Part shown: piece after piece, positions 1-64,000 of the stretch
Layout: every line of letters begins with the position of its first letter
Numbering within the stretch: the first letter of the stretch is position 1
DNA from: Maritimibacter sp. HL-12
GTDB lineage: Bacteria; Pseudomonadota; Alphaproteobacteria; Rhodobacterales; Rhodobacteraceae
Direction: 5' to 3'
Length of the DNA stretch: 64,000 bases
Assembly: GCF_900177545.1 (NCBI RefSeq)
Contig: NZ_FXBQ01000001.1
Span: 2,536,122-2,600,121 of the forward strand
Notes under the pieces: generated by a model
The model's input: the letters and a program-made list of their open reading frames with translations, nothing else
What the model was told of the DNA's origin: nothing
Databases searched by the model: none
Program-made: the position numbers and the translations under genes

Positions 1-48
1 GCCGGCAACAAGCAGAACAAGCCCGGCAATAATGAAGACGAAGGTCAT
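1..48 (-). CDS. N-terminal fragment of a membrane protein, possibly a Ca2+/Na+ antiporter (CaCA family)
   Basis: Only the first 16 codons lie in the window, reading MTFVFIIAGLVLLVAG toward the left edge. The start is supported by a GAGG ribosome-binding sequence 8 nt upstream of the ATG. The peptide is entirely hydrophobic and looks like the first membrane helix of a transporter. Calcium/sodium exchangers of the YrbG type often begin with a similar 'GLVLLxxGG' helix, but 16 residues cannot prove it. It lies downstream of ppk1 on the same strand; I would have expected ppx there and do not see it. Confidence 0.4.
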   Translation of the reverse strand, partial: MTFVFIIAGLVLLVAG

Positions 49-129
49 TGTCCAATCCTCTGGTGCGCCGATCCATCATCGTCGCGAGATTGGCAAATCG
101 GTGCAGGCACCGATGCTTTCAAGCCCCTG

Positions 130-2328
130 TCAATCGTGGCTGTGGGCCAGTTCCGGCACATCCGTAGCCCCCGCCGAACCGCGGCCCGAAAGCGAGGGAT
201 ATTCCATGAAGAAGCGGTGGCAGTTGAAGGGCGTGTCGTTGCCGGTGAGATCGGGGCGCTTGAACGAGCCATCGGGCTGCATCACCCAGCTTTGCGCCTC
301 GTCGTGCAGGTTCGCGGCCATGACCTGGCTCACGATCTGGGCCTTCACCGTGGCGTTCGTTACCTCTACCAGCGTTTCCACCCGGCGGTTGAGGTTGCGC
401 CCCATCCAGTCAGCCGACGAGATATAGACCTTCGCCTTCTTCGACGGCAGCCCGTGGCCGTTCCCGAAGCAGACGATCCGGCTGTGCTCGAGAAAACGTC
501 CGACGATCGACTTCACCCGGATGTTTTCCGAAAGCCCCTTGATCCCCGGTCTCAGCCCGCAAATGCCGCGCACCACGAGGCTGATCTTCACGCCCTTCTG
601 GCTCGCGGCATAGAGCGCGTCGATCACGTCGGGCTCGATCAGGCTGTTCATCTTCGCCCAGATTTCGGCCGGTTTGCCCTCTTCGGCATACTTGGCCTCC
701 TTCGCGATCTTTTCGATCAGTGTCGACTTCAACGTGAGCGGGCTGATCGCGAGCTTTTCGAGCTTGTCGGGCTGGGCGTAGCCGGAGAGGTAGTTGAACA
801 CCCGGGTGGCATCGCGCCCGAGCGCCGGGTCGCAGGTGAAAAGGCTGAGGTCGGTGTAGATCTTCGCGGTGATCGGGTGGTAGTTGCCGGTGCCGAAATG
901 GGTATAGGTCACGAGGTCATCGCCCTCGCGGCGCACCACCGTCGAGATCTTGGCGTGGGTCTTGTAGTTCATGAAGCCATAAACCACGTGCGCGCCGGCC
1001 CGCTCCAGCCGGCGCGACTGGCGGATATTCGCGGCCTCGTCGAAACGGGCCTTGAGTTCAACCAGCGCGGTGACGCTCTTGCCCGCCTCGGCGGCCTCGC
1101 AAAGCGCCGAGACGATGGAGGAATCCCGGCTGGTGCGATAGAGCGTCTGCTTGATCGCGACCACGTCGGGGTCCTGGGCCGCCTGGGCGAGAAAGCGGAC
1201 CACCAGATCGAAGGTCTCGTAAGGATGGTGCAGCAGCATGTCCTTCTGGCGGATCGCGGCGAACATGTCGCCGCCGTGATCCTCGATCCGCTCCGGCACC
1301 CGCGGCATGTAGGACGGCCAGAGCAGGTCGGGCCGCTCATCGAGCACCAGTTCGGCAAGATCGGCCATGCCGATCAGCCCCTCGACCTCGACAATCTCTT
1401 CTTCGGTGACGTGCAATTCGCGCGCGACAAGGGCGCGCAGGTCTTCGGGCGCGCCGGTGCTGATCTTCATCCGCACCACCTCGCCGCGCCGCCGACGCTT
1501 GAGCGCGGTCTCGAACTCGCGCACGAGGTCTTCAGCCTCGTCCTCGACCTCGAGATCGCTGTCGCGCAGCACCCGGAACGCGCAGTTTCCCTTCTCGACA
1601 TAGCCCGGAAACAGCGTGTCGAGGAACAGCAGCAGCAATTCCTCCAGCGGCAGGAACCGCGCCGCGCCCTCGGCCGCGGGAAGCCGCACGAAGCGATCGA
1701 CCTGGTGCGGCACCGGCAGGAGCGCCTGAAGCTTGCGCTTGTCGGATTTTCGTTCGAGTTGCAGCGCGAGCGCGAAGCCGGTGTTGGGGATGAAGGGAAA
1801 TGGGTGCGCCGGGTCGATCGCCAGCGGTGACAGCACCGGGAAGACACGCGCGAGGAAGACCTGTTCGAGATGGTCGCGATCCTCGGCCGACAGGGTCTCG
1901 CGGGTGCAGATCACGATGCCCTCGCGCTGCATCTCGCTCGAAAGCTGATCGAACACCACCTGCTGGTGCGCCATCAGCCGCCGCGCATCGGCGTTGATGA
2001 ACACAAGTTGCTCGGCTGGCGTGAGGCCATCCATCGAGGGGGTGGTATTGCCCTCCTTGGCCAGTTCGCGCAGACCGGCGACGCGCACGGTATAGAACTC
2101 GTCGAGGTTGGTTGCCGAGATCGAGACGAAGCGCAGCCGCTCAAGGAGAGGAACGCGCGGGTTCTCGGCCTCTTCCAGCACCCGCCAGTTGAACCCGAGC
2201 CAACTCAGTTCGCGGTTGAAGAACCGCTTCGGCCCGGCGATCTCCTCGGGGTCGAGGGCAACCGGGGCGGGGAAGTCGGTTTCGAGGTAATCGGCACTGA
2301 GCGGGGCAGGGGATGTGTCGAGGGTCAT
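130..2328 (-). CDS. ppk1: Polyphosphate kinase 1
   Basis: Cytosolic or membrane-associated enzyme that polymerises the gamma-phosphate of ATP into polyphosphate, reversibly. The 732 residues show the PPK1 layout: an N-terminal domain beginning [19 protein letters not shown] near residue 37, a head domain, and two phospholipase-D-like catalytic domains. The phospho-histidine candidate is His458 in the NYKTHAKIS motif, followed by His477 in THFGTGNYH; both correspond to the essential histidines of the E. coli enzyme. The C-terminal domain has LEHSRI and the [15 protein letters not shown] stretch. Length is normal for the family. It lies downstream of hdaA on the same strand with a 144 bp gap, so it may have its own promoter. 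The exopolyphosphatase gene that often follows is not visible before the window edge. Confidence 0.97.
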
Positions 2329-2472
2329 GGTTCCGTATCGCGTGTTTTCGTAACGGTCAGGTGACGTTATGCGCCTTCACGGGGCGGAAATCCAGCGCGA
2401 CCGGTCGGCAAAGTGTCGGCTTTGCGTCGGCGCGCGTGCCGGTATCGGGCGCACCTCGCCCGGCCCGCGCGG

Positions 2473-3153
2473 TCAGAACAACGCGTCCTGGGCCTCGATG
2501 ATCTGGCGGGCGAGATCGCGGCTCACCGGCTTGCCCTCGGCCAGCGCCTTCTCGTCGAGCGCGGCGACGATCGCGCGCAGGGCGGCGAAGGAGCGGTCGA
2601 TCCGGGGCAGGATGTAGCGGATCAGGGTTTCCGGCGGGTCGATCTGGCGGTCGGTGAAAAGCTTCACCAGCACCGCGGCCAGCAACGCCTCGTCAGGCGG
2701 CTCGATGGCCACGACCGGCGTGCCCTCCATCCGGCTTGCAAGGTCCGGCAGGCCGAGGCCCCAGCGGCTCGGCGCGGTGGCGGCGGTGACGAGCAGGTGA
2801 CCGCCTTCCGCCAGCACGATGTTGTGAAGATGAAAGGCGACGGCTTCGGCGGTGCGATCGCCGGCCAGCATCTCGGCGTCTTCGAGCACCACGTTGCGCC
2901 CGGCCAGTGCCGCCGGATCGGCCGTGGCGAGGGCGTCCGCCGCCAGCACGTCTGCCCCGGCCTCCTCGGCCCAGAGCCCGGCGAGGTGGCTCTTGCCGGC
3001 ACCGGCCGGGCCGATGAGCACGAGCTTGCGGCCCGGCCATCCGCGCCAGCCGTCGATCGCGCTGAGGGCCGCGGCATTGGCCTCGGAGACGAAGAAATCA
3101 CGACGCCCGCGAGCCTCGCGCTGAGGAAGGTCGAAAGCGAGTTGGCGGGCCAT
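2473..3153 (-). CDS. hdaA: DnaA regulatory inactivator-like protein (HdaA)
   Basis: A DnaA-like AAA+ protein of 226 residues that in alphaproteobacteria helps convert ATP-DnaA to ADP-DnaA at the replisome and so limits re-initiation. The N-terminus carries the clamp-binding sequence QLAFDLP at residues 4-10. The Walker A motif GPAGAGKSH is at residues 48-56, and the arginine-rich AAA+ lid follows near the C-terminus. I chose the ATG at 3153 because the clamp-binding motif sits directly after it, although the frame stays open upstream through the AI-2E gene. The start lies 2 nt from the stop of the upstream permease gene, so the two are probably translated from one mRNA. This pairing with an AI-2E family permease and ppk1 is common in Rhodobacterales. 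Confidence 0.9.
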   Translation of the reverse strand: MARQLAFDLPQREARGRRDFFVSEANAAALSAIDGWRGWPGRKLVLIGPAGAGKSHLAGLWAEEAGADVLAADALATADPAALAGRNVVLEDAEMLAGDRTAEAVAFHLHNIVLAEGGHLLVTAATAPSRWGLGLPDLASRMEGTPVVAIEPPDEALLAAVLVKLFTDRQIDPPETLIRYILPRIDRSFAALRAIVAALDEKALAEGKPVSRDLARQIIEAQDALF

Positions 3154-3155
3154 GG

Positions 3156-4259
3156 TCAGGCGTCGTCCGCCGGCGTGTCGTCGTCCGGTCCGATCGTGAG
3201 CGAATTGTCCGACAGGCCCTTGTAGAGCCGGCCCTCCTTGTAGCGTTCGGCAAGGAAACGCACGATCACCCCCAGCGCGGCGGCCACCGGCACCGCCACC
3301 AGCATCCCGACGAAGCCGAAGAGCGAGCCGAAGGCGGCGAGCGCGAAGATCAGCCAGACCGGGTGCAGCCCGACCGAGGAGCCGACGAGATTGGGCGACA
3401 GGATGTTGCCCTCGAAGAACTGGCCCGCCATGAAGATGGCGACGACGCCGCCGATCATCCACCATTCGCCCCAGAACTGGAACAGCGCGAGCCCGATCGC
3501 GAGCACGCCGCCGACCAGCGCGCCGACGTAGGGAATGAAGCTGATGATCCCGGCGACGAAGCCGATCACCACGCCGAAATCGAGCCCGATCAGCATCAGC
3601 GCGATGGCGTAATAGGTGCCGAGGATCAGCCCGACGGTAACCTGGCCCCGGATGAAGCTCGCAAGAGTTTCGTCGATCTGCTTGGCAAGACGGCGGATCA
3701 CCGGGGCGTGGTCACGCGGCAAAAGGTCGTCGATGGCGGCGGTCATGCGGTCCCAGTCGAGCAGCAGGTAGAAGGCGACGACGGGCACGATCACGATCAG
3801 GAGCACCACGCTGAGCACGTTGCGCGCCGAGGAAACCACTGCGTCGATCAATTCGCCGCCGCGTTCCTTGATGGTCTCGCCGAGGGTGTCGAGCGACTGG
3901 CGCAGGATCGAGCCTTCATCCATCGACGAGGGGAATCGCTCGGTCAGGAAAGCCTGCATGTCTCGCGCGACAGAGGGGGCGACATTGACCAGCGCGACCG
4001 ACTGGTTCACCAGCGTCGGCACCACCAGCAGGGCGGCGGCGGCAAACACGAGCACCGCGATGAGGGTGATCACCACGGTCGCGAGGATCCGGTTCAGCCC
4101 GAGCCGTTCCAGCCGGTCCGCCACCGGGTCGAGAAAATAGGCCACCGCGCCGCCAAGAACGAATGGCAGCAGAACGTCGCCGAGAAACCAGAGCACGGCG
4201 AGAAACAGGGCGGCGGCGAGGCCCCAGTATTTCATCTGTGTCCCAACCGGCAGAGCCAT
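3156..4259 (-). CDS. AI-2E family transporter (PerM/YdiK type permease)
   Basis: Integral membrane protein of 367 residues with about eight hydrophobic helices. The central stretch with LPRDHAPVIRRL and FIRGQ, and the C-terminal motif IGFVAGIISFIPYVGALVGG, are hallmarks of the AI-2E/PerM family. The family name comes from a reported autoinducer-2 exporter, but most members have no proven substrate and I do not assign one here. It is first in an apparent operon with hdaA (2 nt gap) and ppk1. The ATG at 4259 is taken as start; an alternative Met lies eight codons inside (MKYWG). Confidence 0.88.
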   Translation of the reverse strand: MALPVGTQMKYWGLAAALFLAVLWFLGDVLLPFVLGGAVAYFLDPVADRLERLGLNRILATVVITLIAVLVFAAAALLVVPTLVNQSVALVNVAPSVARDMQAFLTERFPSSMDEGSILRQSLDTLGETIKERGGELIDAVVSSARNVLSVVLLIVIVPVVAFYLLLDWDRMTAAIDDLLPRDHAPVIRRLAKQIDETLASFIRGQVTVGLILGTYYAIALMLIGLDFGVVIGFVAGIISFIPYVGALVGGVLAIGLALFQFWGEWWMIGGVVAIFMAGQFFEGNILSPNLVGSSVGLHPVWLIFALAAFGSLFGFVGMLVAVPVAAALGVIVRFLAERYKEGRLYKGLSDNSLTIGPDDDTPADDA

Positions 4260-4318
4260 GCGATCCCTCGTGAACCTCTGCCCCCGTCATCGCCTTTTTG
4301 AACCGGGTGCGCAAGGCT

Positions 4319-5239
4319 TCAGCGCGTCGGGAGGCCAAGGCCGCGGGCAAGGGCGGCCGTCATCCGGGCGAGGTAATCGCGGGTGACGGGCGCGCTGGGG
4401 GCGGCTGTCGTGAAACCGTGAAACCCGCCCGCCACAACGAAAAGTTCGGCTTCCACCCCGGTCACTTTCATGCGTCTGGCAAAGGCCACGGTCTCGTCAT
4501 GGAACAGATCGGCGGTGCCCACCCCGAGCCAGGTCGCAGGCAGGTTGCTCAACGCGCTGGTGCTGGCGCGGGCCGCCGAGGCCGTGGCCGGGACCGGTCC
4601 GCAGAGCCCGTCGAGATAGGCCGACCAGCCAAACCGATTGGCGGCTGCGCTCCACATCCGAAGACTTGCCGGGTCGGGGTCAGGGCGGGACCGCGTGGCC
4701 TCGTCGAGCATCGGCTCGTGCAGCAGCAGGAAGGCAGGCTTCGGTCCATCGCCAGTGGCGGCACGCAATGCAAGGCATGCGGCAAGCCCACCGCCCGCGC
4801 TGTCTCCGCCAAGGGCGATGCGGGTTGCATCGACGTCCGGCCGGCGCGCAAGCCAGTCCAGCGCCGCGGCGAGGTCATCCAGTGCGGCAGGATAGCGGTC
4901 ATCCGGCGCCAGCCGATAGGCAGGCGCGGCCACGATGATGCCAAGCTCCTTGGCGAAGCCGGCGCAGCGCCTTTCCTCGAAGCGCGGGTCGCCGATCACC
5001 AACCCGCCGCCATGGATCCACAACAGCGCCGGCGTTGGCACCGAGACCGGGTTTGCCGGACGATGCAACTGAAGGCGCCGGCCGTTTTCCAGGTGCAGGG
5101 TGTCCGAAGTACGTGGCAGGAGCGGCGCCACGAGGCGGAACAGCAGGCGCACAAGGCGGAAGCTGCGCGGTGACACGACAGAGCGTGGCAAGAAGCGCGC
5201 GATCCGCAGGTCGGGATGAAAGGCTGTGCCCTTGGTCAT
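4319..5239 (-). CDS. Alpha/beta hydrolase, HSL-type acetyl esterase/lipase
   Basis: A 306-residue carboxylesterase of the hormone-sensitive-lipase family. The oxyanion-hole motif is in LLWIHGGGLVIGDPR, the nucleophile serine is in GGDSAGGGLA, and the catalytic His is in GGFHGF near the C-terminus, with an Asp in VGTADLFHDE upstream. No signal peptide is seen, so it is probably cytosolic. The frame extends to 5320, but I start at 5239 (MTKGTAFHPDL) because the longer version would run through the terminator hairpin of the neighbouring fasciclin gene. The substrate cannot be told from sequence; short-chain acyl esters are usual for the family. Confidence 0.87.
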   Translation of the reverse strand: MTKGTAFHPDLRIARFLPRSVVSPRSFRLVRLLFRLVAPLLPRTSDTLHLENGRRLQLHRPANPVSVPTPALLWIHGGGLVIGDPRFEERRCAGFAKELGIIVAAPAYRLAPDDRYPAALDDLAAALDWLARRPDVDATRIALGGDSAGGGLAACLALRAATGDGPKPAFLLLHEPMLDEATRSRPDPDPASLRMWSAAANRFGWSAYLDGLCGPVPATASAARASTSALSNLPATWLGVGTADLFHDETVAFARRMKVTGVEAELFVVAGGFHGFTTAAPSAPVTRDYLARMTAALARGLGLPTR

Positions 5240-5278
5240 GTCACGGCCAGAATGGGGCAAGCGCCCAGGCAGGCAAAC

Positions 5279-5318
5279 AAAAAAAAGGGCGCGGACCCTG
5301 AGGAGATGGTCCGCGCCC
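5279..5318 (-). terminator. Rho-independent terminator of the fasciclin genes
   Basis: A perfect 11 bp stem, GGGCGCGGACC at 5287-5297 paired with 5308-5318, with a 10 nt loop. On the minus strand it is followed at once by an eight-T run (5286-5279). It lies just beyond the stop of the fasciclin gene at 5358 and before the start of the esterase gene, so it separates the two units. Confidence 0.9.
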
Positions 5319-5357
5319 ATGGTCGGGCGGCTGGAAGGGGAAGGCCGCCCGGAACCG

Positions 5358-5876
5358 TCAGTGGCAGGCCGGCCGGTCGCCCGGCAGCAGAACCTTGTCG
5401 ATCACGTGGATCACGCCGTTGTCGGCCATGATGTCGGCGATCACGACTTTGGCGCTTTCACCCGATCCATCGGCGATCGACACGCCCGACGCATCCTTGG
5501 TGATGCAGAGGCGGTGCGAGGTGAGGACTGGCTTGAAGTAATTCGAGCCCTGCGGGATCATCCCGGCGGTGAGCTTGCGATCATCGACGTGGTAGAGCAG
5601 CACGTTGGTAAGCTGGCCCTTGTTCTCGGGCTTGAGCAAGGTCTCGACGGTGCCGGCCGGCAGCGCGGCGAAGGCGTCATTCACCGGCGCGTAGACGGTG
5701 AACGGGCCCGGGCCGGACAGGGTTTCGGCAAGCCCGGCGGCGGTCACGGCGGCGACGAGGGTGGAAAATCGCTCGTCGGCGGCGGCGATCTCGACGATCG
5801 TGTCGGCTTTCGCGACCGAGGCGGTCGCAGCGGTGAACGCCAGTGCGGCGACCGCAGTCTTGAAGATGGATTTCAT
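5358..5876 (-). CDS. Secreted fasciclin (FAS1) domain protein, copy 1
   Basis: A 172-residue exported protein: a signal peptide (residues 1-24, cleavage after the AKA motif) followed by one FAS1 domain. FAS1 hallmarks are the H1 region with GPFTVYAPVNDAFAALP and the H2 region with [13 protein letters not shown] at the C-terminus. Such proteins are periplasmic or surface proteins linked to adhesion; no enzymatic function is established. A paralogue lies 114 bp upstream on the same strand, so this looks like a tandem duplication. Compared with copy 2 the central segment is more divergent (YFKPVLTSHRLCITKD), and it carries a Cys pair (CITKD and the final PACH) that could form a disulfide. Confidence 0.92.
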   Translation of the reverse strand: MKSIFKTAVAALAFTAATASVAKADTIVEIAAADERFSTLVAAVTAAGLAETLSGPGPFTVYAPVNDAFAALPAGTVETLLKPENKGQLTNVLLYHVDDRKLTAGMIPQGSNYFKPVLTSHRLCITKDASGVSIADGSGESAKVVIADIMADNGVIHVIDKVLLPGDRPACH

Positions 5877-5990
5877 CGGTTTCTCCCTGGAAATCGGCTG
5901 CGCAGTCGCTGCGAGCCCGTTGAGGCGACCGGGGCGCGGGTTCCGCCCCGGTCATGGCGCGGCGAGCGGATGCCGCGCCGCAGGCAAGGC

Positions 5991-6515
5991 TCAGCAGTCG
6001 ACGTCGTTGCCCGGCAGGATCACCTTGTCGATCACGTGGATCACGCCGTTGGAAGCTTCGATATCGGCAATCACCACGTTGGCCATGGTGCCCGAACCGT
6101 CGTCGAGCATCACGCCGCCATCGAGGGTGACGCAGACGTTGGCGCCGTCGAGCGCGGTGGGAACCGCCGAGGTGCCGACCGCGATGTCGCCCGACATCAC
6201 CTTGCCCGAGACCACGTGGTAGAGCAGCACGTTGGTCAGATCGCCCTTGGCTTCGGGCTGCAGCAGGCCCTCGACGGTGCCCTCGGGCAGCGCCGCGAAA
6301 GCGTCATCGGTCGGGGCGAACACGGTGAACGGGCCTTCGCCCGACAGCGTCTCGACGAGGTCGGCGGCGGTCACGGCCGCGACGAGGGTGGTGAAGCGGT
6401 CGTCACCGGCGGCGATATCGACGATGGTGCCCATCTCGCCGTGGTTGTCGGCGAGCGCGGCCGAACCGGCGAAGGCGATGGCGGTGGCGGCGAGGGTGGA
6501 CTTGACGTTGAACAT
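5991..6515 (-). CDS. Secreted fasciclin (FAS1) domain protein, copy 2
   Basis: A 174-residue protein with a signal peptide (cleavage near the first ALA, about residue 22) and a single FAS1 domain with [19 protein letters not shown] and [16 protein letters not shown]. It shares the overall layout, the internal YHV segment and the C-terminal cysteine with the copy downstream. A GGAGG ribosome-binding site precedes the start at 6515. The gene is divergent from proS. The role is unknown; the domain suggests an extracytoplasmic adhesion or matrix protein. Confidence 0.93.
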
Positions 6516-6714
6516 CTGTATTCCTCCTGAAGGTTTGTTGGACAGATGCGAGACCTACGCGGCGGGGTCGCAGGCAGGATCACCGCTCTCACGACAGCGT
6601 GACACACCGTGATTGACCGGGTATCGCCGGCAGGCCTGGTCGCCGCCCTTGCCCGACCGCCTGCGCCCGGCTAAGGATGCCCGCGATGTGAAACCCCAGC
6701 CAGGTGAGGCCCCC

Positions 6715-8055
6715 ATGCGTCTGTCGCGCTACTTTCTGCCGGTTCTGAAGGAAACGCCTGCCGAGGCGCAGATCGCCTCGCATCGGCTGATGCTGCGGGC
6801 AGGGATGATCAAGCAGCAGACGGCGGGGATCTATTCCTGGCTGCCGATGGGCTTCAAGGTGCTGCGCAAAATCGAGAACATCGTGCACGAGGAGCAGATC
6901 CGCGCGGGCCATATCCCGATGCTGATGCCGACGCTGCAACCGGCCGACCTCTGGCGCGAATCCGGCCGTTACGACGATTACGGCGAGGAAATGCTGCGCA
7001 TCCGCGACCGCCACGGGCGCGACATGCTCTACGGGCCCACCAACGAGGAGATGATCACCGACATCTTCCGCGCGCACGTGGGCAGCTACAAGGATCTGCC
7101 GCTGACGCTCTATCACATCCAGTGGAAATTTCGCGACGAGATCCGCCCGCGATTCGGTGTGATGCGGGGCCGCGAATTCTTCATGAAGGACGGCTACAAC
7201 TTCGATCTCGACTATGACAGCGCGATGCACGCCTACAACCGCCACATGGTGAGCTACCTGCGCACCTATGAGCGGATGGGGCTTCAGGCGATCCCGATGC
7301 GGGCCGATAGCGGGCCGATCGGCGGCGACGACACCCACGAGTTCCTGGTGCTGGCCGAGACCGGCGAGTCGGAAGTGTTCTACGACAGCGCGATCACCGA
7401 TCTGCGGCTTGGGAGCCGCGAGATCGACTATGACAACTGGGACGAGGTCGCCGCGATCTGCAAGGAATGGACGACGCCCTACGCCCGGACCGACGAAACC
7501 CACGATGCGGCGCTGTTCGAGGCGATCCCCGACGACCGGCGCAAGACCTCGCGCGGCATCGAGGTGGGGCAGATCTTCTACTTCGGCACCAAGTATTCCG
7601 AGCCGATGGGGGCGACGGTGCAGGACAGCGAGGGCAACAAGGTCGCCGTTCACATGGGCAGCCACGGCATCGGCGTGTCGCGCCTGGTGGGCGCGATCAT
7701 CGAGGCCAACCACGACGAAAAAGGTATCATCTGGCCCGAGGGGGTGACGCCGTTCCATGTCGGTATCGTCAACCTCAAGCAGGGCGACGCCGAGGCCGAC
7801 GCGGCTTGCGAAGGCCTCTACGCCGCCCTCACCGCGGCCGGGCTGGAACCGCTCTATGACGACCGCGAGGAGCGCGCGGGGGCGAAATTCGCCACCATGG
7901 ACCTGATCGGCGTGCCCTGGCGGATCACCGTCGGCCCGCGCGGGCTGAAGGCGGGCGTGGTGGAACTGACCTCGCGGCGCAGCGGCGAAAGCGAGGAACT
8001 GGCACCGGACCTCGCGGTGGCGCGTCTGAAAGAGATCTACGCGGGCCATCTGTGA
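6715..8055 (+). CDS. proS: Prolyl-tRNA synthetase, short alphaproteobacterial form
   Basis: Class II aminoacyl-tRNA synthetase of 446 residues that charges tRNA-Pro. The N-terminus [19 protein letters not shown] and the motif 2 region ([14 protein letters not shown] to [20 protein letters not shown]) are diagnostic. Motif 3 lies in [17 protein letters not shown], and the anticodon-binding domain forms the last 100 residues. The insertion/editing domain found in the 570-residue E. coli enzyme is absent, as usual in alphaproteobacteria. The frame is open upstream to 6613, but the ATG at 6715 matches the conserved N-terminus. Confidence 0.97.
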
Positions 8056-8168
8056 GCCTTTGACGGCGCAGGCCTCGGCGAACCCCTGCCCGGCGTCCGC
8101 CGCCGCGCTTGACCGGCGCGGTTCGGACCCGCAATGTAAAGAAAAAGTCAGGGCGAAAAGGGCAGTCC

Positions 8169-8651
8169 ATGCGCATTCTGGCATTGGCGGGGGGCATTGC
8201 GGGCGCCGTGGCGCTATCGCAATTCCCGGCGTTCTCGCAGCAATATGTCCAGCGCCTCTCCGGCGCGGTGGACGAGTTGCGCGCGGTCACCATCGCTTTC
8301 GACACCACAGCGCGGGTGGCGGGGCTGAGCCGCGAGGAGGCGCTTGACGTCATGGGTGGTTCCGAGTTCCAGAACCGGTTGCGTGACGACATGCGCACGC
8401 GGATCTACCGCTACGAGCGGCTCAACGCCGATTACCAGGCGCTGGCCGCTGCTGCCCCCCTCGAACGCCTCAGCCGCGCCTGGCGCTTCCGCGACGCCGA
8501 CCTTGCGCGCCGGACATGGGACGATTTCGAGCCTGCGGTGCCGGTGACCAGCGAAGGGGCGATCCTGGCGGGGATCGGTTTTGCCGGGGGCTGGGGATTT
8601 GTCAGCCTGATCCTCGGCCTTGCGCTCAAACCAATTCGTCGCCGGGCGTAG
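8169..8651 (+). CDS. DUF2937 family membrane protein
   Basis: A 160-residue protein starting MRILALAGGIAGAVALSQF, a hydrophobic segment typical of DUF2937 proteins, followed by a soluble helical region rich in Arg and Tyr (residues 30-125). A second hydrophobic segment (ILAGIGFAGGWGFVSLILG) near the C-terminus is followed by a basic tail KPIRRRA. The topology suggests both ends are anchored in the inner membrane with a periplasmic loop. Function is unknown. It follows proS on the same strand with a 113 bp gap. The ATG at 8169 is chosen over an upstream in-frame start because the hydrophobic segment begins there. Confidence 0.85.
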   Translation: MRILALAGGIAGAVALSQFPAFSQQYVQRLSGAVDELRAVTIAFDTTARVAGLSREEALDVMGGSEFQNRLRDDMRTRIYRYERLNADYQALAAAAPLERLSRAWRFRDADLARRTWDDFEPAVPVTSEGAILAGIGFAGGWGFVSLILGLALKPIRRRA

Positions 8652-8722
8652 CCGCTGCCGGGACAGGCGCTGCCCGGATCAAGGCACCGGAATGGTGCGC
8701 CTTCGGCGCGCTCCTTTGTCTC

Positions 8723-8746
8723 GGCCCCGTCCTTGCGGACGGGGCC
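8723..8746. terminator. Hairpin between convergent genes (probable bidirectional terminator)
   Basis: A perfect 10 bp stem, GGCCCCGTCC at 8723-8732 paired with 8737-8746, with a TTGC loop. It sits between the ends of the DUF2937 gene and valS, which converge. There is no clear T-run on either side, so it is a structural terminator candidate rather than a textbook one. Confidence 0.5.
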
Positions 8747-8786
8747 TCGGGGGGCCTCCGGCGGGAGTATTTGCCCCAGGAAAAGG

Positions 8787-11700
8787 TCAGCCGATCTCGG
8801 CGAGGCGGGCGAGGGCCTCGCGCAGCTTGCCCGCTTCGTCTTCGCGCTGGGCGAGGTTGTCGCGAGCTTCGGCGACGACCTCTTCGGGCGCGCTTTCGGC
8901 GAACTTGGGATTGTCGAGTCGGGCTTTCAGCCCGCCGATTTCCTTTTGAAGCTTGCCAAGGCTTTTCTCCAGCCGGGCCTTTTCCTCGCCGACGTCGATG
9001 ATGTCGGCCAGCGGCAGGGCGAAGGTGGCGCCCTCGGCAGGGATGGTGACGCAGCCTTTCGGCAGGTCGGCCAGATCGGTGAGGCTGTCGATCCGGGCCA
9101 TGCGCATGATCAGGGTCTCGTTCGCGGCCCAGGCGGCGCGCGCGGCATCGTCGCTTTGCTGCCGGATCACCGGGATTTTCAGCCCTGCGGGGACGTGCAT
9201 CTGGGCGCGGGCCGAGCGGATATCCTCGATCAGCCGGATCACCCAGTTCATTTCGCGGTCGGCGCTGTCGTCGATCAGGCCAGCGCCGTAGGTCGGCCAG
9301 TCGGCGTGGGCGAGTAGGGTGTCACGCGCGGCGATCTGGCCCCAAAGCTCCTCGGTGATGAAGGGCATGACCGGGTGCAGCAGGATCAGGCACTGGTCGA
9401 TCACCCAGGCCATGGTGGCGCGGGTTTCGGTGGCGACGGTGGGATCTTCGCTGGCAAGCAGCGGCTTGGAGAACTCCACGTACCAGTCGCAGACCTTGCC
9501 CCAGACGAAGGTGTAGAGGCCGTTTGCGGCGTCGTTGAAGCGGTAGGCGGCGAGCGCCTCGTCGACAGCCTCGCGGATGCGGGCGGTTTCGCCGACGATC
9601 CAGCGGTTCACGGTTTGCCGGGCGGAGGCCGGGTCGAAACCCGCGACCGGTTTGCAGTCGTTCATCTCGGCGAAGCGGGCGGCGTTCCAGAGCTTGGTGC
9701 CGAAGTTGCGGTAGCCCTTGATGCGCTCTTCGGAAAGCTTGAGCACGCCGCCGATGGCGGCCATCGAGGCATTGGTGAAGCGCAGCGCGTCGGCACCGTA
9801 TTCGTCGATGATTTCCAGCGGGTCGATGACGTTGCCGGTGGTCTTCGACATCTTCTTGCCCTTCTCGTCGCGCACGAGCTGGTGCAGGTAGACGGTGTGG
9901 AAGGGCACTTCGCCGGTGACCGCGAGCTGCATCATCATCATCCGGGCGACCCAGAAGAAAAGGATGTCGAAACCGGTGATGAGCACGTCGGTGGGGAAGT
10001 ATTTCTCCATCTCCGGCGTCTGCTCGGGCCAGCCCAGCGTGCCGATCGGCCAGAGCCCCGACGAGAACCAGGTGTCGAGCACGTCGGGTTCGCGCCAGAC
10101 CGGGTAGACCAGTCGGGTCGGGTCCTGGTTGATGACGTAATCGGCGAGGCTCTCGGCCAGCATCTCGACAGCCGCGGCCTTGCCTTCGACCTCGACGACC
10201 CGGGCATGGGCCAGTGGCGGCGGGGTGTCGGCGTTGTCATCGAGGAAGCGGTCTTTCACCGCGTCGAAGCTGGCGGCGCAATGGTAGACCTCGCCGAGGT
10301 TGACCAGCCCGCCGTCGAGGAACATCCGCAGCACGTCGAGATGGTCGATCTCGCCGTCGTCGTAGACATCGCCCTCGTAGGACAGATCGAGCCCGTACCA
10401 GACCGGGATCTGGTGGCCCCACCAGAGCTGACGCGAGATGCACCAGGGTTCGATGTTCTCGAGCCAGTGGAAATAGGTCTTCTCGCCCGAGGCGGGGATG
10501 ATCCGGGTGCGGCCGTCGCGCACGGCGTCGAGCGCGGGGCCCACCACCTTCTCGGCATCGACGAACCACTGGTCGGTGAGCATCGGCTCGATCACCACCT
10601 TGGAGCGGTCGCCGAAGGGCTGCATGATCGGCTTGGATTCGACGTAAGGCACGTTGTTGCCTTCCTCGTCGAGCGCGGTGACCGCGAGGCCCTCCGCGTT
10701 GATCTCCTCGATGATCCGTTTGCGCGCCTCGAACCGGTCGAGCCCGCGCAGGTGGTCGGGCACGAGGTTGAGCGTGTCGACTTCCTCGATCGAGAAGGCA
10801 GCACCGCCGGCGATGGCCTGGGCGCGGTGGGCGCAGGCCTCGTAGGACAGCCCGTCGTCGCGCATGTGGCCGCGCGTGTCCATCAGCCGGTACATCGGGA
10901 TGCCGTTCCGGCTGGCCACGCCGTAGTCGTTGAAGTCATGCGCGCCGGTGATCTTCACCGCGCCCGAACCGAAGTCCGGGTCGGGGTAGTCGTCGGTGAT
11001 GATCGGGATCAGGCGGCGGTGCTCGCGCGGGCCCACCGGGATCTCGCAGAGCTTGCCGACGATCGGGGCATAGCGCGCGTCGGAGGGGTGCACCGCCACC
11101 GCGCCGTCGCCCAGCATGGTTTCGGGCCGGGTGGTGGCGATGGAAATGTAGTCGCGCTCCTCCTTGAAGATGACGTTGCCGTCTTCGTCCTTCTCGACGT
11201 AGGTGTAGGTTTCACCGCCCGCGAGCGGGTACTTGAAGTGCCACATGTGGCCGGCAACCTCGATGTTCTCCACCTCGAGATCGGAGATCGCGGTTTCGAA
11301 ATGCGGGTCCCAGTTGACCAGCCGCTTGCCGCGGTAGATCAGCCCCTTCTCGTACATGTCGACGAAGACCTTGATCACCGCGTCGTGGAAATCGGGCGAG
11401 TTCTCGTGGCCAATGCGCGGATCGCCGGGGGCGCCGGCCATGGTGAAGGCGTTGCGCTCCCAGTCGCAGGAGGCGCCGAGGCGTTTGAGCTGCTCGACGA
11501 TGGTGGAGCCGTATTTGCCCTTCCATTCCCAGACCTTGGCGAGAAAGTCGGCGCGGCTCATGTCGGTGCGGCGGATGTTGCTCTCGGCCTTGAGCATCTT
11601 TTCCACCTGCAACTGCGTGGCGATGCCGGCATGGTCCTGCCCCGGTTGCCACAGCGTGTCGAATCCGCGCATCCGGTGCCAGCGCACGAGGATGTCCTGC

Positions 11701-11885
11701 AGGGTGTTGTTGAAGGCGTGGCCGACGTGGAGCGCGCCGGTGACGTTGGGCGGCGGGATCATGATGGTGAAGGCGGGCAGGCCGGGCTTGGCGTTGGCCC
11801 CGGCGCGGAAGGCGTGGGCGGCCTCCCAGGCGGCGGAGATGCGCGGTTCGGCGGTGGCGGCGTCGAAGGTCTTTTCCATGGCCAT
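8787..11885 (-). CDS. valS: Valyl-tRNA synthetase
   Basis: Class I aminoacyl-tRNA synthetase of 1032 residues that charges tRNA-Val and edits mis-charged threonine. The HIGH-type motif is in [16 protein letters not shown] near residue 50, and the KMSKS motif is in [16 protein letters not shown]. The editing (CP1) domain lies between them, and a C-terminal coiled-coil arm ends the protein ([20 protein letters not shown]). Length is slightly above the E. coli enzyme's 951 residues. Two adjacent Met codons (MAMEK) could both start translation; the first is used. Confidence 0.98.
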
Positions 11886-11977
11886 GGGATCTCGCGTCCT
11901 CGTCCTTGTTTGCCCCGGTGTTTATCGAAGGCGGGCCGCGAGGGAAAGCCGTTTGGCCGGGGTTTGACGGCAGCGCG

Positions 11978-12409
11978 TCAGTTGCGCCGGTCGATCCGGG
12001 TGGAGAGATGGATCAGGCTTTCCGAGCCGCGCACACCGTCGAGCGCGCCGATCCGGTCGAGCGTGTCGTCAAGCTCCGCCGTCGAGCGCGCGGCGAGACT
12101 CAGGATCATGTCGAAGCGGCCGGAGGCGGTATGGGCGGCCTCGACCCCGGACATCGCTTTCAACCGGGTGAGCACCGTGGCCGTGGCGCGCGGTTCCAGC
12201 GTAAGCAGGACGGTGGCGCGGATCGCTGCACGGCCTGCACTTTCACCAAGCCTGAGGGCATAGCCCGCGATCACCCCGCGCGCCTCCAGCCGGTCGATGC
12301 GCGCCTGCACGGTGGAGCGCGCGAGGCCAAGCTTGCGCGCCAGCGTGGCCACCGGGGTGCGGGCGTTCTCCGCGAGAAGGTGCAGAAGGGCGGTGTCGGT
12401 TTCGTCCAT
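11978..12409 (-). CDS. Lrp/AsnC family transcriptional regulator
   Basis: A 143-residue regulator with an N-terminal winged helix-turn-helix (DTALLHLLAENARTPVATLA then RSTVQARIDRLEARGVIAGY) and a C-terminal RAM ligand-binding domain. It reads away from a PLP-dependent amino-acid decarboxylase gene 114 bp off. Lrp proteins divergent from an amino-acid gene usually sense that amino acid and control both promoters, so the decarboxylase and perhaps doeA are likely targets; this is inference. The frame extends far upstream through the decarboxylase gene; the ATG at 12409 gives the normal Lrp length. Confidence 0.92.
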   Translation of the reverse strand: MDETDTALLHLLAENARTPVATLARKLGLARSTVQARIDRLEARGVIAGYALRLGESAGRAAIRATVLLTLEPRATATVLTRLKAMSGVEAAHTASGRFDMILSLAARSTAELDDTLDRIGALDGVRGSESLIHLSTRIDRRN

Positions 12410-12523
12410 ATGTCGGTTCCTTCGGCGATATGACGCCAAAATGTCGCAGATTCGCCACTCTGTCACTTTGAATCGGCGGCGGTGTTTCGCATCCTGATCG
12501 GGAGGACGCGAACGAGGTGAGCC
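12410..12523. promoter_or_regulatory. Divergent promoter region between Lrp regulator and decarboxylase
   Basis: The 114 bp between two divergent starts must contain both promoters and probably the operator of the Lrp protein. The stretch 12439-12472 (AAAATGTCGC, then ATTCGCCACTCTGTCACTTT) is less GC-rich than its surroundings. A GGGAGG ribosome-binding site at about 12499-12504 serves the decarboxylase. I cannot fix -35 and -10 boxes. Confidence 0.4.
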
Positions 12524-13666
12524 ATGAGCCGGTTTCCACAGGTCTGGGCAAGTGAAGACGAGCACCTGCGCGCGGCGCGGCCCGAGCACCCGGTTTATTA
12601 CTTTTCGCCAGAGGCACTTGCGCGCACCGCGCGGCGGTTCCGGTCGGGCTTCGACGGGCTGGCGACTTACGCGGTAAAGGCCAACCCCGAGCGCACGGTC
12701 CTGGAAAACCTGGCGGCGGCGGGGGTGTCGGGGTTCGACGTGGCCTCGCCTGCCGAGATTGCGCTGGTGCGACAGATCGCGCCCACTGCGGCGCTGCACT
12801 ACAACAACCCTGTGCGCTCGCAGGCCGAGATCGCCGCCGGGGTGGCGGCGGGGGTTGCCTCGTGGTCGGTCGACGGCTTCGGCGAGTTGGAGAAGCTCAA
12901 GGCGCAGGTGCCGCGGGGCGTGGAAGTTTCGGTGCGGCTGGCTTTGCCGGTGGGCGGGGCGGCCTATGATTTCGGCTCGAAGTTCGGCGAGGGACCGGAA
13001 GGCGCGGCCGAGCTTCTGCGGGCGGTGGCCGAAGCCGGGTTTACCCCGGCGATGACCTTTCATCCCGGCACGCAATGTGCCGATCCGGCAGCCTGGGCGC
13101 GCTATATCGAAACCTGTGCCGCGATTTCGCAGGCCACCGGGGTGCGGCTGGCCCGCCTCAATGTCGGCGGCGGCTTTCCCTCCGACCGGGGGCAGGGCGC
13201 GACCGCGCTCGAAGCGGTGTTCGATGCGATCCATGCCGCGCGCGATGCGGCCTTCGGTGCCGAGGGGCCGGGGCTGGTCTGCGAGCCGGGGAGGGCGATG
13301 GTGGCCGAGGCCTTCACCCTTGCTCTGAAGGTCAAGGCCGAGCGGGCCTGCGGCAGCCTGTTCCTGAACGATGGCATCTACGGCGCGCTCGCCGAGGCAC
13401 CGCTGATGGGGGCGGTCGAGCGGGTGCGCGTGGTTTCGCCCGAAGGCCGGCCACGCGCGGGCGCGCCGCGCGCCCGGGTGCTCTACGGGCCGACCTGCGA
13501 TTCGATCGACCGCTTGCCCGAGCCGGTCGATCTGCCCGGCGACGTGGTCGAGGGAGATTACCTGCTGATCGAGGGCATGGGGGCCTATTCCACCGCCACC
13601 ACCACCCGGTTCAACGGCTACGGCGGCTACGAGGTTGTCACCGTGCGCCGCGCCGGTCTTTCCTGA
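12524..13666 (+). CDS. Type III PLP-dependent decarboxylase (ornithine/diamino acid decarboxylase family)
   Basis: A 380-residue fold-type III (alanine-racemase-like) decarboxylase. The PLP lysine is in LATYAVKANPE near residue 50, the substrate-specificity helix region is around HPGTQCADP, and the phosphate-binding loop is NVGGGFPSD. The catalytic Cys is in GPTCDSIDRL, and FNGYGGY lies near the end. Family members remove CO2 from ornithine, lysine, arginine or related diamino acids; which one here is not determined. The gene ends 6 nt before the end of the convergent doeA gene and is divergent from an Lrp regulator. That setting suggests 2,4-diaminobutyrate, an ectoine breakdown product, as one possible substrate, but ornithine is the default guess. 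Confidence 0.85.
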   Translation: MSRFPQVWASEDEHLRAARPEHPVYYFSPEALARTARRFRSGFDGLATYAVKANPERTVLENLAAAGVSGFDVASPAEIALVRQIAPTAALHYNNPVRSQAEIAAGVAAGVASWSVDGFGELEKLKAQVPRGVEVSVRLALPVGGAAYDFGSKFGEGPEGAAELLRAVAEAGFTPAMTFHPGTQCADPAAWARYIETCAAISQATGVRLARLNVGGGFPSDRGQGATALEAVFDAIHAARDAAFGAEGPGLVCEPGRAMVAEAFTLALKVKAERACGSLFLNDGIYGALAEAPLMGAVERVRVVSPEGRPRAGAPRARVLYGPTCDSIDRLPEPVDLPGDVVEGDYLLIEGMGAYSTATTTRFNGYGGYEVVTVRRAGLS

Positions 13667-13672
13667 GACGCC

Positions 13673-14857
13673 TCAATCCTTGACCCAGATGCCGCGCGGG
13701 CGGTCGCAGAAGCATTCGGCCGCGCCGCTGTCGCGGATCAGGATCGATTCGGTGATCTCGACGCCCCATCCTTCGACCCAGAGGCCCGGCATGAAGTGGA
13801 AGGTCATCCCCGGTTCGAGAATGGTTTCGTCCTCGGCGCGCAGCGAGATCGTGCGCTCGCCCCAGTCCGGCGGATAGCTCAGCCCGATCGGATAGCCGCA
13901 GCGGGCGAAGCGCTCGATGCCCGCCTTGTCGAGCACGCCGCCGAGTGCATTGGCCACGTCACAGGCCCGGTTGCCCGCGCGCGCGGCCTCCAGCCCTGCT
14001 TCGAGCCCCTCGACCAGGGCATCGGCGGCAAGCCGCATCTCCTCGGGCAACTCGCCGAGAAAGATGGTGCGGCACAACGGCGTGTGGTAGCGCCGGTAGA
14101 CCCCGGAAAGCTCGAAGAAGGTTGCTTCGCCCTGGCGCAGAAGGTCGCCGTTCCAGGTCAGGTGCGGAGCCGAGGCATCGGCACCCGAGGGTGCCATCGG
14201 CACGATCGCGGGGTAGTCGCCCCAATCCTCGCCCACGCCCCGGACTGCATCGCGGTAGATTTCGGCCACCAGTTCGTTTTTCGGCAGCCCCGGCTCGGCG
14301 CGCTCAAAGACCCCGTCGACCAGCTTTTCCGATATCCGGGCGGCCTTGCGCATGAAGGCGATTTCCTCGCCGGATTTCACCGCGCGCTGCCAGTTCACCA
14401 GCGCGGTGGCATCGACGATCTCGGCCTCGGGGAGCTCTTCAAGCAATGTCACGTAGGCCTTGGCGGAGAAATAGTAGTTTTCCATCTCCACGCCGATCCG
14501 CGCGTGCCCGAACTCCAGTTCCCGCAACAGGGCTGCGAGGTGCTGCATCGGGTGGCGCTCGGTCGATTGCACGAAGTGGTCGGGGTAGGGGTGCAGGCTG
14601 GCCTTGTCGATCCAGGCGGTGCGCAGCGCGCCGTTGGCATCCATCGCGCGGCCCCACCACAGCGGTTCGCCCTCGTGGGTCAGGATCACGCCCTGGTGGA
14701 CGTAGAACGACCAGCCGTCATAGCCGGTGAGCCAGGCCATGTTGGACGGGTCCTCGATGAACAGCGCGTCAATCTCCTGCGCTGCCATCGCGGCGCGCAC
14801 GAGTGCCAGCCGCCGATCGTATTCCGCGCGCGAAAACGGTGCCCTGACTTGATCCAT
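13673..14857 (-). CDS. doeA: Ectoine hydrolase (DoeA/EutD), M24-like fold
   Basis: First enzyme of ectoine catabolism, opening the ring to N-acetyl-2,4-diaminobutyrate. The 394 residues have a creatinase/prolidase-like N-terminal domain (DPSNMAWLTGYDGWSFYVHQ) and a pita-bread C-terminal domain with VPMAPSGADASAPH, GYPIGLSYPPDWGE and MTFHFMPGLWVEGWGVEITE. These stretches are what I recognise as DoeA/EutD rather than a metal-dependent Xaa-Pro peptidase; the metal-ligand set of true M24 peptidases is not intact. The start at 14857 (MDQVRAPFSRAEYD) has a GGGGAGG ribosome-binding site; an in-frame start ten codons earlier is less likely. It is separated by about 13 kb from the rest of the ectoine genes. 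Confidence 0.9.
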   Translation of the reverse strand: MDQVRAPFSRAEYDRRLALVRAAMAAQEIDALFIEDPSNMAWLTGYDGWSFYVHQGVILTHEGEPLWWGRAMDANGALRTAWIDKASLHPYPDHFVQSTERHPMQHLAALLRELEFGHARIGVEMENYYFSAKAYVTLLEELPEAEIVDATALVNWQRAVKSGEEIAFMRKAARISEKLVDGVFERAEPGLPKNELVAEIYRDAVRGVGEDWGDYPAIVPMAPSGADASAPHLTWNGDLLRQGEATFFELSGVYRRYHTPLCRTIFLGELPEEMRLAADALVEGLEAGLEAARAGNRACDVANALGGVLDKAGIERFARCGYPIGLSYPPDWGERTISLRAEDETILEPGMTFHFMPGLWVEGWGVEITESILIRDSGAAECFCDRPRGIWVKD

Positions 14858-14923
14858 AGGTGTGAGCCTCCCCTCTTGTTCAGGCAAGGATAGTCCTGCC
14901 GGAAACGCGAGAATACAAGCCCG

Positions 14924-16147
14924 TTACTCGAGGGTTTCGCGATCGACAACCAGAACGCCGTCGTCCACCCGGTCCGACGGGTGGGTGATCACGCGGTCGC
15001 CTTCGGCGAGACCGTCCAGCACCTCGGCGAACTCGGTGTTGCGCCGCCCGATCTCGACCGGCGCAAGCCGCGCGGCCTCGCCGTCGAGGGTAAACACCGC
15101 CCAGTCGCCGCCCTCGCGAAACAGCGCGCTGATCGGCACCAGCCGCACGTCGTCGCCCTGCCATTCGACGATGCGCAGGTAGACCCGGAAATTATGCCCG
15201 AGGGCCGGGCGCGCCTCGGGCGCGGTGACGAAATCGAGCAAGACCCGCACGCGCTGTTCCTCGATCCCGAGCGCGGAGACCTTGGTGAAGGCGGCGGGCT
15301 CGATCTGGCGAACCTGCGCCTCCAGCGCCTCCGAGCCGCCCCAGCGTTCGACATAGGCGCGCACGCCGGGCGCGATGCGCACGGCGTCGGTGGAGAGCAG
15401 ATCGACGGTGATTTCAAGATCGTTCGGCGGGCCGATGGTGAGCAGCGGGGTTCCGGCGGTGACCATGCGCGCGCTTTCGTTGGTCACGTTCAGCACCTGC
15501 CCGGAGACCGGGGCCTTGAGCGTGATGCAGCACTCCACCCCGTCCCCGGTCGCGCGCTCCTCGACGCCGGGCTCGATCAGCACCGCTTCTGCGGATGCCA
15601 CCTCGCTTTCCCGCATCGTGAGGTTGGCCTGGGCGCTGTCGAACTGCGCGGCGGCGAGGTCGAGCGCCACTTCCGCCTGTTCAAGCTGGGTGTCGGAGGC
15701 GGTGCCGCGCCCGTGCAGGGCGAAAACCCGATCAAACTGGCGCTGGGCGTTGGCCATGTCGGCCTCGGCGGCGCGCAGGTTGGCCTCGGAGAGCACCTGC
15801 GCCGCGCGCGCCTGCGCCACCGCGGCTTCGGCTTGCGCGCGGGCGCGCTCGTCGAGGAAGGCGGGTTCCCCGGGTTCGATCAGGGCCACCACGGTTTCAC
15901 CGCTGACCACGTCGTCGCCCACCTTCACCGGGCTGCGCAGCACCTGGCCCGAGACCGGGGCCGAAACCTCGAACACATCCCTGATCCGGGTCATCCCGTC
16001 GCCGTTGACGGTCACTTCCAGCGGGCCGCGGGTGACGCTGGCGAGATCGACGGGCACGTATTCGGGCTGCGCCAGTTGCCAGGCGGCAACGCCGAGCCCG
16101 CCGGCGACAAGCGCGCCGAAGACGATTTTTCGAACCGGAAAGGCCAT
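14924..16147 (-). CDS. HlyD/MacA-type periplasmic adaptor subunit
   Basis: A 407-residue membrane-fusion protein: an N-terminal membrane anchor (residues 8-27), a lipoyl half-motif (VFEVSAPVSGQVLRSPVKVGD), a long helical hairpin rich in Ala/Glu (residues 95-185), the second lipoyl half (LKAPVSGQVLNV), and a beta-barrel domain. It links an inner-membrane ABC permease to an outer-membrane channel. It is the last gene of a three-gene operon with the permease (3 nt gap) and ATPase. A Cys pair (ECCITLKAP) in the hairpin is unusual. The substrate is unknown. Confidence 0.9.
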   Translation of the reverse strand: MAFPVRKIVFGALVAGGLGVAAWQLAQPEYVPVDLASVTRGPLEVTVNGDGMTRIRDVFEVSAPVSGQVLRSPVKVGDDVVSGETVVALIEPGEPAFLDERARAQAEAAVAQARAAQVLSEANLRAAEADMANAQRQFDRVFALHGRGTASDTQLEQAEVALDLAAAQFDSAQANLTMRESEVASAEAVLIEPGVEERATGDGVECCITLKAPVSGQVLNVTNESARMVTAGTPLLTIGPPNDLEITVDLLSTDAVRIAPGVRAYVERWGGSEALEAQVRQIEPAAFTKVSALGIEEQRVRVLLDFVTAPEARPALGHNFRVYLRIVEWQGDDVRLVPISALFREGGDWAVFTLDGEAARLAPVEIGRRNTEFAEVLDGLAEGDRVITHPSDRVDDGVLVVDRETLE

Positions 16148-16150
16148 GGG

Positions 16151-18514
16151 TCACTCCCTCGTTTTCATGACCGCGACAAGATCCATGCGGTCGATCCGGC
16201 GGCGCACGATCAGCGCCGAGGCTGCCGAGGCCCCGGCCACCACGAGGGCCGCGCGGATATAGGTGGTATCGGTAATCAAGAGCGGGATCGAGTAGAGATC
16301 GCTGTCGAAGCTGGCAATCATCCCCGCCGCCATCAGGTAGCCAAGCCAGAGCCCGAGCGGGATCGCGGCAGCGGTGAGCAGGAACAGTTCGCCAAGCAGG
16401 ATGTAGCTCACCTGCCCGCGGGTGAAGCCGAGGATACGCAAACTCGCCAGTTCGCGGGCGCGTTCGGACAACTGGATGCGAGCGGAGTTGTAGACCACGC
16501 CGATGGCGATCAGCGAGGCGACGAAGGAGAAGATCACCACCGAGATATTGGCGCTTTCGGCCATGGTCTCGTCGAAGCTCTGGCGCACCGTGGTCATCAG
16601 GGTGATGCCCGAGATCGCGGGCGCGTCCTTCACCGCGCGGTAGAGCGCGGCCTCCTCCTTGGCGTCGATCAGCACGTTGGCGATGGTCACCTGCGGCGAC
16701 TGGCCGAGGAGGGCGGCGAGCTTGTCCTGATCCATCCAGGCCCCGAGGCCGAAGAAGGTCTGCACCGTGCCGGTCACGGCCACCCGGTGCAGCCGGTCAT
16801 CGTGTTGCAGGAACTCCACCTCGATCACGTCGCCGACGCGGGCGTCGAGATGGCGGGCGAGCCGGGCTTCGAGCACGATGCCCTCGCCCGGCGGCACTTC
16901 GACCCGGGTATCGCCGTCGAAGACGCGCGCGAGCGTGGTGCCCTCGCGCCGCCCCTCGATCGCGATGGTGCGGCTGCGCGGGCCGTGGCTGAGCCGCGCA
17001 GGCGCGGCAAAGGCACCTTCGGCCAGCATCACGCCGGGAAGGTTCTCGACCTCGTCGAGCACGGATTCGGGCCGCGAAATGGCGAATTCGAGCATCGCAT
17101 CCTGCCGGTTGACCTGCACGAAGGCGACGTCGAGCAGCTCCTCGAAACTGTCGAGCATGAACAAACCCGCCACGATCATCGCCGCCGACATCGAGATGCC
17201 CAGCGTCGTCATGGCTGCGCGCAGCGGCCAGCGCCCGATCGAACGCAGGATCATCATCGTCGGCTGGCGCGGCCGCAGGAACACGATCAAGCGGTCGAAC
17301 AGCCCGCGCCGGAACCGCGTCGGCGGCGGCGGGCTCATCGCCACGGCGGGCGACAGCAGCACCACCCGGCGCACCGCCAGCGCCGCCCCGAGCAGCGCGG
17401 CACCGAGGCCGGTGAGCGCGGCCAACGCGTAGACCGCCGGGTATTGCAGGAAGACGAGGTAGGGGAAGTGGAAGAAATCGCCGTAGACCTGCGCGATCCC
17501 GATCGAGGCCCAGTAGCCGGTGGCCCAGCCGATCACCACGCCGATCGAGCCGATTCCGAGCGCGAGCTTGAGGTAATGCCAGGTGATGTCCCACCAGCCG
17601 TAGCCGAGCGCCTTCAGAAGCCCGATCTGCTCGCGCTCCAGCGTGATCAACCGGCCCAGGACCATGTTGACGAGGAAGGCGGTGATCACCAGAAAGATCG
17701 GCGGCAGGGTCTGCACCATCAGATCCCATTGCTTGAGCTCGCCGTCGAGAAAGGCGTTCGAGGTTTGCTGCTCGCGATCATAAGGCCCGGTGCCGCCATA
17801 GGGCTTGAGCAGGGCTTCGAGCGCGTCCTTCACCGGCTCGAGATCGGTGCCGCGTGTCACCCCGAGGGTGACCGAGTTGAACGCGCCCGAAAGGTTGAGT
17901 GCGGCGGCGAGCACGTCCTCGGCCATCCACATCACGCCGAAGCGCTTGTCGTCGGGCATGAAGGAGCCGGGGCCGACGGTGTAGATGAACTCCGGGCTGA
18001 GCACGATGCCGGTGATGGTGACGACGCGGCGCTGACCGTTCAGGGTCAACTCGAAACCGTCGCCGGGGTGGAAGCCATGCGCCATGGCAAAGGCCTCGGT
18101 CACCACCGCCTCGTCCTTGCGCCCCGGTTCGGGCAGCCGCCCCTCGCGGATGATCAGCCGGTTCATCTCGGGTTCGCCGCTGGCCGGGATCGACAGAACC
18201 TGGCCCATCGCCGGGCTCTCCAGCCCCTCGATATCGAGGATCGCAAAGGTCGAGATCCGCGCCTCGACCCGCGCCACGCCCTCGATCGCAGCGATCTCGG
18301 GCAACAGGCTCATCGGCGCGCGCGCCGCACCCGACCAGACATCGGCGAAGCGGGAGCGCTCGTAATAGGTGTCGCGGGTTTCGGTGAGGCTGCGCTGGGC
18401 ACCGTAGCTCATCACCATCACCATCACGCCGCAGGCGAGCACCGCGGCGATGGCGAGCGACTGCGCCCAGAGGCGGCGAATGTCGCGCAGGAGCTTCTTG
18501 TCGAGCGCGTGCAT
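16151..18514 (-). CDS. ABC transporter permease, FtsX-domain (MacB/LolC-like)
   Basis: A 787-residue permease with an N-terminal helix, a large periplasmic domain (residues about 50-270), and two FtsX modules of three helices each (around 280-400 and 660-780), the second after another periplasmic domain. This duplicated layout fits the type-VII ABC superfamily, which uses mechanotransmission to drive export of lipids, lipoproteins, peptides or drugs. It starts 4 nt after the ATPase gene stop and is followed by the adaptor gene, so the three form a tripartite exporter. The outer-membrane partner is not in the window. Confidence 0.9.
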
Positions 18515-18518
18515 CCGG

Positions 18519-19226
18519 TTACCACTCGATATGGGCAGCGTCGACGCGGGTGTCGTTCACCGAAACCTCGGCGATATTGCCGTCGGCAAAATGGATGACG
18601 CGGTGCGCCATGGCGCGGATGCCCGCGTTATGGGTGATGATCACGGTGGTGGTGCCGAGATCGCGGTTGATCCGGTCGAGCGCCTCCAGCACCTGCACCC
18701 CGGTTTTGGAATCCAGCGCCCCGGTGGGCTCGTCGCAGAGCAGAACCTCGGGGCGCTTGGCAATGGCGCGGGCAATCGCCACGCGTTGTTGCTCGCCGCC
18801 CGACAGCTCGGCGGGGAAATGGTCGATCCGGGCCGAAAGCCCTACCCGCTCCAGCGCCTCCTCGGGCGACATCGGGTCGCGCGCCACCTCGGTCACCAGC
18901 GCCACGTTTTCGCGGGCGGTGAGCGAGGGCACGAGGTTGTAGAACTGGAACACGAAGCCGACATGGTCGCGCCGGTAGCGGGTCAACTCCCGGTCACTCA
19001 TCGCGGTCAGCTCCTTGTCGCGGAACCAGGCCTCCCCGGCGGTGGCGCTGTCGAGCCCGCCGAGGATGTTGAGCAGGGTCGATTTGCCCGACCCCGACGC
19101 GCCGAGCAGCACGGTGAACTCGCCCATGAACAGCTCGACGTTCACCCCGCGCAGCGCGTGGACCTCCACCTCGCCGGTGCGGTAGACCTTGGTGATCCCC
19201 TCGGTGTGAAAAACGCGGGCAGCCAT
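18519..19226 (-). CDS. ABC transporter ATP-binding protein (LolD/MacB type)
   Basis: A 235-residue ATPase with Walker [11 protein letters not shown]-loop [12 protein letters not shown], signature [14 protein letters not shown], Walker [14 protein letters not shown] and H-loop THN. It powers the FtsX-type permease encoded 4 nt downstream. The start at 19226 ([19 protein letters not shown]) has a GGAGG box 5 nt upstream; a longer in-frame start exists but lacks one. First gene of the exporter operon. Confidence 0.94.
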
Positions 19227-19438
19227 CGGGTTCCTCCGGCGCGCAGCATCGGGCCGCGATGCGGGCCATTCCTTGATATGGCGCAAAGCGGTCCGGGTTC
19301 AATCGAAACCGGACCTGAATCGGCGCGAAAACCACCTTGAGGGGTGCGACCGCTTGACCTTGCGCGGAGCACGGGCCCAGGAGGGATCACAAGACCCAAA
19401 TTCGTGCCGCTTGCGGTCACACACGTCGTGGCTGCGCC

Positions 19439-19474
19439 GCGCGGGGGCGCGGTCGAACCCGCGTCCCCCCGCGC
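19439..19474 (-). terminator. GC-rich imperfect hairpin after the AAA+ ATPase gene
   Basis: Immediately downstream of the stop at 19476, GCGCGGGGG at 19439-19447 plus GCGG pairs imperfectly with the CCGC and CCCCCGCGC halves ending at 19474. It may terminate the ATPase transcript, but there is no T-run. Confidence 0.3.
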
Positions 19475-19475
19475 C

Positions 19476-20789
19476 TCAATGCTCGATCTTGTCTTCGCGC
19501 ACGAACATGTTGGCCCAGGCCCGGTCGATCAGCTTGGGGGTCATCTGGAACGGGATGCCTTCGAATTCGCAGATCGCGATGATCTGGTCGATCAGGAACA
19601 CCGGCTGGTAATTGGCATAGACGTTGTTGATGGTCGGGTATTTCACCTTCAACAGGTGCACCAGCGATGCCTCGTCGAGCGGGATGCCCTTTTTGCGGGC
19701 GACCAGGGCGAAGATCTTGAGAAAATCCTCCTGGCTCGGCCCGTCGATCTTGATCTTGAAGAAGATCCGCCGCAGCGCCGCCTTGTCGAAGATCTCGTTG
19801 GGGTGGAAGTTGGTGGAGAAGATCACCAGCGTGTCAAACGGCACCTCGAACTTTTCGCCCGATTGCAGCGCGAGGATGTCCTTGTTTTCCTCCAGCGGCA
19901 CGATCCAGCGGTTGATCAGTGATTGTGGCGGTTCGGATTGGCGGCCGAGGTCGTCGACGATGAACACCCCGCCGGTCGATTTGAACTGGAGCGGTGCGGT
20001 GTAGGTGCGCGCGGTGGGGTTGTATTTCAGATCGAGCATGTCGAGCGTGAGTTCGCCGCCGGTGATCACGGTGGGCCGGTCGCAGAGCACGTAGCGCCGG
20101 TCGTGCCGGTTCGAGGTGCGCCGGAGCGCGCCCGGATCGTCGGTGACTTCCTCGGCCTTGGAATGCACGATCGGGTCATACACGGTGATGACCTGGCCGT
20201 TGTATTCGATCGCGCGCGGGATGTAGATCTTGTCCCCCAGCGCGTCGCGGATGCCGTTGGAGATCGAGGATTTGCCGTTGCCGGGCGGGCCATACATCAG
20301 GATCGACCGGCCCGAGCCGACAGCCGGGCCGAGGTGATCGAGCAATTCGGGCGGCAGCACAAGGTGGCCCATGGCACCAGTGAGCTGTTCGCGGCTGATC
20401 TGGATATTTCGGATCGACTGGCGTTTGACCTGCTCGGCGTAATCCGCCATCGGCACCGGCATCGCGCCGTAGTATTCCGACTGCGACAGCGCATCGAGCG
20501 CGCGCGCCTTGCCGCTGTCAGACAGCCGGTAGCCCATCTCGCCGCCGGAATTTGCGTGCAGCGTGCCGATCGCCTCGACCAGCGCCTGGCCGCGGACCTC
20601 GTCGATCAGTTCCTGCACCACCCGCGCCGGGATCGCCAGCGCCCGTTCGAGCGCGGTAATTGTCTCGATGTTCATCCGGAACATCGTCTTGAGAAGGATA
20701 TCGCGCATCATCACCGGATTGAGGCCGGTTTCGGCGATGGTCCTGCACGGCGGCGGGGCCTGCACGCGCGTGGTGGGCTGCATGTTCAT
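19476..20789 (-). CDS. AAA+ family ATPase of unknown role
   Basis: A 437-residue ATPase. The N-terminal 190 residues are helical and include a segment rich in Tyr and Met (SQSEYYGAMPVPMADYAEQ). The Walker A motif GPPGNGKSS falls near residue 168, Walker B is in GGVFIVDDLGRQSEP, and sensor-type residues are in DTLVIFSTNFHPNEIFD. The C-terminal part resembles lid domains of MoxR/chaperone-like AAA+ proteins. Homologues are common in alphaproteobacteria as 'ATPase' without function, and in some genomes lie near pilus or secretion genes; no such genes are here. The start MNMQPTTRVQ at 20789 is chosen; upstream codons look non-coding. It is a monocistronic gene as far as I can see. Confidence 0.8.
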   Translation of the reverse strand: MNMQPTTRVQAPPPCRTIAETGLNPVMMRDILLKTMFRMNIETITALERALAIPARVVQELIDEVRGQALVEAIGTLHANSGGEMGYRLSDSGKARALDALSQSEYYGAMPVPMADYAEQVKRQSIRNIQISREQLTGAMGHLVLPPELLDHLGPAVGSGRSILMYGPPGNGKSSISNGIRDALGDKIYIPRAIEYNGQVITVYDPIVHSKAEEVTDDPGALRRTSNRHDRRYVLCDRPTVITGGELTLDMLDLKYNPTARTYTAPLQFKSTGGVFIVDDLGRQSEPPQSLINRWIVPLEENKDILALQSGEKFEVPFDTLVIFSTNFHPNEIFDKAALRRIFFKIKIDGPSQEDFLKIFALVARKKGIPLDEASLVHLLKVKYPTINNVYANYQPVFLIDQIIAICEFEGIPFQMTPKLIDRAWANMFVREDKIEH

Positions 20790-21047
20790 GGGGCTGCTCG
20801 CTTTGCCGGGTCTGTTGCCTGATTTTTCCCTCGATCCTACCCGTCGGGTGCCATTTCGACAACAAAAACTGTCAAAAGTAAGGCTGGCCGGAGCTTGCCG
20901 CGCAAAGGTTGCTGAACGCTTGATGCCGCTGCAAGGATACCGCGTGCCAGATCGAAAGCCGCAAGCCATTCTGCGATCCGGCGCAAGCGCGACCGGATCC
21001 GAGGCTACGAATGAGCGCGCCGGGGCAGTCTTTTGTCTGCGCCGGCG

Positions 21048-22430
21048 TCAGCCAAACACCTTGCCGAGCGCGCGATCCACGGTATCGGTGATCGCGTCGA
21101 TCTCGTCGGCGGTGGCGATCAGGGCGGGCGCGAAGGTGAGGGTGTTGTTGAACCCCGGCACCGAGCGGTTGGTGGCCCCGATAATCACGCCTTGCGCCGC
21201 GCATTCGGCCACCACGGCCCCGACGAGCCGCTCTTCCACCGGCGCGCGGGTGGTGCGGTCGGCCACCAGTTCGGCCCCGAGAAACAGCCCCTTGCCGCGC
21301 ACGTCGCCGACGACACGGTGCTTTTCCATCAGTGCTTCGAGGTTGGCCAGCATCCGCGCGCCCATGGCGGTGGTGTTGTCGAGCAACCCCTCGTCCTCGA
21401 TGATCCGCATGTTCTCCAGCGCCGCGGCAGGACCGGCGGTGCAGCCGCCGAAGGTGGAGATATCGCGGAAATGGTTGAGCGGGTCGGCGACGTCGTCCTT
21501 GAACATCTCGAACACCGCTTCCGTCGTCACCGTCACCCCGATCGCGGCGTAACCCGAGGCTACACCCTTGGCGAGCGTCACGAAATCGGGGCGCAGCCCG
21601 TAGTGTTCGTAGCCGAACCAGGTGCCGGTGCGTCCCATGCCGCAAACCACCTCGTCGATATGCAAAAGGATGTCATATTTCTCGCAGATCTCCTGCACCC
21701 GCGGCCAGTAGCCTTCCGGCGGCACGATCACGCCGCCTCCGGCGGTGATCGGCTCGAGGCAGAGCGCGCCCACCGTATCGGGGCCTTCGCGCAGGATCAC
21801 CTCCTCGATCGCCTCCGCCGCCCGCGCGCCGTAGGCCTCGCCCGACAGGTCCCATTGTGCGTGGTATTCAAGGCAATGCGGGACCGAGACGAAATCCGGC
21901 GCGAAGGGGCCGTATTGCTCGTTGCGCTCGGTTTGCCCGCCCGCGCTCATCGTGCCGATGGTGCCGCCGTGATAATCGCGCTCGCGGTAGAGGATCTTGC
22001 GCTTGCGGCCGCCGTGACGCTTGTGGGCGATCTGGCGCACCATCTTGAACACCTTCTCGTTCGCCTCGCTGCCCGAGTTGGCGTAATACACCCGGGCCAT
22101 GCCCGGCATCTTCGCGATCAGCTTCTCGGCAAAGAGCGCGCCGGGGATCGAGCCCGCGGCCCCCGCGAAGTAGTTGAGCTTCACGATCTGGTCGCGGATC
22201 GCATCGGCGATGGAGATGCGCCCGTAGCCCACGTTCACCGTCCAGACCCCGCCGGAGACCGCGTCGATATACTCCTTGCCGGTCGCGTCCCAGACCCGCA
22301 TGCCCTTGCCCTCGACGATGATCCGGGGGTCGGAGGTTTCAAACGGCTTGTGCTGGACCAGGTGGTGCCAGACATGGGCCTTGTCGGCCTCGATGACGTG
22401 GCTGATGTCGTTCTCGTTGAACCCGTCCAT
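21048..22430 (-). CDS. tpa: Taurine-pyruvate aminotransferase
   Basis: Class III PLP aminotransferase of 460 residues that moves the amino group of taurine to pyruvate, giving sulfoacetaldehyde and alanine. Recognised by the N-terminus MDGFNENDISHVIEADKAHV, the VDAVSGGVWTVNVGYGR-like block, NYFAGAAGSIPGA, and the PLP lysine in TLAKGVASGYAAIG; it resembles roseobacter Tpa proteins closely along its length. GGAGG lies 5 nt before the ATG at 22430, so I use it rather than the Met four codons upstream. The usual partners (xsc, pta, tauR, taurine transporter) are not in this window. A different omega-amino acid as substrate cannot be excluded. Confidence 0.88.
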   Translation of the reverse strand: MDGFNENDISHVIEADKAHVWHHLVQHKPFETSDPRIIVEGKGMRVWDATGKEYIDAVSGGVWTVNVGYGRISIADAIRDQIVKLNYFAGAAGSIPGALFAEKLIAKMPGMARVYYANSGSEANEKVFKMVRQIAHKRHGGRKRKILYRERDYHGGTIGTMSAGGQTERNEQYGPFAPDFVSVPHCLEYHAQWDLSGEAYGARAAEAIEEVILREGPDTVGALCLEPITAGGGVIVPPEGYWPRVQEICEKYDILLHIDEVVCGMGRTGTWFGYEHYGLRPDFVTLAKGVASGYAAIGVTVTTEAVFEMFKDDVADPLNHFRDISTFGGCTAGPAAALENMRIIEDEGLLDNTTAMGARMLANLEALMEKHRVVGDVRGKGLFLGAELVADRTTRAPVEERLVGAVVAECAAQGVIIGATNRSVPGFNNTLTFAPALIATADEIDAITDTVDRALGKVFG

Positions 22431-22464
22431 GTAATCCTCCATCGGCTCGGCGCGGCGGCGAATA

Positions 22465-22476
22465 ATTTGATCAAAT
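22465..22476. promoter_or_regulatory. Perfect 12 bp palindrome ATTTGATCAAAT upstream of tpa
   Basis: An AT-rich dyad in an otherwise GC-rich 225 bp region between the divergent tpa and phoX genes, 35 bp upstream of the tpa start. The position fits an operator over the tpa promoter. The spacing of the half-sites does not fit FNR (TTGAT-N4-ATCAA), and I do not recognise the regulator. Confidence 0.35.
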
Positions 22477-22655
22477 CAATAGGGGCGTCCCCTGTCAAAA
22501 GCAATCTCGATTGCTGCCGGGAGGTGTTGGAAAAGGTTCACGTGGATTTTCCAAATCAGTCACCCGATGGTTGCATTGCATGGCTACCCCGAGGTCAGGG
22601 CGGCCTGCTTTCGCCCATCGTGATTCTGCCATTCAGATCCAGCCAGGAGCCAGAC

Positions 22656-24713
22656 ATGAAAGACCTCGAAAAGGACTACCCGGATCATACCCAGTCGATG
22701 GGCTATGAGCACGGCGACGAGCCGCAGTGCAACACCTCCGACAACCGCAACTTCTATGACGTGATGGAAGCCCGCGTTGCGCGTCGGGGCTTCCTGATGG
22801 GTGGCCTCGCCACCGCGGCCACCGGCCTGTTCGGGGCCTCGCTTTCCGGCAAGGCGGCGCTGGCGCAAACCACCTCCGGCCTGATCGGCTTCAAGGCGGT
22901 TCCGGTCAGCTACGACGATACCGTGGTCGTTCCCGAAGGCTACAGCTTCCAGATTATCGGTGGCACCGGCGAGCCGATCTCGGGCGACATGCCGGCCTAT
23001 CGCACCGGTGCCAACACCGGTGCCGAGCAGGAGCACCAGATCGGCCAGGGCCATGACGGGATCCACTTCTTCGCGATCGACGGCTCGTCCGAGGATGGTC
23101 TGCTGGTCGAAAACCACGAATACATCGAGCCGCGCTTCCTGCATGCCGAGAAGCCCAACTACAAGGGCAAGGCGTTCAACAAGAGCGCCGTTCACTACAA
23201 TGCCGACGGCATGCGCGACGACGACGAGGTGCGCATGGAGATCGCCGCCCACGGCATCTCGATCTTCCGCACCACCAAGCAGGCTGACGGCAGCTGGGCG
23301 ATCGTGGCCGATCCGCACAACCGCCGGATCACCGCCAACACGCCGATGGAAATCGCCGGCCCGGTGCGCGGCTCGGCCCATGTGCGCACCAAGTACAGCC
23401 CCGACGGCACCGCGACCCGCGGCACGGTCAACAACTGCGCCCATGGCGTGACCCCGTGGAACACCTACCTGGCCGCGGAAGAGAACTGGGCGGGCTACTT
23501 CGCCAACACCACCGAGCTCGACCAGAAGCCCGACCTGCCGCGTGAACATGCCCGCTACGGCGTGTCGACCAACCCGCAGGGTGGCCGCTATGGCTGGCAC
23601 CTCGCCAAGTCGGGTGCCGACGAGTTCGTGCGCTGGGATGCCACCTCGAAGGGTGCCTCGGCCACCGAAGACTACCGCAACGAGCCGAACACCTACGGCT
23701 GGATGGTCGAGATCGACCCGTTCGATCCCGAAAGCACCCCGGTCAAGCGCACCCACCTGGGCCGCTTTGCCCACGAGGGCGTGGTTTTCGCCCCCGCCGT
23801 CGCGGGCGCGCCGGTGGTCTGCTACTCGGGCGACGATGCGCGCTTCGAATACATCTACAAGTTCGTCTCCGAAGGCGTCTACGTGCCCGGCGAAACCGAT
23901 GGTTCGATCCTCGACAGCGGCACGCTCTACGTGGCGAAGTTCAATGACGACGGCACCGGCGAGTGGCTGGCGCTGGTGCCGGGCCGCAATGGTCTGACCC
24001 CGGCAAACGGCTTTGCCGATCTGGCCGACATCCTCGTCAACAGCCGCCTCGCGGGCGATTTCGTGGGCGCGACCAAGATGGACCGTCCCGAGTGGGGCAC
24101 CGTTGATCCCAACACCGGCACGCTCTACTTCGCGCTTACCAACAACTCGCGCCGGACCCAGGCGCAGGTGGATGCGGTCAACCCGCGGGCCGAGAACAAC
24201 TTCGGCCAGATCGTGCGCTGGAACTATCCGAATGCCGACCACACCAAGGCGTCGTTCGAGTGGGACCTGTTCGTGATCGCCGGCAACCCGCGCAACTCGG
24301 CGCTCGCCACGGGCGGCGCGCTGAGCGAAGACAGCGCGTTCGCTTGCCCGGACGGATTGTGGTGCGACGGCGACTCGCGGCTGTGGATCCAGACCGACAT
24401 GGGCGACACCGGGCCCGACTACGAAGGCCCGCTCAAGGAGTTCGGCATGAACATGCTTCTGGCCGCCGATCCGGCGACCGGCGAAATCAAGCGCTTCATG
24501 ACCGGCCCCTGGGGCCAGGAGTGCACCGGCGTCGTCACCACGCCGGACGGCAAGACCATGTTCGTGAACTTCCAGCACCCCGGTGCGCACGGGTCGGCCG
24601 ATGAATTCGCGGTCGGCAAGTTCGGCTCCAGCTTCCCCGACTACAACGGCTCGGTACCGCGTGCGGCCACCGTGGTGATCACCAAGGACGATGGCGGCGT
24701 GATCGGCACCTGA
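22656..24713 (+). CDS. phoX: PhoX-family alkaline phosphatase, Tat-exported
   Basis: A 685-residue secreted phosphatase that releases phosphate from organic esters; known PhoX enzymes use Ca2+ and iron. A long N-terminal region precedes the twin-arginine signal (VARRGFLMGG, residues 41-50) and a cleavage site after residue 70 (ALA). Motifs of the beta-propeller PhoX fold include ENHEYIEPRFL, NNCAHGVTPWNTYLAAEENW, GWMVEIDPFDPES and DGLWCDGDSRLWIQTDMG. The ATG at 22656 has an AGGAG box. The gene is divergent from tpa and closed by a strong terminator. Only an isolated CTGTCA half-site is seen upstream, so Pho regulation is not shown. Confidence 0.93.
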   Translation: MKDLEKDYPDHTQSMGYEHGDEPQCNTSDNRNFYDVMEARVARRGFLMGGLATAATGLFGASLSGKAALAQTTSGLIGFKAVPVSYDDTVVVPEGYSFQIIGGTGEPISGDMPAYRTGANTGAEQEHQIGQGHDGIHFFAIDGSSEDGLLVENHEYIEPRFLHAEKPNYKGKAFNKSAVHYNADGMRDDDEVRMEIAAHGISIFRTTKQADGSWAIVADPHNRRITANTPMEIAGPVRGSAHVRTKYSPDGTATRGTVNNCAHGVTPWNTYLAAEENWAGYFANTTELDQKPDLPREHARYGVSTNPQGGRYGWHLAKSGADEFVRWDATSKGASATEDYRNEPNTYGWMVEIDPFDPESTPVKRTHLGRFAHEGVVFAPAVAGAPVVCYSGDDARFEYIYKFVSEGVYVPGETDGSILDSGTLYVAKFNDDGTGEWLALVPGRNGLTPANGFADLADILVNSRLAGDFVGATKMDRPEWGTVDPNTGTLYFALTNNSRRTQAQVDAVNPRAENNFGQIVRWNYPNADHTKASFEWDLFVIAGNPRNSALATGGALSEDSAFACPDGLWCDGDSRLWIQTDMGDTGPDYEGPLKEFGMNMLLAADPATGEIKRFMTGPWGQECTGVVTTPDGKTMFVNFQHPGAHGSADEFAVGKFGSSFPDYNGSVPRAATVVITKDDGGVIGT

Positions 24714-24733
24714 GCCCGAAAGCCTGAAAATGG

Positions 24734-24764
24734 AAAGGCGCGCCCCCGGGTGCGCCTTTTTTTT
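24734..24764 (+). terminator. Rho-independent terminator of phoX
   Basis: Stem AAAGGCGC (24734-24741) pairs with GCGCCTTT (24752-24759) around a 10 nt loop, and the T-run continues to 24764. It starts 20 bp after the phoX stop. Confidence 0.93.
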
Positions 24765-24796
24765 ATTACTCGATGCAGGATTCAGACAAGTCCGCG

Positions 24797-25297
24797 TCAA
24801 TCCCCGTAGCGGCGCTTCTGCAACAGAGACATCCGTCCGTCCGGTTCAAAGGTGATCACGTGAAGGTCGCCGAACGCCACTGGCGGTTTGTGCAGGATGC
24901 CGAGCGAGAAATAGAAAAGCCCGAGGTTTTCCTGGTTGCCGATCCAGACCACGGTTTCGCCCGCGTGCTGCGTGAGAATCCGGCGCGGCGCGGTGATTGC
25001 AACGTGGTTGCCGATCGGCAGCCCGCGTTCGGTGGCCAGCGGCGTGGCGGTGTCGATGTTGCGCTGGCGCGGCGTGGTATAGATCGCGTCGATCTCGAGA
25101 TCGGCCAGCGCGGCAGGCAGGCGCGCGGCCCGCGCCACGCCCGCGCCATTCAGCATCGCGGAGGTGCGATCAGCGTGCCGCAGAACCACCAGCCGGGTGG
25201 TCTCGACGCTGTTCATGCTGCTCAGGACGGTGGACCCGGAACAGCCGGAGAGCGCGCTGAAGGCGGCCAGGGCGAGGAAAAGGCGTCGCGTCAGCAT
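24797..25297 (-). CDS. Histidine-phosphatase-fold lipoprotein, copy 1
   Basis: A 166-residue putative lipoprotein: signal peptide with lipobox LSGC (Cys19), then a short histidine phosphatase domain with the catalytic-type motif VVLRHADRTS and a second conserved region VVWIGNQENLG. In canonical family members the motif is RHG and a second His follows; here RHA replaces RHG and no matching second histidine is obvious, so activity is uncertain. A paralogue of the same size lies 88 bp upstream on the same strand. It converges with phoX. The role is unknown; an outer- or inner-membrane-anchored periplasmic protein is predicted. Confidence 0.82.
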   Translation of the reverse strand: MLTRRLFLALAAFSALSGCSGSTVLSSMNSVETTRLVVLRHADRTSAMLNGAGVARAARLPAALADLEIDAIYTTPRQRNIDTATPLATERGLPIGNHVAITAPRRILTQHAGETVVWIGNQENLGLFYFSLGILHKPPVAFGDLHVITFEPDGRMSLLQKRRYGD

Positions 25298-25385
25298 GGC
25301 ATTCGATCCGTTGGGTTGGCAGCGAGTCTAGGCGGCAGGGCGGCTTCGGGCAAGCGAGGGTTCGCGCCGGTGCCGGTTTCGCCGC

Positions 25386-25877
25386 TCAATCGCCGAACCG
25401 ACGCCGTTCGATCCGACCGGCGCTGAGCCCGTTCATCGAGACCACGAAAAGCTCGCCGTAAAGGATCGGCGGTTCGCCCGCCGCGCCGATCTCGTCCCAG
25501 AGCGCGGCGAGATTGTCCTTGTTGCCGACCCAGACGACGCGCCCGCCGGGATAGCGCCGGAACATCGCCCGGGCGGTATTGACGGCGGGGATCACGCTCA
25601 CTTCAAGCCCGCGGGCGCGCGCAAGCGGGGTGGCGGTGTCGATATTGCGCTGAAGATCGGGGGCGAAGATCGCATCGACCGGTTGATCGGCAAGCGCGGT
25701 TGGCAGGGCGTGGGCGCGGGCGATGCCGGCAGCGTTCAGGTCCGCTCCGTCGCGCTCGGCGTGGCGCAGCACGATCAGCCGGGGCTGGGTCTTCGCGCCC
25801 GTGTCGCCCCCCACGAGCCCGGCGCAGGCCGAAACCATCGGGACGGCTGCAAGGGCAAGGAAACGACGGCGCAACAT
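25386..25877 (-). CDS. Histidine-phosphatase-fold lipoprotein, copy 2
   Basis: A 163-residue paralogue of the downstream gene: signal peptide with lipobox VSAC (Cys18), the motif IVLRHAERDGADLNAAGIARA, the block RNIDTATPLARARGLEV, and VVWVGNKDNLAALWDEIG. The two proteins share order and spacing of all blocks and end alike (RRRFGD and KRRYGD), so the pair is a tandem duplication that has since diverged. As with copy 1, the RHA form of the motif and the lack of a clear second histidine leave enzyme activity open. Confidence 0.83.
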   Translation of the reverse strand: MLRRRFLALAAVPMVSACAGLVGGDTGAKTQPRLIVLRHAERDGADLNAAGIARAHALPTALADQPVDAIFAPDLQRNIDTATPLARARGLEVSVIPAVNTARAMFRRYPGGRVVWVGNKDNLAALWDEIGAAGEPPILYGELFVVSMNGLSAGRIERRRFGD

Positions 25878-26109
25878 CTTGGCAATCCCCTGATTTGATC
25901 ATCAGTCTGCACGCCGAAAGCCCGTCCGGCAAGTCTTGCGGTGGTGGTCGACGCGCGCGCGCACCCGCGCCAGGTGACCGCGCGCATGCGAAAAAAGCCT
26001 CCCGCCCCCTGGCTTGCCCTGTCCTCGGAATCCGGGCTGCTCTATAATCGGTCCCTGGCAGGGGACGTCCGCAATCGGGCAGCTCGGGCCGACAGCGACA
26101 GGAGACGGA

Positions 26110-27828
26110 ATGGACGTGATCTTCAACAGCGCATTCGGCGAAGTTGCCGCGCTGCTCGTGATGGCGGCGGTGGTCGGGCTGATCGGCATCGTCCTGCGCC
26201 AGCCATTGATCGTGAGCTTCATCGCGGTGGGCCTCATCGCCGGGCCTTCCGCATTCGACCTTGTGCGGTCCGATGCGCAGATCGGGCTTCTGTCGGAACT
26301 TGGCATCGCGGTGCTGCTGTTTCTCGTCGGCATCAAGCTCGACGTGAAGCTGATCCGCTCGCTCGGCTCGGTGGCGCTGCTGACCGGGCTTGGCCAGGTC
26401 GCCTTCACCTCGGTCTTTGGCTACCTGATCGGCCTTGCGCTCGGGCTTGGCCATATCACCAGCCTCTATGTTGCCGTGGCGCTCACCTTCTCCTCCACGA
26501 TCATCATCGTGAAACTGCTCTCCGACAAACGCGAGATCGATTCGCTGCATGGCCAGATCGCGCTCGGTTTCCTGATCGTGCAGGATCTCGTCGTGGTGCT
26601 GGCGATGATCGTGCTTTCGGCGATCGGCATCGGTGCGGCGACCGAGGGCCATGGTGGCGGTTCGGTGCTCTCGGTGCTGGGCTCGGGCATTGCCATGGTG
26701 GCGCTGGTGGTGATCTTCGTGCGCTACATCGCCAACCCGCTCACCGAACGGCTTGCTCGCGCGCCGGAACTCCTGGTGATCTTCGCCATCGCCCAGGCCG
26801 CGATGTTTGCCGCGATCGGGGATGCCGTCGGGCTTGGCAAGGAGGTCGGCGGCCTGCTTGCGGGGATCTCGCTCGCCTCCACACCCTACCGCGAAACCAT
26901 CGCCGCGCGTCTTTCGCCGCTGCGCGACTTTCTGCTCCTGTTCTTCTTCATCGCGCTCGGTGCGACGCTCGATCTCTCGCTCCTCGGTGCACACGTGACC
27001 GGCGCGGTGATTTTCTCGCTCTTCGTGCTGATCGGCAACCCGCTGATCGTGCTCGCGATCATGGGGGCGATGGGCTACCGCAAGCGTACCGGTTTTCTTG
27101 CCGGGCTGACGGTGGCGCAGATCAGCGAGTTTTCCCTGATTTTCATCGCGATGGGCGTCTCGCTTGGTCACGTGACGGAAGACGCGCTCGGCCTCGTGAC
27201 CATGGTTGGCCTCGTGACCATTGCCGCCTCGACCTACATGATCACCTATTCGCACCAGTTGTTCGCGCTGTTCGATCCCTTGCTCGGCGTGTTCGAGCGG
27301 CGTGGCACGCCGCGCGAGCCGAGCGAGGCGAGCAGCCATCGCGGCGACAGTTACGGCGCGATCCTGTTCGGACTTGGCCGCTACGGTACCGCGATCGGGA
27401 TTCGCCTGCAAAAGCGCGGAGTCCGGGTGCTCGGCGTCGACTTCAACCCCACCGCAGTGCGGCGCTGGCGCGAACTGGGGCTGGAAACCGAGTTCGGTGA
27501 CGCGACCGACCCCGAATTCGTGGCCGAACTGCCGCTCAACAGGGCCGAGTGGGTGGTTTCGACCGTGCCGATCCACGTTACCGGCCTCAGCCATGAGGAT
27601 GCCCGCACGACCCTGATCCAGCTTACCCGGAGCGCCGGGTTCCGGGGCCGGATCGCGGTTGCCTCGCATTATGCGCGCGACACCGAGGAGTTGTTCGCGG
27701 CCGGGGCCGACATCGTGCTCGAACCGTTCCAGGATGCCGCCGACCGCGCGGTGGAGCTTCTGTCGGGTGCGCCCGAGGAGGAACGCACCGAGATTCCGGC
27801 GATTGAATCGGAGGAAAAGGAGGCCTGA
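26110..27828 (+). CDS. CPA2-family monovalent cation:proton antiporter with NAD-binding (TrkA-N) domain
   Basis: A 572-residue inner-membrane antiporter (KefB/YbaL-like). The first 390 residues hold about 12 hydrophobic helices, including the conserved FSSTIIIVKLL and ALGFLIVQDLVVV segments. A cytosolic Rossmann domain follows (GAILFGLGRYGTAIGIRLQ and VLGVDFNP), a typical regulatory TrkA-N/RCK module. It likely exchanges K+ or Na+ for H+. It lies next to the ectoine genes, which fits osmotic or ionic homeostasis, though it converges with doeD and is not in their operon. The ATG at 26110 has GGAGA upstream; in-frame codons before it look non-coding. Confidence 0.9.
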   Translation: MDVIFNSAFGEVAALLVMAAVVGLIGIVLRQPLIVSFIAVGLIAGPSAFDLVRSDAQIGLLSELGIAVLLFLVGIKLDVKLIRSLGSVALLTGLGQVAFTSVFGYLIGLALGLGHITSLYVAVALTFSSTIIIVKLLSDKREIDSLHGQIALGFLIVQDLVVVLAMIVLSAIGIGAATEGHGGGSVLSVLGSGIAMVALVVIFVRYIANPLTERLARAPELLVIFAIAQAAMFAAIGDAVGLGKEVGGLLAGISLASTPYRETIAARLSPLRDFLLLFFFIALGATLDLSLLGAHVTGAVIFSLFVLIGNPLIVLAIMGAMGYRKRTGFLAGLTVAQISEFSLIFIAMGVSLGHVTEDALGLVTMVGLVTIAASTYMITYSHQLFALFDPLLGVFERRGTPREPSEASSHRGDSYGAILFGLGRYGTAIGIRLQKRGVRVLGVDFNPTAVRRWRELGLETEFGDATDPEFVAELPLNRAEWVVSTVPIHVTGLSHEDARTTLIQLTRSAGFRGRIAVASHYARDTEELFAAGADIVLEPFQDAADRAVELLSGAPEEERTEIPAIESEEKEA

Positions 27829-27830
27829 GG

Positions 27831-27859
27831 CTGGCCGGAGACCGTCGGTCTCCGGCCAG
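27831..27859. terminator. Hairpin between the convergent antiporter and doeD genes
   Basis: A perfect 13 bp stem CTGGCCGGAGACC (27831-27843) pairs with 27847-27859 around a 3 nt loop, starting 2 bp after the antiporter stop. There is no T-run, but position and stability suit a two-way transcription stop. Confidence 0.6.
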
Positions 27860-27896
27860 GGTTGGCTTGCGGCGACCAGGGCGCTTGCGGCGTGGC

Positions 27897-29267
27897 TCAG
27901 CCGAGCACGCTGCGCACGGCCTTCGCGGTGGCGGCGACGATGGTGTCGGCCTCGGCGCGGCCGAGGCAGAGCGGCGGCGCAAAGCCGAGGATATCGCCCT
28001 GCGGCATCGCCCGACCGATGACGCCTTCGGCGACCAGCGCCGCGGCGATCCGGGGGCCGACCTTGTCGGCAGGATCGTAGAACCGGCGCGTTTCCCGGTC
28101 GGCCACGAATTCGAGCGCGCAGAGCATGCCCTCGCCCCGGATCTCGCCCACCTGCGCGTGATCCCCGAGCGCTTCCGCCATCGCCTTGCGGAAATAGGCC
28201 CCGGTTTCGCCGGCGTTGGCGAGCAGACCCAGATCGTCGATCAGCTTGAGGTTGGCGACCCCGGCCGCTGCGCCGATCGGGTGGGCCGAATAGGTCCAGC
28301 CATGACCAATCGGGCCGTTCTCGTCGGTGCCCTGTTCGAGCACCTTCCACATCCTGTCGGACACGATCGAGCCCGAGAGCGGCGCATAGGCCGAGGTGAG
28401 ACCCTTGGCGATGGTAATGAGATCGGGTTTCAGCCCGTAGTGTTCGGAGCCGAACATCGAGCCGAGCCGTCCAAAGCCGGTCACCACCTCGTCGGCGATC
28501 AGCAGGATGTCGTGGCGCTCAAGCACCGCCTGGATCGCTTCCCAGTAGCCCGCCGGCGGCGGCACGATCCCGCCCGTGCCCAGCACCGGTTCGCCGATGA
28601 AGGCGGCGATGGTGTCGGCCCCTTCCTGTTCGATCAACGCTTCCAGCTCGGCGGCGCAATGGGCGGTGAAATCGGCCTCGCTCATCGCGAGGTCGGGGCG
28701 GCGGAAATAATAGGGTGCCTCGGTGTGGATCACCTGCGACAGCGGCAGGTCGAACTTCTTGTGAAACAGCTCAAGCCCGGTGAGCGATCCGGTCATCAGC
28801 CCCGATCCGTGATAGCCGCGCCAGCGCGAGATGATCTTCTTCTTCTCCGGGCGGTCGAGGATGTTGTTGTAATACCAGATCAGCTTGATGTTGGTCTCGT
28901 TGGCATCCGATCCCGACAGGCCGAAATAGACCTTGCTCATGTGGTCGGGGGCGCGGTCGAGGATCATCTTGGCCAGCGTGATGCTGGCCTCGGTGCCATG
29001 GCCGACATAGGCGTGGTAATAGGCGAGCTCGCGTGCCTGTTCGGCGATCGCCTCGGCGATCTCCGGCCGGCCGTAGCCTGCGTTCACGCAATAGAGCCCG
29101 GCGAAGGCATCGAGCAGGCGGTTCCCCTCGCGGTCTTCGATGTGGCAGCCCTTGCCGCCGGTGATCACCCGTTGCGGTGCCTCGCCCCGGGCGAACTCGG
29201 CGAGATGGGTCGACGGATGGAAGAAGTTCTCCCGGTCCCAGGTTTCCAAGAGGTCGTTCTTCAGCAT
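27897..29267 (-). CDS. doeD: Class III aminotransferase, probable diaminobutyrate transaminase of ectoine catabolism (DoeD-like)
   Basis: A 456-residue PLP aminotransferase expected to convert L-2,4-diaminobutyrate to aspartate 4-semialdehyde. Fold-I motifs: the N-terminal [10 protein letters not shown], cofactor-loop block [19 protein letters not shown], and the PLP lysine in [17 protein letters not shown]. The assignment to DoeD rests on its place directly after a DoeC-type dehydrogenase and a DoeX-like regulator, and on general resemblance; class III transaminases are hard to tell apart by sequence alone, and other omega-amino acids are possible substrates. Start at 29267 ([10 protein letters not shown]) with an AAGGGA box. 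The gap to doeC is 84 bp on the same strand. Confidence 0.8.
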
Positions 29268-29351
29268 CGGTTTCCCTTTCCAGTTTCCTGCCCCGTGCAA
29301 GGGCAAGGTCTTTTCACAATCTTGGCAACGATTTTCGAGGTTTGATGGCCG

Positions 29352-30809
29352 TCAGGCCCAGTCGCGGCAGACGTATTTGATCTCCATGAAATCCTCCATC
29401 CCGCGCCGCGCGCCTTCGCGCCCGAGCCCCGATTGTTTGGTGCCGCCAAACGGGATCGGCGCGCCGGTCACCTTGGTGCGGTTGACCGCGACCATGCCGT
29501 ATTCCAGCGCCCGGCTGAGGCGGTAGATCCGGCGCGGATCGTGGCTGTGCAGATAGGCGATGAGGCCGTATTCGGTATCGTTGGCGCGCGCGATCACCTC
29601 TTGCTCGGTGTCGAACGGCGTGATTGGCGCGACCGGGCCGAAGGTTTCCTCGCGCATGATCTTCGCGTCGTCGGGCACCTCGGTGAGCACGGTGGGGGCG
29701 TAGAACAACGGCCCGAGGTCGAGCCGCTTGCCGCCGGTGGCGAGCTTGGCGCCGCGTTCGAGTGCGTCGGCAACATGGTCTTCCTGCTTCTTCACGGCAT
29801 TCTCGTTCATCAGCGGGCCGATGTCGCAATCGTCCAAGCCGCGCCCCACGCTGAGCGCCTCGGTCGCGGCGATGAACCGGCGGCAGAACTCTTCGTGGAT
29901 CGGCCGCTCGACGTAGATCCGGTTGGCACCGAGACAATCCTGCCCGGAAGTGGCGAACTTGGCCTTGATCGCCTCCGTCACCGCGTGATCGAGATCGCAC
30001 CCCTTGAACACGATCACCGGGGCGTGGCCGCCGAGTTCCAGCACCAGTTTTTTCACCGTGGCGGCGGATTGGCGGTAGAGCAGCCGCCCGATCTCGGTCG
30101 ATCCGGTAAACGACAAGGCGCGCACGCGGGCATCCTCGGTCCACGGTTCGACAACCTTTGACGCCTGGCCCGTCACCACGTTGAACACGCCGGGCGGAAG
30201 GCCCGCACGCTCGGCCAGTTCGGCCAGCGCGAGGGCCGAGAACGGCGTTTCGCGCGCCGGGTGAGCCACCACGGTGCAGCCTGCCGCGAGCGCGGCGGCG
30301 GCCTTGCGGGTGAGCATCGCGGAGGGGAAGTTCCACGGCGTGATCAGTGCCACCACCCCGACCGGTTCGAGCCAGAGTTCCACCTCGGCGTCGTGCAGGT
30401 GGCTGGTGACGCCCTCGATATTGGGCCGCTTGGCCTCCTCGGCGTAGAATTCGAGAAAACTTGCGGCGTAGTCGATCTCGCCCATCGCCTCGGACAGCGG
30501 CTTGCCTTGTTCGAGCGTCATGATCCGCGCCAGATCGTCCTTGTGGGCGAGCATAAGCTCGAACCAGCGCCGCAGGATCGCCGCGCGTTCCTGCGGCAGA
30601 AGGAACGACCAGGCCGGGAAGGCGTCCTGTGCGGCATCGACGGCACGCCTCGAATCGTCCGCCGTGAGGGCGGCCACGTCGCCAAGGCTGGCCGCGTCGG
30701 CCGGGTTCGTAACCTCGAACACCGCTCCGTCACTGGCGGCAACCCATTTGCCCCCGACATAGGCAAAGCCACGCATCAGGCGCTTGTCGGAAATCGCGTC
30801 GTCGAGCAT
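29352..30809 (-). CDS. doeC: Aldehyde dehydrogenase of the succinate-/aspartate-semialdehyde type (DoeC-like)
   Basis: A 485-residue NAD(P)+-dependent aldehyde dehydrogenase, predicted to oxidise aspartate semialdehyde from DoeD to aspartate. The general base Glu is in KLVLELGGHAPVIV and the nucleophile Cys in TSGQDCLGANRIYV; the cofactor region has the SFTGSTEIGRLL block, and EETFGPVAPI follows. Length is normal. A GGGGAG ribosome-binding site precedes the ATG at 30809. In other bacteria the same family is annotated as succinate-semialdehyde dehydrogenase (GabD), so the exact aldehyde is inferred from context. Confidence 0.82.
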   Translation of the reverse strand: MLDDAISDKRLMRGFAYVGGKWVAASDGAVFEVTNPADAASLGDVAALTADDSRRAVDAAQDAFPAWSFLLPQERAAILRRWFELMLAHKDDLARIMTLEQGKPLSEAMGEIDYAASFLEFYAEEAKRPNIEGVTSHLHDAEVELWLEPVGVVALITPWNFPSAMLTRKAAAALAAGCTVVAHPARETPFSALALAELAERAGLPPGVFNVVTGQASKVVEPWTEDARVRALSFTGSTEIGRLLYRQSAATVKKLVLELGGHAPVIVFKGCDLDHAVTEAIKAKFATSGQDCLGANRIYVERPIHEEFCRRFIAATEALSVGRGLDDCDIGPLMNENAVKKQEDHVADALERGAKLATGGKRLDLGPLFYAPTVLTEVPDDAKIMREETFGPVAPITPFDTEQEVIARANDTEYGLIAYLHSHDPRRIYRLSRALEYGMVAVNRTKVTGAPIPFGGTKQSGLGREGARRGMEDFMEIKYVCRDWA

Positions 30810-30980
30810 GTGTCGTCTCCCCTGTTCCTGCCGGCGAGCATGGCAGGACAGGGCAAACGGCGGGGCCGAAGTGACCGGTAATTCGGGGTGAAGTATCTTG
30901 TTCAGGGCCGGGAAGGAGACGATTCATCTCTTGCGATGCGCCGGGATGACCACCCCGCCGGCCCACAGGGGTGATCTGGC

Positions 30981-31457
30981 CTAGTCGTCAAGAAACAAGT
31001 CGAGCGGCGGCGGGGCAGGGCCCTTCACCGGCTTGGTGACGATGTAGCTGAAATAGCGCGCGAGCCCGATCCGGGCTTCCAGCATCGCGTCGATCAGGCG
31101 CTGGTAGGCGTCGATATCGCGGGTGACCACCTGCATCAGGTAGTCATAACCGCCACCGAGCGCCCAGCAGGCCACGACCTCGTCATGGTGTTCCAGCCCG
31201 GCCTCGAAAACCCGAAAGGTCGCTGCCGTGTGGTCGGCCAGTTCTACCGCGACGAAGACGGTGACATTCGGACCCATCTTTCGCAACGCGATGCGCGCGC
31301 CGTAGCCCTCGATCAGCCCGGCATCCTCAAGCCGTTTCAGCCGGTTCCAGCAAGGTGTGGGCGAGAGGCCGACGCGCTCGGCCAACGCCGCCTTCGAGAT
31401 CCGCCCCTCGGTGGAGAGCACGCGCAGGATGGCGATATCGCGGGCATCGAGCTTCAT
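30981..31457 (-). CDS. doeX: Lrp/AsnC regulator of ectoine catabolism (DoeX-like)
   Basis: A 158-residue Lrp/AsnC protein: winged helix MKLDARDIAILRVLSTEG then LSPTPCWNRLKRLEDAGLI, and a RAM ligand domain (VACWALGGGYDYLMQV). Regulators of this type sit in ectoine catabolic operons (DoeX or AsnC) and respond to catabolic intermediates such as diaminobutyrate derivatives. It lies between doeC (171 bp away, same strand) and a divergent M20 deacetylase. An in-frame Met at 31520 would add 21 residues and has GGAGG 3 nt before it; I prefer 31457 because the conserved HTH begins there, but the longer form is possible. Confidence 0.82.
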   Translation of the reverse strand: MKLDARDIAILRVLSTEGRISKAALAERVGLSPTPCWNRLKRLEDAGLIEGYGARIALRKMGPNVTVFVAVELADHTAATFRVFEAGLEHHDEVVACWALGGGYDYLMQVVTRDIDAYQRLIDAMLEARIGLARYFSYIVTKPVKGPAPPPLDLFLDD

Positions 31458-31657
31458 CTTGCGGGCATGCTCCAGGTTGCAACTGCGCCGGGATGGCGCA
31501 AACGGATTGACGCGGGGCATCGGCCTCCGCCAATGTCGCGCAAATCATCACGATGCACCCGCGCGGGGCAACCCCTATCTGGCCGAGGGCGGTTTCGGCC
31601 CGGCCGGGGGGCAGCGCGCCGCATCTGTCGCGCCACTCGATCAGCAAGGACCGGGCC
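31458..31657. promoter_or_regulatory. Divergent control region doeX / M20 deacetylase
   Basis: Two hundred bases separate the divergent starts. A repeated GCGCAAA core occurs at 31495-31501 (GGCGCAAACG) and 31540-31546 (CGCGCAAATC), 45 bp apart, close to a helical repeat; this could be part of an Lrp-type multi-site operator. No clear -35/-10 pair was identified. Confidence 0.35.
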
Positions 31658-32818
31658 ATGACCAAGATCTCCGATACCCTCGAACTCCTGCGTGAGCTGG
31701 TCGCCTACCCCACGGTGTCGTCCGAGACCAATCTCGCGATGATCGACAACCTCGCGGGCTGGCTCGAAAGTGCCGGCGCGCGGGTCGAGATCCATCACGA
31801 CGAGACCGGGCAGAAGGCCAACCTCTTTGCCACCATCGGCCCGGATCGCGATGGCGGCATCCTGCTGTCGGGCCATACCGACGTGGTGCCCGCCGTGGGC
31901 GACGACTGGACCAACGACCCTTTCGAGATGGTCGAGCGCGACGGCAAGCTCTACGGCCGGGGCACCTGCGACATGAAGGGCTTCATCGCCGCTTCCGTCG
32001 CGATGGCCCCGGTTCTGGCCCATTCGGTAAAGGACCGGCCATTGCATTTCTCGTTCACATACGACGAGGAAGTGGGCTGCATCGGGGCCCAGGCCCTGGC
32101 CGATACGCTCGCGGCCAAGGGCCTGCGCCCCAGTGTGGCGATCATCGGCGAGCCGACCAGCATGCGGGTGATCGAGGGTCACAAGGGGTGCTGCGAATAC
32201 ACCACCCATTTCGAGGGGCTGGCGGGCCATGGTTCCGAGCCCGACAAGGGCGTCAACGCGGTGGAATTCGCGGTGCGCTACGTTTCGCGGCTGCTTGATC
32301 TGCGCAAGCCGCTCAGGGTGCGCGCGCCGAAGGACAGCCGCTTCGATCCGCCCTGGACGACGATCAACCCCGGTTCGGTGTTCGGCGGCGTGGCGCACAA
32401 CGTCATCGCCAGCCATGCCTCGGTGTTGTGGGAAATGCGCCCGGTGCAGCCCTCCGATGGTGCCTTCGTGCGCGAGGAAATGCGCCGCTACGTACACGAG
32501 CACCTGTTGCCCGAGATGCAGGCGCATTGGCCCGAGGCGCGGATCATCACCGAGGTGATCGGCGAGGTCGACGGGCTGGAACCCGCCGACGAGAATGCCG
32601 CGCGGGATATCGTGATGGAACTCACCGGCGCCAATGCCTGCGATCTGGTCGCGTTCTCGACCGAGGCGGGGGTGTTTCAGAAGCTCGGGATGGATGTGGT
32701 TGTCTGTGGGCCCGGCTCGATCGAGCAGGCCCACAAACCCGATGAATACCTCGAAACCCGCCAGCTTGAGCAGTGCCTTGGCATGCTCGACGGGCTGGGC
32801 GCGAAGCTTGCGCGCTGA
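31658..32818 (+). CDS. M20-family amidohydrolase (ArgE-like), candidate N-acetyl-diaminobutyrate deacetylase
   Basis: A 386-residue dinuclear zinc deacetylase of the acetylornithine deacetylase family. Metal motifs: the first His in LLSGHTDVVPAVGD, the bridging Asp in YGRGTCDMKGFIA, and the EE pair in FSFTYDEEVGC. The dimerisation domain lies in the middle (VNAVEFAVRYVSR). It is divergent from doeX and convergent with ask (3 nt between stops), so it lies inside the ectoine island. Because no DoeB (AspA/AstE fold) is visible here, this enzyme may remove the acetyl group from DoeA's product, N-acetyl-2,4-diaminobutyrate, which differs from acetylornithine by one carbon. That is inference; a plain argE function is the alternative. 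Start ATG at 31658 with AAGGA. Confidence 0.8.
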   Translation: MTKISDTLELLRELVAYPTVSSETNLAMIDNLAGWLESAGARVEIHHDETGQKANLFATIGPDRDGGILLSGHTDVVPAVGDDWTNDPFEMVERDGKLYGRGTCDMKGFIAASVAMAPVLAHSVKDRPLHFSFTYDEEVGCIGAQALADTLAAKGLRPSVAIIGEPTSMRVIEGHKGCCEYTTHFEGLAGHGSEPDKGVNAVEFAVRYVSRLLDLRKPLRVRAPKDSRFDPPWTTINPGSVFGGVAHNVIASHASVLWEMRPVQPSDGAFVREEMRRYVHEHLLPEMQAHWPEARIITEVIGEVDGLEPADENAARDIVMELTGANACDLVAFSTEAGVFQKLGMDVVVCGPGSIEQAHKPDEYLETRQLEQCLGMLDGLGAKLAR

Positions 32819-32821
32819 GGC

Positions 32822-34246
32822 TCAGGCCACGCGCGACAGCTTCGGCGTCCGGGCCTCGATGAAGGCCGCGTGCAGCGCCTTGATCGCCGGTTTCAGCGCG
32901 TCGCGTTCGAGGATGAACTGCACATCCACGTTGCGTGGCCCCTGGCTCGCGCCGATCGCTTCCAGCCCGGCCCCGGCGATGGCCTGAAGGCCGCGGGTGA
33001 GCACCGAAAGCCCGTTGAGATCGCGCCCGATGACCGAGGCCATCGCCAGCGTGCGCGCCGAGATATCCGCTGAAGGGTAGAGCGCGGCAAGGTCCTTCTG
33101 CACCCTGCGCATCGTCTTCAGCGATGCATCCACGTAATGCGTGATCGTGTTGGCGTTCGACACCTTGGCGACGATCCGCACCTCGTGCCGGGTCAACACT
33201 TCGAGGATCGCGGCGTCATAGCCCTTCACGCCGAGCATATCCTGCTCGAACACTTCGAGCGCGATGATGTCGAGGCCGGTGACGATCTCCACCGCCGCCT
33301 CGTCGGTGGGCTGGTCGTCGATCAGCGTGCCGGGATCGTTTGGCTCGAAGGCATTGGTGACGCGCAGCGGCACGCCCGACTGGCGCAGGGTTTTCGCGGC
33401 CTTCGGGTGGATTGCCTCCATCCCCATGTTGGAAAGCTGGTCGGCAACGTCGTAGTTGGTGCGGCCGAGCTTCTTGACGGCCTCCTCGCCCACCAGCCGG
33501 GGATCGGCGGAGGACAGGTGGAATTCCTTGTGGATGATCGCCTCGCGCGCGCCGGTCATCGCCGCGAGTTGCGAGAAGGTCACCTCGGAATAGCCCCGGT
33601 CGAACTCGCCCATCAGCCCTTCGGCGCATTGCGCATAGCCGGTGACGATCGGCATTTCGTGCATCGGGTCGACGCCGTCCATGGCACCGGAAATCCGCTC
33701 TTCGAGGCTCACGTCGCCCTCGTCGCGCCAACCGGAAAGGTCGACGAAGCGGGCGTTCACGCCGGCGCGTTGAAGCATCAGCGTGGTGACGAAGGCCGAA
33801 TGCGCCTCGCCCAGCCCCGACAGGAGCTCGCGGGTCTGGCCCATGTGCTCGGAGAGGCGGAAATGGCCGTAGGAGCACAGGCGTTGCAGGTCGATCAGGC
33901 AGTTGCGCGCGCCCAGCACGCGGTCGCCCACGAAGGCGTCGGCGCGTTCGACGTCGGCGGGATTGTCGAGCACCGCGCGGTGCGCCGCCATCATCGCTTC
34001 TGCCACGCGGTCGAGGCTGTCGTGCCAGGCGTGGTCGCTGTCGTCGCCGACGAAGGTGGCATAGGCACCGGCCTTGCCGGATTTCTTGTGTTCGAGCAGC
34101 AGATCGGTGATGCCGCCGAAAGCGGAGACGACGAAGACGCGCCCGTAGAGGTCTTCGCCCTCGCGCCCGCCGATGAACAGCGTATCGCGCAACTCGTTCA
34201 CGCGGCTCATGGATGTGCCGCCGATCTTTTCAACGGTATGGGTCAT
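32822..34246 (-). CDS. ask: Ectoine-specific aspartate kinase (Ask_Ect)
   Basis: A 474-residue aspartokinase that phosphorylates aspartate as the first step toward aspartate semialdehyde. The N-terminal kinase motif is VEKIGGTSMS in place of the usual KFGGTS, followed by VFVVSAFGGITDLLL. A central catalytic block holds REAIIHKEFHLSSADPRLV, and ACT domains occupy the last 130 residues. Specialised kinases encoded last in ectABC-ask operons are known from other bacteria to be less feedback-inhibited, allowing carbon flow into ectoine. The start at 34246 leaves 4 nt to the ectC stop. In-frame extension to 34285 would overlap ectC and is not needed. Confidence 0.93.
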   Translation of the reverse strand: MTHTVEKIGGTSMSRVNELRDTLFIGGREGEDLYGRVFVVSAFGGITDLLLEHKKSGKAGAYATFVGDDSDHAWHDSLDRVAEAMMAAHRAVLDNPADVERADAFVGDRVLGARNCLIDLQRLCSYGHFRLSEHMGQTRELLSGLGEAHSAFVTTLMLQRAGVNARFVDLSGWRDEGDVSLEERISGAMDGVDPMHEMPIVTGYAQCAEGLMGEFDRGYSEVTFSQLAAMTGAREAIIHKEFHLSSADPRLVGEEAVKKLGRTNYDVADQLSNMGMEAIHPKAAKTLRQSGVPLRVTNAFEPNDPGTLIDDQPTDEAAVEIVTGLDIIALEVFEQDMLGVKGYDAAILEVLTRHEVRIVAKVSNANTITHYVDASLKTMRRVQKDLAALYPSADISARTLAMASVIGRDLNGLSVLTRGLQAIAGAGLEAIGASQGPRNVDVQFILERDALKPAIKALHAAFIEARTPKLSRVA

Positions 34247-34250
34247 GGGA

Positions 34251-34649
34251 TCAGGCCAGTTCTTCTGCCGGGGCATAGGAGCCATCGTCCTGGTGCACCT
34301 CGTTGCCGGTGACGGGCGGATTGAACACGCAAGCCATCACCAGTTCTTCCTCGGCGCGCAGGGTGTGACGGTCATGCGCGTTCAGCGCATACATCACCCC
34401 GGGGTGGATTTCGTGGGTTTCGCCGGACGCGTGATCGGTGATCGAACCCTTGCCTTTCAGGCAATAGACGCTCTCGAAATGGTTCTTGTACTCGAAGACA
34501 TGCTCCGAGCCGGTATCGAGGAAGGTGATGTGGAACGAAAACCCCATCTTGTCGTCGGCGAGCAGCATCCGCACGCTCGTCCAGTTCGCGTCAGAGACCA
34601 CGCGGTCTTTCTCGTCTTGGATGATCTTGTTGAAATCGCGCACGATCAT
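34251..34649 (-). CDS. ectC: Ectoine synthase
   Basis: A 132-residue cupin that cyclises N-gamma-acetyl-diaminobutyrate to ectoine with loss of water. The start MIVRDFNKIIQDEKDRVV is diagnostic. The cupin barrel carries metal-site and active-site residues in HITFLDTGSEH, NHFESVYCLKGKG, and MYALNAHDRHTLRAEEE. Length matches the family (about 130). The gene is 5 nt downstream of ectB and 4 nt upstream of ask. Confidence 0.98.
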   Translation of the reverse strand: MIVRDFNKIIQDEKDRVVSDANWTSVRMLLADDKMGFSFHITFLDTGSEHVFEYKNHFESVYCLKGKGSITDHASGETHEIHPGVMYALNAHDRHTLRAEEELVMACVFNPPVTGNEVHQDDGSYAPAEELA

Positions 34650-34654
34650 GTCGG

Positions 34655-35944
34655 TTACTCCGCAGCCAGTTTGGCCCGCGCCGTCACCGCATCGCGGGTG
34701 GCGTCGAGCAGGATGTTGAAGCCCTTGTGGAAGGTTTCCACGGGCGTGGTGAGGGGGGCGAGCACCTTGACCACCTGGTCTTCGTTGCCCGAGGTCTCGA
34801 TCACCAGGCCCTTGTCGTAGGCCCTGGCGCAGATCTCGCCCGCGAGATCGCCGGAGCGCACATCGACGCCCTGCATCAGGCCGCGGCCCTTGAGCCGCGC
34901 GCCGGGCACCAGCGCGGCCACGTCGTTCAGGGCGCGGGTGATCAGCGCCGCCTTGTCGGCCAATTCGCGCTGGAACGCGTCATCGGCCCAGAATTTCTCG
35001 ATCGCCACGCGGGCGGTGACGAAGGCATGGGTATTGCCGCGGAAGGTGCCGTTGTGCTCGGCGGGGCCGAACACGTCATGCTCGGGGCGCACCAGAACGA
35101 GGGCCAGCGGCAGGCCGAAGCCGGAGACCGACTTGGCCATGGTCACGATGTCGGGCATCACGCCCATCTCCTCGAAGGAGAAGAAGGTGCCGGTGCGGCC
35201 GACGCCGGCCTGGATATCGTCGATGATCAGCAGCGCGCCGTGCGTCTTGGCAATTTCGGCGATGCGCTTGACCCATTCGGGCGAAGCGGCATTGAGCCCG
35301 CCCTCGCCTTGCACGGTCTCGAACATGATCGCGGCGGGGGCGTCGATGCCACCCGAGGAGTCCGACAGCATCTGGTCGAGCAGGGCCGCCGAATCGACGC
35401 CCTCGGCGTAGTCATCGAAGGGCATCCGGGTCACGCCCGCCTTGTCCATGCCGGCGCCGCCCCGGTGGTAGCCGTTGCCGGTGGCGGCGAGCGCGCCCAT
35501 CGTCACGCCGTGAAAGCCGTTGGTGAAGGCGATCACGTTGGTGCGGCCGGTGACCTTGCGGGCGATCTTCATCGCCGCCTCGACGGCATTGGCACCGGTC
35601 GGGCCGGTGAACATCACCCGGTGATCCATGCCGCGCGGGGCAAGGATGTGAGTCTCGAAGGCGCTGAGGAAATCACCCTTGGCATCGGTGTGCAGGTCGA
35701 GCCCGTGGGCGATACCGTCGCCCGCGATATGGTCGATCAGCGCCGCCTTCATGTCGGGGTCGTTGTGGCCGTAGTTGAGCGAGGAACAACCGGCGAGAAA
35801 GTCGATCCAGGTGCGGCCCTCGGCGTCGGTGAGGTGCGAGCCGCGCGCGGTGGTGAACAGCGCCGGCATGCCGCGGCAATAAGAGCGCGCCTCGCTCTCG
35901 CGGCGGTGAAAGATGTCACGTTTTTCGGTCATGTCCTTGGGCAT
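34655..35944 (-). CDS. ectB: Diaminobutyrate-2-oxoglutarate (glutamate-dependent) transaminase
   Basis: A 429-residue class III aminotransferase that makes L-2,4-diaminobutyrate from aspartate semialdehyde and glutamate. It begins with FHRRESEARSYCRGMPALF, typical for EctB; the cofactor block is GPTGANAVEAAMKIAR, Asp is in LIIDDIQAGVGRTG, and the PLP lysine in VTMAKSVSGFGLPLALV. GGAG lies 7 nt before the ATG at 35944; a second Met four codons later is possible. It follows ectA by 39 bp and is close to ectC. Confidence 0.97.
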   Translation of the reverse strand: MPKDMTEKRDIFHRRESEARSYCRGMPALFTTARGSHLTDAEGRTWIDFLAGCSSLNYGHNDPDMKAALIDHIAGDGIAHGLDLHTDAKGDFLSAFETHILAPRGMDHRVMFTGPTGANAVEAAMKIARKVTGRTNVIAFTNGFHGVTMGALAATGNGYHRGGAGMDKAGVTRMPFDDYAEGVDSAALLDQMLSDSSGGIDAPAAIMFETVQGEGGLNAASPEWVKRIAEIAKTHGALLIIDDIQAGVGRTGTFFSFEEMGVMPDIVTMAKSVSGFGLPLALVLVRPEHDVFGPAEHNGTFRGNTHAFVTARVAIEKFWADDAFQRELADKAALITRALNDVAALVPGARLKGRGLMQGVDVRSGDLAGEICARAYDKGLVIETSGNEDQVVKVLAPLTTPVETFHKGFNILLDATRDAVTARAKLAAE

Positions 35945-35983
35945 GGGGAAGCTCCTTTCGGGAGTATTCGAAAATTCGGAAGA

Positions 35984-36517
35984 TCAGGCGGCGCTGCGCA
36001 GTTCGACGACGTCGGGCAGGGTGATCGTCACCATGTGCTCGGTGTCGTGGTGCCCGTCGAAATGAACGTCGCGCTGGAAATGCGGCTCGTCGTCGAGTTC
36101 GCCGCCGATCGCGCGCGCGAAGCTCCTGAACAGACCCCACGAGGCGTCGTTGTCCTCGGTGATGGTGGTCTTGAGGTGAGTGGCCCCGTCGCAGACGTCG
36201 CGCTCGATGAGATCGAGCAGCATGAGCTTGCCAAGGCCGAGGCCGCGCGCTTTCGCGCTCACCGCCACCTGCCAGACGAAAAGCTCGTCCTTCGCGGGGA
36301 TCATGTGGCCGGAGATCCAGCCGACGATCTCGCCATCAAGCTCGGCCACCACGCAGGTATCGCGGAAGTGGTCGGCCTGGACGAGATTGCAATACATGGA
36401 GTTCTCGTCGAGCGGCTTGCAGCTCTTGATCAGCTCCCAGATGGCGGCCCCGTCCGTCGCAAGCGGCTTGCGCAGGCGGGGCGCCCGAGTTCGGGGGGTA
36501 TCAATGTCTTTCGGCAT
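35984..36517 (-). CDS. ectA: Diaminobutyrate acetyltransferase
   Basis: A 177-residue GNAT acetyltransferase that puts an acetyl group from acetyl-CoA on the gamma amino group of diaminobutyrate. The family block LDENSMYCNLVQADHF, the CoA-binding pattern AKARGLGLGKLML and the ITEDNDASWGLFRSFAR segment identify it. I start at ATG 36517, which has GAGAGGG 8 nt upstream; a GTG two codons earlier is also in frame but only 2 nt from that box. First gene of ectABC-ask, preceded by a strikingly AT-rich control region. Confidence 0.96.
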   Translation of the reverse strand: MPKDIDTPRTRAPRLRKPLATDGAAIWELIKSCKPLDENSMYCNLVQADHFRDTCVVAELDGEIVGWISGHMIPAKDELFVWQVAVSAKARGLGLGKLMLLDLIERDVCDGATHLKTTITEDNDASWGLFRSFARAIGGELDDEPHFQRDVHFDGHHDTEHMVTITLPDVVELRSAA

Positions 36518-36754
36518 GGTCACGGCCCTCTCATGATTGCTTTGAATAGCTAAGTAAGGGACTTGGGCGCAAAAATCAATAAAGTAAGCAAACTTTCTCT
36601 ATTTTAGCGAAGAACGGCTTAAGAATAAGGAATTTCTCCAAAAATTTACTTTGCAAGACAAAACATCTACCCTTCAAGACTCTTTGTTTGACTAAGGATG
36701 TGGGTGGTTCCGTAGGGATTGCGGCCCCCGGCGGCTTCATGACATCATCACGCG
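36518..36754. promoter_or_regulatory. AT-rich divergent promoter region ectA / ectR
   Basis: About 180 bp (36541-36715) is far richer in A and T than anything else in the window and must carry the ect promoters. Candidate operators: inverted repeats AAAGT-N6-ACTTT at 36581-36596 and AAGT-N5-ACTT at 36552-36564, and two direct CAAGAC repeats at 36654-36659 and 36675-36680 spaced 21 bp, i.e. two helical turns. The inverted repeats lie 35-80 bp upstream of the ectA start and fit a MarR-type dyad, so EctR is the likely binder. The -10 could be TAAAAT on the minus strand near 36600-36606; I cannot settle it. Confidence 0.6.
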
Positions 36755-37273
36755 ATGACCGGAGCACCGAATGACCGCACTGATGAAAGCCTGATCGCGC
36801 TGAGGCGAATCCTCCGCGCTACCGAGATGTATTCGCGCGATCTCGCACAGGCGGCGGGGCTCACCCCGGCACAGTTGCGCGTGCTCCAGATCGTTGCCGA
36901 GCGCGATGGGGCCACGCCGAAGGCGCTCGCCACCCGGATGGGCGTGAGCCAGGCCACGGTGACGGCGCTGGTCGACAAGCTGGTGCGGCACGGCATGGTG
37001 CAGCGCCGCCCGTCGCAGACCGATCGGCGGCAGACCAATATCGAGGTCACCGCCAGCGGCCATGAAACCCTTGAGCGCGCGCCCGATGCGCTTCAGCAAC
37101 GCTACGTGCGCGAGTTCGAAAAACTGGCCGACTGGGAACAGGCGCAACTGGTCTCTTCGCTCGAACGGGTCGCGGCGATGCTCGATGCGCACGAGATCGA
37201 CGCCTCGCCGGTGCTGACGACGGGCGATATCCACAACGCGCGCAAGGCGGGGCAGGGCGGCGACGCGCACTGA
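36755..37273 (+). CDS. ectR: MarR-family regulator of ectoine synthesis (EctR)
   Basis: A 172-residue MarR protein: dimerisation helices at both ends and a winged helix (LTPAQLRVLQIVAERDGAT, ATRMGVSQATVTALVDKLV, wing RRPSQTDRRQTNIEVT). EctR repressors are known to control ectABC in methylotrophs and other halotolerant bacteria. In many of those genomes ectR is in the same direction as ectABC; here it is divergent, 237 bp from ectA, which would let one operator set both genes. The C-terminal 25 residues (PVLTTGDIHNARKAGQGGDAH) extend past the usual fold. Confidence 0.9.
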   Translation: MTGAPNDRTDESLIALRRILRATEMYSRDLAQAAGLTPAQLRVLQIVAERDGATPKALATRMGVSQATVTALVDKLVRHGMVQRRPSQTDRRQTNIEVTASGHETLERAPDALQQRYVREFEKLADWEQAQLVSSLERVAAMLDAHEIDASPVLTTGDIHNARKAGQGGDAH

Positions 37274-37320
37274 TTTCGACCGAAAAAAACGCGACATCGG
37301 GGCGAAAACCGGCACGTGAC

Positions 37321-37362
37321 TTGTTCGAGGTCAAATCGCGGGTTTTGAATGTGTGGTCTAAG
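37321..37362 (+). promoter_or_regulatory. Candidate FNR-type promoter of the Mrp-Nuo operon
   Basis: A dyad TTGTT-CGAG-GTCAA at 37321-37334 matches the FNR consensus TTGAT-N4-ATCAA at 8 of 10 positions. After exactly 22 nt comes TCTAAG (37357-37362) as -10 candidate, which places the dyad at -41.5 for a start at about 37369, the class II activator position. The hydrogenase promoter on the other side of the window has the same 22 nt spacing and the same TGGTCTAAG ending. The mrpE start codon is 34 nt after TCTAAG. Confidence 0.5.
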
Positions 37363-37395
37363 CGCGGCGAGAAACGCTGAACAGGCTTCCGTTCG

Positions 37396-37920
37396 ATGAC
37401 CGACACATCACTCCCCAGGCGCGCCCCGCCGCGCCTCGCCGCGCTTCGGTTGTTCGCCACGCTCCTGGTGTTCTGGCTGATGCTGAACGGCAGCCTTGCA
37501 TCCGACGTGCTGGTGATCGGCGTGCTGGTGGCGGCCGCGATCGTGCTCCTGTTCTCCGGCAGCTTTTCGGTGCTCTCGGGCCACCGCCTCACGCCCGATG
37601 CCCTCATCGCCACGCTGCGTTTCGTTGGCCTGTTCCTGCGCGAACTGGTGCGCGCCAACATCGCCATGGCCGCGCTGGTGCTGAACCCGCGCCTGCCGGT
37701 TTCGCCCGCGCTGGTGAAGCTGCGCACCGGGCTCACCGATCCGGTGGCGCGGCTCCTGCTGGCCAATGCCATCAGCCTGACGCCGGGAACCCTCACCGTC
37801 GAGATCGCGGGCGAATGGCTTTTCGTCCACTGGGTCGTCGCCCCGACGACCGACCCGGAGGAAGCCACCCGCGCGATCGCGGCGGGCTTCGAACGTCACC
37901 TGGAGGTCATGTATGGCTGA
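37396..37920 (+). CDS. mrpE: Mrp-type antiporter subunit E homologue (MbhA-like) of the Mrp-Nuo complex
   Basis: A 174-residue membrane protein with two N-terminal helices (residues 16-33 and 36-54) and the conserved MrpE cytosolic block (NAISLTPGTLTVEI then WLFVHWV). It is the first gene of a long operon in which nearly all genes overlap. In archaeal membrane-bound hydrogenase and MBS complexes the MrpE homologue (MbhA/MbsA) is part of the ion-translocating membrane module; it is not itself a channel. Overlaps the next gene by 8 nt. Confidence 0.92.
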   Translation: MTDTSLPRRAPPRLAALRLFATLLVFWLMLNGSLASDVLVIGVLVAAAIVLLFSGSFSVLSGHRLTPDALIATLRFVGLFLRELVRANIAMAALVLNPRLPVSPALVKLRTGLTDPVARLLLANAISLTPGTLTVEIAGEWLFVHWVVAPTTDPEEATRAIAAGFERHLEVMYG

Positions 37921-38176
37921 TCCCTTTCTCCTCGCGGCCACCGCGCTGGTGGCGCTGGCGCTGGGCCTCGGGCTTGCCCGCTTCCTGCGCGGCCCCCGTG
38001 CGCTTGACCGGGTGGTCGCGTTCGACGGGCTCACCATCGTGTCGGTCGCGGCCATCGCGCTGGCCGGGCTGGTGACTGGCCGGGCGATCTATCTCGACGT
38101 GGCCCTGGTTTATGCGCTGCTGTCGTTCCTCGGCGTGATCGTCGCGGCGCGCTACCTTGAAGGAGGCGAGCAATGA
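37913..38176 (+). CDS. mrpF: Mrp-type antiporter subunit F homologue (MbhB-like)
   Basis: An 87-residue protein with three hydrophobic helices and the conserved MrpF blocks FLRGPRALDRVVAFDGL and VALVYALLSFLGVIVAARYLE. In Mrp and Mbh structures this subunit helps form the sodium path of the membrane arm. Start at 37913 overlaps mrpE by 8 nt and its end overlaps mrpG by 4 nt (ATGA). Confidence 0.92.
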   Translation: MADPFLLAATALVALALGLGLARFLRGPRALDRVVAFDGLTIVSVAAIALAGLVTGRAIYLDVALVYALLSFLGVIVAARYLEGGEQ

Positions 38177-38514
38177 GCGGGGTGCTCGACATCCTCGGCG
38201 GGCTGCTCATGGTGGGCGGTGCCGCCTTCCTCGCGCTTGGCGGGCTGGGCCTGTGGCGGATGCCCGACACCTACACCCGCATCCAGGCCGGCACCAAGGC
38301 CACCACGCTCGGCACGCTGCTCACGCTCGCGGGCATCGGGATGATCGAACCCGGGTGGGCGCTCAAGCTCGCGCTGATCGTGCTGTTCCTGATGTTCACC
38401 AACCCGCTGTCGAGCCAGGTGATGGCGCGCGCCGCGCATCGCGCAGGCGTGCCGCTCACGCCGCAGAGCCGCGGCGATGCGCTGGCCGACGACGAGGGGA
38501 GGGCCGCCGAATGA
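38173..38514 (+). CDS. mrpG: Mrp-type antiporter subunit G homologue (MbhC-like)
   Basis: A 113-residue protein with three helices and the MrpG signature LGGLGLWRMPDTYTRIQAGT, KATTLGTLLTLAGI and FLMFTNPLSSQVMARAAH. It completes the E-F-G set of the sodium-translocation unit. The hydrophilic tail (PLTPQSRGDALADDEGRAAE) is longer than the core needs. Overlaps the next gene by 4 nt. Confidence 0.93.
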   Translation: MSGVLDILGGLLMVGGAAFLALGGLGLWRMPDTYTRIQAGTKATTLGTLLTLAGIGMIEPGWALKLALIVLFLMFTNPLSSQVMARAAHRAGVPLTPQSRGDALADDEGRAAE

Positions 38515-38768
38515 CGCTTGCGCTGCTCGCTACCTCCGGCTTCGCCGCCGCCATGCTGATCGCCGCGCTGGTGGCCGTCGTCACCCGCAACACCGCCGTG
38601 GCCGTGCTTTCGGCGGGGCTGGTGAGCCTGTTTGCCTCGGTGCTTTTCCTGTTCCTCGCCGCGCCCGACGTGGCGATGACCGAGGCCGCCATCGGCTCGG
38701 GGCTGACCACCTTCCTGTTCTTCTTCGTGCTGGGCCGGATCCGGCGGGAGGGAAGCGATGAACACTAG
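38511..38768 (+). CDS. Small MbhD-like subunit (DUF4040 domain)
   Basis: An 85-residue, three-helix protein that matches the DUF4040/MbhD domain, which corresponds to part of the MrpA C-terminus: TRNTAVAVLSAGLVSLFASV followed by FLAAPDVAMTEAAIGSGL. The acidic AAPDVAMTEA segment is a conserved in-membrane feature of MrpA/MbhD. Its presence as a stand-alone gene, with no full MrpA in the operon, points to the Mbh/Mbx type of complex instead of a free Mrp antiporter. The start overlaps mrpG by ATGA; the end overlaps the next gene by 11 nt. Confidence 0.88.
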   Translation: MTLALLATSGFAAAMLIAALVAVVTRNTAVAVLSAGLVSLFASVLFLFLAAPDVAMTEAAIGSGLTTFLFFFVLGRIRREGSDEH

Positions 38769-39474
38769 GTTTTCCATCCGACACGCCGCCGTTCTGGGGC
38801 TGCTCGCGCTCCTTGGCCTCGCCTTCTGGACCCTGCTCGCGGGCTACACCCCCGATGCGGAACTGAACCGCACCGCCGCCTATTATGCCGAGAACACCGC
38901 CCGCGAGACCGGGGCGCAGAACATCGTCACCGCGATCATCGTCACCTACCGGGGCCTCGACACGCTGGGCGAGGTGACCGTGCTGTTCCTCACCGCGGCG
39001 ATCGTGGCGCTGGTGCTGGGCCAGTCGAAGGCACCCCGGGGCGGCACCGGGTCGGGCTTCCTGCCCTCGGGCGAATTGCTCACCACCGGCACGCGGATGC
39101 TCCTGCCGATCATCCTCCTGTTCGGCGCCTATGTCGCGTTGAACGGCCACCTGACGCCCGGCGGCGGCTTCCAGGGCGGGGCGATCCTTGCCTCGGGGAT
39201 GCTTCTGATGCTGCTCGCCGATCCGGCCCGCCGCTTTGGCCACCGGCTGATCGCCCGTGTCGAGAGCGTCTCGGGCCTCGCCTACGTTGCCATCGGCGTG
39301 CTCGGCGTGGCGCTCGCGGGCGGCTTTCTCGACAACCGCATCCTGCCGCTCGGCGAGTTCGGCGCGATCCTCTCGGCCGGCGCGATCCCGCTGATCTACG
39401 CGCTCGTCGGCCTCAAGGTGGGGGCCGAGTTCAGCTCGATGCTCGAAAGCCTCGAAGAGACGGAGGATTCCTGA
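38758..39474 (+). CDS. MbhE-MnhB (MrpB-like) fused subunit
   Basis: A 238-residue membrane protein combining an MbhE-type N-terminal part (residues 1-90, with NIVTAIIVTYRGLDTLGEV, the conserved MrpA-tail motif) and an MnhB/MrpB domain (about 100-230, with LLPIILLFGAYVALNGHLT, PGGGFQGGAILAS and a final SMLESLEETEDS tail). In Pyrococcus these functions are split between MbhE and MbhF; here they are one chain. No signal peptide; six or seven helices predicted by eye. A 1 nt overlap (TGATG) joins it to the next gene. Confidence 0.88.
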   Translation: MNTRFSIRHAAVLGLLALLGLAFWTLLAGYTPDAELNRTAAYYAENTARETGAQNIVTAIIVTYRGLDTLGEVTVLFLTAAIVALVLGQSKAPRGGTGSGFLPSGELLTTGTRMLLPIILLFGAYVALNGHLTPGGGFQGGAILASGMLLMLLADPARRFGHRLIARVESVSGLAYVAIGVLGVALAGGFLDNRILPLGEFGAILSAGAIPLIYALVGLKVGAEFSSMLESLEETEDS

Positions 39475-39830
39475 TGCATCTCGTCGCCATGGCCGCCGGT
39501 TTCGCGCTCATCCTGATGGGGCTCTTCGCAGCCCTCACCCATCGCAACATCCTGCGCATGATCGTGGGCTTCACGCTCGCCAACACCGGGGTGCACGTGG
39601 TGCTGGTGTCGGTGGGCTACATGCCGGGGCGGGCCGCGCCGATCCTTGACGATGCCGTGCCGGTGGCCGAGGCCGCCGCGCGGATCATCGACCCGGTGCC
39701 GCAGGCGCTCGTGCTCACCGCCATCGTCATCGGTCTCGGGATCACCGCGCTGATGCTCGCCTATGCCTACCGGCTGTTCCGCGCGCGCGGCAGCCTCGAC
39801 ATCGCCGACTACACGGAGCTGAAATGGTAA
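39474..39830 (+). CDS. mrpC: Mrp-type antiporter subunit C homologue (NuoK/MbhG-like)
   Basis: A 118-residue protein with three helices resembling MrpC/NuoK. Conserved stretches: GLFAALTHRNILRMIVGFTL, ANTGVHVVLVSVGYMPG, and PVPQALVLTAIVIGLGITALM with the following AYAYRLF. In complex I and Mrp the equivalent subunit sits between the large antiporter subunits and the NuoH side and provides part of the proton axis. Overlaps the next gene by 7 nt. Confidence 0.92.
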   Translation: MHLVAMAAGFALILMGLFAALTHRNILRMIVGFTLANTGVHVVLVSVGYMPGRAAPILDDAVPVAEAAARIIDPVPQALVLTAIVIGLGITALMLAYAYRLFRARGSLDIADYTELKW

Positions 39831-42800
39831 GCGCGATCTTCATCATCGCCGCCGGTCTCGGCGCGGGCTTCCTCATCGGGCTGTTGCGCGAAGACCAGAA
39901 GGGCGCGGCCTTCACCGTGGCACTGGCGGCACTCGGCTTCATGGCGTGGGTGTCGGTGTCGTGGTTCGTGGCACTCGCCAGCGGCACTGCTGCCCCGCAG
40001 GACATCATCACCGCCGGCACCCAGCCGCCCTTCGCGATCAACCTGCGGATGGGGCTGGCCGAGGCGGGGTTGCTCTCGGTCATCACCCTCACCGGGCTGC
40101 TCTCGCTCGTCTACATGGCGCCTGCGCTCCGTGCGCTCGGGCGGCGGGCCCTCGCGGTGCTGGTGATCCTCGTGATGGCGCTTTCGGGCCTCGTGCTCAC
40201 CCGCGACATCTTTAACCTCTTCGTCTTTTTCGAACTCGTCGTGATCGCCACCGGCGGCCTCGTGCTGCTCTCGGACGACAAGCGCGCGGTGGCGGCGGGG
40301 TTCAAATATCTCGTGGTCAGCCAGATCGTGGGCATCCTGCTGTTGATCGGGATTATCTTTGTCTATCACGCCAACGGATCGCTCAACATCGACGATATCG
40401 CCGCCCAGCCGATGGGTTTCACCGGGGCGGGGCTGGCGCTGTTTCTCCTGCTGATCGCGCTGGTGGTCGAGCTCAAGCCCTTCCCCGCCAACGGCTGGGC
40501 ACTCGACATCTATGAGGCCGCCCACCCGGGGGTGTCGGCGCTGGTCTCCGCCGCTTCGGCCACCGCTGCGCTCTACGCCGCCGACAAGCTCTTCGCCGCC
40601 GCCGGGCCCGACTGGCTGCCGCTGGCCACCGTGCTGGGCCTCGTGAGCTTTCTAGGGGCCAACCTCCTCGGCCTCGCGCAGCGCAATGACCGCCGCTTGC
40701 TGGGCTATTCCTCCATCGGCCAGATCGGCCTCGTGCTCGTGGTGGTGGGCCAACGTGACATTCTGGGCGACGCCTATCTCTACGTCGCGGGCGGAATCCT
40801 GTTCACCCATGCCGTGGCCAAGGCGGGGCTCTACTGGATCTCCGGCCTCGTGCCGGGGCGCGATCTTGCCGACTGGGCGGTGCTGCGCACCAATCCGGTG
40901 CTGCTTTTCGCCTTCGCCGGCTTCATCGCCATGCTCTTGGGCCTGCCGCCCTTCGCGGGCTTCTACGCCAAGTGGGATCTCGCCCATGCGCTCGCGGGGG
41001 CCGATCGGCTGCCGGTGCTCGGCCTCGTGCTGCTCGGCGCGCTGATCGAGGCGGGCTATCTGTTCCGCTGGTTCGGCTTCGCGCTCAAGCGGCCCAACCC
41101 GGTGGCCTTCCCCGGCTTCTCCACCACCGGCTTCGCGGTGGTGCTGGCAGCGCTCGCGGGCGGCTGGGGGCTTGGCTTTGTTTGGGGCGCGGGCTCGGTG
41201 CATGGCAATCTCCTGCTCGCGGCACCGCTCCTCTTCGCGCTCGCCTTCCTCGTGCTCGAACCGCTCCCAGCCTGGGCCAAGAACCTCCTCGCCATCGCCG
41301 GGCTTCTGGGCTGGGTCGGCTTTCGCGCACCGGGATATGACCCTTTGCACCTCGTCTTCGCCCTCGTGATGCTGGCGGGCGGCGCGGTGATCCTGCTCGC
41401 CTCCTTTGCGGTGAAGGGCGAGCGCTTCGGCTTCTATCCCTCGGCCATGGTGATGTATGCCGGCCTTGCCCTGCTGATCGACGCGCAAACCTCGTTTCAA
41501 TTCTTCGCGGCCTGGGAGCTTCTGACCATCGGCTCCTATTTCCTGATCCTGCGGGGCAAGGAGAGCGAGCCGCATGCGCTTTCCTACATCCTGTTCTCGC
41601 TCGGCGGCGCTTTTGCCATCCTCGCGGGCTTCGCGCTGGCTTCGGGCGGCCTCCAGCCCTTTGCGCTGGACAACCTCGCCGCCATCGCCGAGGCCGGGCT
41701 GCCACTTGCCCCTTGGGTGTTCTTGCTGCTGGCCATCGGTTTTTTGACCAAGACTGCCTCGGTGGGCTTTCACATCTGGCTGCCCGGTGCCCATGCCGAG
41801 GCCGAAACGGACGTTTCGCCGATGGTGTCGGGCATCCTGCTCAAGGCCGGGCTGTTCGGGCTTTGGCTGTTGCTCATGCACATGGGCCGCCAGAGCCTGT
41901 TCGGCGTTGACCTCACCTATCTTCTGGTCTGGATCGGCGCGCTTTCGGCCTTCATCGGCGCGGTGCTGGCGATCTTTCAGGAGGATGCGAAACGCCTGCT
42001 GGCTTATTCCTCGATCAGCCAGATGGGCTACGCGCTCTTTGGGCTTGCGCTGATGAACCACCTCGGCTGGTTGCTCGCGCTGATGTTCGTCATCAACCAC
42101 TACGTCTACAAGTCGATGCTCTTCCTCGCGATCGGCGGGGTGAAGGAGCGCACGCATACCAAGCTGATGTACAAGATGGGGGGCCTGATCACGATCATGC
42201 CGTTCACCTTCGTCAGCGTGCTTGTCGGCATCATCGCGATGTCGGGCGTGCCGCCGCTTTCGGGCTTCGGCGGGCGCTGGGTGTTCTACAACGCGATCAT
42301 GTCGTCGGAAATGCGCCTGCCGGTGGTGCTGATCTTCATGTCCGGCCCGATCGCCTTTCTCTACCTGTTCCGGCTGATCCACACGATCTTCCTTGGCCAA
42401 CTCAAGGACGAGCACCGCAAGCTGAAGGAGGCCTCCGGCTGGCTCCTCGCGCCGCAGATGATCTTCGTGGCTTTCCTGATCGGCTTTGCGATCCTGCCCG
42501 GCATGGTGCTGCAAAGGGTCGACGCCTATATCGGCGGGCATTTCGGCAGCACGGCGCTGGCCTGGTCGGGCCGCAGCATCACCAGTGAATTCGGCTACTG
42601 GAACCCGGTGGCGATCATGATCGTGATCGGGGTGATCTTCGTCATCGTGCTCGCGCTTCTCGTGGCGATGAACCGCAACGCCCAGAAGGTGAAGCAATTC
42701 AACATCGTGTTCTCTGCCGAACGCCCGTTCAAGCCGCAGACCACCCACTTCGCGTGGAACTTCTTCGCCCCCTACCGCAAGGCGCTGGGCTTCCTCGAAG

Positions 42801-42961
42801 CGCCGCACGTCACCCGGTTCTGGGGCGGGATTACCGACAGCTTGCATGCCAGCGCCGATTTCACCCGCCGGATCTACACCGGCAACGGCCAGACCTACGC
42901 CGCTCAGGTGATCGTCTTCGTCGTCGCCGTCTACCTCGTCGTGCTGGGAGGGGTGTCATGA
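39824..42961 (+). CDS. Fused double MrpD/NuoN-type proton-translocating subunit
   Basis: A 1045-residue protein with two NuoL/M/N-type antiporter modules in one uninterrupted frame. Module 1 (about 1-480) keeps the helix-5 glutamate at E137 (NLFVFFELVV) and the helix-8 lysine at K333 (THAVAKAGLYW), but the helix-7 lysine position appears to be Thr247 (VSAASATAALYA). Module 2 (about 510-930) has all three: E565 (AAWELLTIG), K674 (SGILLKAGLFG) and K763 with H759 (NHYVYKSML). A hydrophilic C-terminal tail of about 90 residues follows the last helix and a RIYTGNGQTYAAQVI segment ends it. Each module alone is about the size of MrpD (490). Archaeal MBS has two separate pumps, MbsH and MbsH'. Ends by overlapping the next gene (ATGA). 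Confidence 0.9.
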   Translation: MVSAIFIIAAGLGAGFLIGLLREDQKGAAFTVALAALGFMAWVSVSWFVALASGTAAPQDIITAGTQPPFAINLRMGLAEAGLLSVITLTGLLSLVYMAPALRALGRRALAVLVILVMALSGLVLTRDIFNLFVFFELVVIATGGLVLLSDDKRAVAAGFKYLVVSQIVGILLLIGIIFVYHANGSLNIDDIAAQPMGFTGAGLALFLLLIALVVELKPFPANGWALDIYEAAHPGVSALVSAASATAALYAADKLFAAAGPDWLPLATVLGLVSFLGANLLGLAQRNDRRLLGYSSIGQIGLVLVVVGQRDILGDAYLYVAGGILFTHAVAKAGLYWISGLVPGRDLADWAVLRTNPVLLFAFAGFIAMLLGLPPFAGFYAKWDLAHALAGADRLPVLGLVLLGALIEAGYLFRWFGFALKRPNPVAFPGFSTTGFAVVLAALAGGWGLGFVWGAGSVHGNLLLAAPLLFALAFLVLEPLPAWAKNLLAIAGLLGWVGFRAPGYDPLHLVFALVMLAGGAVILLASFAVKGERFGFYPSAMVMYAGLALLIDAQTSFQFFAAWELLTIGSYFLILRGKESEPHALSYILFSLGGAFAILAGFALASGGLQPFALDNLAAIAEAGLPLAPWVFLLLAIGFLTKTASVGFHIWLPGAHAEAETDVSPMVSGILLKAGLFGLWLLLMHMGRQSLFGVDLTYLLVWIGALSAFIGAVLAIFQEDAKRLLAYSSISQMGYALFGLALMNHLGWLLALMFVINHYVYKSMLFLAIGGVKERTHTKLMYKMGGLITIMPFTFVSVLVGIIAMSGVPPLSGFGGRWVFYNAIMSSEMRLPVVLIFMSGPIAFLYLFRLIHTIFLGQLKDEHRKLKEASGWLLAPQMIFVAFLIGFAILPGMVLQRVDAYIGGHFGSTALAWSGRSITSEFGYWNPVAIMIVIGVIFVIVLALLVAMNRNAQKVKQFNIVFSAERPFKPQTTHFAWNFFAPYRKALGFLEAPHVTRFWGGITDSLHASADFTRRIYTGNGQTYAAQVIVFVVAVYLVVLGGVS

Positions 42962-43863
42962 GCTTTGAATGGGTCCAGATCGCCTATGCCGCGCTCACCG
43001 TCTTCATCGTCATCAACTACGGGCTGATCATGACCGCGGTGGTGCAGAAGATCGGCGCGCGGGTGGGCGGGCGCTACGGCATCCCGGTTTGGCAGAACTA
43101 CATCGACCTCGTGAAGAACATCGCCCTGCGCTCGAAGATCAGCCACGGCGTGATGTTCTACCTCGGCCCGGTGTTCCGCCTCACCGGCGGCATCGGGCTT
43201 CTGCTCTTCGTGCCGACGATCTACGGCTCGGTGATGCATCAGAACTTCGCCTTCGCGGGCGATCTGATCCTTGCGCTCTACTTCGTGTTTTTCGGCACCC
43301 TCGGCATGGCGCTGGGGGCCGGCGAGAGCGGCCACCCGCACGCGGCCATCGGGGTCTCGCGGGGCCTCGCGCAGGTGACTGCCGCCGAACTGCCTCTGGC
43401 GCTCGCCGTCTTCGCGATCTCGCTGCAATACCAGACGCTCAGCATCACCGAGATCGTCGCCGCCCAGCAGGGGGGGCTGTTCAACTGGACGCTGTTCACC
43501 AACCCGATCGCCACGCTTGCGGCGATGTTCGCCCTCGTCGGCACGATGATGCGCGCGCCCTTTGACGTGGTGGTGGCACCGCAGGAAATCCCGATCGGTC
43601 CGCCGACCGAATACCACTCGGCCTATCTCGCGCTGATGCAGACCAACCGGGTGCTGTTCCCGGTGGCGAAAACCGTCATCTACATGAACCTGTTCTTCGG
43701 CGGGGCCTCGAACTGGGGTGAATTCGCCGTGAAGGTCTTCGCGATCTACATGGTCTCGGTGCTGGTCGGCGTGGTGCATCCGCGCTTCCGCGTCGAGCAG
43801 TCCATCCGCTTCTTCCTCAAATGGGGCTTGCCGGTGGGCATCCTCGCAATCCTGGTGGTGTAG
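42958..43863 (+). CDS. NuoH/MbhM-like quinone- or catalytic-interface membrane subunit
   Basis: A 301-residue protein with about eight helices, equivalent to NuoH/MbhM, which joins the membrane arm to the soluble redox arm. Conserved pieces are the first cytoplasmic loop QKIGARVGGRYGIPVWQNY with the IDLVKN motif, the GAGESGHPHAAIGVSRGLAQ loop, a TAAELPLALAVFAI segment and the FDVVVAPQEIPIGPPTEYHS loop. The acidic residues of the last loop match those proposed to couple redox chemistry to pumping. Placed after the pump gene and before the NuoB-like gene, the same order as in archaeal mbh/mbx operons. Confidence 0.9.
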   Translation: MSFEWVQIAYAALTVFIVINYGLIMTAVVQKIGARVGGRYGIPVWQNYIDLVKNIALRSKISHGVMFYLGPVFRLTGGIGLLLFVPTIYGSVMHQNFAFAGDLILALYFVFFGTLGMALGAGESGHPHAAIGVSRGLAQVTAAELPLALAVFAISLQYQTLSITEIVAAQQGGLFNWTLFTNPIATLAAMFALVGTMMRAPFDVVVAPQEIPIGPPTEYHSAYLALMQTNRVLFPVAKTVIYMNLFFGGASNWGEFAVKVFAIYMVSVLVGVVHPRFRVEQSIRFFLKWGLPVGILAILVV

Positions 43864-43865
43864 CC

Positions 43866-44558
43866 ATGAAAGACATCGACAAGAGCTTCCGCAAGGACAC
43901 CGAGACGGAGTTTCCCCTGCGCGAGGAACTGAAGCCCCGCAGCGTCACCGCGCCCGACGGGCAGGTGATCGAGATCGACCCGCTGCAGGATTACTTCTGC
44001 CAGGAGCCGCCGAAGGTTCACAAGCAGAGCTACTTCAGGATCGTCGAGGATTTCTACAACTGGGCGCGGGCGCATTCTTTATGGATTCTTGGCTTCGGCA
44101 CGGGGTGTGGCGCGATCGAGATGCGCCCGCTGATGACGCCGCGTTTCGATGCCTACCGCTACGGCATCCAGTGGCGCCCGACGCCCCGGCAGGCCAACCT
44201 GCTCGTGATCTCGGGCTATCTTTCGGTGAAAACCCTCAAGCGCGCGATCCGCGCCTATGAGCAGATGCCGCAGCCGAAATACGTGGTGGGCCTCGGCTCC
44301 TGCACGATCAACGGCGGTATGTACTGGGACAGCTACAACACCATCAAGCGGCTCGACGACTACCTCCCCGTCGATCTCTACATCGCTGGTTGCATGCCCC
44401 GCCCCGAGGCGCTTCTGGCAGGCTTCATGGACCTCAAGAAGCTGATCCGAAAGGGCAAGGCGGAAGGGGCGAACAAATATGCCGAGAACTTCGACTGGTA
44501 CAAGGCAAACCAGAAGTCGGTGATCAAGGACTGGGACATGCCGGATTACAACTGGTGA
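43866..44558 (+). CDS. NuoB/MbhJ-like iron-sulfur subunit with a three-cysteine cluster site
   Basis: A 230-residue soluble subunit that should hold the last [4Fe-4S] cluster near the active or quinone site. NuoB proteins use four cysteines (a CC pair plus two); hydrogenase small subunits use CxxC plus two. Here only three are found: Cys81 in FGTGCGAIEM, Cys146 in GLGSCTINGGMYWDSY and Cys176 in IAGCMPRPEALL; the second Cys of the pair is Gly82. The site-differentiated cluster of archaeal MBS is also three-cysteine. Cys45 (QDYFCQEPP) in the N-terminal extension is an unlikely substitute. Both terminal extensions are longer than in NuoB. Start ATG at 43866, 2 nt after the previous stop. Confidence 0.9.
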   Translation: MKDIDKSFRKDTETEFPLREELKPRSVTAPDGQVIEIDPLQDYFCQEPPKVHKQSYFRIVEDFYNWARAHSLWILGFGTGCGAIEMRPLMTPRFDAYRYGIQWRPTPRQANLLVISGYLSVKTLKRAIRAYEQMPQPKYVVGLGSCTINGGMYWDSYNTIKRLDDYLPVDLYIAGCMPRPEALLAGFMDLKKLIRKGKAEGANKYAENFDWYKANQKSVIKDWDMPDYNW

Positions 44559-44559
44559 C

Positions 44560-45096
44560 ATGATGCGCGACCTTCACGACCACCTCAAAACCCGCTACCG
44601 CCTTGGCGATCTTGCCGAGCGGCGGGCCAACCTCGCCTTCGTCGATGTCGCGCGCGCCGATCTGCGCGCGCTGCTTGTCGAGCTGCGCGACGTGCACGGC
44701 TTCACCCACCTCTCGCTGCTCACGGCGGTGGACTGGATCGAGGAGGGGCGCTTCCAGCTCACCTACCTGATGAACAACCGCACCGCCAACCGCAGCCTCG
44801 GCCTGCGCGTCTTCCTTGACCGCGCCGATCCGGTGGGCGACACGATCCACGATCTCTGGCCCACCGCGGCCACCTATCAGCGCGAATTGCGCGAGATGTT
44901 CGGGATCGCTTTCCCCGGCTCGCCGAGGGTGGACGAGGAATTCATCCTCGAAGGCTGGACCGACATGCCGCCCTACCGGCGCGACTTCGACACGCTGGCC
45001 TACAGCCAGCAGACCTTCTCCGACCGCGAGGGCCGCGAAACCCACGATCCGCGCGCCCATATGGCGAAAAAACTCAACCCGGAGGGCCAGCGATGA
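44560..45096 (+). CDS. NuoC/MbhK-like subunit
   Basis: A 178-residue (or 177) soluble subunit of the 30 kDa family. Typical parts are FTHLSLLTAVDWIEEGRFQL, TYLMNN, and the C-terminal ATYQRELREMFGIAFPGSP with EGWTDMPPYRRDF. It has no cofactor motif and is a scaffold between the NuoB-like and NuoD-like proteins. Two Met codons at the start (44560 and 44563) cannot be told apart. Overlaps the next gene by 4 nt (ATGA). Confidence 0.9.
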   Translation: MMRDLHDHLKTRYRLGDLAERRANLAFVDVARADLRALLVELRDVHGFTHLSLLTAVDWIEEGRFQLTYLMNNRTANRSLGLRVFLDRADPVGDTIHDLWPTAATYQRELREMFGIAFPGSPRVDEEFILEGWTDMPPYRRDFDTLAYSQQTFSDREGRETHDPRAHMAKKLNPEGQR

Positions 45097-46271
45097 TCCG
45101 TTTCGAGCCCGACCGCAGCCAGTATCCGCAGCCCGGCGATGACGGCAAACTCGAGATCGACCTCGAAACCGGCAAGTATCTCAAGCTCTGGCACGGCCCC
45201 AACCACCCCGGCATCACCGGCAACATGAGCGTGGAACTCACGCTCTGCGGCGACGAGGTGGTGGAAGGCAAGGTTCACGTCGGCTACCTCCATCGCGGCT
45301 TCGAAAAGCTGATGGAGCGGCGGACTTTCATCCAGGTCTTTCCCATCGTCTGCCGGGTCTGCGTGCCCGAGCCCGATTTCAACGAATGGTGCTATGCCCA
45401 GGCGGTCGAGGAACTCGCCGGGATCGAGGCACCCGAGATGGCGCAGTGGACCCGCACGCTCATTCTCGAGATGGGCCGCTTCAATTCCTACATGATGGCG
45501 ATGGGCGGCATCGGCGGCGCGCTGGGCATGGGTGTGATCGGCCAGTGGATGACCTACGTGCGCGATCTCATGCTTGACCGGTTCGAGGAAATGACCGGCG
45601 CGCGCATCTACCACATGTTCATCCTGCCCGGTGGCGTGCGCGGCCACCTGCCCGAGGGCTTCGCCGGGCGTATGGAGGAGGTGCTCGCCACCGCCGAGCG
45701 GTATCTGGCGGACGTTGACAAGGCGATGTTCACGAATGCTGTCTTCAAGGCCCGCACCAAGGGTGTTGGCGTCATTGATCCTGCACTTTTCGAACCTTAC
45801 GGCGTGACCGGCCCCAATGCGCGGGCCGGCGGCGTGGCCAAGGATCTGCGCAAGGACGCGCCCTATCTGGTCTATGACCAGCTCGATTTCGAGGTGGTGA
45901 CCGAAACCGCCTCCGACATATGGGCGCGCGCCATGGTGCGCCGGCGGGATATCGACGTCTCCATCGCGCTGATCCGCCAGATCCTCGCGAAAATGCCGAA
46001 AGACGGCCCGGTGATGGCGAAGCTGCCCAACGTGCTGCACTGGAAAATTCCGCGCGGCGAAACCTACGTGGCGGGCGAAAGCTCGCGCGGCGAATACGGC
46101 TACTACCTCGTGACCGACGGTTCGGGTTATCCGCGCCGCGTCAACGTGCGCGGACCGTCCTACACCCATGCCATGGCGCTGCTCGAACACCTGATCCCCG
46201 GCACCAATATCGCCGATGTGGCGGCGCTGATGGTCTCGCTGCACACCTATCCACCCGAGATCGAGAGGTAA
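45093..46271 (+). CDS. NuoD/MbhL-like catalytic-arm subunit with a remnant CxxC
   Basis: A 392-residue protein of the 49 kDa/[NiFe]-hydrogenase large-subunit family. The HGPNHPG loop (residues 34-40) and YLHRGFEKL correspond to NuoD's active-site loop. Where a [NiFe] protein has RxCGxC, this one has IVCRVCVPEPDF, so Cys87 and Cys90 are kept. The second hydrogenase pair (DPCxxCxxH near the C-terminus) is absent: the protein ends NIADVAALMVSLHTYPPEIER. So Ni-Fe cannot be bound in the usual way. This half-remnant is neither a normal NuoD (which lacks both pairs) nor a hydrogenase. An internal GMGVIGQWMTYVRDLMLDRF helix is as in both relatives. Confidence 0.9.
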   Translation: MIRFEPDRSQYPQPGDDGKLEIDLETGKYLKLWHGPNHPGITGNMSVELTLCGDEVVEGKVHVGYLHRGFEKLMERRTFIQVFPIVCRVCVPEPDFNEWCYAQAVEELAGIEAPEMAQWTRTLILEMGRFNSYMMAMGGIGGALGMGVIGQWMTYVRDLMLDRFEEMTGARIYHMFILPGGVRGHLPEGFAGRMEEVLATAERYLADVDKAMFTNAVFKARTKGVGVIDPALFEPYGVTGPNARAGGVAKDLRKDAPYLVYDQLDFEVVTETASDIWARAMVRRRDIDVSIALIRQILAKMPKDGPVMAKLPNVLHWKIPRGETYVAGESSRGEYGYYLVTDGSGYPRRVNVRGPSYTHAMALLEHLIPGTNIADVAALMVSLHTYPPEIER

Positions 46272-46275
46272 CGCC

Positions 46276-48090
46276 ATGGGAAACTTGCGCGACGTTCTCT
46301 CCCCCTTCACCGCGTGGAAACACCTGATCGAAACCCCGGTGACGATCAGGAACCCGATCGGCCGCGAAGCCGCCGACGGCTACCGCGGTTTCCACCAGAA
46401 CGACATCGAAAAGTGCATCGGCTGCGGTTCCTGCGAAGTGATCTGCCAGAACGCGGCGATCGACATGGTGCCGGTGTCGGCCCCGGTCGACGGCGATTCG
46501 GGGCTCAGGCCCAAGATCGACTACGGGCGCTGCTGCTGGTGCGCGCTCTGCGTCGACGTCTGCATGACCGGCTCGCTGACCATGTCGAACGAATACACCT
46601 GGGTCGATGCCGACCCCGACGCCTTCCGCTTCATCCCCGGCGTCGATCCCAAGCCCTGGGACGATATGGAGAAGGGCTACCGGCGCGAGGGCGCGCGCGT
46701 GCTCACCGGTGCCGAACGGGTGGAGATGGGCGAGTTGCCCCCCGAAGCGCGGATCGACAATTTCGACGAGATCGTGGTCGGCTATACGCGCGAACAGGCG
46801 ATGATCGAGGCCGACCGCTGCGTCGAATGCGGGCTTTGTGTGGCCACCTGCCCCGCGCATATGGACATCCCCGATTACATCGCCGCGATCCGCGAGGGCG
46901 ATTACGATCTGGGCCTGCAGATCCTCTACGAGACCAACCCGTTTTCAGAGGTTTGCGGCCGGGTTTGCACGCACAAGTGCGAAACCGCCTGCGCCGCCCG
47001 CCACGAGGGCGATCCCATCGCGATCCGCTGGCTCAAGCGCCACATCGTCGACAACGTGAGCGAGGACCGGCGGCTGGAGATCGTCGGCACCCCGCAGGCG
47101 CTGCCCACCGGGCGCAAGGTGGCCATCGTCGGTGCGGGACCGGCCGGGCTCACGGCGGCCTATGATCTTGCGCGCCAGGGCCATGCGGTGACGGTCTACG
47201 AGGCGCAGGACAAGCCCGGCGGCATGATGCGCTACGGCATCCCCGAATACCGGCTGCCCTACGACGCGCTCGACCGCGATATCGCGGTGATCGCGGCGCA
47301 GGGCGTGACGATAAAAACCGGCGTTCGGATCGGGCGCGAGATCGCCATGGACAAGCTCAGGGGCGAGTTTGACGCCGTGGTGCTATCAATCGGCCTGCAT
47401 ATCGGCCGCTCCACCCGTATTCCGGGCACCGAAGGCCCGGGCGTGGAAGCCGCCATCGACCTTCTGGCCCGGATCACGGCGGGCGAGGAGGTGCCGGTGC
47501 CCGAACGGGTGGTGGTGATCGGCGGCGGCAACGTGGCGATGGATATCGCCCGCTCCATGGCGCGGCTGCAAAAACGCAAGCATGGCGCGGTGGGCGTCAC
47601 CGTCACCGCGCTGGAGGATTTCGCCCATTTCCTCGCCGACCGCGAGGAGATCGAGGAAAGCTTCGATGAGGGCATCGAGATCGTCGATGCGCGCGGGCCG
47701 CAGGAGGTGGTGCGCTACAAGTCGGGCAAGCGCAAGGGCGCGGTGAAGGGCTTGCGCACCTGGGCGGTGACCTCGATCTTCGACGGCCAGGGCCGCTTCG
47801 CCCCGCAGTACGACCAGGGCGACGAGCGGCTGCACCCCGCCGACATGGTGGTGGAAGCCATCGGCCAGGCGGCGGACGTCTCAATTCTCGGGGAAGACCT
47901 GACCGAAGCGCTGGAATGGACCCGCGGCCGCCTCGCGGTGGACCCAGCCGGGCGCAGCTCCGAGCCATGGCTCTGGGCGGCGGGCGACGCGGTGCACGGG
48001 CCCGACGTGATCACCGCCGTGGCCGATGGCCACCGGGTCGCGGCCTCTGTTGGCGCGATGCTGATGGCGATGGGGGAGGTGGCGCGATGA
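46276..48090 (+). CDS. NuoI-type ferredoxin fused to GltD/NfnB-type FAD-NAD(P)H oxidoreductase
   Basis: A 604-residue fusion likely to feed electrons from NAD(P)H into the complex. Residues 1-130 form an MbhN/NuoI-like domain with two [4Fe-4S] motifs: C47-x2-C50-x2-C53-x3-C57 and C86-x2-C89-x2-C92-x3-C96. Residues 150-600 are the flavoprotein: C182/185/188/192 (CVECGLCVATCP) and C227/231/235/239 (CGRVCTHKCETAC), the FAD site IVGAGPAGLTAAYDLA (near 285), and the nucleotide site VVVIGGGNVAMDIARSM (near 412). The final GDAVHGPDVITAVADGHRVA is the FAD-closing motif. Such modules in glutamate synthase, NfnB and dihydropyrimidine dehydrogenase use NADPH or NADH. There are no NuoE/F/G genes here. 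Electron flow direction and NADH versus NADPH are not determined. Confidence 0.9.
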   Translation: MGNLRDVLSPFTAWKHLIETPVTIRNPIGREAADGYRGFHQNDIEKCIGCGSCEVICQNAAIDMVPVSAPVDGDSGLRPKIDYGRCCWCALCVDVCMTGSLTMSNEYTWVDADPDAFRFIPGVDPKPWDDMEKGYRREGARVLTGAERVEMGELPPEARIDNFDEIVVGYTREQAMIEADRCVECGLCVATCPAHMDIPDYIAAIREGDYDLGLQILYETNPFSEVCGRVCTHKCETACAARHEGDPIAIRWLKRHIVDNVSEDRRLEIVGTPQALPTGRKVAIVGAGPAGLTAAYDLARQGHAVTVYEAQDKPGGMMRYGIPEYRLPYDALDRDIAVIAAQGVTIKTGVRIGREIAMDKLRGEFDAVVLSIGLHIGRSTRIPGTEGPGVEAAIDLLARITAGEEVPVPERVVVIGGGNVAMDIARSMARLQKRKHGAVGVTVTALEDFAHFLADREEIEESFDEGIEIVDARGPQEVVRYKSGKRKGAVKGLRTWAVTSIFDGQGRFAPQYDQGDERLHPADMVVEAIGQAADVSILGEDLTEALEWTRGRLAVDPAGRSSEPWLWAAGDAVHGPDVITAVADGHRVAASVGAMLMAMGEVAR

Positions 48091-48572
48091 AAACCGGGAA
48101 ACTCTCGCAGATGACCAGCGCCGAGGAGGTGCTCGAAACCGTCGCCGAGTTCAGCCGCGAGGCGCACAGCTTCTACACCGATCTCGTGCCGAAGGTGACG
48201 AAGAACATCCGCTACCTTGTCGAAGACCTTGCCCGCGCCGAACTTGCCCATGTGCGGATGCTGTCGGACCTGGTGAAATCGCCCGACATGCGCGACCACC
48301 TCAAGGATGCCATTCTGCGCCCCGAGGCCGACCGGCGCTTCTCCGACGCGGTGCAGGCCCCGGAACTGGGCGACACCCCCGACGACCAGCAGGTGCTGCA
48401 ATACGCGCTCGCGCGTGAGCAGGTCGCGCTGGAGGAATTCAGCGAACTGGCCGCCAATACCCCGCCGGGCCTGTTGCACGAGGTATTCAGCTTTCTCGCC
48501 AACGAGGAAACCCGGCAAAAGGCCGATCTTGAGGCACTGTATTACGAGATCGTGCATTCCGGCGGCGTTTGA
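48087..48572 (+). CDS. Ferritin-like four-helix protein at the end of the Mrp-Nuo operon
   Basis: A 161-residue protein predicted to be a four-helix bundle of the ferritin-like/rubrerythrin superfamily. Helix 2 has E52-L-A-H55 (RAELAHVRML), the usual E..H metal pair; helix 1 has Glu17, 21 and 25; helix 3 has EEFSE; helix 4 has E140-E141-T-R-Q-K where ExxH would be expected, so a His is missing at the second metal site. It overlaps the fusion gene by ATGA, so it is translationally coupled with it. Candidate role: protecting the complex from O2/peroxide, or diiron chemistry; neither is proven. Confidence 0.78.
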   Translation: MKTGKLSQMTSAEEVLETVAEFSREAHSFYTDLVPKVTKNIRYLVEDLARAELAHVRMLSDLVKSPDMRDHLKDAILRPEADRRFSDAVQAPELGDTPDDQQVLQYALAREQVALEEFSELAANTPPGLLHEVFSFLANEETRQKADLEALYYEIVHSGGV

Positions 48573-48632
48573 ACGGCGGCGCATCGCGCGGCAATCAACC
48601 AGTGACCGGAACCGCCGGCCTATTCGCGCAGT

Positions 48633-48647
48633 CCCGCAATCTGCGGG
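48633..48647 (+). terminator. Small hairpin after the Mrp-Nuo operon
   Basis: CCCGCA (48633-48638) pairs with TGCGGG (48642-48647) around a 3 nt loop, 60 bp after the last stop. The stem is short and there is only a GGTTGG tail, so it is a weak terminator candidate. Confidence 0.3.
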
Positions 48648-48800
48648 GTTGGAACGACCGCACCCACCTCTATTATCGGGATCAGCCAGATTGATTCCCG
48701 CACTCCGCGTTCAGGACGCGGCGGAAGCGGGGGCGGATCGGATCGGCGGTTTCGCTGCATTCCGATTTGTGGAGACGCGTATTGGGACAAGGGGTATGAC

Positions 48801-50555
48801 ATGCGGTTTGCGGGATTGCGGCGGCTGGTGACGTTGGGGGCCGCAGGTGCCTGCGTATCGCTTCTGGCTTGCGTGGCGTTGGGGCAGAACACCCCCGCAC
48901 CCGATGCCGCGATGCTCGATGCGCAGTGGCAGCGCTACGCCGCCGACGCGGTGGCCAACCCGGTCGAATTCGCCCCGATGCGCATCACCTCCGAAGCGAC
49001 AGCCGCCGATGGAACCGTAACGCGGCTCGTTTCGCTGCATCCCGAGGTCAATCGCTGGCACCTCGTCGAACGCTTGCCCGCCGAGGGGCCTGGCCAGAGT
49101 TGGCACCTCGAACTTGGCGACGCCGAGGCGTGGCAGGTTGCGCTCGGGCAAGGGGACGATCCGGCGCTGGTGATCTCGGGCAGGGAAGGGGCGAGCGAGT
49201 GCCGACCCTGGGCGGGGGAGCCCTCCGACCTGGCCGCCGCCGCGACCAGCGGGCTGCCCTATGCGCCGGTTTGCGGCGGCAAGCTCTACCTGCGCAACAA
49301 GGTGGCGGGCTCGCGCACCAACCGCGAGGCGGTGTCGGATTTTCTGCGCAAGAACGTGGTGTTCGGCGACAAGCTGGTGAACCTTATCAAGGGGGCCTTC
49401 TTCGAAGACGCCTTCCTCGAAACCGCAGATCTTGGCGACGGCAGCGGCGACAATGGCGACGTGGTCGCGGCGCTCGGACGAGCCCGGCTCGACCGCCGTC
49501 CGAACATGCGCACCGCGATGGGCCTGCCCGTGACCGGCGCGCCGGACGGCATGGAGGCAGGAAGCTGGTATGGCGTCGAGGGGCAGGACGGCATCTTTGC
49601 CTCGGTGATGCAGCCCGGGTTGATCGCGCAGGACATTCTGGCCGCGCGCAACGGGGCGAACTGGCTCGACGGCGTCGAGCAGAACGCTGATGTCTACCTC
49701 GTCGCCTTCGATCTCTCGCGCTTCGAGATCGGCTACGAACTGGGCACCGATCACCCCGGCCTGGGGTGGTCGTCGCGACCCTCGCGGCAGGGGGCTGAGT
49801 GGAACATGGCCGGACCCGACGGCTTTTCGCGCGCCGATCCGCTGGTGCGCAACGGCATGCTGAACCCCGCGCTGCTGCCCCGCGTGGCGGGAGCGATCGC
49901 CGGCGGCTTCAAGCGCGATCACGGAGCCTTTCGCTTCGGCGATTACGCCGGGTTCAACCGGGGCCACCATTACGGCTTCATCTCGAACGGCGTGACCTTC
50001 TCGCGGCTGATCGAGAACCTCTCCACCCTCTACATCACCACCGACGGCGAGATCGGCATGAAGCTCTGGGAGGAGGCCGACAACGCGATGATCCCGCGCC
50101 TCGCCCATGCCCGCCAGAACGGCGTGCCGCTGGTGGTGCGCGACCCCGAAACCGGCGAAAGCGTGCCGGGCGACCGGGTGACAAGCTGGGGCGGCGGCAA
50201 CTGGTCGGGCTCGGCCGAGGCGCAACTGCGCACCCTGCGCGCAGGCGCTTGCCTGCGCGAGGCAGGCGGGCGGCAGTTCTTGCTCTATGCCTATTTCTCC
50301 TCGGTCACCCCCTCGGCGATGGCGCGCACGTTTCAGGCCTATGACTGCGACCACGCCATGCTGCTCGACATGAACTCGCCGGAACTGACCTACATGGCGG
50401 TCTACCGCCAGAACGACACTGGCGACGGGCTGGAGGCCGATCACCTGTCGCGGCTGATGGCCGAGAGCGACCCATGGCTTGGCGGCGTCCGGGTGCCCCG
50501 GTTCGTTACCTTCTCCGACAACCGCGATTTCATCTACCTGCTCAGAAAGGACTGA
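48801..50555 (+). CDS. Exported protein of unknown function, possibly phosphodiester-glycosidase-like
   Basis: A 584-residue protein with an N-terminal signal peptide (LGAAGACVSLLACVALGQ; a lipobox-like LLAC precedes it). I do not recognise the family with confidence. The C-terminal third shows YGFISNGVTFSRLIENLSTLYIT, then TDGEIGMKLW and YDCDHAMLLDMNSPELTYM, a pattern weakly like phosphodiester glycosidase (NAGPA) domains, which place a catalytic loop after a similar aspartate-rich turn. Ribosome-binding AAGGGG precedes the start. It is translated 5 nt upstream of a SUMF1-like gene, so the two probably work together in the periplasm. Confidence 0.7.
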   Translation: MRFAGLRRLVTLGAAGACVSLLACVALGQNTPAPDAAMLDAQWQRYAADAVANPVEFAPMRITSEATAADGTVTRLVSLHPEVNRWHLVERLPAEGPGQSWHLELGDAEAWQVALGQGDDPALVISGREGASECRPWAGEPSDLAAAATSGLPYAPVCGGKLYLRNKVAGSRTNREAVSDFLRKNVVFGDKLVNLIKGAFFEDAFLETADLGDGSGDNGDVVAALGRARLDRRPNMRTAMGLPVTGAPDGMEAGSWYGVEGQDGIFASVMQPGLIAQDILAARNGANWLDGVEQNADVYLVAFDLSRFEIGYELGTDHPGLGWSSRPSRQGAEWNMAGPDGFSRADPLVRNGMLNPALLPRVAGAIAGGFKRDHGAFRFGDYAGFNRGHHYGFISNGVTFSRLIENLSTLYITTDGEIGMKLWEEADNAMIPRLAHARQNGVPLVVRDPETGESVPGDRVTSWGGGNWSGSAEAQLRTLRAGACLREAGGRQFLLYAYFSSVTPSAMARTFQAYDCDHAMLLDMNSPELTYMAVYRQNDTGDGLEADHLSRLMAESDPWLGGVRVPRFVTFSDNRDFIYLLRKD

Positions 50556-50559
50556 CGCG

Positions 50560-51543
50560 ATGCGCAAAGTGATGACGGCGATCGGGCTTGCGGCGAGCCT
50601 CGTGCTTTCAGTGCCCGCGCACGGGGCGACGCTGGCGGAAAACAACGAGGCGATGTTTGCCCAGATGCAGAAGGTGCGCGGTGTCACCGCCGCCCAGATC
50701 AATCGGATCCGCGAAATCTTCCAGGCATCGGGGATGATGGGGCAGGGTAACCCGGCGATCACGCGCCACCCGATGACGCCGGAACAAGCTCAGGCCAAGC
50801 TGCCGCAGAACGCCTATTCCTACTACCGGAATGCCCGCTTCGAGCGGATCTGCGGCCGGCCCTACATGGCCCCGCTCTACGACCCGGCAACCCAGAAGCC
50901 GGAAGACGCCACGGTTTGCATCGACATGTTCGAATACCCCAACGTGCCGCTGGCCTACCCGGTGACATGGGTGCGCGCCTCGGAAGCTGCCCAGCTTTGC
51001 GCCGCTGAGGGCAAACGCATCGGCGACGCGCATGAATGGGAGGGGGCGGCCGCGGGCGCGCTGCTGGAGCCCGACTACCGCTTCGATCTCGGGTCGCACG
51101 GGGCGATGCGGTCGTGGCACAATGCCAAGTGGGGGCAGCAGAAAAACTGGACCTACGGCCCCCAATGGCGGCGCGGCATCTGCGCCCAGGGCAGTGCCAA
51201 ATCGCCGACCTGCGACGGTGGGAGCTGGTCGGGCTGCGGCACCAACACCTACCCGGTGGGGGCCTTCCCGAATTGCAAGAGCGCGCTCGGCGTCTACGAT
51301 CTCGAAGGCAACGCCGCCGAACATATGAACCTGCCGCTCGCGCCCGACCAGATGGCTTCGCGCGGCTCCAAAAAGCTCGGTGTGACCGAGATGAAGGGCT
51401 CGTGGTTCATCTGGGACAGCGTGCGCGCGCACGAGGAATGGGCCCGCTGGCGTGCACCTTACTGGCACGGCAGCCGGGTGCTTTCATCATCGTCGCACCG
51501 CAATTACCACCTCGGGTTTCGCTGCTTCGCCGATGTGAGGTAG
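50560..51543 (+). CDS. Secreted SUMF1/FGE-fold protein lacking the catalytic cysteines
   Basis: A 327-residue protein: signal peptide (residues 1-23, cleavage after AHGA) and a C-terminal formylglycine-generating-enzyme-like domain (AEGKRIGDAHEWEGAAAG, GVYDLEGNAAEHM, then SSSHRNYHLGFRC). In active FGE the GS(W/F)FLC segment near the end carries the catalytic Cys; here it reads GSWFIWDSVRAHEEW, so Trp replaces it and catalysis as in sulfatase activation is unlikely. The many other Cys (ICGRPYM, TVCIDM, QLCAAEG, GICAQ, PTCDGG, SGCGTN, PNCKSA) suggest disulfides. Co-translated with the upstream exported protein. A carbohydrate- or peptide-binding role is one guess. Confidence 0.82.
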   Translation: MRKVMTAIGLAASLVLSVPAHGATLAENNEAMFAQMQKVRGVTAAQINRIREIFQASGMMGQGNPAITRHPMTPEQAQAKLPQNAYSYYRNARFERICGRPYMAPLYDPATQKPEDATVCIDMFEYPNVPLAYPVTWVRASEAAQLCAAEGKRIGDAHEWEGAAAGALLEPDYRFDLGSHGAMRSWHNAKWGQQKNWTYGPQWRRGICAQGSAKSPTCDGGSWSGCGTNTYPVGAFPNCKSALGVYDLEGNAAEHMNLPLAPDQMASRGSKKLGVTEMKGSWFIWDSVRAHEEWARWRAPYWHGSRVLSSSSHRNYHLGFRCFADVR

Positions 51544-51870
51544 GGCCGCCCGCGCGCCACGGATAAGGCCCGGGTGCCGGAGAAAGCACGCCGGAGAAAG
51601 CACCGTGGGACGCCCGGAGGTCGATCAAGCCGGTGCGAAGAACCGGCCGTTCGAGGCGGGCGTCGGTCGGCACCCCGTCCGGGGCGGGGCGAGGACGGTC
51701 TTGCGAAGGTGCTGGCCCCGACCCTTGCTCACGGTGTCTGCGGGGCGGTGAAGCCGGTTTGAACCGGATCGTCCCCGCCAGGCGCGGGGCGGCGCTGCCA
51801 ACCGGCGAAGGTTGCGGCGGGGCGGCGGATGCCCACCAAAAGCTGCGCGGAAACCGGTCTGCCGGCTTTT
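51544..51870. other. Intergenic stretch without a gene (327 bp)
   Basis: No frame here looks coding. It holds the 14 bp tandem repeat at 51576-51603 and several GC-rich partial dyads, such as CCGG-TCTG-CCGG near 51857-51868, which may help terminate the convergent transcripts from both sides. Confidence 0.5.
51576..51603. repeat. Two perfect tandem copies of a 14-mer
   Basis: GCCGGAGAAAGCAC occurs at 51576-51589 and again at 51590-51603, with no spacer. It lies 33 bp after a stop codon. It looks like a local slippage duplication; no function is implied. Confidence 0.85.
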
Positions 51871-53463
51871 TCAGCGCGAAGCGATGCGGATGACCGGGCC
51901 GGGCACCGGGCCTTCCTCGTTGAGCAGCCAGGCATGGCGGCCCGAGGCGAGCAGGTCATCGAGGTTGACGGCCTTGCCGTTGAGATAGGCGGTCTTGCTC
52001 ACCAGCCGGATGCCGTGGCTGTAGTCGGCGTAATGTGCGCCATGCACCGTGCTCACCGGCTGGATCGGGCTGCCCGAGGTGCGGTGCCAGCCGTAGATCG
52101 CGACCCGGCCGGGCGCGTTGGCCATGCGGTTGGCCATCACCACGTCTTTCTTCTGCCCGGCCACGAGCCCCCCGCGCCCACGCAACTGGCCCTCGATGGT
52201 GGCGTTGTGGCGCAGGAAATACTCGGTCGACGACATCTGCGGCCCCGGCGACATCGGGGCGGGCGAGAGCCGCACGCTGGCCTGGGCATAGATCGCGTCG
52301 ACCATGCGCGGGGTTGGCAGCGTCATCCCGAAGCGGCTGGCGATGCTGGCGGCGGCGGGCAGGCCAAGCGGTACGCGCACATAGTCGCGGTCCGACCCGA
52401 GCGCGAGATAATCCGGGGTGACGCAGATCACGATTTCCGTATCCGCCCCACGGGCGTCCTTGCCGCGGAAGGCCACCGGCTGGAGATCGCGCAGGAAGCC
52501 GGGCAGGTTGCCGCGGGCCAGTTCATTGATGATCCGCTGATCGCGGTCGTTGCCGGAACTGCCGAGCGCGGCGAGAAACTGCTGGCCGCCAGTCGCGTTG
52601 CCGCTGCGTTTCGGGATCGAGCGCGCGAGCGACGGGCCACAGGTGCCACCGCCCGAGAACAGCCCGCCACTGGCGCGGCGCGGCGCAGGCTCAGGCTCGG
52701 CTTGCGGGGCTGGCGTCGCGGCGGCAAGGCGCAGGGATTGAGCCTGGGCCGGGCGCGGGCGCGGGCGCAGCGCCGGGATCGGGCTGGACGCCGCATCGGC
52801 GGACATTGCCTCGGCCGCCGCCAGAACGAGCCCCTCGGGCCGCGGGCGCGGGCGAATGGCGGGCGAGGCCGCGGCAGGCGTTGCGAGTGCGGCCAGCGTT
52901 TCGGGCGCAACCTCGGGGCGTGGTTCGGGCCGGCGGGTTGGGCTGTCCGGGGCGAGCGCCGACCTTTCGCGCAAACCCGCATCCTGCGCGGCGCGCGCGG
53001 CAAACTCTGCCGGGGACGTGGACTCGCTCGTGCCATCGAGGCCAGGCAACGCGATATCGGGTTGGTGCTTCGTCGCGATCACCAGCGCGTCGTGCGCGCT
53101 TGGGCCGGGGGCCGGTGCGGCACCGCGGTGTGCGACCGGTGCACTCGCGAGGTTGACGGCCTTCGGCGCAACCGGGGCCTCTACCGGTGCGGGCAAGGCC
53201 ACCGGTGCCGGGGCAATGGCAACAACCGGCAGGCGAGGGTGCCCCGGCCCCACGTCTTGCTTGGCCTCTGCGCGCAACTCGACGGGGGCATGCGCCTTTG
53301 CCGGGGCGTGGGGCTGGGGAAACAGCGCGCTCACCAGCACGTAACTGGCAGCGGCCGAAGCCAGCGTGCCGGCGATCGCGCCGCCGCCAAACACCAGCGC
53401 ACGCTTGAAGTTGCTCTGTGCGGCAGCGAGGGCGCGCCGCGGGAAGGGAAACTGATCTGTCAT
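51871..53463 (-). CDS. Membrane-anchored protein of unknown function with a long Pro/Ala-rich linker
   Basis: A 530-residue protein with a single N-terminal anchor (RALVFGGGAIAGTLASAAAS, residues 21-40). A low-complexity region from 50 to about 265 is rich in Ala and Pro and contains the repeated units AIRPRPRPEG, ALRPRPRPAQ and RRPEPRPE. The globular C-terminal domain of about 250 residues has RIINELARGNLPGFLRDL, GADTEIVICVTPDYLALGSD, IYGWHRTSGSPIQPVSTVHG and YADYSHGIRLVS. This C-terminal domain is shared with uncharacterised exported proteins. His and Asp residues in the last motif could be catalytic (HGAHYADYSHG), but I cannot name an enzyme. The linker would span the periplasm. Confidence 0.75.
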   Translation of the reverse strand: MTDQFPFPRRALAAAQSNFKRALVFGGGAIAGTLASAAASYVLVSALFPQPHAPAKAHAPVELRAEAKQDVGPGHPRLPVVAIAPAPVALPAPVEAPVAPKAVNLASAPVAHRGAAPAPGPSAHDALVIATKHQPDIALPGLDGTSESTSPAEFAARAAQDAGLRERSALAPDSPTRRPEPRPEVAPETLAALATPAAASPAIRPRPRPEGLVLAAAEAMSADAASSPIPALRPRPRPAQAQSLRLAAATPAPQAEPEPAPRRASGGLFSGGGTCGPSLARSIPKRSGNATGGQQFLAALGSSGNDRDQRIINELARGNLPGFLRDLQPVAFRGKDARGADTEIVICVTPDYLALGSDRDYVRVPLGLPAAASIASRFGMTLPTPRMVDAIYAQASVRLSPAPMSPGPQMSSTEYFLRHNATIEGQLRGRGGLVAGQKKDVVMANRMANAPGRVAIYGWHRTSGSPIQPVSTVHGAHYADYSHGIRLVSKTAYLNGKAVNLDDLLASGRHAWLLNEEGPVPGPVIRIASR

Positions 53464-53539
53464 CAGTCGCCTGCTAGCGAGTCATTCTTAAGATCACAAT
53501 AACCCCAACCGGGGGCGCTGGCGAGTAGGCCCTCATTTG

Positions 53540-53575
53540 GGCGGTTATCCGCCACTCGCAGGGCGGATAACCGCC
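53540..53575. repeat. Inverted repeat whose arms are themselves palindromic
   Basis: GGCGGTTATCCGCC (53540-53553) pairs perfectly with GGCGGATAACCGCC (53562-53575) around an 8 nt loop; flanking TTT and AAA (53536-53538 and 53576-53578) extend the pairing. Each arm is also an inverted repeat (GGCGG-TTAT-CCGCC), so two small hairpins or one large one can form. It starts 14 bp downstream of the UbiA-like gene's stop and may terminate its transcript, but there is no T-run. A dimeric operator is another reading. Confidence 0.8.
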
Positions 53576-53588
53576 AAATTGGCTCACT

Positions 53589-54839
53589 TCACGCCGGGAT
53601 CGCCGCCGTGAACAGGATTGCCACCAGCAATCCGCTGGCGAGGCTCACCCGGTCGGTGAGGGCAAAGTAGACCGGATCCTGGTCGACCAGTCCGCGATGC
53701 GCGAGCAGCACCATTCGGCTTGTCCAGAACAGCAATACGAGGCAGATGCCCCAAAGCGCTTCCGGGGTGCCATACTGGCCGCGGACGTCAGGCGAATCGA
53801 TGTAGAGCGCGAGAACCAGCACCGCCAGAAACCCGGCCGAAGTGGCGAGCATGGCCACCACCGGGCGATCTTCGGTCATGTAGGCCCGCCCGGCAACCTT
53901 GCGCTGTGCGCCGCTGTGTTCGATGTTGACAAGTTCGGCCAGCCGCTTCACCGCGCCGAGCGAGAAGAACAGGAAGATCGAGAAGGTCAGAAGCCACATC
54001 GACGGCACGATCCCGGTGGCGGCGGCCCCAGCGATGATGCGCAGGGTATAGAGCACCGCGAGCACGAGGATATCCGCCGCGAGCGTGCCCTTGAGACGCA
54101 GCGAATAGGCGGTTGTGATCACCGCATAGGCCGCCATTGCCGCGAAGAGCTCGATACCCGCCAGCGCCGCCAGCCCAAGGCCGGCGATGAACAGCACCGG
54201 TGCCGCGCGCATGCCAGTGACGAGAGGCAACCGCCCCGATGCAAACGGACGCGTGCGTTTCACTTCGTGGCGGCGATCGGAAGGCAGGTCGACCAGGTCG
54301 TTGACGAGGTAGACCGCCGAGGCAATCAGTCCGAAACTCAGGAAAGCCAGCAGGCTCCAGCCGAAGGTGACGGCCTCGAAACGATGGGCAACGACCATTG
54401 GCAGGAAGACGAGCAGGTTTTTCACCCATTGATGCGGGCGCATTGCGCGCAGCAGGTCGCGCGATCCCGCCAGAACCGGCGTCTTGATCCGGCGCGCGGG
54501 GTGGCCGCCCTCGACGGCGTCGAAACAGTCGAGCTGTTGCGCCACCGCCTCCGCCAGCGACGCCTCTCCGGATGTGACCAGCACGACCTTGCGGCCCTCG
54601 TCCCGGGCCGCCCGGCAGCGCGCCAGCGTCGGGCCGTGGTAGGGCAGATGCGCGAGGTCGAGGAGGGCCTCGGCCGGCGCACTTGTCCGCCCGGTCACCC
54701 CGCGCCGCCAGTCCTGCCGCATTCCGGCCCAGAACACCTCGGCTGCAAGATTGCCGCCGAGAAGGTCGGCGTCGAGGTCTACGATCAGAGGGCCCTTGCC
54801 GCCCTCTGCGCCTCGCGTTTTCGTTGCGGCGTTATCCAT
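53589..54839 (-). CDS. UbiA-family prenyltransferase with a short HAD-like N-terminus
   Basis: A 416-residue membrane protein. The N-terminal 130 residues look like a reduced HAD phosphatase domain (LIVDLDADLLGGNL with the DxD nucleophile pattern, then VVLVTSGEASLAEAVA). From residue 130 a UbiA prenyltransferase follows: LRAMRPHQWVKNLLVFLPM, the first Mg-diphosphate site VNDLVDLPSDRRH, and RLKGTLAADILVLAVLYTLR as the second site, with about eight helices. Homologues with this architecture are often called decaprenyl-phosphate phosphoribosyltransferase-like, but the substrate of most is unknown. The HAD part is much shorter than usual (roughly 110 residues against 200), so it may be inactive. 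Confidence 0.85.
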   Translation of the reverse strand: MDNAATKTRGAEGGKGPLIVDLDADLLGGNLAAEVFWAGMRQDWRRGVTGRTSAPAEALLDLAHLPYHGPTLARCRAARDEGRKVVLVTSGEASLAEAVAQQLDCFDAVEGGHPARRIKTPVLAGSRDLLRAMRPHQWVKNLLVFLPMVVAHRFEAVTFGWSLLAFLSFGLIASAVYLVNDLVDLPSDRRHEVKRTRPFASGRLPLVTGMRAAPVLFIAGLGLAALAGIELFAAMAAYAVITTAYSLRLKGTLAADILVLAVLYTLRIIAGAAATGIVPSMWLLTFSIFLFFSLGAVKRLAELVNIEHSGAQRKVAGRAYMTEDRPVVAMLATSAGFLAVLVLALYIDSPDVRGQYGTPEALWGICLVLLFWTSRMVLLAHRGLVDQDPVYFALTDRVSLASGLLVAILFTAAIPA

Positions 54840-54998
54840 GCGCGTGTGCCTTGCGTTTCTCCTGCCTCAGGCCGAACCGTGGCATACCCTTCCAATCGAG
54901 GGCAAACCTTTTGTGACCTCGCGCAAGGTTCTGTTTTCATGGACATGATGCCGCGCGGCCGTTACCCATTGAGACGAAACCACGAAGGGGACGCCGCC

Positions 54999-56333
54999 AT
55001 GAAATCGCTCATTCTGGTCATGACGTTTGCCTTGGCATGGCCGGTGGCCGGGCTTGCCGAAACGGCGGCGACCCTGCCGGTTGCGCAGGGGAGCGAGCCT
55101 GCACGGTCGAACGGCCATGCCGATCTGGCCTCCGGCTCCGGCCCGTCGCAATCCAGTGTCGCCGAGAACGAAAACACCGGCGGGGCCGCAGCGTCGGGCC
55201 CGGCCGGTGCCGCGGCCGGGGCAGCCGTCGCCAAGGTGCTTGCCGATGCCGCCGGGATCGCGCAAGCCGTCCCCGGGGGCGAGGGCCTTCCTGCCGGCGA
55301 GGACGGGGCCGCAGCGCCTGATGAGGGCCCCGCCACCGCCGCCCCGGCGCTGTCCCCCGAGGCGTTGCGCTGCCGCGACATCGCCGGGCCTGCCGATGCC
55401 GGTGTGCCTGCCAATGCCGACGTCGCCGCGTCCCGCCGGGCTGCCTTCGCCGAGGCCGCCGAGGCCTGCACCCTCGCCGCGCGGGCGGAAGATGCGCCCG
55501 CCGACGTGCTGTTCCTCGCGGCCGAGGCGGCGCAGGCCCGGCGCGATCTTGCCACCGCCTTCACCCTTCTCGAACGCGCGGCCGAGGCCGGGCTCGCCGC
55601 CGCCGAAACCCGGCTGGGCGATTACCACCTGTTCGGCGTTGCCCCCGGCGGGGAAGACACCGAGGCCGCGATCGCCCGGTTCCAGCGCGCTGCCGAGATG
55701 GGCGATCCCGCCGGGATGACCACGCTGGCGCTGATGTATCGTGTCGGCAAGGGGGTGCCGCGCGATCCGGCCCGCATGGTCGAGCTGCTCGAAGGTGCGG
55801 CGGCTGCGGGATACCACTTCGCCCAGTATCGCCTCGGCCAGACCTTCCTCACCGGCGAGGGCCTCCCCGGCCGGGCCGATCCCGGCCTTGGCATTCCCGA
55901 TTCGGCGCGCGGCGCGGCGCTTTATACCGAGGCCGCCGAGGCCGGCAACATCACCGCCGCGCTCGAACTGGCCGCGTTTTACGGTGACCCGCAGTTCGGG
56001 CTGGACGACGATCCCGCCGCCCGCGCCCGCCTGACCAGCCTTGCCTCGCGCAGCGGTTTGCCCGAAGCGGTGGCCGCCATGGGCGTGCTTTACGAGACCG
56101 GTGACGGCGTCGGCTACGCCCCCGAGATCGCCGCGCAACTCTACGTGCGCGCTCTCGAAAGCGGCAAGGTCGGTTTCGACGTGCTGCGCCGGGGGGCGCC
56201 CACGGGCTGGGACCGCGACACCGCCCTGGCTTTCCAGGCCATCCTGAAAGAGCGCGGGCTCTACACCGGGCCACTGGACGGCATCGTGGGCGGTGGCACG
56301 GCGGCTGCGGCGCGGGGACTGGCCGGAAATTGA
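54999..56333 (+). CDS. Exported Sel1-repeat protein
   Basis: A 444-residue protein with a signal peptide (MKSLILVMTFALAWPVAGLA, cleavage near residue 20), a low-complexity Ala/Gly/Pro stretch to about residue 120, then Sel1-like helical repeats (AAEAGLAAAETRLGDYHLFG, AAEMGDPAGMTTLALMYRVG, AAAAGYHFAQYRLGQTFLTG). The end, LKERGLYTGPLDGIVGGGTA, resembles a peptidoglycan-binding-type repeat. Sel1 proteins are usually adaptor or scaffold proteins in the periplasm or on the membrane. Divergent from the UbiA gene with 159 bp between. Confidence 0.88.
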   Translation: MKSLILVMTFALAWPVAGLAETAATLPVAQGSEPARSNGHADLASGSGPSQSSVAENENTGGAAASGPAGAAAGAAVAKVLADAAGIAQAVPGGEGLPAGEDGAAAPDEGPATAAPALSPEALRCRDIAGPADAGVPANADVAASRRAAFAEAAEACTLAARAEDAPADVLFLAAEAAQARRDLATAFTLLERAAEAGLAAAETRLGDYHLFGVAPGGEDTEAAIARFQRAAEMGDPAGMTTLALMYRVGKGVPRDPARMVELLEGAAAAGYHFAQYRLGQTFLTGEGLPGRADPGLGIPDSARGAALYTEAAEAGNITAALELAAFYGDPQFGLDDDPAARARLTSLASRSGLPEAVAAMGVLYETGDGVGYAPEIAAQLYVRALESGKVGFDVLRRGAPTGWDRDTALAFQAILKERGLYTGPLDGIVGGGTAAAARGLAGN

Positions 56334-56401
56334 ACCTGGACGCCGGACGGTTCCGGGTCTGGCCGTCCCGGCAGCGTCCGCGGGCCGAAATCTGAACCAC
56401 G

Positions 56402-56421
56402 CCACGCCAGACCCGGCGTGG
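56402..56421. terminator. Short GC hairpin between the Sel1 and phospholipase-D-type genes
   Basis: CCACGCC (56402-56408) pairs with GGCGTGG (56415-56421) across 6 nt, 69 bp downstream of the Sel1 gene stop. No T-run; a weak terminator or a translation-control structure close to the next start. Confidence 0.3.
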
Positions 56422-56449
56422 TGGCATGTCAAACCGCAGGATCAGCACC

Positions 56450-57805
56450 ATGTCCGTCATCCTCACCCACGTCGCAATCGTTCTGGGCCTTCTCGCCGCG
56501 GGTGCCGCGATCATCTGGGTGCTGCAACAACGTCGCAGCCCGCAATCGGCGCTGGCCTGGATTCTGTTCATCGTGGTGGTGCCCTATGTCGGCGTGCCGT
56601 TGTTTTTTGCCCTCGGCATCCGCAAGCGCGGTACCGGATATGCCGAGATCATCTTCGCACCATCCGAACCGGCCACCCCGGTCCACCAGTTCGACGACCA
56701 GTTGACCCGCCTCGGGCTGCCGGCGGCGGCCCCGGGCCACGCCCTCCGGTTCGAGACCGCGCCGCAATCCGCCCGCGCCAATCTCCTGCGCCTCGTCACC
56801 GAAGCGCGCGAGAGCCTCGACGCCGTGCTCTACCGGCTCGACGACGACGCTTTCGGCGCGGAATTCGTCGTCGCGCTCACCGAAGCGGTGGGGCGCGGGG
56901 TCCGGGTGCGGTTGATCCTCGACCAGTTCGGCACCTGGCGCAGACCGCGCGCGGCCTTGCGCGCCTTGCGTGCGGCAGGCGGCGAGTTGCAACTGTTCTC
57001 GCCTGTGCACAACCTTTCCGCCACTGGCCGTCTCAACCTGCGCAATCACCGCAAGATGGTCATCGCCGATGGGCAGAAAGTGTGGTCGGGCGGGCGCAAT
57101 GTCGGTCGCAGCTATCTCGGCCCGCAGGACGATCCGAAGACCTGGATCGACCTCAGCTACATCATCGCCGGGCCCGTGGTGCAACGCTACGGTGAAGTGT
57201 TCGAAGCCGACTGGGCCAAGCATACCGGTGCGCCCCCGCCCGCGCACCCCCCGGTTTCGCCGGGTGAAGGCGACGCCGTTGTCCAGCTCATCCCTTCCGG
57301 CCCCGACCTGCCGCATGACGGGCTGCACGACGCTCTGGTGCATGCCATCCACGTCACGCGCGAGCGGGTCTGGATCGTCACCCCCTATCTCCTGCCGACC
57401 GATCACCTCCTGCACGCGCTCACCAGCGCAGCCCGGCTCGGCCGCGACGTGCGCCTGATCGTGCCGGCGCGCTCAAACCAGTATCTCGCCGATTTCGCGC
57501 GGGGTGCCTACCTGCGCCATCTCGAAGAAGCGGGTTGCCGCATCCTGCGTCACACCGGCGCGATGCTGCACGCCAAGGCCGCGGTTTTCGACGATGTCGC
57601 CATCGTCGGCTCGGCCAACCTCGACGTGCGCTCGATGTTGCTCAACTTCGAAACCGCGCTGGCGCTCTACGACACCGGCAGCGTCGCCACGCTGGCGGAC
57701 TGGTTCACGACACTCCAGCGCGACTGCCACGAAGGCACGAGGCCCGCCGGGTTGCCGCGCCGCCTCGCCGAGTCCACCTTCCGCCTCGGCGCGCCGATCC
57801 TCTGA
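56450..57805 (+). CDS. cls: Cardiolipin synthase-like phospholipase D family protein
   Basis: A 451-residue enzyme with two N-terminal helices (residues about 5-22 and 35-53) and two HKD motifs: HxK in LNLRNHRKMVIADGQ with GGRN, and MLHAKAAVFDDVAIVGSANLD. This is the layout of cardiolipin synthase (ClsA type), which condenses two phosphatidylglycerols or transfers phosphatidyl groups. The start at 56450 has AGGA 7 nt upstream and gives the N-terminal helix directly; an in-frame Met at 56426 lacks a ribosome-binding site. Confidence 0.9.
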   Translation: MSVILTHVAIVLGLLAAGAAIIWVLQQRRSPQSALAWILFIVVVPYVGVPLFFALGIRKRGTGYAEIIFAPSEPATPVHQFDDQLTRLGLPAAAPGHALRFETAPQSARANLLRLVTEARESLDAVLYRLDDDAFGAEFVVALTEAVGRGVRVRLILDQFGTWRRPRAALRALRAAGGELQLFSPVHNLSATGRLNLRNHRKMVIADGQKVWSGGRNVGRSYLGPQDDPKTWIDLSYIIAGPVVQRYGEVFEADWAKHTGAPPPAHPPVSPGEGDAVVQLIPSGPDLPHDGLHDALVHAIHVTRERVWIVTPYLLPTDHLLHALTSAARLGRDVRLIVPARSNQYLADFARGAYLRHLEEAGCRILRHTGAMLHAKAAVFDDVAIVGSANLDVRSMLLNFETALALYDTGSVATLADWFTTLQRDCHEGTRPAGLPRRLAESTFRLGAPIL

Positions 57806-57855
57806 TCGCGCGCCTTTCGGGTGCGGCTGTCGGCCCGGCAGCGGCGGTGTCGCGA

Positions 57856-58299
57856 TCAGCGCGCGAGATGCCCCGGTATGGCGGCACAGACGGCCGCAAT
57901 GCAATCGGCGACGGCCGGGCTCACCCCGGCCCCGGTCGCGAAGTCTTCTCCCTCGATCGCCCAGACCTCGACGCGCGGCGGCAAGACGCCCAATGTGCGT
58001 GCCAGCGCCACCCCCTCGGCCAGCCCGATCCCGTGCGACGAGATCGAGCGCAGCCACGGCGGAAGATCGCCTGTGCCCGCGTCGAGCCGGTGCAGGGTGC
58101 CCGGCGTCGCGCCGGATCGGCAGGCGTCGACGATCAGCACCCGCTGCCTCCCTTCCATCAGCGTCACGAGATCGGCCGCTGCGCCGTGACACTCGGCTCG
58201 GTCGAACCCGGATGCGCCCCGCAGTCCGCGCACCACCAGCCGCCCGGCGGCATCGTCGCCTGCGAAATCATTGCCCACACCGATGACAAGAGGTTTCAC
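57856..58299 (-). CDS. [NiFe]-hydrogenase maturation protease (HycI/HybD family)
   Basis: A 147-residue endopeptidase predicted to cut the C-terminal extension of the hydrogenase large subunit once nickel is inserted. Family motifs: the start VIGVGNDFAGDDAAG (the Asp/Glu nickel ligand region), VLIVDACRSG and the SSHGIGLAEG segment with His. It is downstream of hydA on the same strand but separated by a strong terminator, so it may be expressed from its own promoter or by read-through. Confidence 0.92.
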   Translation of the reverse strand: MKPLVIGVGNDFAGDDAAGRLVVRGLRGASGFDRAECHGAAADLVTLMEGRQRVLIVDACRSGATPGTLHRLDAGTGDLPPWLRSISSHGIGLAEGVALARTLGVLPPRVEVWAIEGEDFATGAGVSPAVADCIAAVCAAIPGHLAR

Positions 58300-58322
58300 C
58301 CGCTCCTCTCCTTTTCCTGGTC

Positions 58323-58368
58323 AAAAAACTCCGGGGGAGCGCGAGGGGGCAGCGCCCCCTCGCTCCGG
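58323..58368 (-). terminator. Terminator between hydA and the maturation protease
   Basis: On the minus strand a long GC stem, with arms CGCTCC/GGAGCG and CGAGGGGGC/GCCCCCTCG and a 2 nt bulge around an AGC loop, is followed within 10 nt by a six-T run (58328-58323). It lies 27 bp after the hydA stop. A second perfect 8 bp hairpin CGGTCGCC-GTCA-GGCGACCG at 58371-58390 precedes it. Confidence 0.75.
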
Positions 58369-58395
58369 TCCGGTCGCCGTCAGGCGACCGGAAAC

Positions 58396-59694
58396 CTACG
58401 CCCGGTCGATGGTCAGATCGAGAAAATGCGTGGCACACGAGATGCAGGGGTCGTAGTTGCGGATGGTCTGCTCGCAGAGCCACTGGATTTCCTCGTGCGG
58501 CCGGTCAAGTTCATCGGCGATCAACTCGGCGAGGTCTTCCTCGATCGAGGGCTGGTTCTGCGCCGTCGGCGGCACGATCTGGGCCGTGGCGATGCTGCCG
58601 TCTTCCTCCAGGGTATACTGGTGAAACAGCATGCCCCGCGGTGCTTCGCTCGCGCCCATCCCGGTGCCCGCGCGCGGGGTGATCGCCACCGCCGCCGGGT
58701 CGAACTCCTCGTAGTCCTCGATCAGCCGGATCGCCTCTTCCACCGCGAACAGGCTTTCCACCGCGCGTACCACGATGGAGCGGTAGGGGTTCTTCACCTC
58801 GCGGCCCAGCCCTGCCCGCACCGCTGCCGCCTTCGCCCGCTCGGAGAGCTTTTCGTAGGCAAGGTTGTAGCGCGGCAGCGGGCCGGTGAGATAGGCCCCG
58901 CCCGCCTTGGTGCGGCCCTGCAGCGCGTTCGACTGCTTCACGTGGTGCTCGTCGAAATGGTCGTTGAAGGCGGTCGCCGGGATATCCAGCCCCCGGTTCG
59001 AGATCAGCCGCGTGCCCTCGTACATCGGGTAGAGCCCGTTCGGCTCCTCGATGCAGACCATGTGGTAGTCGCGTTCCTTGTCGGGGAAGGGCAGCGACGC
59101 GGTAAAATCGACGAAGGCCTCCGCCATGTCGAGCGCGCGCATCAGCTCTTCGCGCAGGGCCAGCATGTCGCGTTTCTTCGGCGCTTTCCACCAGCCGCCG
59201 ACCTTCACGTTGATCGGGTGGATCTCGCGCCCGCCGAGGAGGGTGACGATGGCATTGCCGATCTTCTTGTAGTCGAGCGCCAGTTTCACCGTGGCGGCGT
59301 GGCCGTCATTGGCCATGTCGATGGCGCTGGCGTAGCCGAGGAAATCGGGCGCGTGCAGCATCGCGGCGTGCAGGACGTGGCTCTCGATCCACTCGCCGCA
59401 ATAGAGCATCCGGCGCAGATCCTTGATCGGCTGGCTCACCTCCACCCCCAGCGCCATCTCCATCGCCTGCACCGAAGACATCTGGTAGGCCACCGGGCAG
59501 ATGCCGCAGATCCGCGCGGTGATGTCGGGGGCCTCGGAATGGTCGCGCCCGCGCAGGAAGGCCTCGAAGAATCGCGGCGGCTCGAAGATGCGAAACTCCG
59601 TGGCGGTGATCCTGCCGTCCCGCACCACCACCTTGAACGCCCCCTCGCCTTCGACGCGGGCGAGCATGTCGACCTTGATCGTGGTGTCAGTCAT
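58396..59694 (-). CDS. hydA: Group 3b [NiFe]-hydrogenase large subunit
   Basis: The 432-residue catalytic subunit holding the Ni-Fe(CN)2CO centre. Ligand motifs are intact: R61-I-C63-G-I-C66-PVAY near the N-terminus and D415-P-C417-I-S-C420-ATH423 at the C-terminus. Nine residues follow His423, the extension removed by the maturation protease. The PVAY form of the first motif and the small size (432) are those of the soluble NADP-linked 3b enzymes (Pyrococcus sulfhydrogenase alpha). The ATG at 59694 overlaps the hydD stop by 8 nt. The enzyme is expected to interconvert H2 and NAD(P)H; sulfur reduction is also known for some members. Confidence 0.95.
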
Positions 59695-60460
59695 GGGCCT
59701 TGGCCTCCTCGCGGAACGCGGGCGCGTTGGTGTTGAAGGTGGCGTAGAGCCGCTTGATCTGCCGCCGGTCGGCGCCGTTCTCGGCCAGCCGGGCGGAAAG
59801 CGACGCGGTGTTGGGGGTTTCCTTCGGGCCGAAGCAGCCGTAGCAGCCGCGGGCATAGCCCGGGCAGAGCGCGCCGCAGCCGGCGTGGGTGACCGGGCCG
59901 AGGCAGGGCTTGCCCTCCGCCACCATCACGCAGACATGGCCAGCCATCTTGCACTCGATACAGGTGGCATGGGCCGGGGTCTGCGGCGCGCGGCCCGCCA
60001 GCGTGGCGGCGATCAACTCGATCAGGTGGGTTTTCGAGATCGGGCAGCCGCGCAACTCGAAATCGACCTTCACGTGGTCCGAGATCGGCGTCGCGGTGTC
60101 GAGCGTGGTGATGAACTCGGGGTGGGCATAGACCGCGTCGATGAAATCCTTCGTCGAAGCGCCGTTCTTCAACGCCTGGATGCCGCCCGAGGTGGCGCAG
60201 GCCCCGATCGTGATCAGCGTGGTCGAGCGGGCGCGGATATCCTTGATCGCCTCGGCCTCGTGCGGCGTGGTCACGCTGCCCTCGACAAAGGAAATGTCGT
60301 AGTTGCCACCATCGTCGTCGCGCCGGGTGGCCTCGGGGAAATAGGCGATCTCGATCGCGTTCGCGACCGCCAGCACCTCGTCTTCGCAATCGAGCAGCGA
60401 TAGCTGGCAGCCATCGCAGGACGAGAACTTCCACACCGCGAGCCTTGGTCTGCCGGTCAT
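59687..60460 (-). CDS. hydD: Group 3b [NiFe]-hydrogenase small subunit
   Basis: The 257-residue iron-sulfur subunit (delta) carrying electrons from the Ni-Fe centre. Proximal-cluster ligands start with C15-D-G-C18 (SSCDGC), then [10 protein letters not shown] and [12 protein letters not shown]; further Cys motifs are [11 protein letters not shown] and [20 protein letters not shown] with CYGCFGPKE, giving three clusters. No signal peptide, as expected for a cytoplasmic enzyme. One nucleotide separates its start from the hydG stop at 60462. Confidence 0.94.
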
Positions 60461-60461
60461 C

Positions 60462-61298
60462 TCACAGCTCCTTGATGCGCATCAGCGGCTTCATCGTGGC
60501 CCAGTCGAACACCGGGCCATCCTTGCAGACGAAGACCGGGCCGAGCTGGCAGTGCCCGCACAGCCCGATGCCGCACTGCATGTTGCGCTCCATCGACAGG
60601 TGAATGTCGGTTGCGGCGACGCCGAGATCGGTGAGCCCGTCCGCCCCGAAACGCATCATGATTTCCGGGCCGCAGACGAAGGCGGTGGTGTTGGCGGGGG
60701 TGAAATCCGCCCCGCGCAACAGCGCCGTGACCACGCCGACATGGCCGTGCCAGGCATTGGTGGCCCGGTCCACCGTCACTTCCACCCCCATGTCGAGCCG
60801 CGAGCGCCAATCGCCCAGTTCCTTCTCGAATAGGATCTCGGCGGGGCTGCGCGCGCCGTAAAGCAGGGTGACCTTGCCGTAGGCATCGCGGTTTTCCATC
60901 AGCTCGTAGAGGATCGGCCGCACCGGGGCGAGGCCGAGCCCGCCGGCGATCACCACCACGTCGCGCCCGCGCGCCGCCTGCACCGGCCAGGGCGCACCAT
61001 AGGGGCCGCGCAGCCCGAGCACCGCGCCGGGCGACAGCGCTGCGAGCGCATGGCTCACCGGGCCCACGTCGCGGATCGTGTGGATGATCCTGGTGGTGTC
61101 GGAGACCGGCCCCGAGATCGAGATCGGGATCTCGCCCACCCCGAAAACGGAGAGCATGTTGAACTGCCCCGGTGCGAAGCCCGGCCAGCCTTCCACCTCC
61201 ATCTCGAAGGTGACCACGTCGGACAGCTCGCGGGTCCGGCCGGTGACTCTCGCAATCACCGGTACCATCGGGTCGGTATGGGGATCAGGTGCGTGCAT
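60462..61298 (-). CDS. hydG: Hydrogenase FAD/NAD(P)-binding diaphorase subunit
   Basis: A 278-residue ferredoxin-reductase-like subunit (gamma) that passes electrons to NAD(P). FAD-binding region [20 protein letters not shown], nucleotide-binding [16 protein letters not shown] and the VCGPEIMM block. The C-terminus carries a [2Fe-2S] motif [17 protein letters not shown]. Group 3b HydG proteins couple H2 to NADP(H), in some cases NAD(H). Overlaps the CNMP-domain gene by 14 nt. Confidence 0.93.
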
Positions 61299-61752
61299 CG
61301 TAAAGGTCCAACATCTGCACCCGCGTGTCGTGGAGCCGGTCCACCAGCGCGGGCAGGATCTGTTTCATCACCGCGTAGCCGAGGGCTGGGTCGGTGTCGC
61401 ATTTTCCGCGCAGGCAGGTCGCGTCGAAGGCAATGGCGCGGGTGTCTTCCTTCGCGTGGGCGTCGAAGCGCCAGCGGTAGGGCGGCACCAGCCAGCTCAG
61501 GCCGATCACGCCGCCGCCGCCGACGGTCTGGAACACCATCCGGCCGTGTCCCGGGGCCGAGATTTCCAACGCGACGTGGCCGTCGCGCACGAGGTAGAAT
61601 TGATCGGCGTCGTCGCCCTCGTGAAACAGGTAGCTATCGGCGGCAAAGCGTGTGTTTTTTGCACAACCCGCCAGCATGTCGAGAAAGGCCGGCGATAGAT
61701 TGCTGAACAGCGGATGCGCCGCAAGGATGCGCTGAAGTCCTTCGATCGCCAT
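61285..61752 (-). CDS. Cyclic-nucleotide-binding (CRP-fold) protein without a DNA-binding domain
   Basis: A 155-residue protein that is mainly one cNMP-binding barrel (residues 10-120: [55 protein letters not shown]) and then a dimerisation helix. It ends where the helix-turn-helix of CRP/FNR would begin, so it cannot bind DNA by itself. Position between hydB and hydG in a hydrogenase operon suggests it binds the enzyme or senses a ligand for it. The phosphate-binding cassette is degenerate (no clear RxA), so a cyclic nucleotide may not be the ligand. Confidence 0.85.
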
Positions 61753-61753
61753 C

Positions 61754-62866
61754 TCAGCCCCCTTCCTTGCGCAGCGCCGCCGCTTCCTCGGTGATGTCGA
61801 TCCCGACCGGGCACCACGAGATGCAGCGCCCGCAGCCGACGCAGCCCATCTCGCCGAACTGGTCGACCCAGGTGGCGAGCTTGTGCGTCATCCACTGGCG
61901 GTAACGTGATTTCGCGCCCGGGCGCACCGCGCCGCCGTGGACGTGGCTGAAATCGACGGTGAAGCACGAGGCCCAGGAGTTCACCCGCTCGGTTTCGGGG
62001 CCGTCGAGGCTGGTTACCTCGTCGACCGTGGTGCAGAAGCAGGTGGGGCAGACCATGGTGCAGTTGGCGCAGTTGAGGCAGCGCTGGGCCACCTCCGACC
62101 AGCGCGGATGATCGGGCCGCTCCTTGAGCAGCGCGGGCAGGCCCTCGGTGTCGATCCGGCGCTGCTGGTCACGGGCGCGGTCGATCCCCGCCTCTGCCGC
62201 GCTTTCGTCGTCGGTCGTGGCGGGCCGGGTCGGCAGGGTCGCCAGCAGGGCCAGGCCCTCGTCGCTCGCGGCCTCGGCGAGGAAGCGGCCGCCGTCAAGC
62301 TCGGTGAGCGCGATATCGTAGCCCTTCGTGGCCTTTGGCCCGGTGTTCATCGAGGTGCAGAAGCAGGTGTCGGCCGACCGCGTGCAATTCACCGCGACGA
62401 TAAACAGGTTTGCCCGCCGCGCGGCATAATGCGGATCGCGGTAGGGCCCTTCGATCAACACCCGGTCCTGCGCGGCGATGGCGGCAAGATCGCAGGCCCG
62501 CGCCCCGATGAAGGCGCGGCGGGTTTCGTCGAGCGGCTCGCGGATGATCTTCGTCTCCTCGCCCGTGCCCTCGGTGCGCCAGAGCGTCTGTTTCGGCGGG
62601 TGCAGGATGCGCTTCCAGCCCTGCGGGCCGAGGGTGGCCCCGAAATAGGCCTCGCCCTCTTGCCGCAGCCGGTAATGCCCGCCCGATTGCTCGTCGATCC
62701 AGCCCTTCGGAAAATCGGCGCTGGACGCAACCTCTTCGTAGACCACCGCGCCATCACGCCGGACCGGGCCGAACACCTCTCGCCCCGCGTCCGCCAGCGC
62801 CGCGATCAGCGCGTCAAGCCCTTGTGCATCGAACACCACGGGGGCTGCCGGAACCGCCCCGCTCAT
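61754..62866 (-). CDS. hydB: Hydrogenase iron-sulfur subunit (beta, 4Fe-4S)
   Basis: A 370-residue electron-transfer subunit of the 3b hydrogenase, with two ferredoxin-type [4Fe-4S] motifs in the last third, [14 protein letters not shown] and [12 protein letters not shown], plus extra Cys at [11 protein letters not shown] and WASCF. First gene of the operon; its start [13 protein letters not shown] at 62866 sits 75 nt below a TCTAAG element and an FNR-type site. In the closest family it connects the small subunit with the HydG flavin protein. The gap to the next gene is 1 nt. Confidence 0.92.
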
Positions 62867-62940
62867 GACATCACCCAGAACATAATCAGCCTCCTGCCCC
62901 CGAGGGGGCGATATCCTGTCGCGCTCACACCTTGCAGGCA

Positions 62941-62982
62941 CTTAGACCATGCGACGGGCGGGGTTTCCCTGATCCTGATCAA
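62941..62982 (-). promoter_or_regulatory. FNR-type promoter of the hydrogenase operon
   Basis: Read on the minus strand: TTGAT-CAGG-ATCAG (62982-62969), which matches the FNR consensus TTGAT-N4-ATCAA at 9 of 10 positions, then exactly 22 nt, then TCTAAG (62946-62941) as -10 candidate. This places the dyad centre at -41.5 for a start at 62934, giving a 67 nt leader to the hydB start codon. The same arrangement is present upstream of mrpE. Confidence 0.65.
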
Positions 62983-62983
62983 T

Positions 62984-63013
62984 TCAAGGGCCTGCATATC
63001 AAGAGCCTGCATA
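62984..63013. repeat. Two tandem copies of a 15-mer just upstream of the hydrogenase promoter
   Basis: TCAAGGGCCTGCATA (62984-62998) is followed directly by TCAAGAGCCTGCATA (62999-63013), one mismatch. The repeats abut the FNR dyad. A 15 bp period is not a helical turn, so phased binding is not obvious; a recent slippage duplication is also possible. Confidence 0.75.
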
Positions 63014-63066
63014 TCTCTCGAATGTAACGCTTTTCTCGAAGCGAGTCGCCCCCGGGTTTGCGGATG

Positions 63067-64000
63067 TCACATCCCGAACCAGAGACTCGCTCCGCCCACG
63101 GCGATCACCGCGACGTAAGCGGCGATCACCGGCAGCCCGACCTTTCGATCTCCGGCCACGATCGCGATCGCCGCCTTGACCACGGTGTTGACCGATGCCG
63201 CGATGAAGACCGCGAGCGCGCCGCTCGCGGCCACGAGATCGCCGCCCACCAGCCGCGACACCGAGATCGTGAAGGCATCGACGTCGGTCAACCCCGACAG
63301 CGCCCCTGCGGCGTAGACACCGCCGGTGCCCAGCCAGTTCCGAAGGTAGTGAACGCCGAGCAGCACGATCACCAGCACCGCGCCGAAGCTCAGCGCGGCC
63401 TTGAGTTCGATCGGGTTGGCGGGGCTGCGGGCATCCTCGCGCGCGCGCTTGTCGCGGTCGGAGGCGCGATGGATCAACAACGCGCCCAAGCCCCCGGTGG
63501 CCGCCATCGCAGCCATCGGGAGCGCCAGCGGCGCGATCAGCCGGGGCTCGAAGATCGCCGCGAGCACGAGGATACGCAGAAAGGTGACCGACCCGGCGAG
63601 CACGATCCCCACCGCGGCGAGCAAGGCGAGGTTGGGTTGCGCGCGCACCATCCGGGCAAGGGCGAGGGTGGTCGAGGTCGACGAGGCCAGCCCGCCGAAC
63701 AACCCGGTGGCGAGAATGCCGAGCCGTGCCCCGGCCAGCCGGATCGCGATATAGCCCGCGAAGGACAGCCCCGCCACCACCACCACGGCCCACCAGATCT
63801 GGTAGGGGTTGAGCACCTCGCCCGGGCCGAAGCCCTGATCGGGCAACAGCGGCAAGACCACGACCGAGATCAGCGCCAGCTTGAACGCAGCGTCCAGTTC
63901 GAACCGCTCGATATGCGCCACCCAGCCATGCAGCCGCTGTTTCATCGCAAGAAGGATCGCGGCCACCACGGCGACGGCGGCGGCATGGGCCATCTCGCCC
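63067..64000 (-). CDS. DUF4010/MgtC-like membrane protein (5' end beyond the window)
   Basis: The visible 311 residues form about nine hydrophobic helices with the DUF4010 features GLFGGLASSTSTTLALARM and GALSGLTDVDAFTISVSRLV. The frame is still open at position 64000, and known members have an extra MgtC/SapB-like N-terminal part, so the true start is outside. Related proteins were linked to magnesium or other ion homeostasis but the function is not known. It lies upstream of the hydrogenase operon on the same strand, 200 bp apart. Confidence 0.85.
   Translation of the reverse strand, partial: GEMAHAAAVAVVAAILLAMKQRLHGWVAHIERFELDAAFKLALISVVVLPLLPDQGFGPGEVLNPYQIWWAVVVVAGLSFAGYIAIRLAGARLGILATGLFGGLASSTSTTLALARMVRAQPNLALLAAVGIVLAGSVTFLRILVLAAIFEPRLIAPLALPMAAMAATGGLGALLIHRASDRDKRAREDARSPANPIELKAALSFGAVLVIVLLGVHYLRNWLGTGGVYAAGALSGLTDVDAFTISVSRLVGGDLVAASGALAVFIAASVNTVVKAAIAIVAGDRKVGLPVIAAYVAVIAVGGASLWFGM

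Follow-up and report, generated by a model that had tools for sequence, protein, structure and literature searches.

The two sequences described here, one upstream of mrpE and the other upstream of hydB, are probably class II promoters activated by FnrL, and would serve an Mrp-Nuo operon and a sulfhydrogenase operon within a single 64,000-nucleotide stretch of Maritimibacter sp. HL-12 DNA (the window). FnrL is the FNR homologue of Rhodobacteraceae and carries an oxygen-labile [4Fe-4S] cluster. As oxygen falls, the dyad, whose predicted centre is at -41.5, would be occupied by an FnrL dimer adjoining RNA polymerase, which would sit with its housekeeping sigma factor on an extended -10 element (TGn plus hexamer), and transcription of both operons would thereby be activated. 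The sequence, its spacing, its conservation and the presence of fnrL are observed; the binding by FnrL in preference to other CRP/FNR proteins, the activation, the sigma factor used and the start sites are what we infer.

Upstream of mrpE, direct reading of the forward strand gives an FnrL-type dyad, TTGTT-CGAG-GTCAA (TTGTTCGAGGTCAA, 37321-37334), a 22-nt spacer (37335-37356) and the hexamer TCTAAG (37357-37362), with the predicted +1 at 37369. On the minus strand upstream of hydB, the dyad TTGAT-CAGG-ATCAG (TTGATCAGGATCAG, 62969-62982) is likewise followed by a 22-nt spacer (62968-62947) and TCTAAG (62946-62941), with the predicted +1 at 62934. Each hexamer closes a TGG-TCTAAG element, which is an extended -10 at mrpE (37354-37362, +) and extended -10-like at hydB (62941-62949, -). 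The sequence-only reading had described these layouts at 37321-37362 (+) and 62982-62941 (-) with both dyads at the class II FNR position, and the letters agree with it: the spacing is 22 nt in both, and the distance from the dyad centre to the predicted +1 is 41.5 at both promoters. The last nine bases of the two layouts are also identical, as had been claimed, and this shared sequence, TGGTCTAAG, occurs in the window only as these 2 copies, against 0.05 expected from shuffles. The genome motif scan that had been suggested as a check returned just 2 exact copies of the full composite pattern in 3.6 Mb, at mrpE and hydB, and 0 for the reversed-pattern control; this uniqueness is partly circular because the pattern had been written from the two sites themselves, and non-circular tests were therefore sought. 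A genome scan allowing three mismatches proved too loose and was discarded.

A symmetric FnrL matrix was built from 25 published R. sphaeroides sites (PMC2908626), and every window position was scored with it. Among the ~64,000 positions the hyd dyad ranks 2nd and the mrp dyad 4th, with scores of 16.5 and 13.2, respectively, where the reference sites span 11.2 to 24.2. By this independent matrix both sites are FNR dyads close to TTGAT-N4-ATCAA. The top score in the window belongs to 60472-60485 (TTGATGCGCATCAG), inside the hydrogenase operon, close to where hydG meets hydD. Across the genome we counted 31 strict TTGAYNNNNRTCAA dyads, with 2 matches for the reversed control. Over offsets 8 to 59 behind the strict dyads, 6 TAnnnT hexamers stand at exactly +22 and no other offset has more than two. 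The 22-nt distance is therefore the one that class II FNR promoters of this genome use, and sharing it assigns the two operons to a promoter class without linking them to each other in particular. The same spacing recurs behind the dyads that precede ccmC-like, polyphosphate kinase 2-like and cytochrome c peroxidase-like genes, so the proposal that it ties the two operons specifically is not sustained. Genes downstream of the dyads examined, identified from their translations without database search, include ccmC-like, polyphosphate kinase 2, cytochrome c peroxidase and PEP synthase-like genes. The TG was also considered as a general trait of strict dyads in the genome and rejected, as it accompanies 6 of 62 oriented sites, which is within the range at other offsets.

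The mrp site is conserved within the genus. mrpE is present in all 7 genus genomes examined, and its upstream region keeps the dyad, the spacing and the -10 element in every one of them next to a near-random upstream flank; in the dyad-anchored alignment of the 7 genomes, the mean pairwise identity is 0.87 for the dyad, 0.73 for the -10 element and 0.29 for the 60 bp upstream. The TG of the extended -10, at a constant offset, and the T, T and A of the hexamer (TnTA) are invariant in 7/7. The half-site reads TTGTT in six of the seven and TTGTC in the remaining one, whose full dyad, TTGTCCCAAATCAA, matches exactly the sequence given as the FnrL recognition site of R. capsulatus fnrL (PMC4634722). 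A relaxed form of the pattern finds the mrp site in 7/7 genomes and the hyd site in the 3/3 that possess hyd, with 26 matches in total versus 5 for reversed-pattern controls. Beyond the genus we see no clear retention of the mrp site: G342 lacks the dyad, Aliiroseovarius (G241) has a match that is weak and not significant, and G003 has a possible site in a different place. Several congeners carry a second dyad-like sequence of the TTAAC-N4-GTCAA type over the mrp -10/+1 region (L109-L112), which is degenerate in the window and possibly represents a repressor site or a second CRP/FNR site. We also considered whether the mrp dyad belongs to the upstream marR gene and set this explanation aside; the dyad is on the downstream side of marR, and marR was not seen next to mrp in those loci of relatives that were inspected.

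At hydB, the dyad and the TG at the same offset are kept in four close relatives, two congeners that have hydB and two further genera, so that the TG is found in 5/5 close hydB promoters. The hexamers of the four relatives differ (TCAAGT, TCAAGT, ATCCTT and TTTTTT). Within the -10 element, TG and TnTA are invariant at mrp in 7 genomes, and TG alone is invariant at hyd. Since only these positions persist and the literal hexamer varies among hydB relatives, TGGTCTAAG was rejected as a regulon signature, and its identity in the two promoters loses the significance of a specific tie. On a wider scale, good FnrL-like dyads, defined by a matrix score >=13 and a shuffle p <=0.02, are present in 11/15 hydB upstream regions of Rhodobacteraceae and in 0/4 outside the family.

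FnrL itself is encoded in the genome (NCBIfam equivalog NF045989, 440 bits against a cut-off of 300) and would be the protein that binds both sites. Further CRP/FNR proteins are encoded as well, some with E-x-x-S-R-like recognition helices (e.g. L055 and L056), and the TTGTT or TTGTC of all seven congeners departs from the TTGAY consensus, so that another member of the family could be the cognate regulator. If the sites were bound mainly by a Dnr/NnrR-type, NO-responsive CRP/FNR protein, the operons would answer NO or denitrification and not oxygen directly. Such an assignment could draw on these additional proteins, on the unusual TTGTT of the mrp half-site, and on a description according to which the Dnr site cannot be told apart from the Anr box, itself similar to the Fnr site (PMC5398030). 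We nevertheless consider it unlikely, because FnrL is present, the FnrL-trained matrix gives both sites high scores, and the FnrL sites listed for R. capsulatus include one of the TTGTC type (PMC4634722).

It is also conceivable that one or both of the sites resemble FnrL targets by chance, or that a single operon is under FnrL. FNR-like cores are fairly common, with 9 loose matches in the window versus 2.8 expected, the Aliiroseovarius genome has no significant site at the mrp or the hyd operon, and the hyd -10 hexamers are weak, being poor in two of the hydB relatives (ATCCTT and TTTTTT). However, dyad, spacing and TG are conserved where the flanks are not, and good dyads are frequent upstream of hydB in the family; we hold chance resemblance, or FnrL control of a single operon, to be very improbable. 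FnrL might instead act as a repressor of one operon, as it does for some genes, e.g. the cox genes in R. sphaeroides (PMC2908626), and the additional dyad-like sequence that overlaps the mrp -10/+1 region in several congeners would suit such a role. The -41.5 position is the geometry of an activator, though, and the second mrp site is degenerate in this genome, so we give this possibility hardly any credence. Activation by FnrL at both promoters is the best supported of these interpretations.

The mrpE promoter precedes an MBS/Mbx-like Mrp-Nuo operon (37396-48090, +), which was delineated with Pfam and NCBIfam and encodes, in order, MrpE, MrpF, MrpG, a 94-aa ORF, an MbhE/MnhB fusion, MrpC, a double Proton_antipo_M protein (1045 aa), NuoH, NuoB, NuoC, NuoD and a NuoI/GltD-like flavoprotein (604 aa). 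The likeness to MBS/Mbx complexes lies in the pairing of Mrp subunits with subunits resembling NuoH, B, C and D. The best solved relative of the NuoD-like subunit is 6u8y_L (E 4e-91), and 6u8y is the membrane-bound sulfane sulfur reductase (MBS) of P. furiosus. In the last gene (46276-48090, +) a NuoI-like ferredoxin domain is joined to a GltD-like NAD(P)-binding flavoprotein; the best NCBIfam match of the product, NF010590, is under its cut-off, and the fusion suggests an NAD(P)H-linked version of the MBS/Mbx-like complex.

The hydB promoter precedes a sulfhydrogenase-type [NiFe] hydrogenase operon (58396-62866, -), assigned by Pfam, NCBIfam and translation, with the gene order hydB, cNMP-binding-domain protein, hydG, hydD and hydA. 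Homologues of HydB, G, D and A were found with a NiFe large subunit, and these matches are significant but below the NCBIfam equivalog cut-offs; by resemblance rather than phylogeny, the enzyme appears to be of group 3b type. The protein encoded between hydB and hydG (61285-61752, -) is a stand-alone cyclic-nucleotide-binding domain of 155 aa. A 6-codon leader ORF (MFWVMS; 62883-62863, -) lies behind an AGGAGG-like site and its stop overlaps the hydB start (ATGA), while equally placed short ORFs occur in two congeners (MICRTS and MIWISS; L114 and L115). The overlap and the similarly placed ORFs make translational coupling possible.

The sequence-only reading had assigned both operons to one low-oxygen regulon. 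This appears plausible on account of the conserved FnrL-type dyads, their class II position and the encoded FnrL, although the specific tie through the spacing and TGGTCTAAG does not hold. Low oxygen would then raise both modules together for reductant disposal. The prediction is that two little-studied modules of marine Rhodobacteraceae, the MBS/Mbx-like complex and the sulfhydrogenase, are made at low oxygen, which offers a testable condition for the physiology of both and suggests that they act in the same state, perhaps disposing of excess reductant. More speculatively, and in our estimation rather doubtfully, the conserved mrp TTGTTC....TCAAATC dyad and the TGAATGTGTGnTnTA element may define an FnrL promoter subtype of their own, one that would co-ordinate the MBS/Mbx-like ion-pumping oxidoreductase with the NADP-linked sulfhydrogenase in one low-oxygen electron-disposal circuit of Rhodobacteraceae.

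The promoter type is well known and the regulatory mechanism is textbook; an earlier report of such control on these operons was not found in the literature searched. Searches of that literature on FNR control of group 3b hydrogenases and on Mrp/Mbx complexes in bacteria gave no direct precedent, neither operon was found in the published FnrL target tables consulted, and the word "hydrogenase" is absent from the main text of the two regulon papers (PMC2908626, PMC4634722). Known FnrL targets include complex I nuo in R. sphaeroides (PMC2908626) and, in R. capsulatus (PMC4634722), polyphosphate kinase 2 and cytochrome c peroxidase; among target types shared with these regulons, similar dyads are found here near fnrL itself, cytochrome c peroxidase and polyphosphate kinase 2. 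The two promoters share with class II promoters of E. coli FNR and of R. sphaeroides and R. capsulatus FnrL the TTGAT-N4-ATCAA-type dyad, its predicted centre at -41.5, the 22 nt to the -10 hexamer and an encoded cognate regulator. They differ from them in the mrp half-site, TTGTT here and kept nearly so in the genus, and in the extended -10 TGn of both. The encoded complexes resemble P. furiosus MBS (6u8y) in combining Mrp with a Nuo-like module whose NuoD-like subunit matches 6u8y_L, and P. furiosus sulfhydrogenase (hydBGDA) in their HydB, G, D and A homologues, whereas the systems described here are bacterial, include the gene of a NuoI/GltD-like NAD(P)-binding flavoprotein in the operon, and are preceded by FnrL-type promoters.
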